Assembly (NCBI GenBank): GCA_016869735.1
Contig: VGDL01000009.1
Location: 1 to 64,000 of the forward strand
Length of the DNA stretch: 64,000 nt
Origin: Alphaproteobacteria bacterium
Lineage (GTDB): Bacteria > Pseudomonadota > Alphaproteobacteria > Acetobacterales > Acetobacteraceae
Reading direction: 5' to 3'
Shown here piece by piece: positions 1 through 64,000 of the stretch. Made by a program: the position numbers and the translations under genes. Below the pieces are notes generated by a model. The model worked only from the letters and a program-made list of their open reading frames with translations. It did no database searches and had not been told where the DNA came from. Numbering within the stretch: the stretch's first letter is position 1; each line of letters opens with the position of its first letter.

Positions 1-160
1 ATGGTTTGGCACCACCCGCCAGGCCCAGGCCATCATCAATCAATGGCTCAACCAATATAACCATATCCGGCCACACCACGCCCTCGGCATGCGGCCGCCG
101 GCACCCGAAACATACTTAGTAAACCCATAAATCACCGGTACATAAAAAGGGGGCTGGACA
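1..160 (+). mobile_element. Right end of an IS3-family-like insertion sequence (rest lies outside the window)
   Basis: Transposase C-terminus (2..130) followed by a putative terminus ...ATAAAAAGGGGGCTGGACA ending at about 160 (reverse complement TGTCCAGCCCCC...). Lipoprotein coding sequence begins immediately after it. Confidence 0.7.
2..130 (+). CDS. IS3-type transposase, C-terminal fragment (integrase core end)
   Basis: Frame 2 reads WFGTTRQAQAIINQWLNQYNHIRPHHALGMRPPAPETYLVNP*, typical of the end of an IS3 OrfB/rve domain. 5'-truncated by the window edge. Confidence 0.8.
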   Translation, partial: WFGTTRQAQAIINQWLNQYNHIRPHHALGMRPPAPETYLVNP

Positions 161-663
161 GGTGCATCGAGCCTTTCCGCCCTTGCGAGGCCCTGATTAT
201 TCACAATGATACGCTCAAAACTTACGCGCATCTTGACTGCACCCTCCGACTTGAGGGGAAGGGTTGTCAGTGTAAAGCGAATAAATTGATCCTTATCCCA
301 AACAGGGTTGTACTGAACGCCCAGAAGAGCGAGTCCTACGGCTATAGCGATTTGCCCAGCCACTTGCCCAACTTCCGTGGCGTCGCGATCCTTTGCGCCA
401 GCCAATACACCAAGGCGAGGCGCGCTCTCCTCCACCGTGAAGCCTAGATCCTGAAGAACTGCAGTTGCCTCCACCAGGAGTGTCGTCTCGTCGCGTAACG
501 CAAAGCGCGCACTCTCGCGTTCGCGCAGTTGGGCTGCATTCGGGAGGGGAGCCCCAGCTTTCAAAGCGAATTCATTGGCCCAGTTCGCGTTCTGCTGGCA
601 TCCAGCCAAAACTAGTCCACAGCCAAGTGCTAAACTAATTTTTGGCAAAATTCGTACGACCAT
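161..663 (-). pseudogene. Lipoprotein gene truncated at its 3' end by the IS element
   Basis: MVVRILPKISLALGCGLVLAGCQQN... has a lipobox (LAGC). The reading frame runs into the antisense strand of the IS (…LDAP|VQPPFYVPVIYGFTKYV…). Confidence 0.65.
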
Positions 664-996
664 TGGCACCTCGTTGCAAAAACACATTAATATACTAGTA
701 GTGCCATGGGCAATCGGAAAAATTGGTTTAATGGAGCGATGCGGAGTGCCGCGATCTGTGTTTTTACCTAAAAACATCCCCCCCTTATGTCGCTCTTTTT
801 CGCTGCGCTGACCCGCTGACCGCCGCTGCCAGCACCCGGGGACCTGCGAAGGTAGTTAAGGGCGAGCGTCAAAGTTCACTTTCTCAAACAATCCAATACC
901 GCGGAGAAAAAGAGCTATCGGAGAACACTAGGGGCGACGCGCATCTCATATTCCTAGGGCGTTTGTATTGGCCAGCATGATGCCCCGCATTACTCG

Positions 997-1698
997 TTAC
1001 CCCTTCGCCCAGCCAATCGCCGCCCGCGCCAGCGCATCAATGGTATCCGCCACCGGAAACGGTAGCGCCGGCCCCGCCGCGATGCCAAGCGGTATTTCCG
1101 TACACCCCAGCACTACCGCCCGCGCACCCCGCGCCATCAGGCTCTGCGCCACTTCCGCCAAGGGTTCATAGGATTCGACAAGCTTATTCGCCTTCACTGC
1201 CGTGATCGCGGGCGTAACGCGGCTTTGCATTTCATCATCGCTCGGCGTCAGGCATTCATAGCCAAGCGCATCAAGCCTTTGCTGATAAAGCCGCATCGCG
1301 AGTGTGCCTGCCGTGCCCATCACGCCAATGCGCCCGCCCGCAACCCCAAGCCGCTGCAACTCAGCACCCGCCGCATCCACAATATGCAGAATGGGAAGCT
1401 TCGTCGCGGCAACCATCCCATCATACCAGCCATGGGCGGTGTTGCAGGGAATGGCGATGGCACCGCAGCCGGCGGCTTCCAGCCCGCGAATGCCGCGCAC
1501 CAGCGCCGACAAAGGGTCTTCCCCGCCCGCAACCCGCGCCGCCGTGCGGTCCGGCACGCGCGGGTCGGACCACAGGATTGCGGGGATATGGTCCTGATCA
1601 CGCTCCGCCGGTGTCAGCAACGTCAGGCGCTGCATGAACCATGCACTCGCCAGCGGCCCCATGCCGCCCAAAACGCCCAGAATTCGTGCATCAGCCAT
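997..1698 (-). CDS. Aspartate/glutamate racemase family protein
   Basis: MADARILGVLGGMGPLASAWFMQRL...; IPCNTAHGWYD and VLGCTEIPL motifs of the Asp/Glu racemase family. Confidence 0.85.
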   Translation of the reverse strand: MADARILGVLGGMGPLASAWFMQRLTLLTPAERDQDHIPAILWSDPRVPDRTAARVAGGEDPLSALVRGIRGLEAAGCGAIAIPCNTAHGWYDGMVAATKLPILHIVDAAGAELQRLGVAGGRIGVMGTAGTLAMRLYQQRLDALGYECLTPSDDEMQSRVTPAITAVKANKLVESYEPLAEVAQSLMARGARAVVLGCTEIPLGIAAGPALPFPVADTIDALARAAIGWAKG

Positions 1699-1798
1699 CT
1701 AAAACACTCCCTTCCACGCATCCCAATGGGGTGACGCGTAAGCCACACAGTTCTATGCCACGCCCGTTGAGGACGGCACAGCGCGGCTTGGGATAAAT

Positions 1799-2629
1799 AT
1801 GACCTATCTGAATGATCCGCTCTGGCTCGGTGCCCTGGCTTTGGCGATGGCGGCGACGGGCCTGGTTTCCGGCACACTCGCGGGCCTGCTTGGCGTGGGC
1901 GGCGGCATTGTGATTGTGCCGCTGTTGTTCAATGTCTTTCCGCTGTTTGGCATACCTGAGGCGGTGCTGATGAAGGTTGCGGTCGCGACCGCACTCGCCA
2001 CCATTATCCCAACCTCCATCCAATCGGCGCGCAAGCACCGCGCGACAGGGGCGATGGATATGGCGCTCGTGCGTTCCATTTGGCCGAGCATGTTGGCCGG
2101 CGTGGTGGTGGGCACTTCGCTCGCGGTTTATGTGCGGGGTGAGGGACAGACGGCGATTTTCGCCCTTGTTGCCCTGTTGGTGGCCTTCAACATGGGCTTC
2201 ACCGGCTTGGACTTCAAATTGGCAGATCGCGTGCCGGAAGCCGCGCCGCGCGCGACACTTGGGCTTGGCATCGGTTCGATCAGCGCCTTGATGGGCATTG
2301 GTGGCGGCACCTTGGGTGTGCCTTTGCTGTCCTTGCTGGGTTATCCGATCCGCGCCGCGGTCGCGACCGCATCAGCCTTTGGCGTGATCATCGCCATCCC
2401 CGCCACCATCGGCCTGATCTGGGGCGGGTGGAGCGATCCGCGGGTGCCGCCCTTCTCGCTCGGCTATGTCAGCCTGATTGGCTTTGCGCTGATTGCGCCC
2501 ACATCCATCATCGCGACCCCCTGGGGCGTGAAGCTCGCGCATACCATCCAGCCCTTGTTGTTGAAGCGCGCCTTTGCGGTGTTCCTCGCGATCACGAGTG
2601 CGCGGATGTTTTGGTCAATCTTTACGTGA
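1799..2629 (+). CDS. Sulfite exporter TauE/SafE family membrane protein
   Basis: 276 aa, multiple TM segments; GxLAGLLGVGGGIVIVPLL and second-repeat GIGGGTLGVPLL motifs. Confidence 0.85.
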   Translation: MTYLNDPLWLGALALAMAATGLVSGTLAGLLGVGGGIVIVPLLFNVFPLFGIPEAVLMKVAVATALATIIPTSIQSARKHRATGAMDMALVRSIWPSMLAGVVVGTSLAVYVRGEGQTAIFALVALLVAFNMGFTGLDFKLADRVPEAAPRATLGLGIGSISALMGIGGGTLGVPLLSLLGYPIRAAVATASAFGVIIAIPATIGLIWGGWSDPRVPPFSLGYVSLIGFALIAPTSIIATPWGVKLAHTIQPLLLKRAFAVFLAITSARMFWSIFT

Positions 2630-2776
2630 GGCAGTGGATATCAGCTTTGCCTTGAGCATTTCCTCAAGGCGATGATTCATCTCCTCTGCGGAGATGAACC
2701 TGCCTGACCGCCGCTGCTTGAGCAGTTCCGTGAGCGCGGCGCGTTCCGATGGCCCGTTTTTAATCTGCTGCCCCAT
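2615..2776 (-). CDS. Small ParD-like/hypothetical protein
   Basis: MGQQIKNGPSERAALTELLKQRRSGRFISAEEMNHRLEEMLKAKLISTASRKD; the (R)GRFISAEEM...RLEEMLKAK pattern resembles small ParD-like antitoxins. No toxin gene is adjacent. Confidence 0.35.
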   Translation of the reverse strand: MGQQIKNGPSERAALTELLKQRRSGRFISAEEMNHRLEEMLKAKLISTASRKD

Positions 2777-2829
2777 CAATTTGTCCCCCCGCTGCAACAC
2801 CGGTCTTAACCTTGAAAAACCCCGCAGCC

Positions 2830-3726
2830 TCAAAGCGCGGCGCGAAACTCCTCCGCCCGATAGCCCTGCGCGAATAGCAGTGCGCGCAAATCCGCATGAT
2901 CAACGCGCGCCCGCGCCGCCGCCGCCACCACGGGCTTCGCTTTGAACGCCACGCCAAGCCCAGCCGCGCCCACCATGTCCAGATCATTCGCGCCGTCGCC
3001 GACCGCGAGGGACGCCGTCAGCCCAATCCCTTCTTCCGCTGCCAGGCGCTTCAGCGTAACCAGCTTGGCATTGCGGCCCAGGATGGGCTCACCCACCAGG
3101 CCGGTCAGCCGGCCGCCCTGATGCAGCAGGGTATTGGAGTAATGTTCATGAAAGCCGAGCCGTTCCGCGACCCGGCCCGTGAAATAGGTGAAGCCGCCGG
3201 ACACCAGCGCGCAGCGCGCGCCATGGGCGCGCATGGTCGCGACCAATTCCTCGGCGCCTGGCATCAGGGCGGTGGTGGCCCAGGTGCGTTCCAGCGCTTC
3301 CATGGCCAGGCCCTTCAGCATGCCAACGCGTTCCCGCAGCGCCCCTTCGAAATCCAATTCGCCATTCATGGCGCGCCGCGTAATGGCCGAGATTTCTTCC
3401 TTCAGCCCGGCCTCACCGGCCAGTTCATCCAGCGTTTCGCTGGTGACCATGGTGCTGTCCATATCGGCAATCAGCAGGCGCTTGCGCCGCCCCGCCGCTT
3501 CCTGCGCGATGGCATCAACGGGGCTGCCTTCCAGCGCCGTCCGCGCCGCGCGATCGGCAACTTCCAGCGGCAGGTCAGCGAAGGGGAGATCGGCAGCCTC
3601 TTGCGCAGCAAGCGGCGCTGCGGCACCGACTTCAGCGCCCGCGTTTCGCAGCGCTGCGGCGACCTTGGCGTGATGTTCCGGGGCAAGCGCGCCGCGCGGC
3701 GCGATCAGGGTCAAAACCTTTTCCAT
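2830..3726 (-). CDS. serB: Phosphoserine phosphatase
   Basis: LLIADMDSTMVTSETLDELA HAD motif, LVSGGFTYFTG, VGDGANDLDM. Start set at MEKVLTLIAPRG; the longer ORF to 3945 reads through the repeat array. Confidence 0.92.
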   Translation of the reverse strand: MEKVLTLIAPRGALAPEHHAKVAAALRNAGAEVGAAAPLAAQEAADLPFADLPLEVADRAARTALEGSPVDAIAQEAAGRRKRLLIADMDSTMVTSETLDELAGEAGLKEEISAITRRAMNGELDFEGALRERVGMLKGLAMEALERTWATTALMPGAEELVATMRAHGARCALVSGGFTYFTGRVAERLGFHEHYSNTLLHQGGRLTGLVGEPILGRNAKLVTLKRLAAEEGIGLTASLAVGDGANDLDMVGAAGLGVAFKAKPVVAAAARARVDHADLRALLFAQGYRAEEFRAAL

Positions 3727-3746
3727 ATCTGGCCTATGCCCGCGCC

Positions 3747-4886
3747 GTGAATGAGTTTCAACCTCAAGCGTCCGATTTGCAAAGGTCGAATGACCGGAGC
3801 AGTGAATCGGCCGCTTCAAACCAAGCGTCCGATCTGCAAAGGTCGAATGACCGGAGCAGTGAATCGGCCGCTTCAAACCAAGCGTCCGATCTGCAGAGGT
3901 CGAATGACCGGAGCAGTGAATCGGCCGCTTTAAAACCAAAGGCACTTTTCGTTGTGGGGCCGACGGCCTCCGGCAAATCCGCCCTTGCGCTGGCCGTCGC
4001 CGAACGCTTGGGCGGCACCATCATAAACGCCGATAGCATGCAGCTCTATCGGGAACTCCACATCATCACCGCCCGCCCAAGCGCCACGGATGAAGCCCGC
4101 GCGCCGCATCTGCTTTACGGCGTGCGCCCTGCCGCTGAGGCTGCCTCCGTCGCCTGGTGGCGCGATGCTGCGTTGGCGGCGATGGAAGAAGTCCAGGCAG
4201 CGGGGAAGCTCCCCATTATTTGCGGCGGCACCGGCATGTATTGCGCGGCGCTGACCCAAGGGCTTGCCGCCATCCCGCCCATCCCCCCGCCCGCGCGCGA
4301 CGAAGCCCGCCGGCTTTTGGCCGAAGAAGGCCCGGCCGCCCTGCATGCGCGGCTGGCGTCTGAAGACCCTGCCTCTGCCGTGCGCCTCAGGCCCAGTGAC
4401 AGCCAGCGCATCGCCCGCGCTTGGGAGGTCTGGCGCGGCACCGGGCGCGGCATCGCGGCCTGGCAGGCAGAACCAAGCGCCGCCCCCGCGCCCTGGCGCT
4501 TCGCCGCCATTCTGCTGGACCCGCCGCGCGATAGGCTGCGTGCCGCCATCGCCGCGCGCTGGGCGGCGATGATGGCGGGGGGCGCGGTTGAAGAAGTGCG
4601 CGCCCTATTGGCGCAAGGCTTGGACCCCGCGCTGCCGGCCATGCGGGCCTTGGGCGTGCCGGAAATCGCCGCCATGCTCGCCGGGCGGCTCACGCCTGAG
4701 GAAGTCTCTGCCTGCGCCATCCTGGCGACCGGGCAATATACCAAGCGGCAAGCCACTTGGTTCCGCCACCATGAACTGGCCCCGCCAGAACGTACTTATA
4801 TCATAAATGCGCGATTTGAAGATTTGGCGCAATTTTCGGAAAGTGAATCAGCCAAATTTTTCGCATTTCTTGATTTTATCCGTTGA
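3747..4886 (+). CDS. miaA: tRNA dimethylallyltransferase with a 3x19-aa repeat N-terminal extension
   Basis: KALFVVGPTASGKSALALAVAERL P-loop, INADSMQLYRELHIITARP, QYTKRQATWFRH. GTG start at 3747 upstream of the repeats; no alternative start between the repeats and the P-loop. Confidence 0.92.
   Translation: MNEFQPQASDLQRSNDRSSESAASNQASDLQRSNDRSSESAASNQASDLQRSNDRSSESAALKPKALFVVGPTASGKSALALAVAERLGGTIINADSMQLYRELHIITARPSATDEARAPHLLYGVRPAAEAASVAWWRDAALAAMEEVQAAGKLPIICGGTGMYCAALTQGLAAIPPIPPPARDEARRLLAEEGPAALHARLASEDPASAVRLRPSDSQRIARAWEVWRGTGRGIAAWQAEPSAAPAPWRFAAILLDPPRDRLRAAIAARWAAMMAGGAVEEVRALLAQGLDPALPAMRALGVPEIAAMLAGRLTPEEVSACAILATGQYTKRQATWFRHHELAPPERTYIINARFEDLAQFSESESAKFFAFLDFIR
3766..3930. 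repeat. Three tandem copies of a 57-bp palindromic element (51-bp palindrome plus 6-bp spacer)
   Basis: Unit AAGCGTCCGATCTGCAAAGGTCGAATGACCGGAGCAGTGAATCGGCCGCTT at 3766, 3823 and 3880 with CAAACC spacers. Arms AAGCG(T)CCGAT / ATCGG(C)CGCTT, inner CTGC/GCAG, GGTC/GACC, tetraloop GAAT. Confidence 0.95.
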
Positions 4887-4922
4887 CGCCCCCGATTCGA
4901 GGGTCTAACAGGCCCCTCCTCG

Positions 4923-4954
4923 CCGGCCCTGAACTTTTGGGGCCGGTTGCTTTT
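4923..4954 (+). terminator. GC hairpin plus T-rich tail between miaA and ilvI (terminator or attenuator-like)
   Basis: CCGGCCC-tgaacttttg-GGGCCGG followed by TTGCTTTT. Confidence 0.55.
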
Positions 4955-4971
4955 CATGAAGGAAGTGATCC

Positions 4972-6771
4972 ATGTCCGCCGCGACCCAAGCCCCGCCCAG
5001 CACTGAAGCCCTGACCCTGTCGGGTGCCGAGGTCGTATTGCGCGCGCTGAAGGATAACGGCGTGGAGGTGATCTTCGGCTATCCCGGTGGCGCCGTGCTG
5101 CCGATCTATGACTCGATTTTCCAGCAGAACGCCATTCGCCACATTCTGGTGCGCCATGAACAGGCGGCGGTGCATGCGGCGGAAGGCTATGCGCGGTCCA
5201 CCGGCAAGGTTGGCGTGGTGCTGGTCACCTCTGGCCCAGGCGCCACCAATGCCGTGACGGGCCTCGTGGATGCGCTGATGGATTCCATCCCCGTGATTTG
5301 TCTGACCGGCCAGGTGCCGACGCATTTGATCGGCAATGATGCCTTTCAGGAAGCCGATACCACCGGCATCACCCGGCCCGCGACCAAGCACAACTATCTG
5401 GTCAAGAAATCCGAAGATCTTTCGCGCGTAATGCATGAGGCGTTTTACGTCGCGAAATCCGGCCGCCCTGGCCCGGTAGTGATTGATCTGCCGAAGGATA
5501 TTTTGATCAACAAGGCGCCCTATCGGGAAGCGACCACGCAAAGCCATCGTTCCTATCGCCCGCGCACCGAACCCGATGCCAAGGGCATTCGTGAAGCCGT
5601 GCGGCTTTTGAAGCGCGCGCATCGCCCGATTGTCTATGCCGGTGGCGGCGTGATCAATGCCGGGCCGGAAGCATCGCGCTTGCTGCGTGAATTTGTCCGC
5701 ATGACAGGCATGCCGTGCACCAATACGCTGATGGGGCTTGGCGCCTTCCCGGCAGAGGATCCGCAATTCCTTGGCATGCTTGGCATGCACGGCACTTATG
5801 AAGCCAATCTGGCGATGCATGGCTGCGATGTCATGTTCAATATCGGCGCACGTTTTGATGACCGCGTGACGGGCAGGCTCAATGCCTTCTCACCTGGGTC
5901 TAAGAAGATCCACGCGGATATTGATCCCTCTTCCATCAACAAGAATGTCGCGGTGGATGTGCCGATTGTGGGCGATGCGCGCGCTGTGCTGGCCGCCATG
6001 ATCGAAGCCTGGAAGGCGGATGAAGCGCCGCAGGACAAGAGTGCAATCGCCGCCTGGTGGCGCCAGATTGAGGGATGGCGCGGCAAGGATTGCTTGGCCT
6101 ATCGTCAGGAAAGCAAAATCATCAAGCCGCAGCATGCGGTGAAGCGGCTTTATGAAATCACCCGCGAATTGGGGCGTGATACCTTCATCACCACCGAAGT
6201 TGGTCAGCATCAGATGTGGGCGGCGCAGTATTTCGGCTTTGACAAGCCCAATCGCTGGATGACCTCGGGCGGGCTTGGCACCATGGGCTATGGGCTGCCG
6301 GCGGCGATGGGCGTGCAGATCGCGCATCCGGATGCGCTCGTGATTGATATCGCGGGCGAAGCTTCAATCCTGATGAATATTCAGGAAATGGGCACGCTCG
6401 CGCAATACCGCCTGCCGGTGAAGGTGTTTATTCTGAACAATGAATATATGGGCATGGTGCGGCAATGGCAGGAATTGCTGCATGGCGGGCGCTATTCCGA
6501 AAGCTATTCGGCGTCGCTGCCGGATTTCGTGAAGCTCGCGGAAAGCTTCCATGCGGTTGGCATGCGCGCGGAAGGCATTGATGATCTTGATCGTGTAATC
6601 CGGGAAATGATCGCAATAGACAAACCCGTGATTGCCGATATCTGTGTGGCCAAGGATGAAAACTGCTTCCCCATGATCCCATCCGGTGCCGCGCATAATG
6701 AGATGATTCTGGCCCCTGGCCAGGAAGGTGGCGTCGCCGGCGTCACCGATGAAGGCAAGGTCCTGGTCTGA
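4972..6771 (+). CDS. ilvI: Acetolactate synthase large subunit, biosynthetic
   Basis: GAEVVLRALKDNGVEVIFGYPGGAVLPIYD; VTSGPGATNAVTG; TPP-binding C-terminal region. Followed by the small subunit. Confidence 0.95.
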   Translation: MSAATQAPPSTEALTLSGAEVVLRALKDNGVEVIFGYPGGAVLPIYDSIFQQNAIRHILVRHEQAAVHAAEGYARSTGKVGVVLVTSGPGATNAVTGLVDALMDSIPVICLTGQVPTHLIGNDAFQEADTTGITRPATKHNYLVKKSEDLSRVMHEAFYVAKSGRPGPVVIDLPKDILINKAPYREATTQSHRSYRPRTEPDAKGIREAVRLLKRAHRPIVYAGGGVINAGPEASRLLREFVRMTGMPCTNTLMGLGAFPAEDPQFLGMLGMHGTYEANLAMHGCDVMFNIGARFDDRVTGRLNAFSPGSKKIHADIDPSSINKNVAVDVPIVGDARAVLAAMIEAWKADEAPQDKSAIAAWWRQIEGWRGKDCLAYRQESKIIKPQHAVKRLYEITRELGRDTFITTEVGQHQMWAAQYFGFDKPNRWMTSGGLGTMGYGLPAAMGVQIAHPDALVIDIAGEASILMNIQEMGTLAQYRLPVKVFILNNEYMGMVRQWQELLHGGRYSESYSASLPDFVKLAESFHAVGMRAEGIDDLDRVIREMIAIDKPVIADICVAKDENCFPMIPSGAAHNEMILAPGQEGGVAGVTDEGKVLV

Positions 6772-6782
6772 GGAACAGCGCG

Positions 6783-7304
6783 ATGTCTGACATGAAAGGC
6801 GGCCAACGCGCCGCGACCATTGCTGTGCTGGTTGAAAACGAAGCCGGCGTGTTGGCCCGCGTGATCGGCCTGTTCTCAGGGCGCGGCTATAATATTGATA
6901 GCCTGACGGTGGCACCGGTGGATGAAACGGGGCAGATTTCACGCATCACGGTCGTCACCAGCGGCACGGATATGGTGATTGAACAGATCAAGGCGCAGTT
7001 GGATCGGCTGGTGCCGGTGCATAAGGTGTCTGACCTTTCGATCGAAGGCCCGCATCTGACGCGCGAATTGGCGCTGATCAAGGTTGTCGGCCGCGGCGAA
7101 AACCGCATGGAAGTGTTGCGTCTGGCCGATGCCTTCCGTGCGCGCGTGGTGGATGCCACAACAGAAAGCTTTGTGCTTGAGATGACCGGCAATGGCGACA
7201 AGATTGATGCTTTCGTGGCGCTGATGCGCCCGATTGGGCTGGCCGAGGTTTCACGCACCGGCGCCGTTGCCATTGCGCGCGGACCCAAGGGGATCATGGA
7301 ATAG
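6783..7304 (+). CDS. ilvN: Acetolactate synthase small subunit
   Basis: ACT domain TIAVLVENEAGVLARVIGLFSGRGYNIDSLTVAPVD. Confidence 0.95.
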   Translation: MSDMKGGQRAATIAVLVENEAGVLARVIGLFSGRGYNIDSLTVAPVDETGQISRITVVTSGTDMVIEQIKAQLDRLVPVHKVSDLSIEGPHLTRELALIKVVGRGENRMEVLRLADAFRARVVDATTESFVLEMTGNGDKIDAFVALMRPIGLAEVSRTGAVAIARGPKGIME

Positions 7305-7309
7305 CGCAA

Positions 7310-8575
7310 GTGGCCGAACGCCCAGGCCGGACCAAGGCTTTCGCCTGGGCGCTATATGATTGGGCCAATAGCGGCTTTCCGACGGTGGTTTCCACCTTCG
7401 TCATCGCGGCCTATTTCACGCAAGGCATCGCGCCCGATCCAGTGACGGGTCAGGCGCAATGGGGCTGGATGCAGACGCTTGCTGCGTTGGCCATTGCGGT
7501 GCTTTCGCCCATTCTGGGTGCCATTGCTGATCAAGGCCGGCGCCGGCGCGCCATGCTGGCGCTATGCACGCTGTTGACTGCGCTTTTTACCGCGCTGATC
7601 TGGTTTGCGCGGCCTGATCCAGCGGATGCGCTTTATGCGTTAATCTGCATTGGCCTGGCGACCATCGCCTTTGAATTGGGGACGGTGTTTTACAACGCCA
7701 TGCTGCCCGGCCTGGTGCCGGAAGAACGCATGGGCCGGCTTTCCGGCCTTGCCTGGGGGCTTGGCTATGCGGGTGGGCTTGCCTGCCTGGCACTGGCGCT
7801 GGTGCTGTTCATCCAGCCCAACCCACCCCCCTTCGGCCTTGATCGCGGTGCTGCGGAGCATGTGCGCGCCACGGCGCTATTGGTGGCGGTTTGGATCCTG
7901 GTGTTCGGTTGGCCGGTGCTGTTGGCCCTGCCTGATCCCGCCGGGCCGCGCCCCGGCGTGATGCAGGCGATGCGCGCCGGGCTGGCTGAGGCGCTGCATA
8001 TTCTGCGCGGCCTGCCGCGCCGCCCGGCCATGGCGCGGTTTCTGATTGCGCGGCTGTTTTATACTGATGGCCTCAATACGCTTTTCGCTTTCGGCGCGAT
8101 CTATGCCGCTGGCGTGCATGGTATGGGGTTTGAAGAAATTTTGCTGTTCGGCATTGCCATGAATGTCACGGCCGGGCTTGGGGCCGCGGGCTTTGGGCTG
8201 ATCGAAGATCGGCTCGGCGCCAAACCCACCATCCTGATCGCCCTTGGCGCCATGATTTTGCTGGGCACTTGCCTGCTGCTCGCCAATGACAAAACCCTGT
8301 TCTGGGCGCTGGCCTTGGCGTTGGGGCTGTTCATGGGGCCGGCTCAGGCGGCATCGCGCACGCTGATGGCGCGCATGGCACCGCCCGAGGAAGTCACCGC
8401 GCATTTCGGGCTTTTCGCCCTTTCCGGGCGCGTCACGGGCTTTCTTGGCCCGGCGGCACTCGCCCTGGTGACGGACGCCACCGGCAGCCAGGCTTGGGGC
8501 TTGGCGACTGTGATTGCCTTCCTGGCCCTTGGCGCGGCGATCCTGGCGCCGGTGCGCGTTGTGCGCCATGGCTAA
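7310..8575 (+). CDS. MFS transporter, UMF1 (Atg22-like) family
   Basis: AFAWALYDWANSGFPTVVSTFVIAAYFTQ N-terminal signature; about 12 TM segments. Confidence 0.85.
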   Translation: MAERPGRTKAFAWALYDWANSGFPTVVSTFVIAAYFTQGIAPDPVTGQAQWGWMQTLAALAIAVLSPILGAIADQGRRRRAMLALCTLLTALFTALIWFARPDPADALYALICIGLATIAFELGTVFYNAMLPGLVPEERMGRLSGLAWGLGYAGGLACLALALVLFIQPNPPPFGLDRGAAEHVRATALLVAVWILVFGWPVLLALPDPAGPRPGVMQAMRAGLAEALHILRGLPRRPAMARFLIARLFYTDGLNTLFAFGAIYAAGVHGMGFEEILLFGIAMNVTAGLGAAGFGLIEDRLGAKPTILIALGAMILLGTCLLLANDKTLFWALALALGLFMGPAQAASRTLMARMAPPEEVTAHFGLFALSGRVTGFLGPAALALVTDATGSQAWGLATVIAFLALGAAILAPVRVVRHG

Positions 8576-8628
8576 ATGCCGGTCGCTTCTGCCATAGTCC
8601 CGCCGTGGAGGCGTGTCATTCAAAGCGC

Positions 8629-10278
8629 ATGGCAGATGATGCAAGCAAGGCCGCCTGGGCGGCGCTGATGGCTTTGGCGGCTCGGCCGAATGCTGGTGCC
8701 ATTCGCCCGCTTTTCGCCGCTGATCCAAACCGCTTCGCGCGTTATTCGCGGCAGGCCGGCGATATCCTGCTCGATTTTTCCAAAACCGCGCTGTCCGATG
8801 ACGTGCTGGCCGCGCTGCTTGCATTGGCCGAAGCACGCGATGTCGCAGGTTTTCGCGCACGGCTTTTTGCGGGTGCGGCGGTGAACGCAACGGAAGGCCG
8901 TAGCGCGCTGCATATGGCGCTGCGTGCTGAACCAGATGATGCTTTCCGCGCCGGTAGTGAAGACATCATGCCCGGGATGATTGCCGTGCGTGCGCGCATG
9001 GAAGCATTTACCCGCGCGGTGCATGAAGGGCGCATGCTGACAGCCAAGGGTGAACGCTACACCGATGTGCTGAATATCGGCATTGGCGGTTCTGATCTTG
9101 GCCCGGCCATGGTGGCGCGCGCCCTATCGACAGATAAGGCACCGCTGCGCGGGCATTATTTGGCAAATGTGGACGGCCATGCCTGGGCCGAGACGCAGGC
9201 CAGGCTTGATCCCGCGCGCACGCTGGTGCTGGTGGCGTCCAAAACTTTCACCACGCAGGAAACCATGGCCAATGCCGCGCTGGCGCGTGATTGGCTGCGC
9301 GCGGCGCTTGGTGAAGCCGGTGCCACACAACATATGGCCGCGCTTTCCACCAATCTTGCGGCGACCAGCGCTTTCGGGATTTCGCCTGATCGAGTCTTTG
9401 GTTTTCGCGATTGGGTGGGCGGGCGGTTTTCGCTCTGGAGTGCGATTGGGCTATCACTGGCACTGACGCTTGGTTGGGATGCTTTCGCGCGGCTGCTGGC
9501 TGGTGCGCGCGTGATGGATCAACATTTCCGGGACGCACCGCTGGCCGAAAACCTGCCAGTGCTGCTGGCGTTGGTCGAAGCCTGGCATGTGAATGGCTTG
9601 GGTTATCCAAGCCGCGCCGTGCTGCCTTATGATGAACGCCTCGCGCGCTTGCCCGCACATTTGCAGCAGCTTGAAATGGAAAGCCTTGGCAAGCGCATCG
9701 CTGTTTCCGGCGCGCCCTTGCAGCGCGCCTCCGGCCCTGTGGTATTTGGCGAACCAGGCACCAATGCGCAGCATTCCTTCATGCAATTGCTCCATCAGGG
9801 CACAACACCTGTGCCAGTGGATTTCATCCTGGTGGCGCGCCCGGATCACGCGCATGCAGATAGCCATCGCAAACTTCTGGCCAATGGTCTCGCACAAGCC
9901 GAAGCGCTGCTGATGGGCAAGGATGAAGCCGCGATCACCGCCGAAATGCGCGCCGCTGGCGTGCATGAGGCTGACATCGCCCGTCTTTTGCCGCATCGCA
10001 TCTTCCCCGGTGATCGGCCAAGTGTGACCATGCTGCTGCCGCGCCTGGACGCCTTCACGCTCGGCCAATTGGTGGCCTTGTATGAACACAAGGTCGCTGT
10101 TTTGGGCGCGCTTTGGGGCATCAATCCTTTTGATCAATTTGGCGTCGAACTCGGCAAGCAATTGGCCAGCGCCATTCTGCCGGAACTTGGCGCCGGCGCG
10201 CCGCAAAGGCCGCATGATGCTTCAACCGCTGCGCTGATCGGCCGGATCGCTGCGCTTTGGCCGGAAGGCCGCGCATGA
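8629..10278 (+). CDS. pgi: Glucose-6-phosphate isomerase
   Basis: NIGIGGSDLGPAMVARAL, VASKTFTTQETMANA, GAPQRPHDASTAALI. Start set at MADDASKAAW. Confidence 0.95.
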   Translation: MADDASKAAWAALMALAARPNAGAIRPLFAADPNRFARYSRQAGDILLDFSKTALSDDVLAALLALAEARDVAGFRARLFAGAAVNATEGRSALHMALRAEPDDAFRAGSEDIMPGMIAVRARMEAFTRAVHEGRMLTAKGERYTDVLNIGIGGSDLGPAMVARALSTDKAPLRGHYLANVDGHAWAETQARLDPARTLVLVASKTFTTQETMANAALARDWLRAALGEAGATQHMAALSTNLAATSAFGISPDRVFGFRDWVGGRFSLWSAIGLSLALTLGWDAFARLLAGARVMDQHFRDAPLAENLPVLLALVEAWHVNGLGYPSRAVLPYDERLARLPAHLQQLEMESLGKRIAVSGAPLQRASGPVVFGEPGTNAQHSFMQLLHQGTTPVPVDFILVARPDHAHADSHRKLLANGLAQAEALLMGKDEAAITAEMRAAGVHEADIARLLPHRIFPGDRPSVTMLLPRLDAFTLGQLVALYEHKVAVLGALWGINPFDQFGVELGKQLASAILPELGAGAPQRPHDASTAALIGRIAALWPEGRA

Positions 10279-10308
10279 CCGCGCCCTACATCCAAGCGCT
10301 GGCCTGTG

Positions 10309-10461
10309 ATGGCGGCCATGCTCGGGCGCGACGTCACGGGCGGGCTGATCCGTAAATCCGGCGTCATGGCGATTGTGCTCCAAGGCGGCATACAGCGCGC
10401 GGGTGATCCGATCATCGTGATCCCGCCCGCCGGCCTGCATCGCCCTTTGCAGCCGGTATAA
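10309..10461 (+). pseudogene. C-terminal remnant of a MOSC-domain protein
   Basis: MAAMLGRDVTGGLIRKSGVMAIVLQGGIQRAGDPIIVIPPAGLHRPLQPV* resembles the last ~50 aa of a MOSC domain; no upstream domain, directly abuts pgi. Confidence 0.6.
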
Positions 10462-10541
10462 GGCGCTGGCGCGATCAGCTGAACTGGGTAAGACTATCCA
10501 TTCAAAAGGGGCGCCACGACCCTAAGAAACGGGAGGATTTC

Positions 10542-11540
10542 ATGTTCCATCGTCGCAAGCTGCTTACGCTTTCCGCGCTTTCACCCCTGGCCGCGCCCGT
10601 CATACTGCGCGGCGCCATTAGCCCCGCCGCCGCGCAGGCACCCTGGCCCAATCGGCAAATCCGCATGGTCATCCCCTGGCCGCCGGGGCAAGCGACGGAT
10701 GTGGTCGGGCGGCTCGCCGGGCAGCGGCTTTCGGAACGCCTCGGCCAGGTGGTGGTGCCGGAAAACCGCCCCGGTGCTGGCGGGCAAATCGGCACCGATC
10801 TGGTGGCGAAGGCGCCGCCGGATGGCAATGTAATCCTGTCAGCCTCGATCGGGCCTATTTCCTTTGGGCCGCTGGTCCAGCGCACACCCTATGATGTGGA
10901 ACGCGAATTGGCGCCGGTGGTGATCTTCGGCATCGCGCCCTTCATGCTGCTGGTGAAGCCCGATTTCCCCGCGCAGGATTTGCGGAGCTTCATGGCGCTG
11001 GTGAAGGCGAATCCTGGCAAATATAGCTTCAATTCCTCGGGCATTGGTGGCGCGCAGCATTTGGTCTGCGCGCTGTTTCTGGCGAAATCCGGGCTGGATG
11101 CGCTGCATGTGCCCTTCCAGGGCAGCGGTCCGGCGCTGGCAGCTTTGCTTGGTGGTCAGGTGGATTTTGGTTTTGACACGCCCGCCGCTGCCGGTCGGCT
11201 GGTGCGCGATGGGCAATTGCGCGCGCTCGGCCTCAGCACCGGTAAGCCATCCGTGCAGGTGCCGGGGATTCCGCCGGTTGCCGCGGTGGGTGGCCCGGCG
11301 GATTATGATGTCGGCGGCTGGAATGGGCTGATGGTGCCAGCCGGCACACCGCGCCCGATCATTGACCGGATTTATACCGAAATCCGCGACGGCATGCAGG
11401 TGCCTGAAGTGCGCCAACGCTATGAGGCTGTGGGGTTTGACATTGACCCGCTGGGGCCAGAGGCGATGCTACGGCACATGCGCAAGCTCTGGGGCGAATT
11501 TGGCCCGCTGATCCGGCAATTGGGCATCCGCGCGGAATAG
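10542..11540 (+). CDS. Tripartite tricarboxylate transporter substrate-binding protein (Bug/TctC family)
   Basis: Signal peptide; WPNRQIRMVIPWPPGQATDVVGRLAGQRLSERLGQVVVPENRPGAGGQIGTDLVAKAPPDG. Confidence 0.9.
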   Translation: MFHRRKLLTLSALSPLAAPVILRGAISPAAAQAPWPNRQIRMVIPWPPGQATDVVGRLAGQRLSERLGQVVVPENRPGAGGQIGTDLVAKAPPDGNVILSASIGPISFGPLVQRTPYDVERELAPVVIFGIAPFMLLVKPDFPAQDLRSFMALVKANPGKYSFNSSGIGGAQHLVCALFLAKSGLDALHVPFQGSGPALAALLGGQVDFGFDTPAAAGRLVRDGQLRALGLSTGKPSVQVPGIPPVAAVGGPADYDVGGWNGLMVPAGTPRPIIDRIYTEIRDGMQVPEVRQRYEAVGFDIDPLGPEAMLRHMRKLWGEFGPLIRQLGIRAE

Positions 11541-11547
11541 CGCCGGA

Positions 11548-12771
11548 TCAAACCCCCAATTCGCCGAGGATAATCGCCTCCACCTCCGCCCCCGCCGGCA
11601 AGGCGGGCGCGAAGGGCGCGCGCAGCACCAGCGCATCAGCGCGCGCCAGTGTGGCGAGCATGGAGCTATCCTGCACCGGGAAGGGCCGCACCGTGACGCG
11701 ACCCTCATCATCCGCTTCGAGGCTGGCGCGCAGGAAATCGGCGCGGCGGTCATTCTCGACCAAGGCGGTGGCGCAGATCACGCGCCGGCTGGGCGTGGGC
11801 GCACCTGGCAGGCCGGAAAGCCGCGCCAAAGCCGGCAGCAGGAAAATAATGGCGCAAACCAGCGCGGAGACCGGATTGCCCGGCAGGCCAAGCACCGGCA
11901 CGCGCCCCAGCCGCCCCCAGATCAGCGGCTTGCCGGGCCGCATGGCGATTTTCCAGAAGCCGAGTTCAAAGCCTTCACCGCCCAGCGCCTGCTGGATCAG
12001 ATCATGCTCACCCACGCTGGCGCCGCCAGTGGTCACCAGCATGTCATAGGCCTGGGCAGAGGCCGCGATATCGGCAATGGCGCTGGCATCATCGGGGGCG
12101 ATGGGCAGCACGATGGGTTCGCCGCCCGCCGCACGGATCAAGGCCGCCAAGGCATGGGCATTGGAACTGACAATGCCGCCGGGCGGGATGGGGTCTCCGG
12201 GGAGGGCGATTTCATCCCCCGTCGCCAGAATGCCGATGCGCGGACGCCGATGCACGGCGAGCCAGGGATTATTGCTGGCCGCCGCCAGGCCGATATCGCG
12301 CGCCGTGAGCCGCCGGCCTTGCGCCAAAAGCGAGTCACCTTCAGCGAAATCCAAGCCGCGCTTGCGCACCCAGCGCCCGGCGGTGACGCTTTCCTTGACC
12401 ACCACAGCGCCATCAGCCGCTTCGGCATCTTCCTGCAACAGGATCGAGTCCGCACCTTCGGGCACAAAGCCACCGGTGAAAATCCGCACGGCCTGGCCGG
12501 GGCCAACCACTCCCGCAAAGGGATGCCCCGCCGGCGCCGCGCCAATCACGGCAAGCGTGGCACCCAAAACGCCATCCGTCGCGCGCAAAGCATAGCCATC
12601 CATGGCCGAAACGGCGGCAGGTGGCTGCGTCAATCGCGCCAGCAATGGCCGCGCCAGCACTCGCCCGGCGGCTTCAGGGATCGCAATAGTCTCAGCAGCA
12701 GTGGGTGTCAGCGCGGCCAGGATGCGCGCGCGGGCTTCCTCAACCGGCAGCAAGCCGCCCTTCTCAGCCAC
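11548..12771 (-). CDS. moeA: Molybdopterin molybdotransferase
   Basis: [40 protein letters not shown]. Likely GTG start at 12771 ([18 protein letters not shown]). Confidence 0.92.
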
Positions 12772-13195
12772 CGATGAACTCGCCCGATTTGCCGCCGGCC
12801 TTATGGACCAGGCGGATATCTTCAATCCGCATGCCGCGATCCACCGCCTTCACCATGTCATAGACGGTAAGCGCTGCGATGCTGACGGCGGTGAGTGCTT
12901 CCATCTCCACCCCCGTCTTGCCGGTCAGGCTGACAGTGGCTTCGATGATAATGGCATCATCGCCTTCCGGTTCCAGATCAACCGAAACTTTTGAGATCAT
13001 CAGCGGATGGCAGAGCGGGATCAAATCGGATGTGCGCTTCGCCGCCATGATGCCGGCGAGCCGCGCGACGCCCAGCACATCGCCCTTGCCGGCGCGGCCT
13101 TCCCGGATCAGCGCAAGCGTTGCCGGCGCCATCACAATGCGCCCGCGTGCGGTGGCCGTCCGCGCTGCCTCAGCCTTCGGCGAGACATCCACCAT
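12764..13195 (-). CDS. moaC: Cyclic pyranopterin monophosphate synthase (MoaC)
   Basis: [61 protein letters not shown]. Conserved residues [11 protein letters not shown] continue in frame upstream to about 13243. Confidence 0.92.
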
Positions 13196-13239
13196 GGCCG
13201 CGCGACCCGCGGCATCAAAATGCGTAAGGCGCTGTTCGG

Positions 13240-14079
13240 TCAGGACACGTCCACCAATTCGCGCGCGGCGGCGGCGACATCGGCCTGGCGCATCAGATGC
13301 TCGCCCACCAGAATGCAGCGCGCCCCGGCAGCGGCCATGCGGCGCACATCATCGGGCGTGCGAATGCCGCTTTCGGCCACCGGCAGGCGATCTGCCGGCA
13401 CCAGGGGCGCGAGCGCCTCGCTGGTCGCGAGATCCGTCTGTAGTGTGCGGAGATCGCGGTTATTGATGCCGATCAGGCGCGTTTCCAAGCCAAGCGCGCG
13501 GTCCAATTCGCGCCGATCATGCACTTCCGCCAGCACTGCCATATCAAGCGACCGCGCGATGGCTTCCAATTCGCTGGCCTGTGCATCGGTCAGCGCGGCC
13601 ATGATCAGCAGGATGCAATCGGCGCCCATGGCGCGGGCTTCAAACACCTGCCAGGGATGGATCATGAAATCCTTACGCAGCACGGGCAGGGAACAGGCGG
13701 CGCGCGCGGCTTCCAGATGCTCCACCGCGCCTTGGAACCAGGGCACATCGGTCAGCACTGAAAGGCATGCCGCGCCGCCGGTTTCATAAGCGCGGGCAAG
13801 GTTGCCGGGTTCAAACGGATCGCGGATCAAGCCACCGGAAGGCGAAGCGCGCTTGATTTCCGCAATCAGCCCGGTGCGCCCTTCACCAATCCGCTCACAC
13901 AGCGCGCCCACGAAATCGCGCAAAGGCGGCGCGGCTGCCGCGCGGCGTTCGATTTCCGCCTGCGGCGTGATGTCCATCCGCTCGGCGACTTCGCGTGCCT
14001 TGTCGGCCAGGATACGGGCCAGGGTGTCAGGGACCGATGCGGCATCGGTCGAGGGCACCGAGATATGGGGTGCATTCAT
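13240..14079 (-). CDS. trpC: Indole-3-glycerol phosphate synthase
   Basis: [62 protein letters not shown] overlap with trpD. Confidence 0.95.
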
Positions 14080-15098
14080 CCAGGGGGGTCCTTGGGGGGG
14101 CAAAGCGCCCAGAGGCGCGCCAATACTCCAAACGCGGCGCCTTCGTCTATGGCCCGGGCAGCGATGGCCACCCCGGCCTTGAGGTCCGCCGCCTGGCCGG
14201 CGACGATCAGCGACGCCGCAGCGTTCAGCAAAACAACATCGCGATAGGCGCCATGGGCGCCGCGCAGCAGGGCTTCCAAGGCAGCGGCGTTTTCCGCCGG
14301 ATCCCCGCCCTTGAGCGCCGAGGCCGGGGCGCGGCTGAGGCCGGCATCTTCCGGCGTCACGGTAAATTCGCGAATGGCGCCACCTTGCAGCGCCACCACC
14401 TGGCTTTCACCGGCAAGTGTCAGCTCATCCAGCCCCTGCCCATGCACCAGCCAGGCGCGTTCGGTGCCAAGCCGCGCGAGGGTTTCCGCCATGGGGCGCA
14501 GCCATTGCGGGGAAAAGGCGCCGGTCATTTGCCGCGTGACGCGGGCAGGATTGGCGAGCGGGCCGAGCAGGTTGAAAATCGTGCGCGTGCCCAATTCCAT
14601 GCGCGGGCCGGCGGCGTGGCGCATGGATGCGTGATGGCGCGGCGCCATCAGGAACACCATCCCGGCTTCGCGCAGCACTTCTGGTAGCTTTTCCATCGGC
14701 ACGTCCAGCGAAATGCCAAGCGCCGAGATGGCATCCGCCGCGCCAGATTTCGACGACAGCGCACGATTGCCGTGCTTCGCCACCGGCACGCCGCAGCCCG
14801 CCACCACCATCGCGGTGGTGGTTGAGATATTGAGTGTGCCCGCCGCATCCCCCCCGGTGCCAACGATATCCATGGCGCCTGCAGGTGCTTCAATCGCAAC
14901 CATGCGCGCACGCATGGCGCGCACCGCGCCAGTCATTTCCTCCACGGTTTCGCCACGTACGCGCATCGCCATCAGCATGCCGGCGATCTGCGCTGGGGTC
15001 GCTTCCCCGGCCATGATGATGCCGAAGGCTTCCTCGGCCTCGATCTCCGTCAGCCGCGCACCATCAGCGAGCCGCGCAAGGATGGGTTTCAGCGACAT
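14076..15098 (-). CDS. trpD: Anthranilate phosphoribosyltransferase
   Basis: [46 protein letters not shown]. Confidence 0.95.
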
Positions 15099-15102
15099 GG
15101 GA

Positions 15103-15702
15103 TCAGGCCGGGACGGCAGCGCCGTGGCTGGCGCCGGCCAGTTTCAGGAAATTGCGCAGAATATCGTGGCCATGGGCAGAGGCGATGCTTTCCGGGTGGA
15201 ATTGCACCCCCCAGACCGGCAAGTCGCGATGCGCCAGGCCCATGATCAGCCCATCTTCCGTCCAGGCGGTGGGGCGGAGGCTTGCGGGCAGCGTTTCGCG
15301 TTCCACAATCAGCGAATGATAGCGCGTGGCTGAAAAAGGCGAGGGCAGGCCAGCGAAGATATCCGTCCCGCCATGATGCACATCCCAAACCTTGCCATGC
15401 ACGGGTTCCGGCGCGCGGACCACGCGCCCGCCAAAAGCCTGGCCAATGGCCTGATGGCCAAGGCAAACGCCCAGAATCGGCAGCTTCACCTCAGCCGCCA
15501 AGGAGATCAGCGGCAGGCAGATGCCGGCCTCATTCGGCGTGCAGGGGCCGGGGGAGAGCACCACGGCTTCGGGCTTCATCGCCAGCACCCCTTGCGGGTC
15601 TATGGCGTCGTTTCGCCTTACCTCCACCCTGGCGCCCAGATCGCCCAGGAAGTGGAAGAGGTTGAAGGTGAAACTGTCATAATTGTCGATCAGCAGGATC
15701 AT
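15103..15702 (-). CDS. trpG: Anthranilate synthase component II / aminodeoxychorismate synthase glutaminase
   Basis: [52 protein letters not shown]. Confidence 0.92.
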
Positions 15703-15807
15703 GTAGATGATCCTTGGGCCGAAGGGGGGCAAGAATCAAGCGTTGGACGTGGCGCCCCTGCCAAGGGTAGGTTAATTTCGTTGCATGGATAGCTCGGAGT
15801 AGCGGAA

Positions 15808-17354
15808 ATGACCAACAGAAGGGCGATGCTGGGCGGCGGTCTGGCCGCGGCCTTTGCCGGGGTGGCGCCGGGGCTACTGCGCGGTGCCTCGGCCCAGCCT
15901 GCCGCGCCGGGTACGGCATCCCGGCCCAACATCATCATGATCATGGCCGATGATGTCGGCTACTGGAATGTCGGTGCCTATAGCCATGGCATGATGGTGC
16001 CAACACCGAACCTGGATCGCCTGGCGCGGGAAGGGATGCTGTTCACCGATCATTACGCGGAACCTACCTGCACGCCGGGCCGCGCTGCCTTCATCACCGG
16101 GCAAATGCCGATCCGCACCGGGCTGACCACGGTAGGTGTGCCGGGCTCCCCAATTGGGATTGATCAGCGTGATCCAACGCTTGCGACGGTGCTGCGCGCG
16201 CAGGGCTATCGCACGGCGCAGATCGGCAAGAATCACCTGGGCGATCTCAATCGCCATTTGCCGACGGTGCATGGCTTCGACAGCTTCTTCGGCAATCTCT
16301 ATCACCTGAACACGGAAGATGAGCCGGAAGACCCGGATTGGCCGACCGATCCCGGCTTCAATGCGCGCTACCGCCCGCGCGGCGTTTTGGATTGCGTGGC
16401 GATGACCGCAGATAACCCGGCGCCGGTGACGGATGCGCGTTTCGGCCCTGGGGCGCGCAGCGCTGCACGGATACGGGGCCACTCACACGCAAACGCATGG
16501 AAACGGTGGATGATGAATTCCTCGACCGTTCGCTGCGTTTTATTGAAGACAGCGCCCGCGCCCGCCAGCCCTTCTTCCTGTGGCACAACCCGACGCGCAT
16601 GCATATCTACACTTATCTCAGGCCAGAAAGCCGATTATTGGCGCAGCCGCATTCATCGGGCGATGATATTTATGGCTCTGGCCTGATGGAATTGGATGCG
16701 CAGGTCGGGCGCATTCTGGACCGCGTGGATCAGCTTGGCATTCGCGACAATACCATCATCGCCTTCACGTCAGACAATGGCGCCATGGCGGCCTGGTGGC
16801 CCGATGGCGGCACCACACCCTTCAGAAGTGAGAAGGCGACAACCTGGGAAGGTGGCGTGCGCGTGCCCATGCTGATCCGCTGGCCAGCGCGCATCCGGGC
16901 GGGTTCCGTTTCCAACGGCATTCAAAGCCATATGGATCTGTTCACCACCTTTGCCGCTGCCGCCGGCGTGCCTGATGTGGCGGCGCGGCTGCGCGCCAGC
17001 CATAATGTGCATATTGATGGTCTGAACAATCTGGCGCATTGGACCGAAGGGGCGGCCAGCGCGCGGCAAGTGCAGATCATGTACAATGAATCACGGATGA
17101 CCGCCGTGCGGTTTGGCCCGTGGAAGGCGCATTTCCAGACGCGGGATGGCTTCTTCGATCCCTCCGTCGAAAGCGCGCTGATCTTCAATCTGCGCATGGA
17201 CCCCTTCGAACAACGCGATGGGCATCGCTCCAACCTGCTGGCCATGCGCAAGGCGTTTCTGGGCGGGCAGATCAAGGATATCATGGAAGCGCATCAAGAA
17301 TCGCTCGCTGCCTTTCCGCCGCGTCAGGTGGGGGGCACGCTGCGGCCCAGATGA
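15808..17354 (+). pseudogene. Arylsulfatase-family protein interrupted by an apparent 1-nt deletion
   Basis: ORF 15808..16686 carries the signal peptide and CTPGR sulfatase motif. The conserved sequence continues in another frame as W-GAQRCTDTGPLTRKRMETVDDEFLD... to 17354. TTCGGCCCTGGGGC at 16441 needs one extra C. Confidence 0.75.
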
Positions 17355-17424
17355 GGCATGGTGATTGGCGGTGAGGGGCTTTCTTCTTTACCCGCGCGTT
17401 GCCACTTCGTGGTAAGGGCCCTAA

Positions 17425-18755
17425 ATGCTGCCTGATTTCCACGCCACCGCCGCTGCCCTGGGTGCCCTTCCACGCGAAAGGGTGCATGGCCGCGTCAATG
17501 CTATCACGGGGCTCACCATCACGCTGGAAGGCTTCGGCCATTTGGCCGCCATTGGGGATCGGGTCGCGATCACCCCGCCCACCGGCGCGCCCGTCATGGC
17601 GGAAATCGCAGGGTTTCGCGATGGCAAGGCACAGGCGATTGCGCTTGGGCCGCTCACGGGCCTGACCGCCGGCATGCGGGCCACGCTCGCGCCACGCCCT
17701 GCCTTGCCGGTTTCCGATGCCTGGCTTGGGCGCGTGCTGGACCCGATGGGCAGGCCGCTGGATGGCGGGCCCGTGCCGGCACCAGGCGCTGTCCAGCGCC
17801 CAACCCATGCGCCGGCGCCGGCGGCGGGGCAGCGTTCCCGCCTTGGGGTGCGGCTGCCGCTTGGCGTGCGTGTGCTTGATCTTTTCACCCCGGTCAGGCG
17901 CGGGCAAAGGTTTGGGCTTTTCGCGGCTTCCGGCGTTGGCAAATCCACCTTGATGGCCATGCTGGCGGGTGGTCTGGCTGCGGATGTGATTGTCTTTGCG
18001 CTGGTCGGCGAACGCGGGCGCGAATTGCGCGAATTCATTGAAGATGATTTGGGGCCTGAAGGATTGGCGCGCAGCGTTGTGGTTTGCGCCACATCCGATA
18101 GCGCCGCGCCGCTGCGCCGCGAAGCGGCCTATGCCGCCATGACAGTGGCCGAACATTTCCGTGATCAGGGCATGCAGGTTCTGCTGCTGATGGATAGTGT
18201 CACGCGCTTTGCCTTGGCGCTGCGTGAAATTGGCCTCGCGGTTGGGGAACCACCGGCCACGCGCGGTTATCCGCCTTCGGTCTTTACCGAATTGCCGCGC
18301 TTGCTGGAACGCGCCGGGCCAGGGCCGGATAATGCGCCTGGCGCCATCACCGCGCTTTTCACCGTGCTGGTGGAAGGCGATGACCATGATGAACCCGTGG
18401 CCGATGCGGTGCGCGGCATTCTGGATGGGCATGTGGTTTTGGACCGCGCGATTGCCGAGGCCGGGCGCTACCCGCCGGTGGATGTGTTGCGCTCAGTCTC
18501 CCGCAGCATGCCTGGCGTTTTGGCTGAACAGGAATGGGAATTGGTGGCGGAAGCCAAGCGCCTGCTTGCCACCTATAATGAGGTGAAGGATCTGGTGCGG
18601 CTTGGCGCCTATCGCACCGGCAAAATGACCCGGAAGCGGATGCGGCGGTGAAGCTGGCGCCGCGCATCGAAGCGGTGCTCCGCCAACGCAAGGGTGAGAT
18701 TTCACCCGTTGAGCAATCCTTCGCCGCCCTGGCTGAAGCGATAGACGGGGCTTGA
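17425..18755 (+). CDS. fliI: Flagellum-specific ATP synthase FliI (C-terminus apparently frameshifted)
   Basis: GLFAASGVGKSTLMAMLA Walker A, ALVGERGRELREFIED, MDSVTRFALALREIGLAVGEPPATRGYPPSVF. ORF stops at 18651, but DPEADAAVKLAPRIEAVLRQRKGEISPVEQSFAALAEAIDGA* continues in another frame to 18755. Confidence 0.85.
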
Positions 18756-18783
18756 GTCTCTTCCGACGCCTCGACCCGTTTCG

Positions 18784-19473
18784 GTGAATGTGCCAAAGGG
18801 TCTCGCGGTGCGGCGCAGGGGGCATTGGGTGACCAACGAGGGTTTCTATCGGCTGGAACTGGCCTTGCGCCGGGCCATGCCCGAATCCTTCAAGAAATTC
18901 TGGCGGCTTGGGCGGCTTGCGGTGCAGGCGGTGCCGGCCTCAGCGCCGCAGATTCCGCAGGCGCAGCTTGAAGGCTGCCAATTGCTCACCAATCGCTATG
19001 AAATGCTCCGCCGCCTGCCGCAAGGTGGCGTGGTCGCGGAAATTGGCACCTATCAGGGTAGTTTCGCCCGCTGCATATTGGATGCCATGGCGCCAGCGCG
19101 CCTGCATCTGGCCGATATCACCTTCAGCCTTTGCCGCGCCGATGTGCTGGCCGATCCGCGTGTGGAACGGCATGAGGGTTTGTCGGTTCCCTTTCTGCAA
19201 TCCTGTGCTGATGCCAGCTTCGATATGATCTATGTGGATGCTGATCATGGTCACGAAGCGGTGCGCGCCGATGCCTTGGCCGCCGCGCCCAAGGTGAAGC
19301 CCGGCGGCTATCTAGTTTTCAATGATTTCGCGCGCATTGTCCGCCCGGGCTTTGGTGTGCTTGGCGTGCATCAGGCGGTCTGCGAATTCGCGGTCAGCAG
19401 CGGTTGGCCGGTCGCATTTTTCTGCCTGGAGAGTGAAGCGCTTTACGATATCGCGCTGCGCCGTCCGGCGTAA
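18784..19473 (+). CDS. Class I SAM-dependent methyltransferase
   Basis: GGVVAEIGTYQGSFARCILDAM motif I-like; FDMIYVDADHGHEAVRADALAAAPKVKPGGYLVFNDF. Confidence 0.75.
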   Translation: MNVPKGLAVRRRGHWVTNEGFYRLELALRRAMPESFKKFWRLGRLAVQAVPASAPQIPQAQLEGCQLLTNRYEMLRRLPQGGVVAEIGTYQGSFARCILDAMAPARLHLADITFSLCRADVLADPRVERHEGLSVPFLQSCADASFDMIYVDADHGHEAVRADALAAAPKVKPGGYLVFNDFARIVRPGFGVLGVHQAVCEFAVSSGWPVAFFCLESEALYDIALRRPA

Positions 19474-19482
19474 TTCACGGCA

Positions 19483-20499
19483 TTACTTCTCACAGCGAAT
19501 AAAAACCGTGCTTTGATGCACGCGTTCGCCGACCTCGGCCGCGCTCAATTCCGCAGGCGGGCTTTCACGCAATGTGGGTTCAGCGCCGGCGCGGCGGAGG
19601 AAGCCAATCGCCTCAGTTCCCTTCACGGCGAAATTCACATTCTGCGGAATATCGCCGGTGCGCTGCGCGATGCGCTGGGCATTGAGCTTCGATACAATCA
19701 CGCCCATCACATGGCCCTGCCGATCAAGCAAAGGCCCGCCGGAATTGCCCTGCTGCACCGGCGCGCTGATCTGAAAATGCTGTTCATTATTGGCAAGGCC
19801 CGCGAGTGCGCTGACCTCGCCGGTCGTCAGGGTTGGGCCAGCGGCAAGCAAGCCCGCCAGTGGGAAGCCATAAGTCACCACACTCTCGCCCCGGCGTACC
19901 GGATTGGCGCGAAAGGCCAGAACCGGGCCGGGATCATTCGGCACGGCCAGCAGCGCCAAATCACGCTGCACATCAACCCGCGCGGGCATGGTGGCGGGCA
20001 GGGTGCGGCCATTGGCGGTGCGGATGGTGATCGCATTGCAGCCATCAATCACGTGATGGTTCGTCAGCACGCGGTCGCGCGCCACCACAAAGCCCGTGCC
20101 GGTGGAAGCGCGCCCACGGCCTGCCTGCGGCGGCGCGCCAGGTCCGGGCGATGGCGCCGCCGTGCCGGGCGGGCGGGGCAGCGGCGTTTGCATGGCAACG
20201 ACTTTTTCCGCGCAAACATCATGGCCGCGGTTGATGACCTCCCGCCCATCGCTCAGCACCATGCGGAAATCAAAGCGGCAGCCGGCATTATCGGCCGGGC
20301 GCAGATTGAACCCGGCACCCGGCGCCAGCGGCCCGCGCGTCAACATGTTGGAACCCCAATCGGGCCGCCCGGTGCGCACGGCAAAAAGCGAATGGGCGGA
20401 TTGCTCGGTCTGATTGAGCACCCTGAAGGGCTCCGTCTGCGGCAGCGCCGGCAGGGGGGCCAAGATCAGCAGGAAGAGGGCAAGAAGCAGGGCGCGCAT
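19483..20499 (-). CDS. Secreted trypsin-like serine protease (S1C-like) with an N-terminal beta-rich domain
   Basis: TGFVVARDRVLTNHHVI, DLALLAV, QQGNSGGPLLD (His/Asp/Ser). N-terminal FRVLNQTEQSAHSLF...DWGSNMLTRGPLAPGAGF...CRFDFRMVLSDGREVINRGHDVC domain. Confidence 0.8.
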   Translation of the reverse strand: MRALLLALFLLILAPLPALPQTEPFRVLNQTEQSAHSLFAVRTGRPDWGSNMLTRGPLAPGAGFNLRPADNAGCRFDFRMVLSDGREVINRGHDVCAEKVVAMQTPLPRPPGTAAPSPGPGAPPQAGRGRASTGTGFVVARDRVLTNHHVIDGCNAITIRTANGRTLPATMPARVDVQRDLALLAVPNDPGPVLAFRANPVRRGESVVTYGFPLAGLLAAGPTLTTGEVSALAGLANNEQHFQISAPVQQGNSGGPLLDRQGHVMGVIVSKLNAQRIAQRTGDIPQNVNFAVKGTEAIGFLRRAGAEPTLRESPPAELSAAEVGERVHQSTVFIRCEK

Positions 20500-20661
20500 C
20501 ACACCCCCACATTCTGCATCTGGGTCGCGTTTTCAAGCCGGTCACCCGCAATCAGCGCCTTTGGGGCCATGTGTTCATCAACTCCTCTTGACCATTAGCA
20601 ATGAACTGGTGAACGGATGGTGTGAAGTTGAAGGCGCTTTAACGTCAGTCGAGGCGATATT

Positions 20662-21678
20662 TTGCTACCCGCCATTCCTGTTTTCGATCTGCGCGCGGAA
20701 GCGCTGCCATCGCTCGCGGCCATGCGTGCTGCGCCGCTCCGCACTGAAGAGCTGTGGCGTTGGGCGCGAGGGCGCTACACGCCGGCGGGGCTTGCCGTGG
20801 CCGATCGGCTTTCGCGCCATTGGCTGCGCCGCAACGCCAATCCGCTGCGTGAGGAAATTGAAGCCATAGCCGCGGCCCTGCCCGGGCCCGGCGGCCATGC
20901 GCTGAACCTTTCCTATGAATGGGGCTGCACAGCAGGGCTTGGGGCGACCGGGGCGCCCTTCATGCTGCGCGTGTTGGATTGGGAATTGCAGGGCCTTGGT
21001 GAACAGCTTTGCGTCTTTCGTCAGGCGGGCCCGGCGGGGGAATGGCTCAATCTTGGCTGGCCGGGCTTTGCCGGGGCGATCACGGCCTTGGCGCCCGGGC
21101 GGTTCTGCCTGGCGATCAATCAGCCGCCCTTTCCAGAACGCGCGCTGGCCCGTGCAGCGCGCGGCATGGGGGCGAATTTCCTTGGGCTTGCCGTGGATTG
21201 GCTGGCGGCGCGCCCGGCACGCTGGCGGCAACGCGGCCTGCCGCCCGCGCATCTGCTGCGCATGGTCTGCGATACCGCGCCGGATTACGCCACCGCGCTT
21301 GCCATGCTGCGCGAGGCAAATTTGGCAGCGGGCGCGATTTTTTCTTTGGCCGGGATCAGGCCCGGGGAAGCGGCGGTGGTTGAAAATGCCGAAACCTCCT
21401 TGGCTGTGATTGAAGCGACCCCCAACGCTGTTGCCGCGAATGCCTGGCAAGGCATCGCCAATCCTGGCGCGCCGCGCTGGCGCTATAGTGCTGAACGCCA
21501 TGCGGCCATGGCGGCGCTTTTGGCCGGGCCGGTGCCGGGCGAATTTGCCTGGCTCAGGCCCCCCATCGCGAATGAGGGGTCACGCCTGGCCGCCATGATG
21601 TGCCCCGCAACGGGGCGACTTGAATTGATCGGGATGGAGGGCGGTGCGGCAGTGACGCAGCCGCTTTACCTTGGATGA
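20662..21678 (+). CDS. Ntn-hydrolase-like protein, possibly C45-type acyltransferase
   Basis: HALNLSYEWGCTAGLGATGAPFMLRVLDWELQGLGEQLCVFR resembles C45/acyl-transferase Ntn-hydrolases; family assignment is tentative. Confidence 0.5.
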   Translation: MLPAIPVFDLRAEALPSLAAMRAAPLRTEELWRWARGRYTPAGLAVADRLSRHWLRRNANPLREEIEAIAAALPGPGGHALNLSYEWGCTAGLGATGAPFMLRVLDWELQGLGEQLCVFRQAGPAGEWLNLGWPGFAGAITALAPGRFCLAINQPPFPERALARAARGMGANFLGLAVDWLAARPARWRQRGLPPAHLLRMVCDTAPDYATALAMLREANLAAGAIFSLAGIRPGEAAVVENAETSLAVIEATPNAVAANAWQGIANPGAPRWRYSAERHAAMAALLAGPVPGEFAWLRPPIANEGSRLAAMMCPATGRLELIGMEGGAAVTQPLYLG

Positions 21679-21764
21679 GCAGGCAAAGCGCTGCGCCCCA
21701 GGCGCTGCGATGGATGAAGGCCGGAATCTGCCGCGCGATGCAGCGAAGCTGATCATCCCCTATG

Positions 21765-21790
21765 GCCTGATCCACAAAAAGGGATCAGGC
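21765..21790. promoter_or_regulatory. 9-bp perfect inverted repeat upstream of the Lin0512/DUF35/thiolase cassette
   Basis: GCCTGATCC-acaaaaag-GGATCAGGC, flanked by further CTGAT/ATCAG arms; 30 nt before the start codon at 21820. Confidence 0.55.
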
Positions 21791-21819
21791 TATCATCAGG
21801 TTTGGACAAGGACAGGATC

Positions 21820-22158
21820 ATGGCCCTGCAACGCATGGTGCTTGAAATTGGCATGGGCACCGATATTCGCGGCGCGGATTACACCAAGGCCGCTGTGCGG
21901 GCGCTTCGCGATGCGCTTTGGCATAATTCACTCACCATCGGTGCCGCGGTCGGCCAGGATGTGGATGCCATGCAGGTTGAAGTGCTGATCGGTGTGCCGA
22001 AGCCCGATTTGGTGGATAAGGACCAGGTGCTGGCCATTCTGCCCCATGGCAGCGGCACAGTGACGCTGGTGGAAGGTGGCCTTGAGATTGCGAATGATGA
22101 GGGCACCAATAGCACCGTGATTGCCAATTGCTGCGCCATTGTGCGGCTGGATGTGTGA
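21820..22158 (+). CDS. Lin0512 family protein (copy 1)
   Basis: MALQRMVLEIGMGTDIRGADYTKAAVRALRDALWHNSLTIG...DVDAMQVEVLIGVPKPDLVD. Confidence 0.8.
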   Translation: MALQRMVLEIGMGTDIRGADYTKAAVRALRDALWHNSLTIGAAVGQDVDAMQVEVLIGVPKPDLVDKDQVLAILPHGSGTVTLVEGGLEIANDEGTNSTVIANCCAIVRLDV

Positions 22159-22170
22159 GGGAGACCGACC

Positions 22171-22512
22171 ATGGCCCTAAAACGCATCATCCTGGAAATG
22201 GGTAGCGGCAATGATCTGCATGGCGGGGATTACACCAAGGCTGCGCTGCGTGCGGTGCAGGATGCCTTGCACCATTCATCATTGGCTTTCATCCGCACGC
22301 TTGGGCTTGATATCAAGACCATGCAGGTGGAAGTGACCATTGGCGTTCAGCAGCCGGATAAGGTGGATATCGAAGCGGTGCGGAAATCGCTGCCTTACGG
22401 TGTGGTGACAGCGCGCGCGGTGAAGGGCGGCTTGGATGTTCCGGAAGAAGGCCGCCACGACAAGGCGGTGATTGCGGCGGCCGCGATTGCGGTGCGCTTC
22501 GATTTGCCGTGA
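22171..22512 (+). CDS. Lin0512 family protein (copy 2)
   Basis: MALKRIILEMGSGNDLHGGDYTKAALRAVQDALHHSSLAFI...DIKTMQVEVTIGVQQPDKVD; clear paralogue of the preceding gene. Confidence 0.8.
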   Translation: MALKRIILEMGSGNDLHGGDYTKAALRAVQDALHHSSLAFIRTLGLDIKTMQVEVTIGVQQPDKVDIEAVRKSLPYGVVTARAVKGGLDVPEEGRHDKAVIAAAAIAVRFDLP

Positions 22513-22542
22513 AGCGGCATTCAATGGATGCGGCAGGATAGA

Positions 22543-22923
22543 ATGGAGAACGCCAAAAAATCCCCCCTCGGCATTTACAACGAACATTTGCAGCGGGGCG
22601 AACTTGCCTATCAATTCAGCCCAAGCGTGGGCAAGGCCGTATTCTACCCGCGCATCATCTGCCCTTATACGGGCAGCGAAGATTTGGAATGGCGCATTTC
22701 CCAGGGGCTGGGCACGGTGCATGCGACCACGGTGGTCCACCCCGCGCAGGGGGATGCTTACAATGTCTGCCTTGTGGATATGGATGAAGGCTACCGGCTC
22801 ATGAGCCGGGTTGAGGATATTGACCCGATGGCGGTGAAGATCGGCATGCGCGTGAAATTCCGCACGCATCAGCAGGGCTATGATGAAGCGCCTATCCCGG
22901 TTTTCACCGTGTTGGAGGGCTGA
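22543..22923 (+). CDS. DUF35/OB-fold acyl-CoA-associated protein
   Basis: YPRIICPYTGSEDLEWRISQGLGTVHATTVVHPAQG...YNVCLVDMDEGYRLMSRVE; followed by thiolase, as in DUF35-thiolase pairs. Confidence 0.75.
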   Translation: MENAKKSPLGIYNEHLQRGELAYQFSPSVGKAVFYPRIICPYTGSEDLEWRISQGLGTVHATTVVHPAQGDAYNVCLVDMDEGYRLMSRVEDIDPMAVKIGMRVKFRTHQQGYDEAPIPVFTVLEG

Positions 22924-22927
22924 GGCC

Positions 22928-24082
22928 ATGGCCAGCATGCAACGCGGCAGTGTTGCCATTGTGGGCGCGGCGGAATCGGATATCGGCAGCGTTGCCGCTG
23001 ATATGTCCGTGATTGATCTGATGGCGCAGGGGACAGTGCGGGCGCTGGCCGATGCGGGCCTCACGCTTGCTGATGTGGATGGGCTTTTTTGCGCGACAAC
23101 GCAGGCGCGCACCTCCGCGATGTCCTTGGCGGAGTATCTGAAAAAGCCGGATGCTTATGTGGATTCCACCATTGTTGGCGGGTCATCCTTTGAAATCCAT
23201 GTGGCACACGCGCAGGCCGCGATTGAAGCGGGGCTTTGTTCGGTTGCGGTGGTGGCTTACGGCAGCACGCAGCGTTCGGCAGGGCGGAAGAATGCGTCGC
23301 CCCGCGAATTCAACCCTTACGAGACACCCTTCAAACCCTTCATGCCTTCCAGCGCCTATGCCATGGCGGCCAATCGCCACATGCATGAATACGGCACGAC
23401 GCGGGAGCAATTGGCGGAAGTGGCCGTGGCCGCACGCAAATGGGCGCAGCTCAATCCCGTGGCCTTTGATCAAAGGCCGCTTGATATCGCGGGCGTGCTT
23501 GGCGCGAAGATGGTGTCCTATCCCTTCACCGTGCGCGATTGCTGCCTGGTGACGGATGGCGGGGGGGCGATTGTGCTGACCTCCGCCGCGCGGGCCAAGG
23601 CGCTGAAAAAGCCGCCAGTTTATGTGCTGGGCACAGGCACCAGCATTATGCATGCGAGCATTTCCAATATGCCGGATTTGACGCGGACAGGCGCGATTGC
23701 GTCAGGCACGCGGGCCTATCAGGCGGCGGGGCTTCGGCCGCAAGATATGGATATGGCCGAGCTTTATGATGCCTTCACCATCAACACCATTCTGTTCCTG
23801 GAAGATTTGGGCTTTTGCAAAAAAGGTGAGGGCGGCGGCTTTGTCGCCAATGGCCGTATCGCGCCCGGTGGTGCCTTGGCGGTGAACACCAATGGCGGGG
23901 GATTATCCTACTGCCATCCGGGCATGTATGGGCTTTATTTGTTGATTGAGGCGGTGCGGCAAATCCGCGGCGAATGCGGCGCGCGGCAGGTGCAAAAGCA
24001 CGATACCGCCATTGTGCATGGCAATGGGGGCGTGCTGTCGGCGCAAAGCACGGTGATTTTAGGCGGGGCGGGGACGGTTTAG
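22928..24082 (+). CDS. Thiolase-family protein (SCP2/Ltp2-like)
   Basis: SVAIVGAAESDIG...; AHAQAAIEAGLCSVAVVAYGSTQRS; NTNGGGLSYCHPGMYGLYLLIEAVRQIRGE; VHGNGGVLSAQSTVIL. Confidence 0.85.
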   Translation: MASMQRGSVAIVGAAESDIGSVAADMSVIDLMAQGTVRALADAGLTLADVDGLFCATTQARTSAMSLAEYLKKPDAYVDSTIVGGSSFEIHVAHAQAAIEAGLCSVAVVAYGSTQRSAGRKNASPREFNPYETPFKPFMPSSAYAMAANRHMHEYGTTREQLAEVAVAARKWAQLNPVAFDQRPLDIAGVLGAKMVSYPFTVRDCCLVTDGGGAIVLTSAARAKALKKPPVYVLGTGTSIMHASISNMPDLTRTGAIASGTRAYQAAGLRPQDMDMAELYDAFTINTILFLEDLGFCKKGEGGGFVANGRIAPGGALAVNTNGGGLSYCHPGMYGLYLLIEAVRQIRGECGARQVQKHDTAIVHGNGGVLSAQSTVILGGAGTV

Positions 24083-24207
24083 GGCGGGGCGTTCTGTCTG
24101 GGCGCCTGAACCGGGTCCCAGCGACCGCCGAGTGTGGGGGTTATTGAGGGGGGAATTGCCCAGCGGCTTTGAAAGCGCGCCGATTTCAAAGGATTTGGGG
24201 AGTAAAA

Positions 24208-24283
24208 TGGTGCCCAGAGCCGGAATCGAACCAGCGACACTGCGATTTTCAGTCGCATGCTCTACCAACTGAGCTATCTGGGC
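24208..24283 (-). tRNA. tRNA-Phe (GAA), CCA encoded
   Basis: Reverse complement GCCCAGATAGCTCAGTTGGTAGAGCATGCGACTGAAAATCGCAGTGTCGCTGGTTCGATTCCGGCTCTGGGCACCA; anticodon loop CTGAAAA, paired acceptor GCCCAGA/TCTGGGC. Confidence 0.97.
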
Positions 24284-24785
24284 CCCGGCGAAAACAGGTC
24301 TTCGCCAGAACCCTTCTCCTAGCGAAGCGCCCCGGCCCTGTCCAGCCTCATATAGCCGGACGGGGGGTGCAGGCCATCTCAGGTCATTTGGAGCAGCTTT
24401 TGGGTCGGCATGGCAGGAAGGGTGGCATTGCTGCCCAGTGCGGCAGATGCTCGGGTCCAAGCCTTGCAACCTGGGGCAAACCATTCACCATATGGGGAGG
24501 CGAGTACCACGTCATGCGGTGGCCGGCAGGGCAGTTTGAAACCAAGTGGTACCGCCCGATGCCTCGGGAAATGTGGCCAAAGAAGTGTTTGGTGCTTGTT
24601 CCATAGGAGAAGAAAAACAAAAACACCTCAAAACGATGTTGGCGTGGCGCTGCCTTATTGCGTTAGGCGGTGTTCCTCCGCCACAGACAAGTTTGCGAAA
24701 GCAGCAGGTTTTCGTTAACACACTTTCTTCTCCAGGACGTTAAAAAACCTTCTATGGTCCGAACAAGCCCGCACAAAGCTGGCGC

Positions 24786-26627
24786 ATGCCGCCGAAAATG
24801 AAGCCATCACCCCGCCCTGTCCGACAACAACTCGCCGAGGCGATTGCTCTTTTGCAGCAGGGCCAAATCGCCGCAGCCGAAGCCGGTTTTCGGGCCATCA
24901 TCGGGCGAGACCCGCGCAATTTCGATGCGCTGCATTTGGGCGGCGTTGCCGCGGCGCAAAGCGGCCGCCTGGAAGAAGGCGCCAATTTGATTCGCAGAGC
25001 CCTTGCCATCAATCCTCGCCATGTGGATGCGCTCGGTAATCTCGGCTTCGCGCTGATCCGGCAAGGCCTTCATGAGGAAGCGCTAACCAGCCTGGACCGC
25101 GCTGTGGCGATAGACCCTAAGGCCGCCAATTCCCATCATAATCGCGGCTTTGCCTTGTTGAAGCTGAAGCGCCTCGATCAGGCGGTTGCCGCCCTTGATC
25201 GCGCCGTTCAATTGCAACCCGACAATGCGGAGGCGCGTAATGATCGCGCTTGCGCCCTTATGGACAAATACAAGCTTGAAGATGCGCTTGCCGCCTGTGA
25301 AGCAGCGCTGCGCCTACGCCCGGATTGGCCTTCCTATCTGGTGAATATGGCGCTGATCTTGTGCGGCCTGCAGCGCCCTGCGGAGGCTTTGGCCGCAGCG
25401 GATGCGGCGCTTCGGATAAAGCCTGAAGATGCTTCCGTGATTTTGGGGCGCAGTCAGGCTCTGTTCGCACTTGGTCGGCCGGCCGAGGGCCTCGCAATCA
25501 TTGACAGGCTTCTTGAGATCAATCCGGGGTCGATACAGGGTCTTCTGTGGCGCTCATACGCGCTGGTCCAGCTTGGTGAGCCAGATGCCGCCCTGGTGGT
25601 AGCCAAAACAGCTTTGCACCTCGCGCCGCAGGACGCAGCCATCCATCGGGGTTATGGCTTCTCCCTTGGCAATCTGAATCGCTTGGAAGAAGCACTTGTT
25701 GCCTATGATGAAGCGCTGAAGCTTGTCCCGGATGACAAGGAAGCCTTGTGGAGTCGCGCTTTGGCCTTGCTGGTGCTCGGGCGGTTCGAAGAAGGCTGGC
25801 TTGCTTACGAATATCGCAATCTGCGCCACAAGACCCTGGCAGCACGCAAATATCCAAAGCCGCTATGGTGGGGCAAGGATCCTATCGAAAATCAGCATCT
25901 CTTTATCTATTGGGAACAGGGGTTTGGCGATACCATTCAATTCGCGCGGTATGCGCTTCTTGCCGCTGCTGCCGGCGCGCAGGTGACACTTTCCGTTCAA
26001 GATCCGCTGCGGCGGCTATTCAAGGATTTCGACCCTGCGGTGACGGTCATTGGCCAAAATGAAGCGCCGGCGGAATTTGATTTGCATTGCCCGCTAATGT
26101 CGCTACCGCTCGCGTTCAGCACCAGGCTTGAAACCATCCCCGCCTTTGAAAATGGCTACCTCAGGGCGCCCGCTGAGGATATTGCGCGCTGGGATCAGCG
26201 CCTGCCCGCCGGCCGCCGGCGCATTGGCCTGGTCTGGAGCGGGAGCCAGACGCATGCGAATGACACCAATCGTTTGCTTGCACTCACGAAGCTTCTGCCC
26301 CTGTTTACGCCGGGCGATGTCTGGGTGTCGCTACAAAAGGAAGTGCGGGACGCGGATCGCGCGGCGCTTGAAGGCTCAGGCATATTGGATGTGAGCGCGG
26401 AGCTTGGCGATTTCGCGGATACGGCAGCGCTGATCACGAATCTTGATCTGGTGATTTCGGTGGATACTTCGGTTGCGCATTTGGCGGGTGCGCTCGGCAA
26501 ACCTACCTGGGTGATGCTGCCCTTCGCGCCCGATTTCCGCTGGCTTTTGGACCGCGAGGATTCGCCCTGGTATCCTAAATGCGCCTGTTCCGCCAAAGCC
26601 GCGCCGGCGATTGGGGTGGGGTGGTAG
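24786..26627 (+). CDS. Tetratricopeptide repeat protein with a glycosyltransferase-family-9-like C-terminus (3' end apparently frameshifted)
   Basis: Multiple TPR units (IDPKAANSHHNRGFALLKLKRLDQAVAALDRAV); C-terminal VSVDTSVAHLAGALGKPTWVMLPFAPDFRWL. Confidence 0.85.
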   Translation: MPPKMKPSPRPVRQQLAEAIALLQQGQIAAAEAGFRAIIGRDPRNFDALHLGGVAAAQSGRLEEGANLIRRALAINPRHVDALGNLGFALIRQGLHEEALTSLDRAVAIDPKAANSHHNRGFALLKLKRLDQAVAALDRAVQLQPDNAEARNDRACALMDKYKLEDALAACEAALRLRPDWPSYLVNMALILCGLQRPAEALAAADAALRIKPEDASVILGRSQALFALGRPAEGLAIIDRLLEINPGSIQGLLWRSYALVQLGEPDAALVVAKTALHLAPQDAAIHRGYGFSLGNLNRLEEALVAYDEALKLVPDDKEALWSRALALLVLGRFEEGWLAYEYRNLRHKTLAARKYPKPLWWGKDPIENQHLFIYWEQGFGDTIQFARYALLAAAAGAQVTLSVQDPLRRLFKDFDPAVTVIGQNEAPAEFDLHCPLMSLPLAFSTRLETIPAFENGYLRAPAEDIARWDQRLPAGRRRIGLVWSGSQTHANDTNRLLALTKLLPLFTPGDVWVSLQKEVRDADRAALEGSGILDVSAELGDFADTAALITNLDLVISVDTSVAHLAGALGKPTWVMLPFAPDFRWLLDREDSPWYPKCACSAKAAPAIGVGW

Positions 26628-26728
26628 CGCGCCTTGGTGAAGCGCTGCGCCTTTAGCCACGCCGGCCGCAGACAAACGCCCGCAGGCGTTGCAGGATGTG
26701 GCGAAAGCATCACCACGGGGGAAATACC

Positions 26729-28111
26729 ATGTCATCCGGCAGCTATGACCGCGCCAGCTTCAAGGGCCTGACTTTCCAGGATGCCGTGCCGCACTTTCTG
26801 GCCGGGCAGGATAATCCCCGCGCCTATCTGGAACGCTGCCTGGAAGCCATTGCCGCCAAGGATGGCGTGGTGCGCGCCTTTGTCGTGCTGAATGAAGCGG
26901 GCGCGCGTGCCGCCGCCGATGCCTCGGCCGCGCGCTACAAGGCGGGCCGCGCGATCTCCGCCATTGATGGCATGCCAATTGGCATCAAGGATTTGATCGA
27001 AACCGCCGATATGCCAACGCAAATGGGCTGCGGCGCCTTCACCGGCAATTTTCCGAAGCGCGACAGCATCATGGTGCGCGCTTTGCGCGATGCCGGCGCG
27101 GTGATCATCGGCAAAACAGTCACGGCGGAATTGGGCATGGCGCATCCGGGCCCCACCACCAACCCCTTTGATGCGCGCCGCACGCCAGGCGGTTCATCCT
27201 CAGGCTCAGCCGCAGCGGTTGGGGCCAATATGATCCCGGCGGCGATTGGCACGCAGGTCGGCGGGTCCATCATCCGCCCCGCTTCCTATTGCGGGAATAT
27301 CGCGCTGAAGCCCACCCAAGGCGCGATCAATCGGGGGGAGAGGCAATCGCTCAGCCAATCCACTGCCGGGGTCCATGCCAATAGCTTCGAAGATATGTGG
27401 TCTGTCGCGATTGAAATCGCGCGCCGTGCCGGGGGAGACCCCGGCGCGCCAGGGCTATTCGGCCCGGCAAGCCCGCCCGCGCCGGTCAAGCCCGCGCGGC
27501 TGATTGTGATGGAAACCGAAGGCTGGGTGGATTTGGATGCCGCTTCCATTGCGGCTTTTGAAGGGTTGCTGGCAAAACTTCGCGCCGCTGGGGTGGAGAT
27601 CTGGCGCCGCGCCGATCATCCGCTGATCGAGGGGTTTGAGCGCGCGCTGGCCCATGCAAAGGCCATCACCGCCGATATCTGCGCCTTTGAACAGCGCGCG
27701 GGCTTGCAGCATTTGGCCGAAACCGCAGCGGATCGCGTGAGCCCCCGGCTTTTCACGCGCTTGCAGCATGGCACCAAGGTTGATCTGGAAACCTACCGCG
27801 CCCGGCTGCTGGAACGGGATGGGCTGCGCCGGCGCCTGGCGTCCCTCGCACCCTTGGCGGATGGGTTGATTGCGCTGTCATCCCCTGGCCCCGCGCCAGT
27901 CTGGTTGGGCGATCAGCCTGGCCAGCCGATTGCGCCGCGCCCGACCGGGGATATCAGCTTCAATGCGGGTACATCTGCGCTTGGCTGCCCGGCGGTGACG
28001 GTGCCGCTGCTGGCGGTGGGGGGCATGCCCCTTGGCGTGCAGATCATCGGCCAATGGCATGAAGATGCGCGCGCTGCGGCGATGGCGGCTTGGGTGGCGG
28101 GGGTGGGCTAA
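26729..28111 (+). CDS. Amidase (amidase signature family)
   Basis: MPIGIKDLIETADMPTQMG; TPGGSSSGSAAAVGANMIPAAIGTQVGGSIIRPASYCG. Confidence 0.9.
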   Translation: MSSGSYDRASFKGLTFQDAVPHFLAGQDNPRAYLERCLEAIAAKDGVVRAFVVLNEAGARAAADASAARYKAGRAISAIDGMPIGIKDLIETADMPTQMGCGAFTGNFPKRDSIMVRALRDAGAVIIGKTVTAELGMAHPGPTTNPFDARRTPGGSSSGSAAAVGANMIPAAIGTQVGGSIIRPASYCGNIALKPTQGAINRGERQSLSQSTAGVHANSFEDMWSVAIEIARRAGGDPGAPGLFGPASPPAPVKPARLIVMETEGWVDLDAASIAAFEGLLAKLRAAGVEIWRRADHPLIEGFERALAHAKAITADICAFEQRAGLQHLAETAADRVSPRLFTRLQHGTKVDLETYRARLLERDGLRRRLASLAPLADGLIALSSPGPAPVWLGDQPGQPIAPRPTGDISFNAGTSALGCPAVTVPLLAVGGMPLGVQIIGQWHEDARAAAMAAWVAGVG

Positions 28112-28854
28112 TCCAGCAACACCCCCCGAAAGGCCGCGAGCCGCGCCGGCGTCAGCCCAAGCCCATCTTCCAGCAAACCTATCTCAGACCCGAAGGGCGC
28201 CACCGCCGCATCCAAAGCGGCGGCCAGCAGCGCCGGGTGCGTGTCCAATATCGCCTGCTTTGCTTCCTCTGGCGCGTCATCCGGCAGCGGGTGGTCGCGC
28301 CGCCAGAAGCGGTCTGTTGCCACGTAATCAGCCAGGATTTGCTCCCGCGAAACGCCAAGCGCGGTCAGGATCAGCGCGGCACCAAGCCCCGTCCGGTCCT
28401 TCCCCGCCGAGCAATGGAAAAGCAATGGCCGGCGTTCATCTTCCAGGATCAGATCAACAAGCTGGCGATAGACCGGCAATTGCTCGGTCGCGTAATTCAG
28501 ATAGGCAACCCCCAAAAGCCGCGTAGTTTCGGCCCGTGTCGCCGCACCATTGCCGAGCAAATCCCGCAAGGACGCGCCAATGCGCGGTTCAATCGGCAGC
28601 GGCACAGCCCGCGCGCCTGGCGGCAGGCGGGAAGGGGCGGCGGCGGCTTCACGCGTGCCGCGCAAATCGCAAACGGTGCTGAGCCCCGTCGCTTCCAGCG
28701 CAACCAAATCCTGATCGGTCAGCCGGTGCAGCGCATCTGACCGGAACAGCACGCCGTGGCGCAATGCCCGGCCCTGATGCCCGCGCCAGCCCCCCAAATC
28801 GCGGAGGTTGGAAGCACCTTCAAGCGGCAGAAGCCGGGGCAAAATCTGGGTCAT
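28108..28854 (-). CDS. Tyrosine/serine protein phosphatase family
   Basis: LEGASNLRDLGGWRG...LRHGVLFRSDALHRLT; LLFHCSAGKDRTGLGAALILTALGV (CX5R). Confidence 0.88.
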   Translation of the reverse strand: MTQILPRLLPLEGASNLRDLGGWRGHQGRALRHGVLFRSDALHRLTDQDLVALEATGLSTVCDLRGTREAAAAPSRLPPGARAVPLPIEPRIGASLRDLLGNGAATRAETTRLLGVAYLNYATEQLPVYRQLVDLILEDERRPLLFHCSAGKDRTGLGAALILTALGVSREQILADYVATDRFWRRDHPLPDDAPEEAKQAILDTHPALLAAALDAAVAPFGSEIGLLEDGLGLTPARLAAFRGVLLD

Positions 28855-28963
28855 GGGCGATTTATGCCAGAAAGCGGCGCCCCAGCCCATGCGGCGGGAT
28901 TGTTTCATGCGGGGCAAAACTATTTTAGAAGGCACGCGGCATTTGCCGGTTTGGGAACAAAAA

Positions 28964-30274
28964 ATGGGCACGGCCCTCGAAATTCTGATTATCCTGCTGC
29001 TGGTTCTGCTGAATGGCGCCTTTGCCATGTCTGAACTTGCCATTGTATCTTCCCGCCGGTCCCGGCTGATGGCCATGCAAAAGCGTGGCGTACGCGGCGC
29101 GGATACGGCGCTGGCGCTGGCCGAGGATCCCCAACGCTTCCTGCCCACCGTGCAGGTCGGCATTACCATGGTTGGCATCATCGCCGGTGCCTTTGGTGGC
29201 GCGCGGCTCGCCGGGACCGTCGCCGCCGGCTTGGAAATGCTGCCCTTTACCGTGCCTTTCGTGCAGGAAGTGGCTTTCGCGCTGGTGGTGCTGGTGATTA
29301 CCTATCTCAGCCTGATCCTGGGCGAATTGGTGCCGAAGCAATTGGCGCTGCGGGAGCCGGAGAAGATCGCCATTCTGGTTGCGCGGCCCTTGGCGCTATT
29401 GGCGCGCTTCACCGCGCCCATGGTCTGGCTGTTGGGCGCATCTTCGGCGCTGGTGCTGCGGTTTTTCGGCCCTGTCCGCGCTTCAGACCAGGCGGTCACG
29501 GAAGAAGAAGTGAAGGCCGTGGTGGCGGAAGGCGCCCAGGCCGGCGCGCTTGAAACCGAAGAACGCCATATCATCGAACGCGTGCTGCGTTTGGGTGACA
29601 AGCCCGTGCGTGCGCTGATGACGCCCCGCAATGACATCGCCTGGCTTGACCGTAATGAGGCGCCGGAAAACCTGCCGGACAGGCTGCGCGCCGCGCATGT
29701 CACGCGCTTTATCGTGGCCGATGGGCGCGTGGATAATGTGGTGGGCGTGGTCGCGGCCAAGGATTTGCTCGATCAGCTTTTGGCCGGTGCGCCGATGTCG
29801 CTTGATGCCGCCCTGCGGCAACCCTTGGTGCTGCCCGATACGCTGACCGCGCTTGATGCGCTGGAACGCCTGCGCGGGGACCCGCTTGGCATGGCACTCG
29901 TGCTGGATGAATACGGGTCCTTTGAAGGCATGGTGACGGCTTCCGATTTGCTGGAGGCGATTATTGGCGAATTGGGTCCAAGTGAGCCCATGCCGGCGGA
30001 AGCGGCGGTGATGCGCTTTGATGGGTCCTTGCTGCTGGATGGCAGCATGCCATCCGATGAATTGCGCGCGCGGCTTGACCTGCCGGAAATGCCCGGCGCC
30101 GGGACCTATCACACCGTGGCCGGGCTGATGCTGGCGCTGCTGCGCCGCGTCCCGCGTGAGGGGGACCGGATTGTCTGGGCCGGCTGGCGCTTTGAGATTG
30201 TGGATATGGATGGCAGGCGTGTGGATAAGGTGCTGGCAAGCCGGGAAGAAGCCGGTGGTGATGGTGGAGGTTGA
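28964..30274 (+). CDS. Hemolysin family protein (DUF21/CNNM, CBS pair, CorC-HlyC domain)
   Basis: ILIILLLVLLNGAFAMSELAIVSSRRSRL; VRALMTPRNDIAWLD; MALVLDEYGSFEGMVTASDLLEAIIGEL. Confidence 0.9.
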   Translation: MGTALEILIILLLVLLNGAFAMSELAIVSSRRSRLMAMQKRGVRGADTALALAEDPQRFLPTVQVGITMVGIIAGAFGGARLAGTVAAGLEMLPFTVPFVQEVAFALVVLVITYLSLILGELVPKQLALREPEKIAILVARPLALLARFTAPMVWLLGASSALVLRFFGPVRASDQAVTEEEVKAVVAEGAQAGALETEERHIIERVLRLGDKPVRALMTPRNDIAWLDRNEAPENLPDRLRAAHVTRFIVADGRVDNVVGVVAAKDLLDQLLAGAPMSLDAALRQPLVLPDTLTALDALERLRGDPLGMALVLDEYGSFEGMVTASDLLEAIIGELGPSEPMPAEAAVMRFDGSLLLDGSMPSDELRARLDLPEMPGAGTYHTVAGLMLALLRRVPREGDRIVWAGWRFEIVDMDGRRVDKVLASREEAGGDGGG

Positions 30275-30284
30275 AGCCTAACCC

Positions 30285-30764
30285 CTATTGCCCCGCTGAT
30301 TTCGCAATTGGCGCCACGAATTGCGGCTCGGTATCCCAGGGGAATAGAATCCAGGTATCCTGGCTCACTTCCGTAATAAAAGTATCCACCATCGGCTTGC
30401 CGGCAGGCTTGGCATAAACGGTCGCGAAATGCGCCTTGGGCAGCAGGGCGCGCACTACCCGCGCCGTGGTGCCGGTATCCACCAGATCATCCAACAGCAG
30501 CCAGCCTTCACCATCGCCCGCGGCATCTGGCATTTTCACCACACGCGGCTCGCCCTTGGTTTCCTCATCGTAGGTGAGGACCGAGACAGTTTCGATCAGC
30601 CGGCAATCCAATTCCCGCGCCACGACAGCGGCCGGGATCAAGCCCCCGCGGGTGATGGCGACCACGCCGCGCCAGGGGCCGCGCTCCAGCAGCCGCCAAG
30701 CCAATGCCTTGGCATCGCGGTGCAATTGGTCCCAGGAAACCGTGTAATATTTCTGCGCCATCAA
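30285..30764 (-). CDS. gpt: Xanthine(-guanine) phosphoribosyltransferase
   Basis: [54 protein letters not shown]. Confidence 0.92.
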
Positions 30765-31102
30765 AACATCCTTCCGCCATTCGGCACGCGTTGATCGGGG
30801 CCAAGCAGCACAACCGCGCCTGCCTCATCCGGCATTCCCAGCACCAGAACCTCACTCATGAACCCTGCAATGCGGCGCGGGGCGAAATTCACCACCGCCG
30901 CCACCTGCCGCCCCACCAGCGCTTCCGGCGTGTAGTGCACGGTCAATTGCGCTGAAGACCGCTTCACGCCGAACTCCGGCCCGAAATCAATGCTCAGCTT
31001 GATGGCGGGCTTGCGCGCCTCCGGAAAGGGCTCAGCGGTCAGGATGGTGCCGACCCGGATATCGATCCGGTGAAATTCATCAAGGCTCGCGACAGGTTCC
31101 AT
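30761..31102 (-). CDS. CsaA-like tRNA-binding domain protein
   Basis: [32 protein letters not shown]...[45 protein letters not shown] overlap with gpt. Confidence 0.88.
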
Positions 31103-31215
31103 AACGGGGCTTTAATGCAGATTCGCCTGCGGTGAAACCGCCCCTGGGGCTTTTCCCGGCGCGCAAGAGGGGGCATGAGGGGGCTTGTAACTGCACCTGA
31201 TGGAAGCCTGACCCG

Positions 31216-32820
31216 ATGCGTGATCTTCACCTTGCTGGCCGCAGCCCCGCCTATGGCACCCATGGCATGGCCGCGACCTCCATGCCGCAAGCCACTTTCG
31301 CCGCGCTTGAAATCCTGCGCGCCGGCGGCAATGCCATGGATGCTGCGATTGCCGCTTGCGCCGTGCAATGCGTGATTGAACCTGGCTCGACCGGCATTGG
31401 CGGGGATTGCTTCTGCCTTTACGTGCCCGCCGGCAGCAGCACGGTGATTGCGCTGAATGGTTCCGGCCGCGCGCCGGCGGGCGCGACTCCCGAAGCGCTG
31501 CGCGCCACCGGGGCGACCAAGATGGAAAACACCTCGGCCCATTCCGTCACGGTGCCGGGGGCAATTTCCGCCTGGGAATTGCTCAACCGCAGCCATGGCA
31601 AGCTTGGGCTTGATCGCATCCTGCAAGCGGCGATCCATTATGCCGAAGAAGGCTTCCCCATTTCGCCGCGCGTATCCGCGGATTGGGACGCCGCGGTCGG
31701 CAAGCTGCTGAAGAACCCAGCTTCCACGCGGCGCTTTTTGGAAAATGGCGTGGCGCCGAAGCTCGGCACCCGCTTTCGCCAGCCGGAATTGGCCAAGACG
31801 CTGCGTGCCATTGCGGCGCGCGGCGCGGCGGCTTTCTATCAGGGCGAAGTGGCGGCGGATATTGTTGCGGCACTCCGCGAAGCGGGCGGGCTGCATACGG
31901 AAGAAGATTTCGCGAATGGCCAGAATGGCGCGGAATTCGTGACGCCCATTTTCACCCCCTGGCGGGGGATGGAGGTATATCAATGCCCGCCCAATGGGAC
32001 CGGGCTGCATGCGCTGCAAATACTCGGCACGCTCGCCAATCTGCCCACGCCGGAAGGTGGGCCGCTGTCGGCCCCGCGCTTGCATCGGCATATTGAAGCC
32101 GCGCGCATGGCGTATCGGGATCGCGATGCTTTCCTGGCCGATCCTGCGCAGGTGGATGTGCCGGTCGAAAAGCTGTTGAACGCGGATTACCTGAAGCGGC
32201 TCGCGGGGCTGATCCGCGATGATGCGGCGCTACCGGAATTGCCGGCAGCGGGTGAAAGCGATCTGAATAAGCACAAGGACACGGTCTATCTTTGCGTCGT
32301 GGATAAGGATGGCAATGCGTGTTCCTTCATCAATTCGCTGTTTGAAGGATTTGGGTCGGGCATCCTTGCGGAAAAATCCGGTGTCATGCTGCAAAATCGT
32401 GGTTTTGGTTTCCGCTTGCAGGATGGCCATCCGAATTGCATCGCGCCCAATAAGCGCCCGCTGCACACCATCATCCCCGGCATGGTGATGAAGAATGGTC
32501 GCGCCATCATGCCCTATGGCGTGATGGGCGGGCGCTATCAGCCGACAGGGCATAGCTACTTACTGACCAATTACTTTGAATTCGGGCTGGATATTCAGGA
32601 AGCGATCGATTTGCCGCGCCTGATGCCGCAGGATGGCAAGGTGCAGGTGGAACGCGGCTTCAGCAGCGCAGTGATTGATCAGCTGAATCGCCTTGGCCAT
32701 GTCTGCGAAGGCATCGACAAGCCCCATGGCGGTGGTCAGGCGATTTTCATTGACCATGAAAAGGGCTGCCTGGTGGGTGGTTCTGACCCGCGCAAGGATG
32801 GCTGCGCGATGGGTTACTGA
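31216..32820 (+). CDS. ggt: Gamma-glutamyltransferase family protein
   Basis: YGTHGMAATSMPQATFAALEILRAGGNAMDAAIAACAVQCVIEPGSTGIGGDCFCL; LNKHKDTVYLCVVDKDGNACSFINSLFEGFGSG. Confidence 0.9.
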   Translation: MRDLHLAGRSPAYGTHGMAATSMPQATFAALEILRAGGNAMDAAIAACAVQCVIEPGSTGIGGDCFCLYVPAGSSTVIALNGSGRAPAGATPEALRATGATKMENTSAHSVTVPGAISAWELLNRSHGKLGLDRILQAAIHYAEEGFPISPRVSADWDAAVGKLLKNPASTRRFLENGVAPKLGTRFRQPELAKTLRAIAARGAAAFYQGEVAADIVAALREAGGLHTEEDFANGQNGAEFVTPIFTPWRGMEVYQCPPNGTGLHALQILGTLANLPTPEGGPLSAPRLHRHIEAARMAYRDRDAFLADPAQVDVPVEKLLNADYLKRLAGLIRDDAALPELPAAGESDLNKHKDTVYLCVVDKDGNACSFINSLFEGFGSGILAEKSGVMLQNRGFGFRLQDGHPNCIAPNKRPLHTIIPGMVMKNGRAIMPYGVMGGRYQPTGHSYLLTNYFEFGLDIQEAIDLPRLMPQDGKVQVERGFSSAVIDQLNRLGHVCEGIDKPHGGGQAIFIDHEKGCLVGGSDPRKDGCAMGY

Positions 32821-32860
32821 TCAAACGCTCAATTTCACAAAAAAATCTGAGGAAACGCCA

Positions 32861-34357
32861 ATGACCGAAGCCTGTGACCTGACCGCCGTTGAAGCGCGCC
32901 GCCTGATCGGGCAGCGCAAGCTTTCCCCCGTTGAATTGCTGGAAAGCTGCCTGAAGCGGATTGATGAAGTGAACCACGCGGTGAATGCCGTGGTAGCGCT
33001 CGATGAGGTCCGCGCCCGCGCGGCGGCCAAGGAAGCCGAAGCGGCCGTGATGCGTGGCGATGAACTCAGCCCGCTGCATGGCCTGCCGATTGGCATCAAG
33101 GATTTGGAAGAAACCGAGGGGCTGCGCACCACCTATGGCAGCCCGATCTTCCGCGATTTCGTGCCCGATGCGGATTGCGGCATGGTCGCCAATCTGCGCG
33201 CCAATGGCGCGATTGTTGCGGGCAAGACCAATACGCCGGAATTCGGGGCGGGGGCGAATACGCGCAACGCTGTCTATGGCGTGACAGGCAATCCCTTTGA
33301 TCCGATGAAATCCGCGGCCGGGTCTTCGGGCGGTTCGGGCGTGGCGCTGGCCACCAATATGTTCCCGATCTGCTCGGGTTCCGACACGGGTGGTTCCTTG
33401 CGTAACCCCGCCGCCTTCAATGGCATTGTTGGCTATCGGCCTTCGCCTGGCCTGGTGCCTTCCGAAAAGCGCGCCCATGGCTGGTCCGGCCTGCCGGTGC
33501 TTGGCCCCATGGCGCGCAATGTGCCGGATGTCTGCCTGCTGCTTTCCGCCATGGCATCCGATGATGGGCGCGACCCGCTGGCCTACACGCTCCATGATGG
33601 CTATGTGCGCGAAGAACCAAGCCTTTATTTTTCTGTGCCGCAGTATGATCTTGCCAGCCTGCGCCTGGCTTTCAGCCCGGATTTCGGCATGGCGCCGACC
33701 GAAAAGCATATCCGCGACATCTTCGCTGACCGCGCCGGCGCCATCGCGCCCATGTTCGGCGTGGCTGAAGCGGCGCACCCGGATTGCACCGGCGGCGATG
33801 AAGCGTTTGAGGTGTTGCGCGCGGCCGGCTTCCTGACCTCACATCAGGAAAAATGCCGCACGCGGCCCCAGGATGTTGGGCCCAATGTGCGTGCCAATGT
33901 CGAAGAAGGGCTGCGCTATAGCCTGGATGACTATGCCCGCGCGGCAGCAGCGCAGACCAAGATGTATCGCGCCTGGCAGGGGTTTTTCGCCGCGCATGAT
34001 GTGTTGATTACGCCGGCGATCACGATCTCCCCCCGCCCCTGGAAGGAGCTGTTCCCCGCCGAGATTGATGGCAAGCCGACGCGGACCTACTTCCATTGGC
34101 TCGCTTTGGCTTATTACCCGACGCTCTGCGGCCACCCGGCGATTTCCATCCCGATGGGGCTGGACCGCAACGGCATGCCCTTCGGCTTGCAGGTGGTGGG
34201 GCCACGTGGGGGCGATCGGCTGGTGCTCGGCGTCGCGGCGGCGATTGAGGAAGTCTTTGCGGGTGATGCGCTCCGCTGTCGCCCGGTACCGGATTTGGCG
34301 AAGTTGAAGGCGGCCGAGCCAGTGAAGGATATGCCGGGCGCGGTCGGCTGGGATTGA
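32861..34357 (+). CDS. Amidase (amidase signature family)
   Basis: GLPIGIKDLEETEGLRTTYGS; SAAGSSGGSGVALATNMFPICSGSDTGGSLRNPAAFNGIVGYRPSPG. Confidence 0.9.
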   Translation: MTEACDLTAVEARRLIGQRKLSPVELLESCLKRIDEVNHAVNAVVALDEVRARAAAKEAEAAVMRGDELSPLHGLPIGIKDLEETEGLRTTYGSPIFRDFVPDADCGMVANLRANGAIVAGKTNTPEFGAGANTRNAVYGVTGNPFDPMKSAAGSSGGSGVALATNMFPICSGSDTGGSLRNPAAFNGIVGYRPSPGLVPSEKRAHGWSGLPVLGPMARNVPDVCLLLSAMASDDGRDPLAYTLHDGYVREEPSLYFSVPQYDLASLRLAFSPDFGMAPTEKHIRDIFADRAGAIAPMFGVAEAAHPDCTGGDEAFEVLRAAGFLTSHQEKCRTRPQDVGPNVRANVEEGLRYSLDDYARAAAAQTKMYRAWQGFFAAHDVLITPAITISPRPWKELFPAEIDGKPTRTYFHWLALAYYPTLCGHPAISIPMGLDRNGMPFGLQVVGPRGGDRLVLGVAAAIEEVFAGDALRCRPVPDLAKLKAAEPVKDMPGAVGWD

Positions 34358-34525
34358 TCCGAAGCCAATGCAGGCATCAACTGTGGCAAAAAGGCGCAAA
34401 ACCCAGATTTTGAGACCCGTAAAGTCCTCCAGCTTTCGGGTCGCCTGCCCTTCATCGCCGGAAACAAGGCTGCGTTGATCGGCGCATCGCCTCCCTGGCC
34501 TGACGCCATGGGGTGGTTTGCGCTT

Positions 34526-34544
34526 GGATTGTTAATCACAATCC
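34526..34544. promoter_or_regulatory. 7-bp perfect inverted repeat in the AT-rich region upstream of ompA-family gene
   Basis: GGATTGT-taatc-ACAATCC followed by AT-rich taaaataaaataataac. Confidence 0.4.
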
Positions 34545-34709
34545 GACTGTAAAATAAAATAATAACAATGGTTTACAATATTGGTGGCGCTCGTTCGGCG
34601 CGCGCCGAAGTGGTTGCGGCCCCGAAATATGGGGAAGTGCGACAAAAATTCTCTTATCAAATCGCCGTGAATGTATTAACCGATTCTAAAGATTATCGGT
34701 CGGAGATGT

Positions 34710-35780
34710 ATGTTCATGTTCAAGACGCTTCGGAATGGTATCGTTGCCTCGTCTTTTGTTCTGGTCGCAGGCGCTGCATCGGCGCAACCCGTGCAAGGGT
34801 TTTATGTCGGTGGTGGCCTTGGCTTATCGGATGTGAACCTGACGGAAGGCGCCCTCGGCGGACAGACTTATGAGCAGGATTGGCAGCCTGGTGGAATTGG
34901 CGTTTTAAGTTTGGGTTATGGTTTCGGTAATGGCTTGCGTGCCGAAATTGAAGGCGCTTACCGGGCCTATGAATCGGATTACGGCAAGCTTGGTCGCCAA
35001 AACGCTGCCTCAAGCGGGCGCGCTCAGGCTTACGGTGTTTTCGCGAATTTAATTTATGATCTCGATCTGCGCCTTTTGGGCTTGAACACCAAGGCGGTGG
35101 TTCCTTACTTCGGCGTCGGTATCGGTTACACAGTTTGGTCCTGGGACAATGTGCGGCTCAGCCGAGAAAATTCATCCCTAACGGTGAATGATTCTGACGG
35201 GCTTGTGGCATACCAGGGCATTGCCGGCCTCTCCTTTCCGATCAATGCCGTCCCTGGGCTCTCGGTTACGGCCGAATATCGTTACTATAATGAATTTGAC
35301 GATCCTGAGCTGAAGATGGCCAGCACCGTCGGTGGTAACACCACAACAAAGACCAAGCCGATTGGTAATTTTAACCAGAATTTCCTGCTGGGCCTTCGCT
35401 ATGCTTTCAACGCCGCGCCGGTTGTGGCAGCCGCTGCTGCGCCGGTCGCGGCCTCTCGCACCTTTCTGGTTTTCTTTGACTGGAGCAAGGCAGACCTGAC
35501 GGATCGCGCCCGCCAGATCATTGGCGAAACCGCTTCCGCTCGGGGTCAGGGCGTGACCCGTATTGAGGTTAATGGCTTTACGGATCGCTCGGGTTCGGCC
35601 GACTACAACATGCAGCTTTCGGTCCGTCGCGCCAATGCGGTGGCGGCTGAACTCCTGCGCCGTGGCGTGCCGCGGAATGAAATCGTGACGCGCGGCTTCG
35701 GTGAAGAAAACAACCTGGTGCCGACGGCCGATGGTGTGCGTGAACCGCAGAACCGCCGCGTTGAAATCATCCTGAAATAG
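34710..35780 (+). CDS. Outer-membrane beta-barrel protein with OmpA C-terminal domain
   Basis: Signal peptide; QGFYVGGGLGLSDVNL barrel; VFFDWSKADLTDRARQIIGE...GFTDRSGSADYNMQLSVRRANAVAAELLRRGVPRNEIVTRGFGEEN peptidoglycan-binding OmpA motif. Confidence 0.93.
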   Translation: MFMFKTLRNGIVASSFVLVAGAASAQPVQGFYVGGGLGLSDVNLTEGALGGQTYEQDWQPGGIGVLSLGYGFGNGLRAEIEGAYRAYESDYGKLGRQNAASSGRAQAYGVFANLIYDLDLRLLGLNTKAVVPYFGVGIGYTVWSWDNVRLSRENSSLTVNDSDGLVAYQGIAGLSFPINAVPGLSVTAEYRYYNEFDDPELKMASTVGGNTTTKTKPIGNFNQNFLLGLRYAFNAAPVVAAAAAPVAASRTFLVFFDWSKADLTDRARQIIGETASARGQGVTRIEVNGFTDRSGSADYNMQLSVRRANAVAAELLRRGVPRNEIVTRGFGEENNLVPTADGVREPQNRRVEIILK

Positions 35781-35800
35781 GGTTGCAAAAGCCTGTTGAA

Positions 35801-35836
35801 GGCCGCCGGCCCCGGATGGGGCGGCGGCCTTTTTTG
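35801..35836 (+). terminator. Rho-independent terminator after the ompA-family gene
   Basis: GGCCGCCgGCCCC-GGAT-GGGGCGGCGGCC followed by TTTTTT. Confidence 0.9.
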
Positions 35837-35889
35837 TTGCGCGAGGCAAGGCTTGTCAGTGGCCGGCAGGTCGGCCATTGCAGTGATCC

Positions 35890-37008
35890 ATGCGGCCCTT
35901 GCTGATCGGATCGGAAATCTATCGCGGCTCCACCTATGGGCCGAAGCATCCGCTGGCGATCCCCCGTGTTTCCACAACACTTGACCTGATCCGCGCGCTG
36001 GGCTGGGTCGCGCCCGATCAGTATATCGAAAGCCCGCGCGCGTCGCCCGAGGCGCTACAACGCTTCCATAGCGCTGACTACATCGCGGCCCTGATGCGCG
36101 CCGAGGAAAGCCAAAATGTCAGCGCTGAAGACCGCGCACGCTTTCGCATCGGTGCTGATGGCAATCCAGTCTACCGCGAGGTATTTCGCCGCCCCGCCAC
36201 CAGCGCGGGTGGCGTGCTGCTGGCGGCAAGGCTCACTGCCTCGGCTGGCCTTGTGCATGTGCCGGGGGGCGGCACACATCATGGTCAGCCGGATCGCGCT
36301 TCAGGCTTTTGTTATGTGAATGATGCGGTGCTGGGGTTATTGGCCTGGCGCGATCAGGGGCTGTCACCACTGCTTTACGTGGATATTGATGCGCATCACG
36401 GTGATGGCGTGCAGGACGCCTTTCATGATGACCCGCATGTCTTCACGCTTTCGGTGCATGAAGACGGTCGCTGGCCCTTCACCGGTGGGCTGGGTGACAG
36501 GGCAGGGGGCCATGCCGCCAATATCCCGGTGCCGGCCGGCTTCAATGATAGTGAAATGGCCTGGGTGCTGCATGAAGCGATCCTCCCCATCGCGCGACGC
36601 CTCAGGCCCGCCGCCATCATGCTGCAATGCGGCGCGGATGCGCTGGAAGAAGACCCGCTGTCGCGGCTTGCGCTTTCCAATAATGCACACCGCGCTGTTG
36701 TTGCGGCGCTGATGGGCCTCGCGCCCCGGCTGATCGCACTCGGCGGCGGTGGCTATAATCCCTGGAGCGTGGCGCGCTGTTGGGCGGGGGTTTGGGGTGC
36801 GCTGAATGGCCATGCCCTGCCCGAACGCCTGCCCGAGGCTGCCGAAGCGGTTTTGCGGGGCTTAAGCTACCACCGCGCCGCCGGGCGCAACCCGCCGGAG
36901 CATTGGTTCACCACACTTGCGGATGCGCCCCGCCCCGGCGTGGTGCGCGCCGTGGTGCGCCGCGCGGCAGCGGCAGCGCTTGAGGCGCTTCCTGATCCTG
37001 TGTCATGA
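35890..37008 (+). CDS. Histone deacetylase / acetoin-utilisation (AcuC) family protein
   Basis: GLVHVPGGGTHHGQPDRASGFCYVNDAVLGLL; LLYVDIDAHHGDGVQDAF; LIALGGGGYNPWSVARCW. Confidence 0.93.
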   Translation: MRPLLIGSEIYRGSTYGPKHPLAIPRVSTTLDLIRALGWVAPDQYIESPRASPEALQRFHSADYIAALMRAEESQNVSAEDRARFRIGADGNPVYREVFRRPATSAGGVLLAARLTASAGLVHVPGGGTHHGQPDRASGFCYVNDAVLGLLAWRDQGLSPLLYVDIDAHHGDGVQDAFHDDPHVFTLSVHEDGRWPFTGGLGDRAGGHAANIPVPAGFNDSEMAWVLHEAILPIARRLRPAAIMLQCGADALEEDPLSRLALSNNAHRAVVAALMGLAPRLIALGGGGYNPWSVARCWAGVWGALNGHALPERLPEAAEAVLRGLSYHRAAGRNPPEHWFTTLADAPRPGVVRAVVRRAAAAALEALPDPVS

Positions 37009-37493
37009 AGGCCCTTATGCGAAGACGTTCCCTGCTGGCGCTTGGCGCCCTGCTGCCCATCGCCGCTGTCGCGCAGCCCGGGGTGGATCGCCCCCAGCCA
37101 CGCCTGCCAACCGAAGCCTTGGTGTTTGAAACCCGCGATGGTCGCCGCCTTGCCTTCACGGTCGAGATGGCGGTGCAGCCGGAACAGCAAATGATTGGCC
37201 TGATGTTCCGCCCTGAAGTGAAGCCGGATGAGGGGATGCTATTCGATTGGGGCGCCCCGCGTGAGAGTTCGATGTGGATGCGCAACACCATCACATCGCT
37301 TGATATGGTCTTCATTGCTGCCGATGGCCGCGTGCATCGCATTGCGGAACGCACCGTGCCCTATTCGCTGGCCAGTATTTCGAGCAATGGCCCGGTGCGC
37401 GCGACATTGGAACTGGCTGCCGGCACGGCGGAACGGGTCAATATCCGTGTCGGTGATCGTGTGCTGCACCGGATTTTCGGCACGGCGCCTTAG
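37005..37493 (+). CDS. DUF192 domain-containing secreted protein
   Basis: FTVEMAVQPEQQMIGLMFRPEVKPDEGMLFDWGAPRESSMWMRNTITSLDMVFIAADGRV. Confidence 0.9.
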   Translation: MKALMRRRSLLALGALLPIAAVAQPGVDRPQPRLPTEALVFETRDGRRLAFTVEMAVQPEQQMIGLMFRPEVKPDEGMLFDWGAPRESSMWMRNTITSLDMVFIAADGRVHRIAERTVPYSLASISSNGPVRATLELAAGTAERVNIRVGDRVLHRIFGTAP

Positions 37494-37529
37494 CCTTTCC
37501 CCGGACGCAGGTGATGATCCGCGTCTGCC

Positions 37530-38009
37530 TTACTGGCCAAACCGCGCGAATTCCCGCGCCAAATCCTCATAAATCGCGCGCTTGAAGGCCACTGCCAGCG
37601 CGGGCAATTCGCCAAGCTCTGCCCAGCGCCAAGCATCGAATTCCGGGTGCGGATCAAGATCAAGCCGGATATCGCCATCATCGCCCAGAAAGCGCAGCGC
37701 AAACCATTTCTGTCTTTGCCCGCGATACTTTCCGCCAAGCGCCTTGCCGATCAGTTCTGGCGGCAGATCGTAGAATAGCCAGCTTGGATGCTCGGCCAGG
37801 ATTTCGGCCTTGGCGGTGCCGATTTCTTCTTCCAATTCGCGGAAGATGGCGATGGCGGGGTCCTCACCGGCATCCATGCCGCCTTGCGGCAATTGCCAAC
37901 CGCCGGCCGCCCCTTCGGCATTGGGCAAATCCGCGCGCCGCGCCACCAGCACCTGCCCCACCCCGTTGAACAGCAGCGCGCCGACATTGTCGCGGTAGGG
38001 AAGGGTCAT
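37530..38009 (-). CDS. rppH: RNA pyrophosphohydrolase (Nudix)
   Basis: YRDNVGALLFNGVGQVLVARR; WQLPQGGMDAGEDPAIAIFRELEEEIGT Nudix box; GQRQKWFALRFLGDDGDI. Confidence 0.93.
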   Translation of the reverse strand: MTLPYRDNVGALLFNGVGQVLVARRADLPNAEGAAGGWQLPQGGMDAGEDPAIAIFRELEEEIGTAKAEILAEHPSWLFYDLPPELIGKALGGKYRGQRQKWFALRFLGDDGDIRLDLDPHPEFDAWRWAELGELPALAVAFKRAIYEDLAREFARFGQ

Positions 38010-39274
38010 TGCGTGCGGGTTTCCGCGGTCTCGGGCGGGCGCCTGATCAGTACTGAAATGGGTGCCAGCACCACGCCGCGCCGTTCAAGCCCCGCCGCCC
38101 AGGCCACCAGCCGATCCACCACCACCGGGGTCGCAGCATGGGCCAAGCCAAGCGCTGAACCGCGCGCCTTGGCGATTGCCTCCAGTTCACCAAGACGCCG
38201 TTCGATTTCGGTCCGCGTCGCGGGTTCATCCAGGATCACATCCACCGAACGGCCCCAGGCGCGGCTTGGCCCTGCAACCCCAGGTCGGGCATCCACAAAC
38301 AACATGCCGCGATTGCGGAGCGATTCCTGCAGCGCAAGATAGCTTTGTTCCATGGCGGCGAAGCGTTCGCCCCGCATGCCGCCCACCACACCAATGGCGC
38401 CGACATAACCCGGAAAGCGGGACAGCACCCATTCCAGATTGGCCATGTTTTCCGGCGCCGAGCGCCCGGTCAGCAGGGCGCGGTTGCCCGGGTCATTCAG
38501 CGGGTAGCCGGCGGGTTCCAGCGGCAGGCCGATCAGCGCTTCAGCGCCCTTGGCGCGCAGCCGTTCCGCCACCTGGGCGGCGCGCGGCGCATAGGGCGAA
38601 ATGGCGAAAGTGACGGCGGGCGGCAGCCGACGAAGCGCATCTTCGGTTTGTGCGTTGGAAAAGCCGACATCCGCCACAATGATGCCGATACGCGGGCGGG
38701 TATCCTGCCGGTCAAATTGCCCGGCATAGGCACGGATGGAGGTGCGGCCATCCGCACCCACCCTTGGCAGCATTCCAAAGCGGCCCTGTTCCAGCAAAGC
38801 GGGATCGGGGGCTGCGATGGGGCGCGCATTCGGGAAGTCAGATATCGCCGCCGGAACATCAAGCGCCGGTGGCGCGGGGGCGGCAGGCGTTGGCGCCACT
38901 ACCTCAAGGGGGGGCGCGGTTTGTTCTGGCGTGGCTGGGGCCGGGGCTTGCGCCTCCGCAGGTGGTGGGGGTGCTGCGGGGGGCTCTGGCACGGCGGCGG
39001 GTGGGGCTGGGGTTTCAGCTACCGGCACGGGGGCAGGTTCGGCGGCGGGCGGGGGCACCGGTTCGGCCAGGGCCGGCGTGGGTGCGGGGGCGGGTTCCGG
39101 TGCGGGCGCGGGCGCGGACTCAGCCTCGGCCACTATTTCCTCACGCGGAGCGGGCGGGCCCAAACGGTCAAGCCAAAGCTTGCCACCACCCAGCAGCAGC
39201 AGCACCAAAACCCAAAACAAGCCAAGTCCGCGCCAGCCGGCGAATACCCGGCGCGGCAATCCTTCTGCCATCAC
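38006..39274 (-). CDS. Divergent polysaccharide deacetylase family protein
   Basis: PRIGIIVADVGFSNAQTEDALRRLPPAVTFAISPYAPRAAQVAERLRAKGAEALIGLPLEPAGYPLNDPGNRALL; Pro/Ala-rich linker after an N-terminal TM. Confidence 0.88.
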   Translation of the reverse strand: MMAEGLPRRVFAGWRGLGLFWVLVLLLLGGGKLWLDRLGPPAPREEIVAEAESAPAPAPEPAPAPTPALAEPVPPPAAEPAPVPVAETPAPPAAVPEPPAAPPPPAEAQAPAPATPEQTAPPLEVVAPTPAAPAPPALDVPAAISDFPNARPIAAPDPALLEQGRFGMLPRVGADGRTSIRAYAGQFDRQDTRPRIGIIVADVGFSNAQTEDALRRLPPAVTFAISPYAPRAAQVAERLRAKGAEALIGLPLEPAGYPLNDPGNRALLTGRSAPENMANLEWVLSRFPGYVGAIGVVGGMRGERFAAMEQSYLALQESLRNRGMLFVDARPGVAGPSRAWGRSVDVILDEPATRTEIERRLGELEAIAKARGSALGLAHAATPVVVDRLVAWAAGLERRGVVLAPISVLIRRPPETAETRTQ

Positions 39275-39278
39275 ATCC

Positions 39279-40658
39279 TCAGCGTTGCCCGCCGCGTGGC
39301 GCCGAAGCCATGCCGCGCAGCAGCATCAAAGCCTGTTGAAGTTGATGATCCGTTTCCGGCTTGGTTGGGTCAAAAGCCGGGGCGCCTTCTGCGGGCTGGC
39401 GCACCACACGTTCCACCAAGCCGGCCGGCAGATTGAGCGGCGGTGGCGGGATGGGTGCCCGGGTTTCGGCCTGGGTTTCATTGCGGAGCGAACGGCGCAA
39501 ATCCGCTTCCCGATCACGCGGCGGCTGCGCGGCGCGGGTTTCTTCACGCGTGGCCAGCACTTCGATATCGGGTTCAATCCCGGTGCCCTGAATGGACCGG
39601 CCCGATGGCGTGTAATAGCGCGCCGTTGTCAGGCGAATGGCGCCATTGCCTGGCACGGGCATCACCGTTTGCACGCTGCCCTTGCCGAAGGATTTCACGC
39701 CAACCACCACGGCGCGGCCATGGTCCTGAAGCGCGCCAGCGACGATTTCACTCGCACTCGCGCTGCCGCCATTGATCAGCACGACAATCGGCAGCCCATC
39801 GGCGATATCGCCAGCTTTGGCGTTCCAGCGCTGCGCATCTTCCTGCCGACGTGCGCGGGTTGAGACAATTTCGCCCTGGTTCAAAAAATCATCCGTGACC
39901 TGCACCGCCTGATCAAGCAGGCCGCCAGGATTATTGCGGAGATCAAGCACCAGGCCCTTCAAGCCGCCCTGCGCCTGCTGCTTCAATTGCTGCAAAGCGC
40001 GCCGCAGCCCGGCTTCCGTCTGTTCATTGAAGGACGTGATGCGGACATAACCCAGATTGCCGTCTTCCAGCCGGAAGCGCACCACTTGCGGGCGGATAAC
40101 ATCGCGCGTCAGCGTCAGTTCAATGGGACGTTCAGCGCCCTGCCTGCGGATCGTCATCTTGATTTGCGTGCCACGTTGGCCGCGCATCTGTTCCACCGCT
40201 TCCTGTAATGTCAGGCCCTGGACAGATGTGCCATTCAAATGGGTGATGAAATCGCCCGGCCTGACGCCGGCCCGCGCGGCGGGGGTTTCGTCAATCGGGC
40301 TGATGACCTTGATATAGCCGCCTTCTTGCGTCACTTCGATGCCAAGCCCGCCAAATTCGCCACGGGTCTGAGTTTGCATGTCGCGGAAGCTGCGCTGGTT
40401 CAAATAGGATGAATGCGGGTCAAGGCTGGACAGCATGCCCTGGATCGCGTTTTCGATCGCGTCCCGGTCATTTACCGGTTCCACATATTCGGCGCGCACC
40501 CGTTCAAACACATCGCCAAACAGGTTGAGCAGCCGATAGGTCTCAGCCCGGCTGCCTTCCTGCGCCCAGGCAGCAACCAAAGGGCCCACTACCACACCGG
40601 CGGCGAAGGCCGCGCCAATCCCCGCATAACGGAATATTCCGCGCTTCATGCGCCGCAA
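39279..40658 (-). CDS. ctpA: S41 family carboxy-terminal processing peptidase
   Basis: PDZ domain GGLGIEVTQEGGYIKVISPIDETPAARAGVRPGD; GLVLDLRNNPGGLLDQAV; INGGSASASEIVAGALQDHGRA; KSFGKGSVQ. Confidence 0.94.
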   Translation of the reverse strand: MRRMKRGIFRYAGIGAAFAAGVVVGPLVAAWAQEGSRAETYRLLNLFGDVFERVRAEYVEPVNDRDAIENAIQGMLSSLDPHSSYLNQRSFRDMQTQTRGEFGGLGIEVTQEGGYIKVISPIDETPAARAGVRPGDFITHLNGTSVQGLTLQEAVEQMRGQRGTQIKMTIRRQGAERPIELTLTRDVIRPQVVRFRLEDGNLGYVRITSFNEQTEAGLRRALQQLKQQAQGGLKGLVLDLRNNPGGLLDQAVQVTDDFLNQGEIVSTRARRQEDAQRWNAKAGDIADGLPIVVLINGGSASASEIVAGALQDHGRAVVVGVKSFGKGSVQTVMPVPGNGAIRLTTARYYTPSGRSIQGTGIEPDIEVLATREETRAAQPPRDREADLRRSLRNETQAETRAPIPPPPLNLPAGLVERVVRQPAEGAPAFDPTKPETDHQLQQALMLLRGMASAPRGGQR

Positions 40659-40766
40659 TCCCTTTCACGATCCGGCGAGAGGCGCCGGGTTGAGGTTAAG
40701 ATAGTCATTCATCGCGTGTTGCGCGACTCAAGAACGCGTCTTCGCGCAGGAAAAATGGCGTGCGGC

Positions 40767-41954
40767 CTAATTCACCCCATCAAGCCAGGGTATCGGGTCC
40801 ATCACCTGGCCATTGCTGCGCAATTCCACATAAAGCGCGCCGCGCCCATCCGCACCGGCGGCCAGCCTGCCCAAAGCCTCGCCAGCCAGCAGCGCGGCGC
40901 CGGCTTCGGTATCCAGCGCGTCAAACCCGGCCAGCACAAGGTGCAGCCCAGCGCCGCATTCCAGGATGATGATCTGCCCAAAGCGCCGGAAGGGGCCGGC
41001 GAATACCGCACGCCCCGTGCAGGGGCTGACCACCCGCGCACCGCCCGTGGCGGAGAAAGTGACACCCCGCGCCGGCCCCGCTTCGCCCCTTTGGCCGAAG
41101 GCGATGCTGACGCGCCCATGCACCGGGGCAGGGCGCACCTGATCGGCGATTGGTGGCGTTGGTTGGGGAATGGCGATGGGGGTTGCGGCCTGGCGCGGCT
41201 GGCGCGCTTCCCGCCGCGCCCGCGCCGCGGCCAGCGCGGCTTGCCGTGCCTGTTCGCGTTCCAACGCCGCCAGCATTTCCTGAAAATCATTCGTGCGGGC
41301 GAGGGCTTCCTGCGCGCGCGCGGCTTCGGCCCTTTGCGTTGCGCGGGCTTCACGTTCGCGCAGCCTGGTCTCGGTGATTTCCTCATCCAAGGCTGTGGCG
41401 GCCTGGCGAAGCTCAGCCTCGGCGGCCGCCACCACGGTTGCCTCGGCGGCGGCCATGCGGGCGCGGCGTTCGGCCTCCCCATTGGCGAGGCGGAGTTCCT
41501 CGGCCTCGGCACGGATTTGCCGCGCCATGCCTTGCAGGACCAGAAGGCCGCGCAGCGCTTCCTCGGGCGGGGCGGGCTGCGCGAGAAGCGTTTCCGCCGG
41601 CCAAAGTGCGAGCCGCCGCATGGCCGGCATCATGGGCGCAAGGGAAGCCGCGCGGGCGGCTGCGTCACGAAACGCGTCTGCCGCTGCCTGTTCCGCCATT
41701 TGCTTGCGCTGTTCAGCCTCATCCAAGGCGCGTTCGGCTTCCTGCACGCGCGCTGCCATGGCAACGCGCTGGCGCGCGAGCCCGCTTTCTTCCGCTGCCG
41801 CTGCTTCGGCTTCCCGTGCGGCGGCTTCGGCAGCGGCACGGCTGGCGGCGCCGGCGCGGCGGGCTTCTTCCAGCGCTTCACGCGAAGGCTGCGCAAACGC
41901 CAAGCCTGGCAGCGCCAGCAGGAAAAGCGCGAAGGCGAGGCGCGCCTTAACCAA
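40767..41954 (-). CDS. Murein hydrolase activator EnvC-like (coiled coil + M23 domain)
   Basis: Coiled-coil N-terminal half; degenerate LytM C-terminus VSPCTGRAVFAGPFRRFGQIIILECGAGLHLVLAGFDALDTEAGAALLAGEALG. Confidence 0.87.
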   Translation of the reverse strand: MVKARLAFALFLLALPGLAFAQPSREALEEARRAGAASRAAAEAAAREAEAAAAEESGLARQRVAMAARVQEAERALDEAEQRKQMAEQAAADAFRDAAARAASLAPMMPAMRRLALWPAETLLAQPAPPEEALRGLLVLQGMARQIRAEAEELRLANGEAERRARMAAAEATVVAAAEAELRQAATALDEEITETRLREREARATQRAEAARAQEALARTNDFQEMLAALEREQARQAALAAARARREARQPRQAATPIAIPQPTPPIADQVRPAPVHGRVSIAFGQRGEAGPARGVTFSATGGARVVSPCTGRAVFAGPFRRFGQIIILECGAGLHLVLAGFDALDTEAGAALLAGEALGRLAAGADGRGALYVELRSNGQVMDPIPWLDGVN

Positions 41955-43485
41955 GCAGGGAATGCCCTGTCATGGCAGCAGGTTGCGGGAGGCCAAGCAA
42001 AGCGAGCAAGCTTGGTGCGATATCCGCCAACCGCCCATCCTTCAGCGTGGCACCCTTGGGGCCACCCATCAGAATGGCCGGCACAACATTGGTGGTATGC
42101 GCGGTATGCGGCCCGCCGGTGGTGTGGTCCTTCATCAATTCGGCATTGCCATGATCGGCGGTGACCAGCAGGCAGCCACCCACATCGCGCAACGCCGCGA
42201 CAATGCGCCCAAGCCCGGCATCCACCGCTTCAACAGCCTTTGTAGCAGCAGCAAGGCTGCCTGTATGGCCGACCATATCGGCATTGGCGAAATTCAGCAC
42301 AATCAGATCATGCGCGCGGCTTTTGATTGCCGCCACGGCTTTTTCTGTCAGTTCCGGCGCCGACATTTCCGGCTTCAGATCATAGGTCGCGACATCCTTG
42401 GGCGATGGCACCATGATGCGTTCCTCGCAAGGATAGGCCGCTTCTTCGCCGCCATTCAGAAAGAAGGTGACATGCGGGTATTTTTCCGTCTCCGCCATGC
42501 GAAGCTGCGTGAGGCCGGCGCGGGCCACGACTTCCCCAAGCTTATCCGCCATGGATTGCGGCGCGAAAGCGGTGGTGAGATGCGCGTTCAAGGCATCGCT
42601 ATATTCCGTGAGGCCGACAGCGGCGGCAAAACGCGGCAGGCGGGCGCGGGCAAAACCATCAAAGCCGGGATCAAGCAAAGCGGTGAGGATTTCCCGCGCG
42701 CGATCGGCGCGGAAACTGAAGCAGAGAATGCCATCGCCATCCTGCATGCCGGCGTAATCACCGATGATGCTGGCAGGGATGAATTCATCGGTCTTGTCGG
42801 CGACATGGGCGGCGGCGATGGCGTCAGCGGCGGAAGGCGCGGCAACGCCCTTGGCTTCGACCATTGCTGCATAGGCTTGCGCCACGCGGTCCCAGCGCTT
42901 GTCGCGGTCCATCGCGAAATAGCGCCCGATGATGGTGGCGATGCGCACGCCCGCAACACCTGCGAGATCGGCTTCAAAACGCTTCAGGTAATCAGGCGCG
43001 GCGCGCGGCGGCGTATCCCGCCCATCGGTGAAGGCATGAATGGCGACAGGAATGCCCGCGGATGACAGCAATTTCGCCAAGGCCACCGCATGATCCTGAT
43101 GCGCATGCACCCCGCCAGGCGAGAGCAGCCCCATCAAATGGCAGGTCCCGCCCGAGGCTTTCAGCGTCGCGATCAACCCCTTCAGCGCCGGCAATTGCGC
43201 GAAGGACCCATCGGCAATGGCGGCATCAATGCGCGGCAAATCCTGCATCACCACGCGCCCGGCACCGATATTGAGGTGCCCAACCTCAGAATTGCCCATC
43301 TGCCCATCCGGCAAGCCGACATCCAGGCCAGAGGTTTTGAGAAAAGCATGCGGGCAGGATGCCCAAAGCGCATCGAAGCTTGGGGTTTTGGCTTGCCGCA
43401 CGGCGTTATCGGCAATCTCTTCCCGCCAGCCCCAGCCATCCAGAATGACCAGCATCACGGGGCGCGGCATTGCGGCGGCTTGCAT
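41947..43485 (-). CDS. gpmI: 2,3-bisphosphoglycerate-independent phosphoglycerate mutase
   Basis: RPVMLVILDGWGWREEIADNAV; GLPDGQMGNSEVGHLNIGAGRVVMQDLPRID; TADHGNAELMKDHTTGGPHTAHT. Confidence 0.95.
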   Translation of the reverse strand: MQAAAMPRPVMLVILDGWGWREEIADNAVRQAKTPSFDALWASCPHAFLKTSGLDVGLPDGQMGNSEVGHLNIGAGRVVMQDLPRIDAAIADGSFAQLPALKGLIATLKASGGTCHLMGLLSPGGVHAHQDHAVALAKLLSSAGIPVAIHAFTDGRDTPPRAAPDYLKRFEADLAGVAGVRIATIIGRYFAMDRDKRWDRVAQAYAAMVEAKGVAAPSAADAIAAAHVADKTDEFIPASIIGDYAGMQDGDGILCFSFRADRAREILTALLDPGFDGFARARLPRFAAAVGLTEYSDALNAHLTTAFAPQSMADKLGEVVARAGLTQLRMAETEKYPHVTFFLNGGEEAAYPCEERIMVPSPKDVATYDLKPEMSAPELTEKAVAAIKSRAHDLIVLNFANADMVGHTGSLAAATKAVEAVDAGLGRIVAALRDVGGCLLVTADHGNAELMKDHTTGGPHTAHTTNVVPAILMGGPKGATLKDGRLADIAPSLLALLGLPQPAAMTGHSLLG

Positions 43486-43551
43486 GCGAGAGAACTCCTC
43501 AACCTAGGCTGGCCGAAATACCCCCCGTGATGGCCCGCATGCAAGCGCGGA

Positions 43552-44238
43552 TCAAAAGTGCAGCAGCGCCGGCACGCCGAAGAGGCGCGCATGGAAATGC
43601 AGCATCGCGGCCCAGCCGATCACCGCGAGCAATGGTGCAAGCCAGCCGATTTCCGCCAGCACCAGCCGATTGCGCCCAGCCATGATGGCACCAAAGGGCA
43701 GGATGGAGGTCTCGGTGCGCAGCTTCGCCGCTGCCCCCGGGCTGCGCGCGGCAAGCTTGCGGTCAATGGAGGGCATGCCAAGGAAGGCGCTGATGGCAAA
43801 GGTGCCGAAGAAAATCAGGCTCGCGACATCGCCATTGCCGATCACATGCACCAAGGCCCAAAGCGCGAAGGACCACAGCATGGGGTGGCGCGTGATGCGC
43901 TGAATGCCGCGAATTTGCTGCCCGGCTACCGCTTCACCGCCCACCGCAGTTGGGTTGCGCAAGAAACCGGCGATAAAAAACAGAAAAGCCGGCAGCATGA
44001 TCAGCGCGAGGATAAGGCGCAGCCAAGCAGGCGCCGTCCAAACTGGCATCGCGACGGCGCCTTCCCAGGCGCGCGCCAGCATCATGATCGCAATGACCGA
44101 GATGATGGCATAGACGATGCGAAAACCATTCTCCCCAATCTTGCCTGCAAGGCGCGTGCGGATATCGGTGCCCGCGAAGCCGTTATGCGTCGCGATCCAA
44201 AAAACCGCCGCCATCAGCAAGGGGAAAATGCCTTCCAT
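43552..44238 (-). CDS. NnrU family membrane protein
   Basis: GIQRITRHPMLWSFALWALVHVIGNGDVASLIFFGTFAISAFLGMPSIDRK. Confidence 0.87.
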   Translation of the reverse strand: MEGIFPLLMAAVFWIATHNGFAGTDIRTRLAGKIGENGFRIVYAIISVIAIMMLARAWEGAVAMPVWTAPAWLRLILALIMLPAFLFFIAGFLRNPTAVGGEAVAGQQIRGIQRITRHPMLWSFALWALVHVIGNGDVASLIFFGTFAISAFLGMPSIDRKLAARSPGAAAKLRTETSILPFGAIMAGRNRLVLAEIGWLAPLLAVIGWAAMLHFHARLFGVPALLHF

Positions 44239-44242
44239 GGTC

Positions 44243-45421
44243 CTAAAGATCCTTCAGCACCGCCCAAAGCGCCGATTTCGCTTCAAACCCAATGCCGGGA
44301 ATCTCTGGCATTTTGATCCGCCCATCCACCACCGGCGTGCTATCGGCGAAACCGCCAAAGGGCGCGAAAACCTCCGGGTAGCTTTCATTGCCGCCAAGCC
44401 CAAGCCCGACCGCAATATTCAGCGCGAATTGATGCCCGCCATGTGGCACGCAACGCCGGGGCGACCAGCCATGGAGCACCAACATCTCGAGCGTGCGCAA
44501 ATACTCGACCAAGCCATAAGACAATGCGGGATCGAATTGCAGAATATCGCGATCCGGGCGCAACCCGCCATGGCGGATCAAATTACGCGCATCCAGCATG
44601 GAAAAAAGGTTCTCGCCTGTTGCAATCGGCGGCATATATTGTTCCGCGAGCGCCGCGTGGGTTGAATAATCCAGCGGGTCAAGCGGTTCCTCATACCAGC
44701 GCAACCCAAAGGGTTGCAGCGCCGCGCCGTAAGTCAGCGCCGCATGCAGGCCAAAGCGGCCATTCACATCCACGGCTAGGTGCGAACCATCTCCGCCAAG
44801 CAATTTCACCACCGCTTCAATGCGCGCCAAATCTTCCGTCAGCGCATCCTTGACCGAAGTGCCCGGCGCGCCACCGATTTTCATCTTCACGGTGGTGTAA
44901 CCCATGCCGAGGTAGCGCTTCATTTCCTCAACCAAGGCATCCACGCCCTTGCCGGGATAGTAATAGCCGCCGGCGGCATAAACCCAGGCGCTGTCATCCG
45001 CCTTACCCTTGCGATACCGATCCGCGAGCAAGCGCCAGAGTGGCACGCCCGCAAGCTTCGCCGCCGCATCCCATAGCGCCATGTCCAAAACGCCGACCGC
45101 GACGGAACGATCGCCATGGCCGCCCGGCTTTTCATTCCGCATCATCGCGCCCCAGGCGCCGGTGGGGTTCAGCCCGCCTTCGCCCAGCGCCAATTCCGCT
45201 TCGGTCGCCCTTTGCAGGCGCGGGATAAAGCGTTCCGCAAGCAAACCTGGCTGCGCATAGCGGCCATTGGAATTGAAGCCATAGCCCGTGGCCTTTTTGC
45301 CCGCGCCATCTTCCACCGTGATGGCGACAACACTCGCCGTCATTTTGGAGAAATCAATATAGGCATTGGCAATGGCGCTTGAGATCGGCACCACGCCTTG
45401 ACGGATGGAAGTGATACGCAT
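44243..45421 (-). CDS. Mandelate racemase/muconate lactonizing enzyme family protein (enolase superfamily)
   Basis: LGMGYTTVKMKIGGA; LAVDVNGRFGLHAAL; RWYEEPLDPLDYSTHAALAEQYMPPIATGENLFS. Confidence 0.9.
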   Translation of the reverse strand: MRITSIRQGVVPISSAIANAYIDFSKMTASVVAITVEDGAGKKATGYGFNSNGRYAQPGLLAERFIPRLQRATEAELALGEGGLNPTGAWGAMMRNEKPGGHGDRSVAVGVLDMALWDAAAKLAGVPLWRLLADRYRKGKADDSAWVYAAGGYYYPGKGVDALVEEMKRYLGMGYTTVKMKIGGAPGTSVKDALTEDLARIEAVVKLLGGDGSHLAVDVNGRFGLHAALTYGAALQPFGLRWYEEPLDPLDYSTHAALAEQYMPPIATGENLFSMLDARNLIRHGGLRPDRDILQFDPALSYGLVEYLRTLEMLVLHGWSPRRCVPHGGHQFALNIAVGLGLGGNESYPEVFAPFGGFADSTPVVDGRIKMPEIPGIGFEAKSALWAVLKDL

Positions 45422-45466
45422 GGGGGTTCCTGTTTCGTATCGCGCGCCTGCAAGCGCGCGTCAGTT

Positions 45467-46519
45467 TCAACCGAGCAATCTGCCGATCACGCGCGCCGTG
45501 TAATCCACCACCGGGATCACGCGCCCGTAATTGATGCGTGTGGGCCCGATCACGCCAATCGCGCCGACGATCTTTTCCTGACCATTGCGGAAGGGAGCCA
45601 CCACCACGGAAAGCCCAGCGCTATCGAACAGCCCGCTTTCGGCACCGATGAAGATTTGCACGCCTTCGCCGCGCTGCGCCAATTCCAGCAGACGCAGCAT
45701 GGTTTCCTGCGCTTCCAGCCGTTCAAATAGCCGCTGGATTTCCTGCACCTGCGCCGCCTGGTCCAGGTTCTGCAAAAGCCGCGACTGACCGCGCAGAATG
45801 AGCGATCCGCCGCCGCCGCCCGACCAGGTGGCAAGCCCCGCCGAGATCACCTGCTGCGTCAGCGCATCCAAGGCCGTGCGATCAGCGGTGATTTCCTCGG
45901 CCACCTTGCTGCGGGTTTCTTCCAAGGTGCGGCCAGCCAACCGCGCATTGAGGTAGTTGGAGGCTTGCGTCAGCGCCGAAGGCGGCAGGCCCGCCGGCAC
46001 TTCAATAACGCGGTTTTCCACCTGGCCACCTTCATGCACCAGCACCACCAAGGCGCGGCCCGGCCCGAGTGCCACGAATTCTATGTGCCGCACCGGGTTT
46101 TCCGTCTTTGGCGCCACCACCAGCCCGGCCGCGCCGGCGAGGCCCGAAAGCATCAGCCCGGCTTCCGCGAGCGTTTCCTGCAAGGACCGGCCCGAAGCCG
46201 CGCAACGCGCCGCAATCGCATCCCGGTCTTCCTCACCAAGCGCGCCAAATTCCAGCAAGCCATCCACAAAAAGCCTGAGGCCACGTTCTGTCGGCAGCCG
46301 CCCCGCCGAGGTATGCGGCGCGTAAAGCAGCCCGGCATCTTCCAAATCCGCCATGGCGTTGCGGATGGTGGCCGGCGAAAGCCCCAGCGGCAGCCGGCGC
46401 GACAGCGTGCGGGAGCCAACCGGTTCCCCGGTCGCGACATAGGTTTCCACCAATTCGCGCAGGATCAGTGCCGAACGGCTATCCAGCCCGGCAGCCGCCG
46501 GGAGCCCAGGCGCAATCAT
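45467..46519 (-). CDS. hrcA: Heat-inducible transcriptional repressor HrcA
   Basis: LDSRSALILRELVETYVATGEPVGSRTLSRRLPLGLSPATIRNAMADLEDAGLLYAPHTSAGRLPTERGLRLFVD. Confidence 0.95.
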   Translation of the reverse strand: MIAPGLPAAAGLDSRSALILRELVETYVATGEPVGSRTLSRRLPLGLSPATIRNAMADLEDAGLLYAPHTSAGRLPTERGLRLFVDGLLEFGALGEEDRDAIAARCAASGRSLQETLAEAGLMLSGLAGAAGLVVAPKTENPVRHIEFVALGPGRALVVLVHEGGQVENRVIEVPAGLPPSALTQASNYLNARLAGRTLEETRSKVAEEITADRTALDALTQQVISAGLATWSGGGGGSLILRGQSRLLQNLDQAAQVQEIQRLFERLEAQETMLRLLELAQRGEGVQIFIGAESGLFDSAGLSVVVAPFRNGQEKIVGAIGVIGPTRINYGRVIPVVDYTARVIGRLLG

Positions 46520-46598
46520 CGTGGGCGTATGGGTCACGGGTTGGGGTCCCGATTTGTCATGCCGCGAGTATGAAGCCTGGGCCGGGCGCGTCAACGGG

Positions 46599-46625
46599 TT
46601 AGCGCGCCCCCTTCGCCTGTGCTAA
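46599..46625. promoter_or_regulatory. CIRCE-like operator between hrcA and rph
   Basis: TTAGCGCGC-CCCCTTCGC-CTGTGCTAA; 14/18 matches to TTAGCACTC-N9-GAGTGCTAA with exact 9-bp spacer, adjacent to hrcA. Confidence 0.7.
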
Positions 46626-46636
46626 CCGCGAGGCCC

Positions 46637-47356
46637 ATGAACAGACCCTCAGGCCGCGCCCCCGGCGCGCTTCGCACCGTTTCCATTCAACCCGGCGTCG
46701 CCCGCCATGCGGAAGGTTCCTGCGTCATTCGCATGGGCCTGACCGAGGTGCTGTGCACCGCAAGCGTGGAAGGCAAGGTGCCGCCCTTCCTGCGCGGCCA
46801 GGGTCAGGGCTGGGTCACGGCGGAATATGGCATGCTGCCGCGTGCGACGCATACGCGCGGGGACCGTGAAGCGGCGCGCGGCAAGCAATCCGGCCGCACG
46901 CAGGAAATCCAGCGCCTGATCGGGCGTTCGCTCCGCGCCGTGACGGATTTGAAGGCGATGGGCGAAATGACCATCACGCTGGATTGCGATGTGCTGACCG
47001 CCGATGGCGGCACGCGCTGCGCTTCCATCACCGGCGCCTGGGTGGCGCTGCATCTGGCTTTTGAACATTGCAAGCGCATGAACATCATCACGCGCAATCC
47101 GCTCAAGGATCAGGTGGCGGCGATTTCCTGCGGCATTTATCAGGGCGTGCCCGTGCTTGACCTCGATTATGATGAGGACAGCAAGGCCGATGCGGATGCG
47201 AATTTCGTCCTCACGGCCTCGGGCGGGATTGTTGAAATTCAAGGCACTGCCGAAGGTGCCCCTTTCACGGAAGCCGATTTGCAGGCGCTGATGGGCCATG
47301 CGCGCGAGGGCACGGCAGCGCTTTTCGCCAAGCAGCGGCTTGCGGTGGATAAGTGA
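46637..47356 (+). CDS. rph: Ribonuclease PH
   Basis: [99 protein letters not shown]. Confidence 0.96.
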
Positions 47357-47979
47357 TGGCGCACCGCCGCCTCAGCCGAGGCGAGAAGATTGTCATTGCC
47401 ACACATAATGCGGGGAAACTCCGCGAAGTGGCGGCCTTGCTGGCGCCGCATGGCATTGAAGTAACCAGCGCCGGCGCGCTTGGCCTGCCGGAGCCGGAGG
47501 AGACGGAAACGAGTTTCCTCGGCAATGCGCGCATCAAGGCGCATGCGGCGGCGCGCGCGGCGGGAATGCCGGCGCTTTCCGATGATAGCGGTTTTTCCGT
47601 TGCCGCCTTGGATGGCGCGCCTGGTGTCTATACCGCCGATTGGGCCATGCGCCCGGAAGGCGGGCGGGATTATGCTTGGGCCATGGGCAAGGTGCATGAC
47701 CTTGCCAAGCACGCCACGGACCGCGCCGCCTGGTTCACCTGCGCCTTGGTGCTCGCCTGGCCCGATGGGCATGAGGAAGGCTTTGAGGGCAAGGCGGAAG
47801 GCGTTTGGGTCTGGCCGCCGCGCGGCGCGTATGGCTTTGGCTATGACCCCATGTTCGTGCCGCAGGGACGCGGGGAGACCTTCGGCGAAATGGACCCGGC
47901 CGAGAAGCACCGAATCAGCCACCGCGCCGCGGCTTTCGCGCTGCTGGCCGCTTCCTGCCTGCCACCGGCGGCAGGCTAA
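47353..47979 (+). CDS. rdgB: XTP/dITP diphosphatase (RdgB/HAM1)
   Basis: [93 protein letters not shown]. Confidence 0.95.
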
Positions 47980-48802
47980 GCTTCAAGGGCGGCGCAGTTT
48001 CCGGTGACAGGCCGCGTTGCAATAGGCTCGCCCAGCCTTCTTCGGGCGTGTCCACGATTTCAAAAAGCTTCAAATCAGCTTCACTGATCATGCCTTCATC
48101 CACCATGGCGTTGAAATTCACCACCTTGTTCCAATAGTCGCGCCCGAAGAGCACAATCGGCAAGGCGCGCATCTTTTGCGATTGCGCGAGCGTCAGCACT
48201 TCAAACAATTCGTCAAAAGTCCCGAAACCGCCTGGAAAAACCGCCAGCGCATTGGCGCGCATGGCAAGGTGCATCTTGCGCATGGCGAAGTAATGAAAGC
48301 GAAAGGTCAGCGCCGGCGTGGACCAGGAATTGGGCGCCTGTTCATGCGGCAGGGTGATATTGAAGCCGATGGAAGGCGCGCCGGATTCGGATGCACCGCG
48401 ATTGGCCGCTTCCATGATCCCAGGCCCGCCGCCGGTTGCAATCACATTATCCCGCGCCGCGCCCGATGCGGCCAAGGCACCGCCGCGCATCGAAACAATG
48501 CGGGCGAAGGCGCGCGCATCCTCATAAAAACGGGACCGTTCCAGCGCCTTTTGCGCGGCGCGTTTTTCCGCGGCGCCACGCGCTTTTTTGGCGAGGGCAG
48601 AGGCTTCCTCCGCGCTTGGCGTGCGGGCGGATCCAAACACAACAATGGTGGACCGCACGCCCCAATCGCGGAGCGCATATTCGGCCTTGGCGTATTCCAT
48701 GCCGAAGCGGAACGGGCGCATCTCGTCGCGCAGCAGGAATTCCTGATCCTCGACCGCCAGCAGGTAGCTGCGTGAGTGCTTTTGGGCGCCATTATCGGGC
48801 AT
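47915..48802 (-). CDS. LOG family (TIGR00730-type) protein
   Basis: [58 protein letters not shown]. Confidence 0.9.
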
Positions 48803-49002
48803 TTGTAGCTTCCCCCTGGATGTGGTGCGCATCTTGGCATGAAGCGCGTCGGGGCGGCGATGGGGGGCTTCCCTTCCCCAAAAGCGTGACTCTGCTGCAA
48901 CGGTGGCGAGTCGCTCAGAATCCTCATGGCGCCCTGATGATAAAAACCCTGGGCAAAGAACGGCTTCCGGCCTATTGTTCCCTTTCACTCTGAAGCGCTG
49001 CC

Positions 49003-51477
49003 GTGATGCCTCGCCTCTTTCTCCCGGCCGAATCCAGGCCCTCCGCCGAATCAGGCGCCGTCAGGCGGCGCTTTGCTTCGGCTGATTTGCGCGTGCTGCT
49101 CAGCCGGCGCCTGATGGAATTTTGCGGCCTGCTGGCAGCGCTTATGGCGCTTGGGCTGGCTGCGGCGCTGCTGAGTTACGACCCCGCTGATCCTTCGCTG
49201 AATACGGCAACTGCGCGGCCTGTCAGCAATCTGGCCGGGCCGGCAGGGGCGGTGGTGGCGGATATCCTGTTGCAAGGCTTTGGCTATGTGGCGGCGCTTC
49301 CCGTGCTGGCGCTGCTCGCCTGGGCGTTTCGGTTGGCCACGCAACGCGGCCTTGGTTTCATCCCGTTGCGGCTTTTCGGCCTTGCCCTTGCCTTGCCGCT
49401 TGGCGCAGCGGCGCTGAGCCTGGCCCCCTTGCCGCCGGAGGCGCCGAGCCTTGCTGGCCCCGGCGGGGTGGTTGGGCCACTTTTGGCCGATGGCGTCGTT
49501 TCCTGGTTGTCGGGCAGCTTTGGCCTTTATGGCGCGCTGCTGGGTAAGGCAGGCTTAGTCTTCGGCGCGGTGGGCGCTGGCTTCATCGGTTGCGGCCTGA
49601 CCTTTGGCGAATGGCGCGGCGCTGGCCGTGTGGCGCTGGGCGCGAGCCAAGCCGCTTTGGATGCAGCGCGGGCCGGGGCGGAAAGATTGCGCCCTGCGGA
49701 GGAAGCTGAGGTGAAAAAGCCCGGCTTCTTCGCCCGCATCGGCGCGCGCTTCTCATCCCCGAGCGGTCGGCTATTCCGCCGCCAGGAACCGGAAATCCCC
49801 TTGGGCCCCATGCTACGCGCCGCCGATGCCGCGGCCGAAGCCATGCCGATCCGCCCCGAAGCGCCAGAAGCCACGCGCGAAGCCCCGCCGGTACGCCAGC
49901 GCAAAGCGCCGGAGCCCGCGCGTCGCCCGCCGCAGCAACCGGCGCTTGATTTGGGTGATGGCGCCTGGGCGCTGCCACCGCTTGATTTGCTGACGCCCGC
50001 GCCCGCGCCCGCGCAGCGTACGGGCCGGCCTTCCGAGGAATCGCTGCAAGCCAATGCGCGGCTGTTGGAAAGCGTGTTGGAAGATTACGGCGTGCGCGGG
50101 CGCATTGCGGAAATCCGCCCCGGCCCGGTGGTAACGCTGTATGAATTGGAACCGGCACCCGGCACCAAATCCGCGCGCGTCATTGGCCTCGCGGATGATA
50201 TCGCGCGGTCCATGAGCCTGATTGCGGTGCGCATCGCAACCGTGCCCGGGCGCAATGTGATCGGCATTGAAATGCCCAATGCCAAGCGCGAAACCGTGTT
50301 CCTTTCCGAGATGTTCGGGGATGAGGGCTGGCACCGCAACCCTGGCAAGCTGCCCTTGGCGCTGGGTAAGGATATTGGTGGTGCGCCGGTGATCGCTGAT
50401 TTGGCGCGCATGCCGCATTTGCTGATTGCGGGCACCACGGGTTCGGGCAAATCGGTCGGGATCAATACCATGATCCTGAGCCTGCTGTATCGCTTCAGCC
50501 CTGATGAATGCCGCTTCATCATGATTGACCCCAAGATGCTGGAACTTTCGGTCTATGACCGTATTCCGCATCTGCTGGCGCCCGTGGTGACGGAACCGCC
50601 CAAGGCGATTGGCGCGCTGAAATGGACCGTGCGGGAGATGGAGCGCCGCTATCGTGCCATGAGCCAATTGGGCGTGCGCAATATCGCGGGCTATAATGAA
50701 AAAGTGACCGCTGCGCGCCAACGCAACGAAGTACTGACCAGGCGCGTGCAAACCGGCTTCGATCCGGAAACCAATAAGCCGGTTTTTGAAGATCAGCCGC
50801 TGGCGCTGGAAGCGCTGCCGATGATTGTGGTGGTGATTGACGAAATGGCAGATCTGATGATCGTGGCGGGCAAGGAAATTGAAGCCGCGGTGCAAAGGCT
50901 GGCGCAAATGGCGCGTGCTGCGGGCATTCACGTGATCATGGCCACACAGCGCCCATCAGTGGATGTGATCACCGGCACGATCAAGGCGAATTTCCCGACG
51001 CGCATTTCCTTCCAGGTCACCTCCAAGATTGATAGCCGTACCATCCTTGGCGAACAGGGCGCGGAACAATTGCTGGGCCAGGGCGATATGCTGCACATGC
51101 CGGGCGGCGGGCGGCTTGCGCGCGTACACGGGCCTTTTGTCTCAGACACTGAGGTTGAGCGCGTGGTTGAATTCCTCCGCGCCCAGGGCGAGCCCGCCTA
51201 TATCGAAGAAGTGACCGACACTGAGGATGAGGGTGATTCGGTTGCCATGCTCGGCATGCTGGGCGGCAATACGGATGGGGAAGCATCACTTTATGATCAG
51301 GCGGTAGCGCTGGTGACGCGCGAAGGCAAAGCCAGCACCAGCTTCGTGCAGCGGCATTTGAACATAGGCTATAACCGCGCGGCGAAGCTGATTGAGCAGA
51401 TGGAAAAGGAAGGCGTGGTCGGTGCCGCGAACCACGTGGGTAAGCGGGAAGTGCTGGCGCCGGGGCCGCGCGACTAA
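49003..51477 (+). CDS. ftsK: DNA translocase FtsK
   Basis: N-terminal TM segments; [28 protein letters not shown] Walker [39 protein letters not shown]-terminal gamma winged helix. Confidence 0.96.
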
Positions 51478-51482
51478 ACGAT

Positions 51483-54400
51483 TTAAGCGCCCCCCGGTGC
51501 ATGCGGATCAAGCACCGCATCCGGCAATGCCATGAAGCGCGCGCCGTAAGTCCAAACCAGCGCGCATTCAACGCGCCGCCCCGGAAAGGCCGCGCGTAGC
51601 AGCGCGCGATACGCCGCCATTTGCCGCAGATAAAGCGGCGCCACATCTTCAACCCGTTCCGGCGGCGGGCGATTGGTTTTGAAATCCAGCACCAGCACGC
51701 GACCAGCTTCAACCTTCAAGCGGTCCACCTGGCCTGCGATCAGCCGGCCGTGCACCTCTCCGGCCAAAGGCGCTTCCGCAAGGCTGCCTGCGCCAAGCGC
51801 TGCTTGCATCCAACCCTGGCGCAGCAGGGCCAAAACCTCCTGCAAGGTGGCTTCCTGTTCGGCGGCCGAAATCCCCGGCGCGCGGCGCGCGAGGAAGCGG
51901 CGGGAGAGTTCCTCCCAGCCGTCTTCGGGATGTTCCGGTAGGCTTTGCAGCAGCGCATGCACCAGGCGCCCACGCCGGAAGCGCAGCCCAAGCGGGTCCT
52001 GCGCCGGGCGCGGTGCGGCAGCGGGCGTTTCCTGTTCCCCAGGCATGGCGGAGGGTGCCAGGCTACCTGCAAGCGCCTCTTCCGGGGCTTTCTGCCATGC
52101 CCAAGCGAGTGGGCGCGCCTTGTCAGCGCTTGCAAGCGCAGGGTCTTCCGACCGAGGCGGCGCGCTTTGCAGGGTGCGGAGGCTGAGCAGTTTCGGTTCG
52201 GCCCCAAAAGCATCTGCTGAAGCCCCAAAGGCGACGGGGTCGAAGGGACAATCCTGCACGCCTGGCAGGCGCACAAATCCTTGCGCCACCAGATCATACC
52301 AGCAGCCTGGGGGCAGTTTCTGCGCACCGTTCCAGCCGCAAATGATCAAACGATCTTCCGCGCGCGTCAGCGCCACATAAAGCAGCCGATGTTCTTCTTC
52401 TGCCTCCCGCGCCTGATCCGCTTGGCGCTGCGCGGTCAGTGCGGGCGCTGCAAACCCCGTCATCTGCGGCGCCCAAACCGGCAGGGCTTCGCCGCCATCT
52501 TCAAACCAGCGGAGCGTTTTGCGGTCCTGCGCCTTGCGTGTGGTATCGGGCAGAATGACGATGGGCGCCTGCAAGCCCTTGGCGCCATGCACGGTCATGA
52601 TGCGCACCACATCGCCCGCGGCTTCCGCTTCGCGCTTTACCTCTGCACCACCTTGGCGGAGCCAATGCACAAAGCCCTGCAAGGATGGCGGGTTGAGCTT
52701 TTCATGTTCAAGCGCGGCATTGAGCAATTCATCAAGCGGATCGCCCGCATCCGGCCCAAGCCGCGCCAGCATGCGCGCACGCCCCGCGCGGGGATCAAGC
52801 GGGCCGGGCGCGCCAAGCACATCGGCAAACAGGCCATGGGGCGTGATGAAATCAAGCCGCGCCGCTTGCACTGACAACCAATCCGCGACACGCCCGATAT
52901 CTGTCGCGCTGCCGCGATGGGTCATCAACGCCGCATGCAGCGTTGATTTGCCGCGTCCATGCGCCAGGTTGAAAAGCGCATCTTCATCAAGCCCGATCAG
53001 CGGGGATTTCAACAGCGCTGCCAGATTCAAATCATCATCGGGCAGCAGCAGCCAGGCAGCGAGTGCCAGCATGTCCTGCACCGGCAATTCATCCGCCAGG
53101 ATCATGCGATCAATGCCGCCAACCGGGATGGAAAGCTTCTTCAATTCACGCACGAGTGCGGGCGCGAAGCCACCGCGCTTGCGCGCACGGAGCAAGACCA
53201 GAATATCACCCGGACGAATGGGCCGGCCTTCGGGCTGCGTGGCTTCCTTGCCCTTTTCGACCCGCGCTGGCAGCGTTTCATGGTCGATCATGTGTTTGAT
53301 GCGTTGTGCCAGCGCCGCGGCCAAAGCGGGTGCCGCACCTTCCGCCGCAATGGCCTGTTGCGGCGGCGCCCAATCGGGCGGCGCCGGTGCCTTGTCCACT
53401 TCCAGGATTGGCCAAAGCTCCACGCTGCCGGCATGGCCGGCGCGGTCCACGAGATGTTGCAGCGCCTTGTCGGTGACAACACCATCACGCGCCGGCGCAT
53501 CCGCAAACACCGCATCCACCAGCGCAAGCACTGGCTTGGTGGAACGGAAGGAAACATCCAAGGCGACAGGGCGGAATTCCTGTTGAGCTTCTTCAATGAT
53601 GCGTTGGTAGTTACGCTTTTCGCGCCCGAAGCCTTCCGCATCGGCGCCCTGGAAGGCGTAGATGGATTGCTTCTGATCGCCCACTGCGAAGATGCTGCGC
53701 TGTTCATCCCGCGCGCCAAGACCCGCGAAGAACTCCGCAGTCAAGGCGCCCACAACCCGCCACTGGTCCGGGTTGGAATCCTGCGCCTCATCCAACAGGA
53801 TGTGATCAAGGCCATCATCCAGCTTATACATCACCCAGGCGCTGCCTGGATTGTCCAGCAATTTGCGCGCGCCAGCAATCAGATCATCGTAATCAAGCAG
53901 CCCGGCATTGTCTTTGGCGGTTTGGTAGCGGTCCAGTACCGGCGCACCAATGGCGAAAAGCGCCATGCTCGCGGAAAGGACGCGTGCGGCGGCGCGTTTG
54001 CTATCCAGCACCAATTGGCGTTCGCCTTCGCGGCGCATGAGGTCGCTGATTTCATCCTGCCGCGCGCCAAGTTTTTTGGTGGCAAGTTTGACACGGACCG
54101 TGTTGTCGCCGGTAATGAAAATAGCGCGCCAATCGGCATTTCTTGCAACGCGCTGATCTTGGGGCAGGGCAAACCAGATCGCCAGCTTTTCGCCGTGGTC
54201 CTGATCCTGTTTGCCGCCTGCCAGAAGCAAGGGTGCTGCCGCGCGCAGCGCCTCTGCTTCCGGCGCGTCAATCACGGCGGCATCAAGCGCGGCCTCATTT
54301 TCCTCACCGGGGATGATGCCAAGCTTTCGCGCCAGCGCGACACGCAGCCCCGCCATGCCTTGCCGCTTTTGCACGGCGTCCAACAGCTTCCCGCCAGTGG

Positions 54401-54983
54401 CGGCCATGTCGCCCATTACCTCGGCAAAGCGCGTTGGCGCGTGATATTTCGACAAAACCGCGAGGGCTTCCTTGGCTGCCCCACCCGTCAGCAGCGCATC
54501 GCGTTCGCGCGCCAGCAGCGCCCGGCCATCCTGTTCCTGCATCACCGCGAATTGCGGCGCGAGGCCGGCTTCCAGTGGAAAGCCGCGCAGCAGGGATTGC
54601 GCAAAACCATGGAGCGTTGAAATCCGCATGCCGCCCGGCTGTTCCAATACCTCCACAAACAATCGGCGCGCTGCGGCCAGCCCTTCGCGCCCTGGTGCAT
54701 TGCCTGTCAGTTTTTGCAAAATCTCCGCCAGCTTCGCATCATCCGCGACCGCCCATTCACCAAGGCGCAGCGCCAACCGCGTTGCCATTTCTGCCGCCGC
54801 TGCCTTGGTGAAGGTCAGGCATAGGATGCGCCCTGGCGGCACACCGGCCAGCAATAAGCGCAGCAACCTATCCGTCAGCAGCTTGGTTTTGCCCGAACCG
54901 GCAGAAGCTTCCACCCAGGCGGAGACAGCAGGATCGGCGGCGCGGGCTTGCGCTGCTTCGGCGGTCTGGCGAGCCTCATTCAT
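51483..54983 (-). CDS. addA: Double-strand break repair helicase AddA
   Basis: AWVEASAGSGKTKLLTDRLLRLLLAG; ILLDEAQDSNPDQWRVV; FAVGDQKQSIYAFQGADAEGF; RVLVLDFKTNRPPP nuclease motif. Confidence 0.96.
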   Translation of the reverse strand: MNEARQTAEAAQARAADPAVSAWVEASAGSGKTKLLTDRLLRLLLAGVPPGRILCLTFTKAAAAEMATRLALRLGEWAVADDAKLAEILQKLTGNAPGREGLAAARRLFVEVLEQPGGMRISTLHGFAQSLLRGFPLEAGLAPQFAVMQEQDGRALLARERDALLTGGAAKEALAVLSKYHAPTRFAEVMGDMAATGGKLLDAVQKRQGMAGLRVALARKLGIIPGEENEAALDAAVIDAPEAEALRAAAPLLLAGGKQDQDHGEKLAIWFALPQDQRVARNADWRAIFITGDNTVRVKLATKKLGARQDEISDLMRREGERQLVLDSKRAAARVLSASMALFAIGAPVLDRYQTAKDNAGLLDYDDLIAGARKLLDNPGSAWVMYKLDDGLDHILLDEAQDSNPDQWRVVGALTAEFFAGLGARDEQRSIFAVGDQKQSIYAFQGADAEGFGREKRNYQRIIEEAQQEFRPVALDVSFRSTKPVLALVDAVFADAPARDGVVTDKALQHLVDRAGHAGSVELWPILEVDKAPAPPDWAPPQQAIAAEGAAPALAAALAQRIKHMIDHETLPARVEKGKEATQPEGRPIRPGDILVLLRARKRGGFAPALVRELKKLSIPVGGIDRMILADELPVQDMLALAAWLLLPDDDLNLAALLKSPLIGLDEDALFNLAHGRGKSTLHAALMTHRGSATDIGRVADWLSVQAARLDFITPHGLFADVLGAPGPLDPRAGRARMLARLGPDAGDPLDELLNAALEHEKLNPPSLQGFVHWLRQGGAEVKREAEAAGDVVRIMTVHGAKGLQAPIVILPDTTRKAQDRKTLRWFEDGGEALPVWAPQMTGFAAPALTAQRQADQAREAEEEHRLLYVALTRAEDRLIICGWNGAQKLPPGCWYDLVAQGFVRLPGVQDCPFDPVAFGASADAFGAEPKLLSLRTLQSAPPRSEDPALASADKARPLAWAWQKAPEEALAGSLAPSAMPGEQETPAAAPRPAQDPLGLRFRRGRLVHALLQSLPEHPEDGWEELSRRFLARRAPGISAAEQEATLQEVLALLRQGWMQAALGAGSLAEAPLAGEVHGRLIAGQVDRLKVEAGRVLVLDFKTNRPPPERVEDVAPLYLRQMAAYRALLRAAFPGRRVECALVWTYGARFMALPDAVLDPHAPGGA

Positions 54984-57900
54984 GACGGATCCTCATCGCC
55001 AGAGGCCCATTCAGCGATACGCGCCAGATGATCATATTGCTTGCCGGGCGTGTCGCGTGCCGGGTGCGGGCGGCTTTCAAAGGGGGCGTCGCCCAACAAC
55101 ATGCGCTCCGCCAGCGCTGTAATGCGGGTGCGCGCGAGATCGGCGTAGGGCAAAGCATTTTTTGACGCTGCGCCGAGCTCCGTCGCTTCGCCTGGCGTTT
55201 CGCCGCCGCTCAATTTCCAATAGACCAGCGCGGTGGCCTTGGCGTCTGCGCTAATGGTCGCATAGCCGCCGGCTTCCAGAATCATTGCTTCCAGCGCCAA
55301 TTGCGGTGCGCCGCCGTCAGTAACCTTGGTCGTGGATGGCACCTGGCCGGTCTTGTAATCCAGAATGCGCCAGCCGCCGCTGGCCAATTCATCCAGCCGA
55401 TCCGCTTTGGCGAGGATTTCAATATCCCCGCCCGCCAGTTCCAACGTAACGCGGCCTTCATGTTCCGTGAGGCAGCGCAGCAGGCCGTTTTGTGCGCGCA
55501 GCTTTTCTTCTTCGGTAATCACGAAATCGCCCATGCGCGCCATGCGCGGCCCCCAGAAGGCGAGCACACCGGGATGCACGGCTTCCTTCTGCAACGCTTC
55601 GGCGCAGGCTTGCGTCCAAAGATCACGCGCGGTGGCTGCACCGGGCCAGCCTGTACCAAGCCCGGCCAGGAAGAACCGCATGGCGTGATGCACCAGCGTG
55701 CCATATTCCCGCGAACCGATATCCGCATCCAGATCATCAAGCGCGCGTAGCCGCAGGATGCGCGCGGCATAAAAGGCATAGGGATCGGCGATCAGTTGAG
55801 TCGCGTCCGAAACACTCAAGCGGCGCGGGCGCACATCAATTGGCGGGCGCGGCGCCGGGCGGCTCCAGGGCTTGTCGTCCTGATGTGGTTCATCCAAGGC
55901 GGTTGCCCAGCGTGCGGCGTCGCTGGCTGGCAATTTGATCTCGCCCTGTCCTTTCAGGAAAATTTCCAAGCGCGTTAGCCAACGCGTTGGCACGCTGGGC
56001 GCGCCGCCGCGTTTGCGCGCGGTGGACAGCACCACTTCACCCGCATGCGCTGCGGCATGAAAGAAATCCGCCGCCACGCGACCAATGCGCGCTTCCGGCG
56101 CGGGCAGGCCGAAACGCGTGCGCATCGGGCGGCTCATCCAGGGGCCAGGTTCGGTTGCTTGCGGCCAAATGTTTTCTTCCAGCGCGCCCAGGATCACGCG
56201 ATCAAAATGCTGCAAGCGCGCTTCCAAAAGGCCGAGGATCGCAATGCGCGGATGTGCCGCCGCATCGCGCCGCGCGCGGAAGGGTGGGGCAATTGGCCCC
56301 GCCAGCATGGCATCAAAACTCGCTGGCCACTCTGCGGGTTTGATCGGCGGCATTTCGCGCAAGGCTTCTGCAAGTGCGGCCAAATGTCGCGCCAGCGCTT
56401 CCCCTTCCTCACCTGCATAAAGCCTGATGCCGCCAGGCAGATCAGGTGTCGTGGCAAGCGCTTCCGCCGCCGCCAGATGCAGCGCCAGCAAATCAGCGGG
56501 CGGGCGCGCGGGGCTTGGTGGCAAGGCCGCAAAATCGCCAAGTCCGGCCTGCAAGGCATCCACCAATCCAAGCAAGGCAATATCGCCCGCGGGTAAGGCC
56601 GCGCGCAGGGCTGCAAGCCCCGCCGCTGGGCGCAGGCCGCGCAGAGATTGCCGTTCCAGGCTGCGCACCGCTTCAAGCCAGGCGCTGCGTTCCATGCCAG
56701 CGCTACACAGCGGATGCTTCAAGACTGCCAGCAAAGGCGCAGGCGCGAAGCCATCCGCCACCATGCGCGCCATCAGGCGCAAAAACGCCGCCGCTGGTGC
56801 ATCGGCCAAGGGCGCGCCGGCGCTGTCATCGGCGGTGATGCCATGGCGCGCGAGTTCTGCCGCGACACGCCGCGCCAAATCGCGATCCGGTGTGATCAGT
56901 GCCGCGCGCTTGCCGGGGACTTCCATCGCCTCACGCAGCAATAGCGCAATGGCAGCGGCTTCCTGCTGCGCTTCGGCGGCCTGCAAGCGGCTGATGCCAG
57001 CAAGGGCCGCCTGCCAGCGTGGCGCATCGCGTTCCGTCCAAACATCCAAACCTTCTGCCGGGCGCAGGCTGCGCGCCAGCATTACCGCGCGATCTGCCGG
57101 CGCGCCGTGATGATCGGCCTTGGTCCAAGGGCGCGGCGCATTGGGCTCCACACCAAGATCGGCAAGCAATTTCAATTGCCCGGCGAAGGGATGGCTGGGT
57201 GCGCGGCGCATGGCCTCAGCCAGGCTCGGCGTGATCGGTTCCGCCATGCCTTGCAGCACCAAAGCGCCATTGGGCAGGCTTGCGATGCAGCGGAGCAAAG
57301 CAGTCGCAGCCGGAATGGTGCCGCCCGCGCCAATGCCGGCGGCGATCAGTTTTTCGCGTGGTGGTGCCGCTTCCAGCGCGCGGCGCTGTGCTATCAGCGC
57401 GCGCACACGCGCCAGGCCCAAATCCATCAGGCGCTGCGCTTGCAACCAGCCATTCCAATCGCGCACCACGGCTTGCAACAGCTTGGTGGTGATTTGCCAA
57501 TGCACGGCAAGCTTATCCGGCACCAGCCCATCCAACCGCGCGAGCCAGCTTGCGGCGAAATCCACCGGATCGGCGGTTTCAATCAGATCAAGATCGGCTT
57601 CTTCAAAGGCAATTTCGTCAAAAAGCGTTGCAAGCTCTCCGGCCAGCAACCATGCTTGTTCCGGACCAAGCGGCCCGCCGAAGCGGCGCGGAATGGCAAG
57701 CACAATGCGCGACAAAACCGCCTGCCGTGTCAGCGGTGCGACTGCGGGCGGCAGATCAAGCAAGGCGGGCAGCGCCAATTCATCGGCTTCTTCCACCGAA
57801 AGCCCAGGCAGCGCACGCATGCGCGGCAGCAAAAGCGCGCGACCACCGGCCGCGGTCAGGAAGGCTTCGCGCAAGGCACGCGCAGCGCGGCGTGTTGGCA

Positions 57901-58015
57901 GCAACAGCGTAGTGGTGGCGAGCGCAGCGGGGTCATCACGCGGCACTTGCGCAAGCAGCCCTTCGGCCAGCGCGGGCAGGAAGCGCTGATCGGCGGGGAT
58001 CGTGAAAACGCGCAA
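54980..58015 (-). CDS. addB: Double-strand break repair protein AddB
   Basis: Located directly upstream of addA in the same direction; C-terminal nuclease GGWRILDYKTGQVPSTTKV. Confidence 0.94.
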   Translation of the reverse strand: MRVFTIPADQRFLPALAEGLLAQVPRDDPAALATTTLLLPTRRAARALREAFLTAAGGRALLLPRMRALPGLSVEEADELALPALLDLPPAVAPLTRQAVLSRIVLAIPRRFGGPLGPEQAWLLAGELATLFDEIAFEEADLDLIETADPVDFAASWLARLDGLVPDKLAVHWQITTKLLQAVVRDWNGWLQAQRLMDLGLARVRALIAQRRALEAAPPREKLIAAGIGAGGTIPAATALLRCIASLPNGALVLQGMAEPITPSLAEAMRRAPSHPFAGQLKLLADLGVEPNAPRPWTKADHHGAPADRAVMLARSLRPAEGLDVWTERDAPRWQAALAGISRLQAAEAQQEAAAIALLLREAMEVPGKRAALITPDRDLARRVAAELARHGITADDSAGAPLADAPAAAFLRLMARMVADGFAPAPLLAVLKHPLCSAGMERSAWLEAVRSLERQSLRGLRPAAGLAALRAALPAGDIALLGLVDALQAGLGDFAALPPSPARPPADLLALHLAAAEALATTPDLPGGIRLYAGEEGEALARHLAALAEALREMPPIKPAEWPASFDAMLAGPIAPPFRARRDAAAHPRIAILGLLEARLQHFDRVILGALEENIWPQATEPGPWMSRPMRTRFGLPAPEARIGRVAADFFHAAAHAGEVVLSTARKRGGAPSVPTRWLTRLEIFLKGQGEIKLPASDAARWATALDEPHQDDKPWSRPAPRPPIDVRPRRLSVSDATQLIADPYAFYAARILRLRALDDLDADIGSREYGTLVHHAMRFFLAGLGTGWPGAATARDLWTQACAEALQKEAVHPGVLAFWGPRMARMGDFVITEEEKLRAQNGLLRCLTEHEGRVTLELAGGDIEILAKADRLDELASGGWRILDYKTGQVPSTTKVTDGGAPQLALEAMILEAGGYATISADAKATALVYWKLSGGETPGEATELGAASKNALPYADLARTRITALAERMLLGDAPFESRPHPARDTPGKQYDHLARIAEWASGDEDPS

Positions 58016-58025
58016 GGGCGCCGCT

Positions 58026-58754
58026 TCAGAACAGCGCGCGGATCACGCCGCTGCGCAAGACATCTTCGGCGTGTTCCAGATCAGCCGGGGTGGACAAATG
58101 AAACCACACGCCATCATGCACCAGCCCGTAAAGCCGCCCGGCTTCAATGGCGCGGTTATACAAGCGGTTCAGGCTGAAGGCGCCCGCAGGTGCCCCTTCA
58201 AACAATGCGGGTGAGAGGATTTGCACGCCACCGAAAAGATAGGGCGAAACCTCCCCTTCTTCGGGGCGGCGAATGGCGCCCAGCGGATCCAGCATGAAAT
58301 CCCCGCGCCCGATCTCGCCCGCGATTTGCGCGGCGCGGATCAGCAGCAGCAAGCCATCCATGCGTTCAGGATCGAAAGCGGCGGCAAGGCGCGAAAGCGC
58401 TGAATGCGGGCCATCAAGCCAAAACGCGTCACCATTCACTACGGCAAAGGGCGCATCACCAAGCGCGGGCAGGGCGCGCACCACACCGCCGCCGGTCTCC
58501 AGCAGGGTTTCCTCACGCTGCAGCGTGATGCGTGGCGCGCGGCGCGCCGCGACACAATCGGCGACTTGATCTGCCAGCCAATGCGCGTTCACCACTGCAT
58601 CCGTTACACCGGCATCGGTCAGCCGATCCAGCGCATGATCCAGCAGGCTCCGCCCCGCCAAGGGTAAAAGCGGTTTTGGCATGGCTTCCGATAAGGGGCG
58701 CATGCGCGTGCCAAGGCCGGCGGCCAGAACCATGGCGCGGGAGAGGTTGATCAT
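58026..58754 (-). CDS. murU: Nucleotidyltransferase family protein (MurU-like)
   Basis: RAMVLAAGLGTRMRPLSEAMPKPLLPLAGRSLLDHALDRL; adjacent to an AmgK-like kinase. Confidence 0.82.
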   Translation of the reverse strand: MINLSRAMVLAAGLGTRMRPLSEAMPKPLLPLAGRSLLDHALDRLTDAGVTDAVVNAHWLADQVADCVAARRAPRITLQREETLLETGGGVVRALPALGDAPFAVVNGDAFWLDGPHSALSRLAAAFDPERMDGLLLLIRAAQIAGEIGRGDFMLDPLGAIRRPEEGEVSPYLFGGVQILSPALFEGAPAGAFSLNRLYNRAIEAGRLYGLVHDGVWFHLSTPADLEHAEDVLRSGVIRALF

Positions 58755-59734
58755 GCAGGCTCCTTCGCCGGATCGGGAGTGCGGCGCAAGTGGCGCGGCA
58801 AGGTAGCATCCAACCACAGGCGCAGCGGTGTCGTGGCGGGGTGTTCGAGCGCTTCATCCAAAAGCCGCCAGCAGCGCGGTCCATGGATCAAATAGCGCGG
58901 CTTATTGTCCCGCCGAGACAGCCGCACCCAAAGTGCTGCCACGCGCAAATGGCGTGGCGCGGCGCAGGCGGCCATGGCGGCGGTGAAATCCCCCCGCGCC
59001 ACGCCGGGCCGTGCGGCGAAGTAGCGTTCAATCGCCGCATCGCGCGCTGTTGGCGCCACATCGCGCCGTGCATCTTGCGTCAGCGAAACAAGATCATAAG
59101 CGGGGTGCCCCAACCCAGCATCCTGGAAATCGAGCAAGCCGGTGCGCCGCGCACCCGCGCGCCCATCAAGCCGCATCAGATTGGCCGGGAAGTAATCGCG
59201 ATGCACAAAACCTTGCACGCCTGCGAAGGGTGCCAGCATGGCGTGCAACGCATCCGCAAGCCCAGCGCGCAAATCATCGCCGGGCGCGCTGCCCATCATC
59301 GCCGGCCACCACCAATCGAGAAAAGTCGCCGCTGTCGCCCGCGCCATGGCTGCCGCGTCCCAAGCCGGTAGGTCAGCCGGTGGCGGGGCTTCATGTAGTG
59401 CGGCGAGTGTCTCAGAGGCCTCGGCGTAAAGCGCGGGGGCAGGCGCACCGGCATCGAGCAAGGCGGCATGGGTGGCGTCACCGAAATCCTCCAGCAGCAC
59501 GAGGCCCGCTTCGGGATCGGCGGCGATGATCTCAGGCGCGGAAAGCCCGATGCCCTGGATGTGCTGCGCAATGGCGATGAAGGGCCGGGTGTTTTCCGGC
59601 GGCGGTGCCTCCATCAACAAAGCTGGGCGCGGCCCGCCCAGTAGCCGCGTATAACGCCGGGCGGAGGCGTCTGATGGCAGGGGCGCAAGCCGCGCCGCGC
59701 CGAAACCGGCCTGGTTCAGAAATTCGGTCATCAT
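58751..59734 (-). CDS. amgK: Aminoglycoside phosphotransferase-like sugar kinase (AmgK-like)
   Basis: LPSDASARRYTRLLGG; GFVHRDYFPANLMRL; GLLDFQDAGLGHPAYDLVSLTQDARRDV. Confidence 0.82.
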   Translation of the reverse strand: MMTEFLNQAGFGAARLAPLPSDASARRYTRLLGGPRPALLMEAPPPENTRPFIAIAQHIQGIGLSAPEIIAADPEAGLVLLEDFGDATHAALLDAGAPAPALYAEASETLAALHEAPPPADLPAWDAAAMARATAATFLDWWWPAMMGSAPGDDLRAGLADALHAMLAPFAGVQGFVHRDYFPANLMRLDGRAGARRTGLLDFQDAGLGHPAYDLVSLTQDARRDVAPTARDAAIERYFAARPGVARGDFTAAMAACAAPRHLRVAALWVRLSRRDNKPRYLIHGPRCWRLLDEALEHPATTPLRLWLDATLPRHLRRTPDPAKEPA

Positions 59735-60183
59735 GGGCGCAAGCCTGCAAGCCTGGAATCCCAACCGCTTAGCACCACATGGCGCGCTTCTTCAGCCAAG
59801 CCTGGCATCAGGTGGATGCGGAGCGCATCGGTTGGCGCAAGCGGGCCAAGCCGTTCGGGCCATTCCACCAGCACAATCCCCTCCCGCGCTTCATCCCAGC
59901 CCAATTCCGCCAGGCCATCGGGGCCGGAAAGCCGATAAAGGTCGAAATGATGCGCGGGGCCGCAGGGCAAATCATAACTCTGCACCAGGGTGAAGGTCGG
60001 GCTTGGCACTTCAAGCGCGGGGTCATTGGACGCAGCACGCAGCAGGGCGCGGGCAAAGGCGCTTTTGCCGGCGCCAAGGGGGCCTTCCAGCAGCACCGCA
60101 TCACCGGGCCTCAGCATGGGCGCAAGCCGCTCCGCGAGCGCTTCCGTCGCCGCCAGATCGGGCAGATCCAAGGCAATTTCCAT
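59731..60183 (-). CDS. tsaE: tRNA threonylcarbamoyladenosine biosynthesis ATPase TsaE
   Basis: LRPGDAVLLEGPLGAGKSAFARALLRA; PSPTFTLVQSYDLPCGPAHHFDLYRL. Start set at MEIALDLPDL. Confidence 0.92.
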   Translation of the reverse strand: MEIALDLPDLAATEALAERLAPMLRPGDAVLLEGPLGAGKSAFARALLRAASNDPALEVPSPTFTLVQSYDLPCGPAHHFDLYRLSGPDGLAELGWDEAREGIVLVEWPERLGPLAPTDALRIHLMPGLAEEARHVVLSGWDSRLAGLRP

Positions 60184-60268
60184 CGGCGCCTGATCCTCCC
60201 TTGCCGTCAAAGCTTTGACCAAAACCAAGTCTCGTCTATCACGCCCCCCTGGATTCGGGGGAGAGCCC

Positions 60269-61288
60269 ATGCCGGCCGAGATTGAAACCGATGTCGCGAT
60301 TATTGGTGCGGGCCCTGTCGGGCTTTTCGCGGTGTTTGAATGCGGCATGCTGCGCATGAAATCCGTGGTGATTGACGCGCTGGAAGCAATCGGCGGGCAA
60401 TGCACGGCGCTGTATCCCGAAAAGCCTATTTTCGACATTCCCGCCCATCCGCAAATCGCCGCCGCCGATCTGATTGGCCAGTTGGAAGCCCAGGCCGCGC
60501 CCTTCGCGCCGCAATACCTGTTTGGCCGCCGTGTGGAGACGCTGCGCCAGGAAGGCAGCGCTTTGGTGCTGGGCACTTCCGCCGGCGATACTATTCGCGC
60601 CAAGGCCGTGATCCTGGCTGCTGGTGCCGGCGCCTTCGGCCCCAATCGTCCGCCCTTGGCCGGGCTTCCGGGTTATGAGGCTTCCGGCGCTGTTCGCTAC
60701 ATGGTGGCGAAGCGCGAAGAATTTCGTGGCAAGCGCGTGGTGATTGCGGGCGGCGGTGATTCCGCCGTTGATTGGGCGCTGTCGCTCAAGGATATCGCGG
60801 CCAAGGTCGTTGTTGTGCATCGCCGCCCGAAATTCCGCGCCGCGCCGGAAACCGCCGCGCAATTGGAAGCCGCGGCAGCGCGGGGGGAAGTGGAAATGGC
60901 CATCCCCTATCAGCTACACGGGCTGAAAGGTGATGGCGCCAAGCTGGAAGCGGTGGAATTGGCGACCCTGCAAGGTGACGTGCGCGACGTGCCGGCGGAC
61001 CATTTGCTCGCGTTTTTTGGCCTTTCAATGGATTTGGGCCCGATCGCCGATTGGGGGCTTGGGCTGGAACGCAGCCATGTCAGCGTGACACCAGCAACGT
61101 GTGAAACCAATATCCCCGGCGTCTATGCCATTGGTGATATCGCGACCTATCCCGGCAAACTTAAGTTGATCCTGCAAGGATTTTCTGAAGCCGCCATGGC
61201 AGCGCATGCGATCCATCCGCGCGTTTTCCCGGATACCGCGCTGCATTTCGAATATTCTACCAGCAAAGGCGTGCCCGGCGCGGCGTGA
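60269..61288 (+). CDS. Ferredoxin-NADP(+) reductase-type NAD(P)/FAD oxidoreductase
   Basis: TDVAIIGAGPVGLFAVFECGMLRMKSVVIDALEAIGGQCTALYPEKPIFDIPAHP; VVIAGGGDSAVDWAL; GVYAIGDIATYPGKLKLILQGFSEAAMAAHA. Confidence 0.93.
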   Translation: MPAEIETDVAIIGAGPVGLFAVFECGMLRMKSVVIDALEAIGGQCTALYPEKPIFDIPAHPQIAAADLIGQLEAQAAPFAPQYLFGRRVETLRQEGSALVLGTSAGDTIRAKAVILAAGAGAFGPNRPPLAGLPGYEASGAVRYMVAKREEFRGKRVVIAGGGDSAVDWALSLKDIAAKVVVVHRRPKFRAAPETAAQLEAAAARGEVEMAIPYQLHGLKGDGAKLEAVELATLQGDVRDVPADHLLAFFGLSMDLGPIADWGLGLERSHVSVTPATCETNIPGVYAIGDIATYPGKLKLILQGFSEAAMAAHAIHPRVFPDTALHFEYSTSKGVPGAA

Positions 61289-61295
61289 GCATCCC

Positions 61296-61970
61296 ATGCT
61301 GAAAATGATCCGCGTTTTCGCCTTTCTGCTGATCGCCATTCTGGGCGGGCTATGGGGGCTTGCCTGGTATTTGCGCGCACCGGGGGAAGCGATGGGGGAC
61401 GCGTTTCTGCGGCAATTGGCGCAGTTCGGGGGCGCGGATATGCCCGCGCCTTCTGCAGGTGGCGTGCAATTGCCGCAGGGCATCGCCCTTGGCGGCGCCT
61501 TCAGTTTGCAGGATCACACCGGCCAGCGCGTGACCGAACGCGCCTTCACGGGCAAGCTTGGCTTGATCTATTTCGGCTTCACCTATTGCCCTGATGTATG
61601 CCCAACGGAATTGGGCCTGATGGCATCGGCGCTTGATCTGCTGGGGCCTGATGCGGCGCGTGTGCTGCCCGTGCTGATTACGATAGACCCGGCGCGCGAT
61701 ACGCCGGCGGCTTTGGCCGATTACGTTGCCCGCTTTCATCCGGCCTTGACCGGTTTGACCGGTACGGATGAAGAAATCGCCACAGCTGCGCGGGCGTTTC
61801 GCGTATATTATCGAAAGGTCACCCCACCGGGTGCCAGCGACTATCTGATGGACCATTCATCCTTCATCTATTTGGTTGGGCCTGATGGCAGGGTGCGCCA
61901 GCTTTTCCGCCCCAATACGCCGCCTGAGACTATCGCGGCAGCCATTAAGGGGCAGCTACGGCAACTTTAA
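61296..61970 (+). CDS. SCO family (Sco1/SenC) protein
   Basis: GKLGLIYFGFTYCPDVCPTELGLMASALDLLG (CxxxC); HSSFIYLVGPDGRVRQLF. Confidence 0.94.
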   Translation: MLKMIRVFAFLLIAILGGLWGLAWYLRAPGEAMGDAFLRQLAQFGGADMPAPSAGGVQLPQGIALGGAFSLQDHTGQRVTERAFTGKLGLIYFGFTYCPDVCPTELGLMASALDLLGPDAARVLPVLITIDPARDTPAALADYVARFHPALTGLTGTDEEIATAARAFRVYYRKVTPPGASDYLMDHSSFIYLVGPDGRVRQLFRPNTPPETIAAAIKGQLRQL

Positions 61971-62064
61971 CCTTTGGGCGACTTTCACGGCGAAAAGCTT
62001 TCTGATAACGGAATTGTTTACGGAAAGCCGAAGAAAAACTCGGAAGCTCAATGGGGAATGCTGG

Positions 62065-62346
62065 ATGGAAAACGATATCAGTGAGCGGGAAGGCGGTGCC
62101 GAACGGGGCGCATCTGCTGGCCCCAGGCACACAAGAAGATTGTCGGACAAGATTCTGATCGCCTTTCATCATGCGTGCGACCAATCTGATTTCGATGTGG
62201 CGAATGACCTGCTGCTGATCCTGGAAAAAATGTTGAAGCGGCCAAGCGCCGGCTCTGACACCAATCGCCGCAAAAGCATTGAAAGCCTGATCGCCGCGCA
62301 TGAAAGGCTATGGCTGCTGCGCCATCCGGAAGCGCGCGATAGCTAA
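62065..62346 (+). CDS. Hypothetical protein, small alpha-helical
   Basis: MENDISEREGGAERGASAGPRHTRRLSDKILIAFHHACDQSDFDVANDLLLILEKMLKRP...RRKSIESLIAAHERLWLLRHPEARDS. Confidence 0.7.
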   Translation: MENDISEREGGAERGASAGPRHTRRLSDKILIAFHHACDQSDFDVANDLLLILEKMLKRPSAGSDTNRRKSIESLIAAHERLWLLRHPEARDS

Positions 62347-63086
62347 TTCGCGTCGAAGGGCGCCGCGTCTCTCAGGATAGCCTCGGCGGCATCGGTAAAG
62401 CGGCCATCGGCTTCATGCAGCACAAGGCCGGGCAGGATTTTCGCGGGGCTGCGCGCCCCCTTGCGGGCACGAAGCAGAACCCGCTTGGCGGCAACCCCGG
62501 CGCGGGGCCAAAGCGGCAGCAATTCCACGGCGCCGAAGCCCGCCGCATGGATCGCGGCCACTGCCGCGTCAAACCGCGCGGCGGGTAGGATCAGGCTTAG
62601 GCTGCCGCGTGGCGCAATGGCGGCGGCCAGAAACCCAACCCAATCCGCCAAGCCAGGCCCTGCCTCATGCGTTGCGGCGCGGCGAATGGCGCCAGGCGGG
62701 GGCGTGCCGCCCGGCCAATAGGGCGGATTGGCAAAGCCATGCGCCACCGGGCCAAGCGCGCACGCCAGCGCCAGATCTGCGACGTCGCCGTGTTCGATGC
62801 GGGCATCAACCTTGGCCCGCGCGGCATTGTCCCGCGCCAGCGCCGCCATGGCCGCTTCACGTTCCACTGCGCGAATCGCAAGTCCCGGCACGCGGGCGGC
62901 GAGGCATAGAAACGCTGCGCCACTGCCGGGGCCGGCTTCCAACACGGTCTCTCCCGGCTTGGCCGGCACAAAGGCGGCCAGCAGCACCGCATCCAAGCCG
63001 GCGCGGAAACCCTGGCGCGGCTGGCGCAGCGCCACACGGCCATTCAGCAAGTGATCTTCGGTGACATTCTCAGCACCTTCGGTCAC
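62343..63086 (-). CDS. TrmN6-like methyltransferase
   Basis: TEDHLLNGRVALRQPRQGFRAGLDAVLLAAFVPAKPGETVLEAGPGSGAAFLCLAAR; NPPYW motif. Confidence 0.88.
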   Translation of the reverse strand: MTEGAENVTEDHLLNGRVALRQPRQGFRAGLDAVLLAAFVPAKPGETVLEAGPGSGAAFLCLAARVPGLAIRAVEREAAMAALARDNAARAKVDARIEHGDVADLALACALGPVAHGFANPPYWPGGTPPPGAIRRAATHEAGPGLADWVGFLAAAIAPRGSLSLILPAARFDAAVAAIHAAGFGAVELLPLWPRAGVAAKRVLLRARKGARSPAKILPGLVLHEADGRFTDAAEAILRDAAPFDAN

Positions 63087-63298
63087 AGGCCCTCATCCTC
63101 ACCCGCTTCCCGCAGGATGCGCTCAGCCGCGGCGGCATCTTCATCGCGCACGGCCAAGCGGCGCGGGAAGGCGCCGATCCCGCCTTCAACCGCGCTGATA
63201 TGCTGATCGAGCAGCACGGCTTCGATACCGGCATCCTTGAGCAAGGCTTGCAGGAAGCCAAGCCGGATCGGGTTATTGCTGCGAAGCAGAACGCGCAT
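63083..63298 (-). CDS. DUF2007 domain protein
   Basis: MRVLLRSNNPIRLGFLQALLKDAGIEAVLLDQHISAVEGGIGAFPRRLAVRDEDAAAAERILREAG. Confidence 0.85.
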   Translation of the reverse strand: MRVLLRSNNPIRLGFLQALLKDAGIEAVLLDQHISAVEGGIGAFPRRLAVRDEDAAAAERILREAGEDEGL

Positions 63299-63382
63299 GG
63301 GAAAGCCTTTCCACCGGTCCTTTCGCTTGCCGGTCCGACATGTGGCGCCTATGGTGCGCCGCGCAATCAAAGGTGAGCAAGA

Positions 63383-64000
63383 GTGGACTTAGCGCCGCAG
63401 CAATTCCCTGGCGAGGATCGGGGGCGGGGGGAAGATGCCCTGGCCGCGCTGACGGCGCTTGTGCAGGATGATCTGGAAGCCTGTAACCGCCTGATTGTGG
63501 AACGGATGCAAAGCCCGGTCGCGCTGATCCCGCAATTAGCGGCGCATCTGGTCGCTGCTGGTGGGAAAAGGCTGCGGCCGCTTTTGACTTTGGCTGCTGC
63601 CAGCCTTTGTGACTATCGCGGCGAGAGGCATATCTCGCTCGCGGCTTGTGTGGAATTTATCCATACCGCGACACTGCTGCATGATGATGTTGTGGATGAA
63701 AGCGCTCTGCGGCGCGGGCAGGCCAGCGCCAATGCGCTGTTTGGCAATAAGGCTTCCGTGCTGGTGGGCGATTTCCTGTTCGCCCGCGCCTTTCAATTGA
63801 TGGTGGCCGATGGGTCGCTTGAAGTGCTGCGCATCCTTTCCACCGCCGCGGCCACGATTGCCGAAGGTGAAGTGCTGCAATTGATGACGCAGAATGATAC
63901 CGCGACCACGGAAGACCAGTATCTGGCGGTGATTGAAGGCAAGACCGCAGCACTTTTTGCTGCTGCGACCGAAGTGGGCGCCGTGATTGCGGATCGGCCC
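63383..64000 (+). CDS. ispB: Polyprenyl diphosphate synthase (octaprenyl-type), 3'-truncated by window
   Basis: GTG start; AAGGKRLRPLLTLAAA; FIHTATLLHDDVVDESALRRGQASANALFGNKASVLVGDFLFARAFQLMV (DDxxD). Absent from the supplied ORF track because no stop lies in the window. Confidence 0.93.
   Translation, partial: MDLAPQQFPGEDRGRGEDALAALTALVQDDLEACNRLIVERMQSPVALIPQLAAHLVAAGGKRLRPLLTLAAASLCDYRGERHISLAACVEFIHTATLLHDDVVDESALRRGQASANALFGNKASVLVGDFLFARAFQLMVADGSLEVLRILSTAAATIAEGEVLQLMTQNDTATTEDQYLAVIEGKTAALFAAATEVGAVIADRP

Follow-up and report, generated by a model that had tools for sequence, protein, structure and literature searches.

Three in-frame copies of a dispersed palindromic repeat at the 5' end of miaA in an Acetobacteraceae bacterium

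The miaA gene of an Acetobacteraceae bacterium (assembly GCA_016869735.1) opens with three near-identical tandem repeats. This locus raises the question of where the repeats came from and whether they are translated as part of the tRNA dimethylallyltransferase. The gene was found in contig VGDL01000009.1, whose first 64,000 nucleotides were analysed as one stretch (the window; all positions refer to it). The preferred answer, to which we assign a probability of about 0.82, is that the array consists of three head-to-tail copies of a dispersed hairpin repeat that was inserted between codon 6 and the miaA core and then expanded.

Exact pattern matches define three imperfect palindromes of 51 bp, separated by CAAACC spacers (Table 1), while no match to the unit pattern is expected in shuffled sequence. 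The array is in frame close to the miaA start, and its period of 57 bp corresponds to 19 codons. TRF places it at 3757-3939 with a period of 57 and 3.2 copies. Folding of units 1 and 3 yields z values of about -3.5 to -3.8 relative to dinucleotide shuffles. An earlier note on this DNA, made from the sequence alone, had described near-identical 57-bp tandem units in miaA; pattern matches, TRF period and folding bear this out, and the differences between units are confined, as it stated, to two positions (T/C and A/G) within CGATYTGCARAGG. The four open frames that it listed across the repeats all exist, but the one on the minus strand at 2830-3945 corresponds to serB, extended spuriously at its 5' end through the repeats.

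Table 1. Features of the serB-miaA region of the window.
Feature	Position	Strand	Basis
serB, divergently transcribed	2830..3726	-	NCBIfam serB; ATG conserved in relatives
miaA, tRNA dimethylallyltransferase including the in-frame array	3747..4886	+	ORF, TIGR00174, Pfam IPPT, start conserved in relatives
Native N-terminal codons V/M-N-E-F-Q-P	3747..3764	+	Position common to relatives without array
Entire insert relative to the empty site	3765..3941	+	Comparison with empty sites L040, L083, L121, L128, L130
Palindromic unit 1	3766..3816	+	51 bp; pattern match, folding, covariance model R1 70.6 bits
Palindromic unit 2	3823..3873	+	51 bp; pattern match, R1 74.2 bits
Palindromic unit 3	3880..3930	+	51 bp; pattern match, folding, R1 75.0 bits

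The unit forms a bulged hairpin of 17 pairs. In an alignment of 112 distinct units fitted to the covariance model, 97.8% of the pair cells are standard, nine pairs show two-sided changes and covariation is 0.276 compared to 0.095 after shuffling; a MAFFT alignment of 26 units gave the same picture. Rfam models run over positions 3500-4200 gave no match on the repeats. A role of the unit as intrinsic terminator was rejected, the copies read having no T-run directly after the unit on its own strand, except for a few with short T-rich flanks. The unit is often followed by a second hairpin, with GATC at its core and outer arms that vary from locus to locus (e.g. L155, L185, L149 and L237), and a GATC pair is present within 75 nt of the unit at 13 of 46 sites, compared to 3.4% of random stretches.

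The repeat is widespread in the family. BLAST detected related units in 24 of 100 genomes, distributed over three genera, and covariance model R1 identified 20 copies at E<0.01 in the genome of the window. Each of the 36 genomes sampled from the genus carries between 1 and 29 copies, and across the Acetobacteraceae copies are present in 55 of the 150 genomes sampled (40/102 genera). The named close relatives of the window are Roseomonas and Neoroseomonas records. R1 found no copies in 143 class-wide alphaproteobacterial genomes except in the window's own, and blastn against a plasmid collection gave no match. Twelve head-to-tail copies with a period of 54 lie outside called genes in genome G056 (L317 2060-2703; G056:C2:80059-80702); the long tandem arrays of other genera are all outside called genes and provided no further in-frame case.

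This distribution bears on the idea that the repeats arose by tandem duplication of an unremarkable local sequence, or that they are an assembly error in a genome reconstructed from a metagenome. The window's genome is indeed split into 131 contigs and the contig of relative G002 ends within its own array. However, the element is found in many independent assemblies, including a single-copy miaA in JADCFN010000040 (L074), and copies dispersed across the family contradict both versions of this idea, which is highly improbable.

Insertion is supported by the miaA site itself, which is empty in some relatives and filled in others. The 5' end of miaA at empty sites reads ATG-AAG-GAG-TTT-CAA-CCT-CTC-GCC or close variants, and the junction falls after CCT and before CTC. 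A single unit with its junctions adds 63 nt in place of CTC, for a net gain of 60 nt, and in the window 177 nt replace this one codon, a net gain of 174 nt or 58 codons. One unit is present in miaA of G021, G026, G034 and one of the two copies of G027, and three units in the window (part of genome G000) and in G002, whose contig ends inside the third. The reading frame is intact in all filled genomes that were read. No target-site duplication could be cleanly recognised at the miaA insert. The two miaA genes of G027 (L130 and L019), one empty and one filled, come from an assembly with 6% contamination and may belong to two strains.

The history of the filled sites is less simple. On a miaA tree built without G002, whose miaA is cut by the contig end, the filled sites need three changes and their grouping as a single clade is rejected (p-AU 0.0002), so that a single simple insertion fails to explain the distribution. 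The pair C8-G44 is common to all miaA units; in the other sampled copies of the genus it is rare and is accompanied by other differences. Such sharing favours, short of proof, one insertion lineage followed by losses or lateral exchange. Recombination of the miaA 5' end among filled lineages received no decisive backing, local identities being only slightly raised. The data do not distinguish between insertion at a hot spot, a single gain followed by losses and lateral exchange.

The comparison of MiaA amino termini in relatives, with empty and filled orthologous sites and a conserved start position, agrees with the earlier reading of the repeats as an N-terminal extension. The start codon is GTG in the window and ATG at the corresponding position in the relatives read, whether empty or filled. 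The full-length protein matches TIGR00174 with 207.6 bits from residue 67 and Pfam IPPT from residue 99, profile matches that identify its core as a complete tRNA dimethylallyltransferase. AlphaFold models residues 1-59 mostly with pLDDT <50 and the core mostly with >90. MiaA would then carry a disordered tail of 59 residues, translated from the upstream, ancestral start as its conservation suggests.

MiaA might alternatively start past the repeats, leaving the array as a leader that is not part of the protein. The earlier note had reported no ATG, GTG or TTG in frame from the last repeat to the MiaA core, which is correct, and the first in-frame candidate past the array is a GTG inside FVVGP. 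Initiation there could be envisaged, the more so as the window uses a weaker GTG at the native position where relatives have ATG, but it would delete strand 1 just ahead of the P-loop. The relatives read keep the ancestral ATG position, no other in-frame start precedes the core, and the helicase described below shows that members of this family are read in frame in the middle of a protein. A start past the repeats is accordingly quite improbable.

Five of the seven differences between units within the G000 and G002 arrays are synonymous, compared to 23% expected (binomial p about 0.01, calculated by hand); this excess is suggestive of coding constraint but is confounded by the hairpin. Given its predicted flexibility, the tail is most probably a tolerated addition and not a useful one.

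Two other genes incorporate the element in their coding sequence. A helicase with DEAD, Helicase_C and HA2_N Pfam domains, which we take from this domain reading to be of the HrpB type, has 0 to 3 copies in frame between its DEAD and Helicase_C parts (L028 1497-1669, L033 1530-1582; also L268 and L275). G030 has three copies and G018 about one and a half, the other genomes showing apparent remnants or none. These units are 60 bp apart and are read from the opposite strand compared to miaA (GPIHGSAPFGAPPIGPD...). Because the copies are mid-protein, no alternative start can remove them from the product. The other gene encodes a flavin oxidoreductase whose carboxyl terminus in G000 and G015 is a translation of the element, with loss of the last native codons (L155/L292, G000:C20:23858-23908; L300). 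Its insert of 96 bp has CTAG at both ends and comprises the unit and the second, GATC-cored hairpin; the site is empty in the other readable relatives.

Elsewhere the 3' ends of genes are the main location of copies, many of which provide the stop codon. Among 47 sites, clustered from the best-scoring matches rather than sampled at random and analysed with a home-made gene caller based on codon usage, the first three bases of the unit are the TAG stop of the upstream gene at 15. The upstream gene stops at a TGA in unit columns 8-10 at four sites and within 10 nt before the unit at three, while two genes read through the unit in frame 3. At eight sites a convergent gene has its end no more than about 100 nt away, and the remaining 15, miaA included, have other placements. 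Copies at L027, L030 and L031 are close to a GC-rich hairpin and to an apparent end of a tRNA gene.

Two unit frames hit a stop at once and frame 3, the one used in miaA, is open. Since frame 3 is free of stops and 57 bp are 19 codons, copies can be added without frameshift. All 28 multi-copy loci are arranged head-to-tail. Periods of the coding arrays, 57 in miaA and 60 in the hrpB-like gene, are multiples of three, whereas those of intergenic arrays are mostly 55 or 56, with some of 54, 57, 59, 60 and more.

The neighbourhood of serB suggests a different role for the array, as a cis-acting DNA or RNA element of the serB-miaA control region whose hairpins may modulate serB or miaA, its translation being incidental. 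The serB ATG at 3726 and the miaA start are separated by only 20 bp, and at such close spacing the serB promoter probably overlaps the miaA 5' end. An array some 40 bp upstream of serB, a strongly covarying hairpin and many other copies at gene 3' ends, in regions that are probably transcribed, would all fit such a function. Yet the site is empty in most close relatives, copy number varies, and here the period and the length of the insert can both be divided by three, in contrast to the 55 or 56 bp of most intergenic arrays. We consider this regulatory role unlikely.

Insertion of a dispersed repeat followed by expansion thus remains the preferred reading. The repeat would have inserted in frame after miaA codon 6 and the array would have grown by slippage or unequal recombination, the original spread of the family probably involving transposition or copying in trans. 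Translation from the ancestral start would run through the repeats, read as QASDLQRSNDRSSESAASN x3, and place a flexible tail before the intact MiaA core. The earlier proposal of a mobile REP/MITE-like element that tolerates coding insertion, by analogy with the Rickettsia palindromic elements (RPEs), gains support from the presence of other copies in this genome and in the family, from empty and filled sites and from the other in-frame copies, transposition itself being presumed. A lack of further copies, which that note had named as grounds for refutation, is contradicted by the dispersed units. A bolder and rather doubtful extension is that an element lacking RAYT repeatedly targets the same miaA codon boundary in separate lineages and expands by codon-multiple units, which would make it a repeated source of protein tails.

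In-frame insertion of selfish palindromic DNA has so far been argued mainly from Rickettsia. Here the empty, one-copy and three-copy states of one miaA site can be compared in close relatives outside that genus. Spread without RAYT and creation of usable protein segments become directly testable questions, because these states are comparable and a second gene has 0 to 3 copies mid-protein. For genome annotators, such N-terminal extensions can be true coding sequence rather than start-site errors.

RPEs are dispersed palindromic repeats as well, some of which lie within housekeeping genes and preserve their reading frame (PMC10969869, PMC3733652); in behaviour they are the closest known kind. 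The present element resembles them by its in-frame insertion in miaA, the hrpB-like helicase and the flavin oxidoreductase. It differs in the length of the unit (about 51-57 bp compared to ~150 bp), in its Acetobacteraceae hosts and in the location of most copies at gene 3' ends. Moreover, strand and peptide differ between the miaA and hrpB-like copies, unlike in RPEs, whose encoded peptide is conserved.

Di Nocera et al. (PMC3733652) described GTAG and CGTC REPs, their intragenic copies and the use of REP ends as stops. GTAG REPs are short palindromes near gene 3' ends that can supply a TAG stop, with known intragenic copies (PMC3733652), a property shared by the present gene-3'-end palindrome. 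GTAG is however found at only 6/47 sites, CTAG, TTAG and ATAG occurring too, and the present hairpin is longer, bulged, of 17 pairs and head-to-tail in all multi-copy loci read. The search for a Y1 (RAYT) transposase was negative for 35 of 36 genomes of the genus and, in other genera, for 10 of 11 genomes that carry the element; RAYT was rejected as mobiliser, being essentially absent from the host genomes searched.

CGTC REPs are alphaproteobacterial, have no dedicated transposase, include RPE-4 and RPE-6 and are reported to be missing in Acetobacteraceae (PMC3733652). The present family shares with them alphaproteobacterial hosts, a CGTC string that roughly half of the units have close to their 5' end (among 106 distinct units, CGTC in 51 and CGCC in 47) and the lack of a dedicated transposase. 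In contrast to their unpaired tag, C4 and G5 are base-paired with 3' partners in more than 90% of units. Stem and loop differ as well, and the 28/28 head-to-tail loci contrast with CGTC REPs, mainly head-to-head dimers with negligible head-to-tail arrangement.

Within the Acetobacteraceae, RepRanger predicts, in a generic manner, 1,369 REP palindromes in Lichenicola cladoniae, which belongs to the same family as the present hosts (PMC12306157). Our literature search on Roseomonas with REPs or palindromic repeats returned nothing relevant. A MITE would have terminal inverted repeats of an autonomous transposon and a target-site duplication; one site shows a 96-bp stretch with CTAG at both ends, miaA shows no clear target-site duplication, and the search for a parent transposon covered Y1 enzymes. 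The repeat is REP-like in the broad sense, with many copies, a conserved hairpin and a mostly extragenic location near gene 3' ends. The family appears undescribed, and its best reading is a new Acetobacteraceae family of REP/RPE-like palindromes that tolerates coding insertion and is set apart from GTAG and CGTC REPs and from RPEs by the defining features tested.
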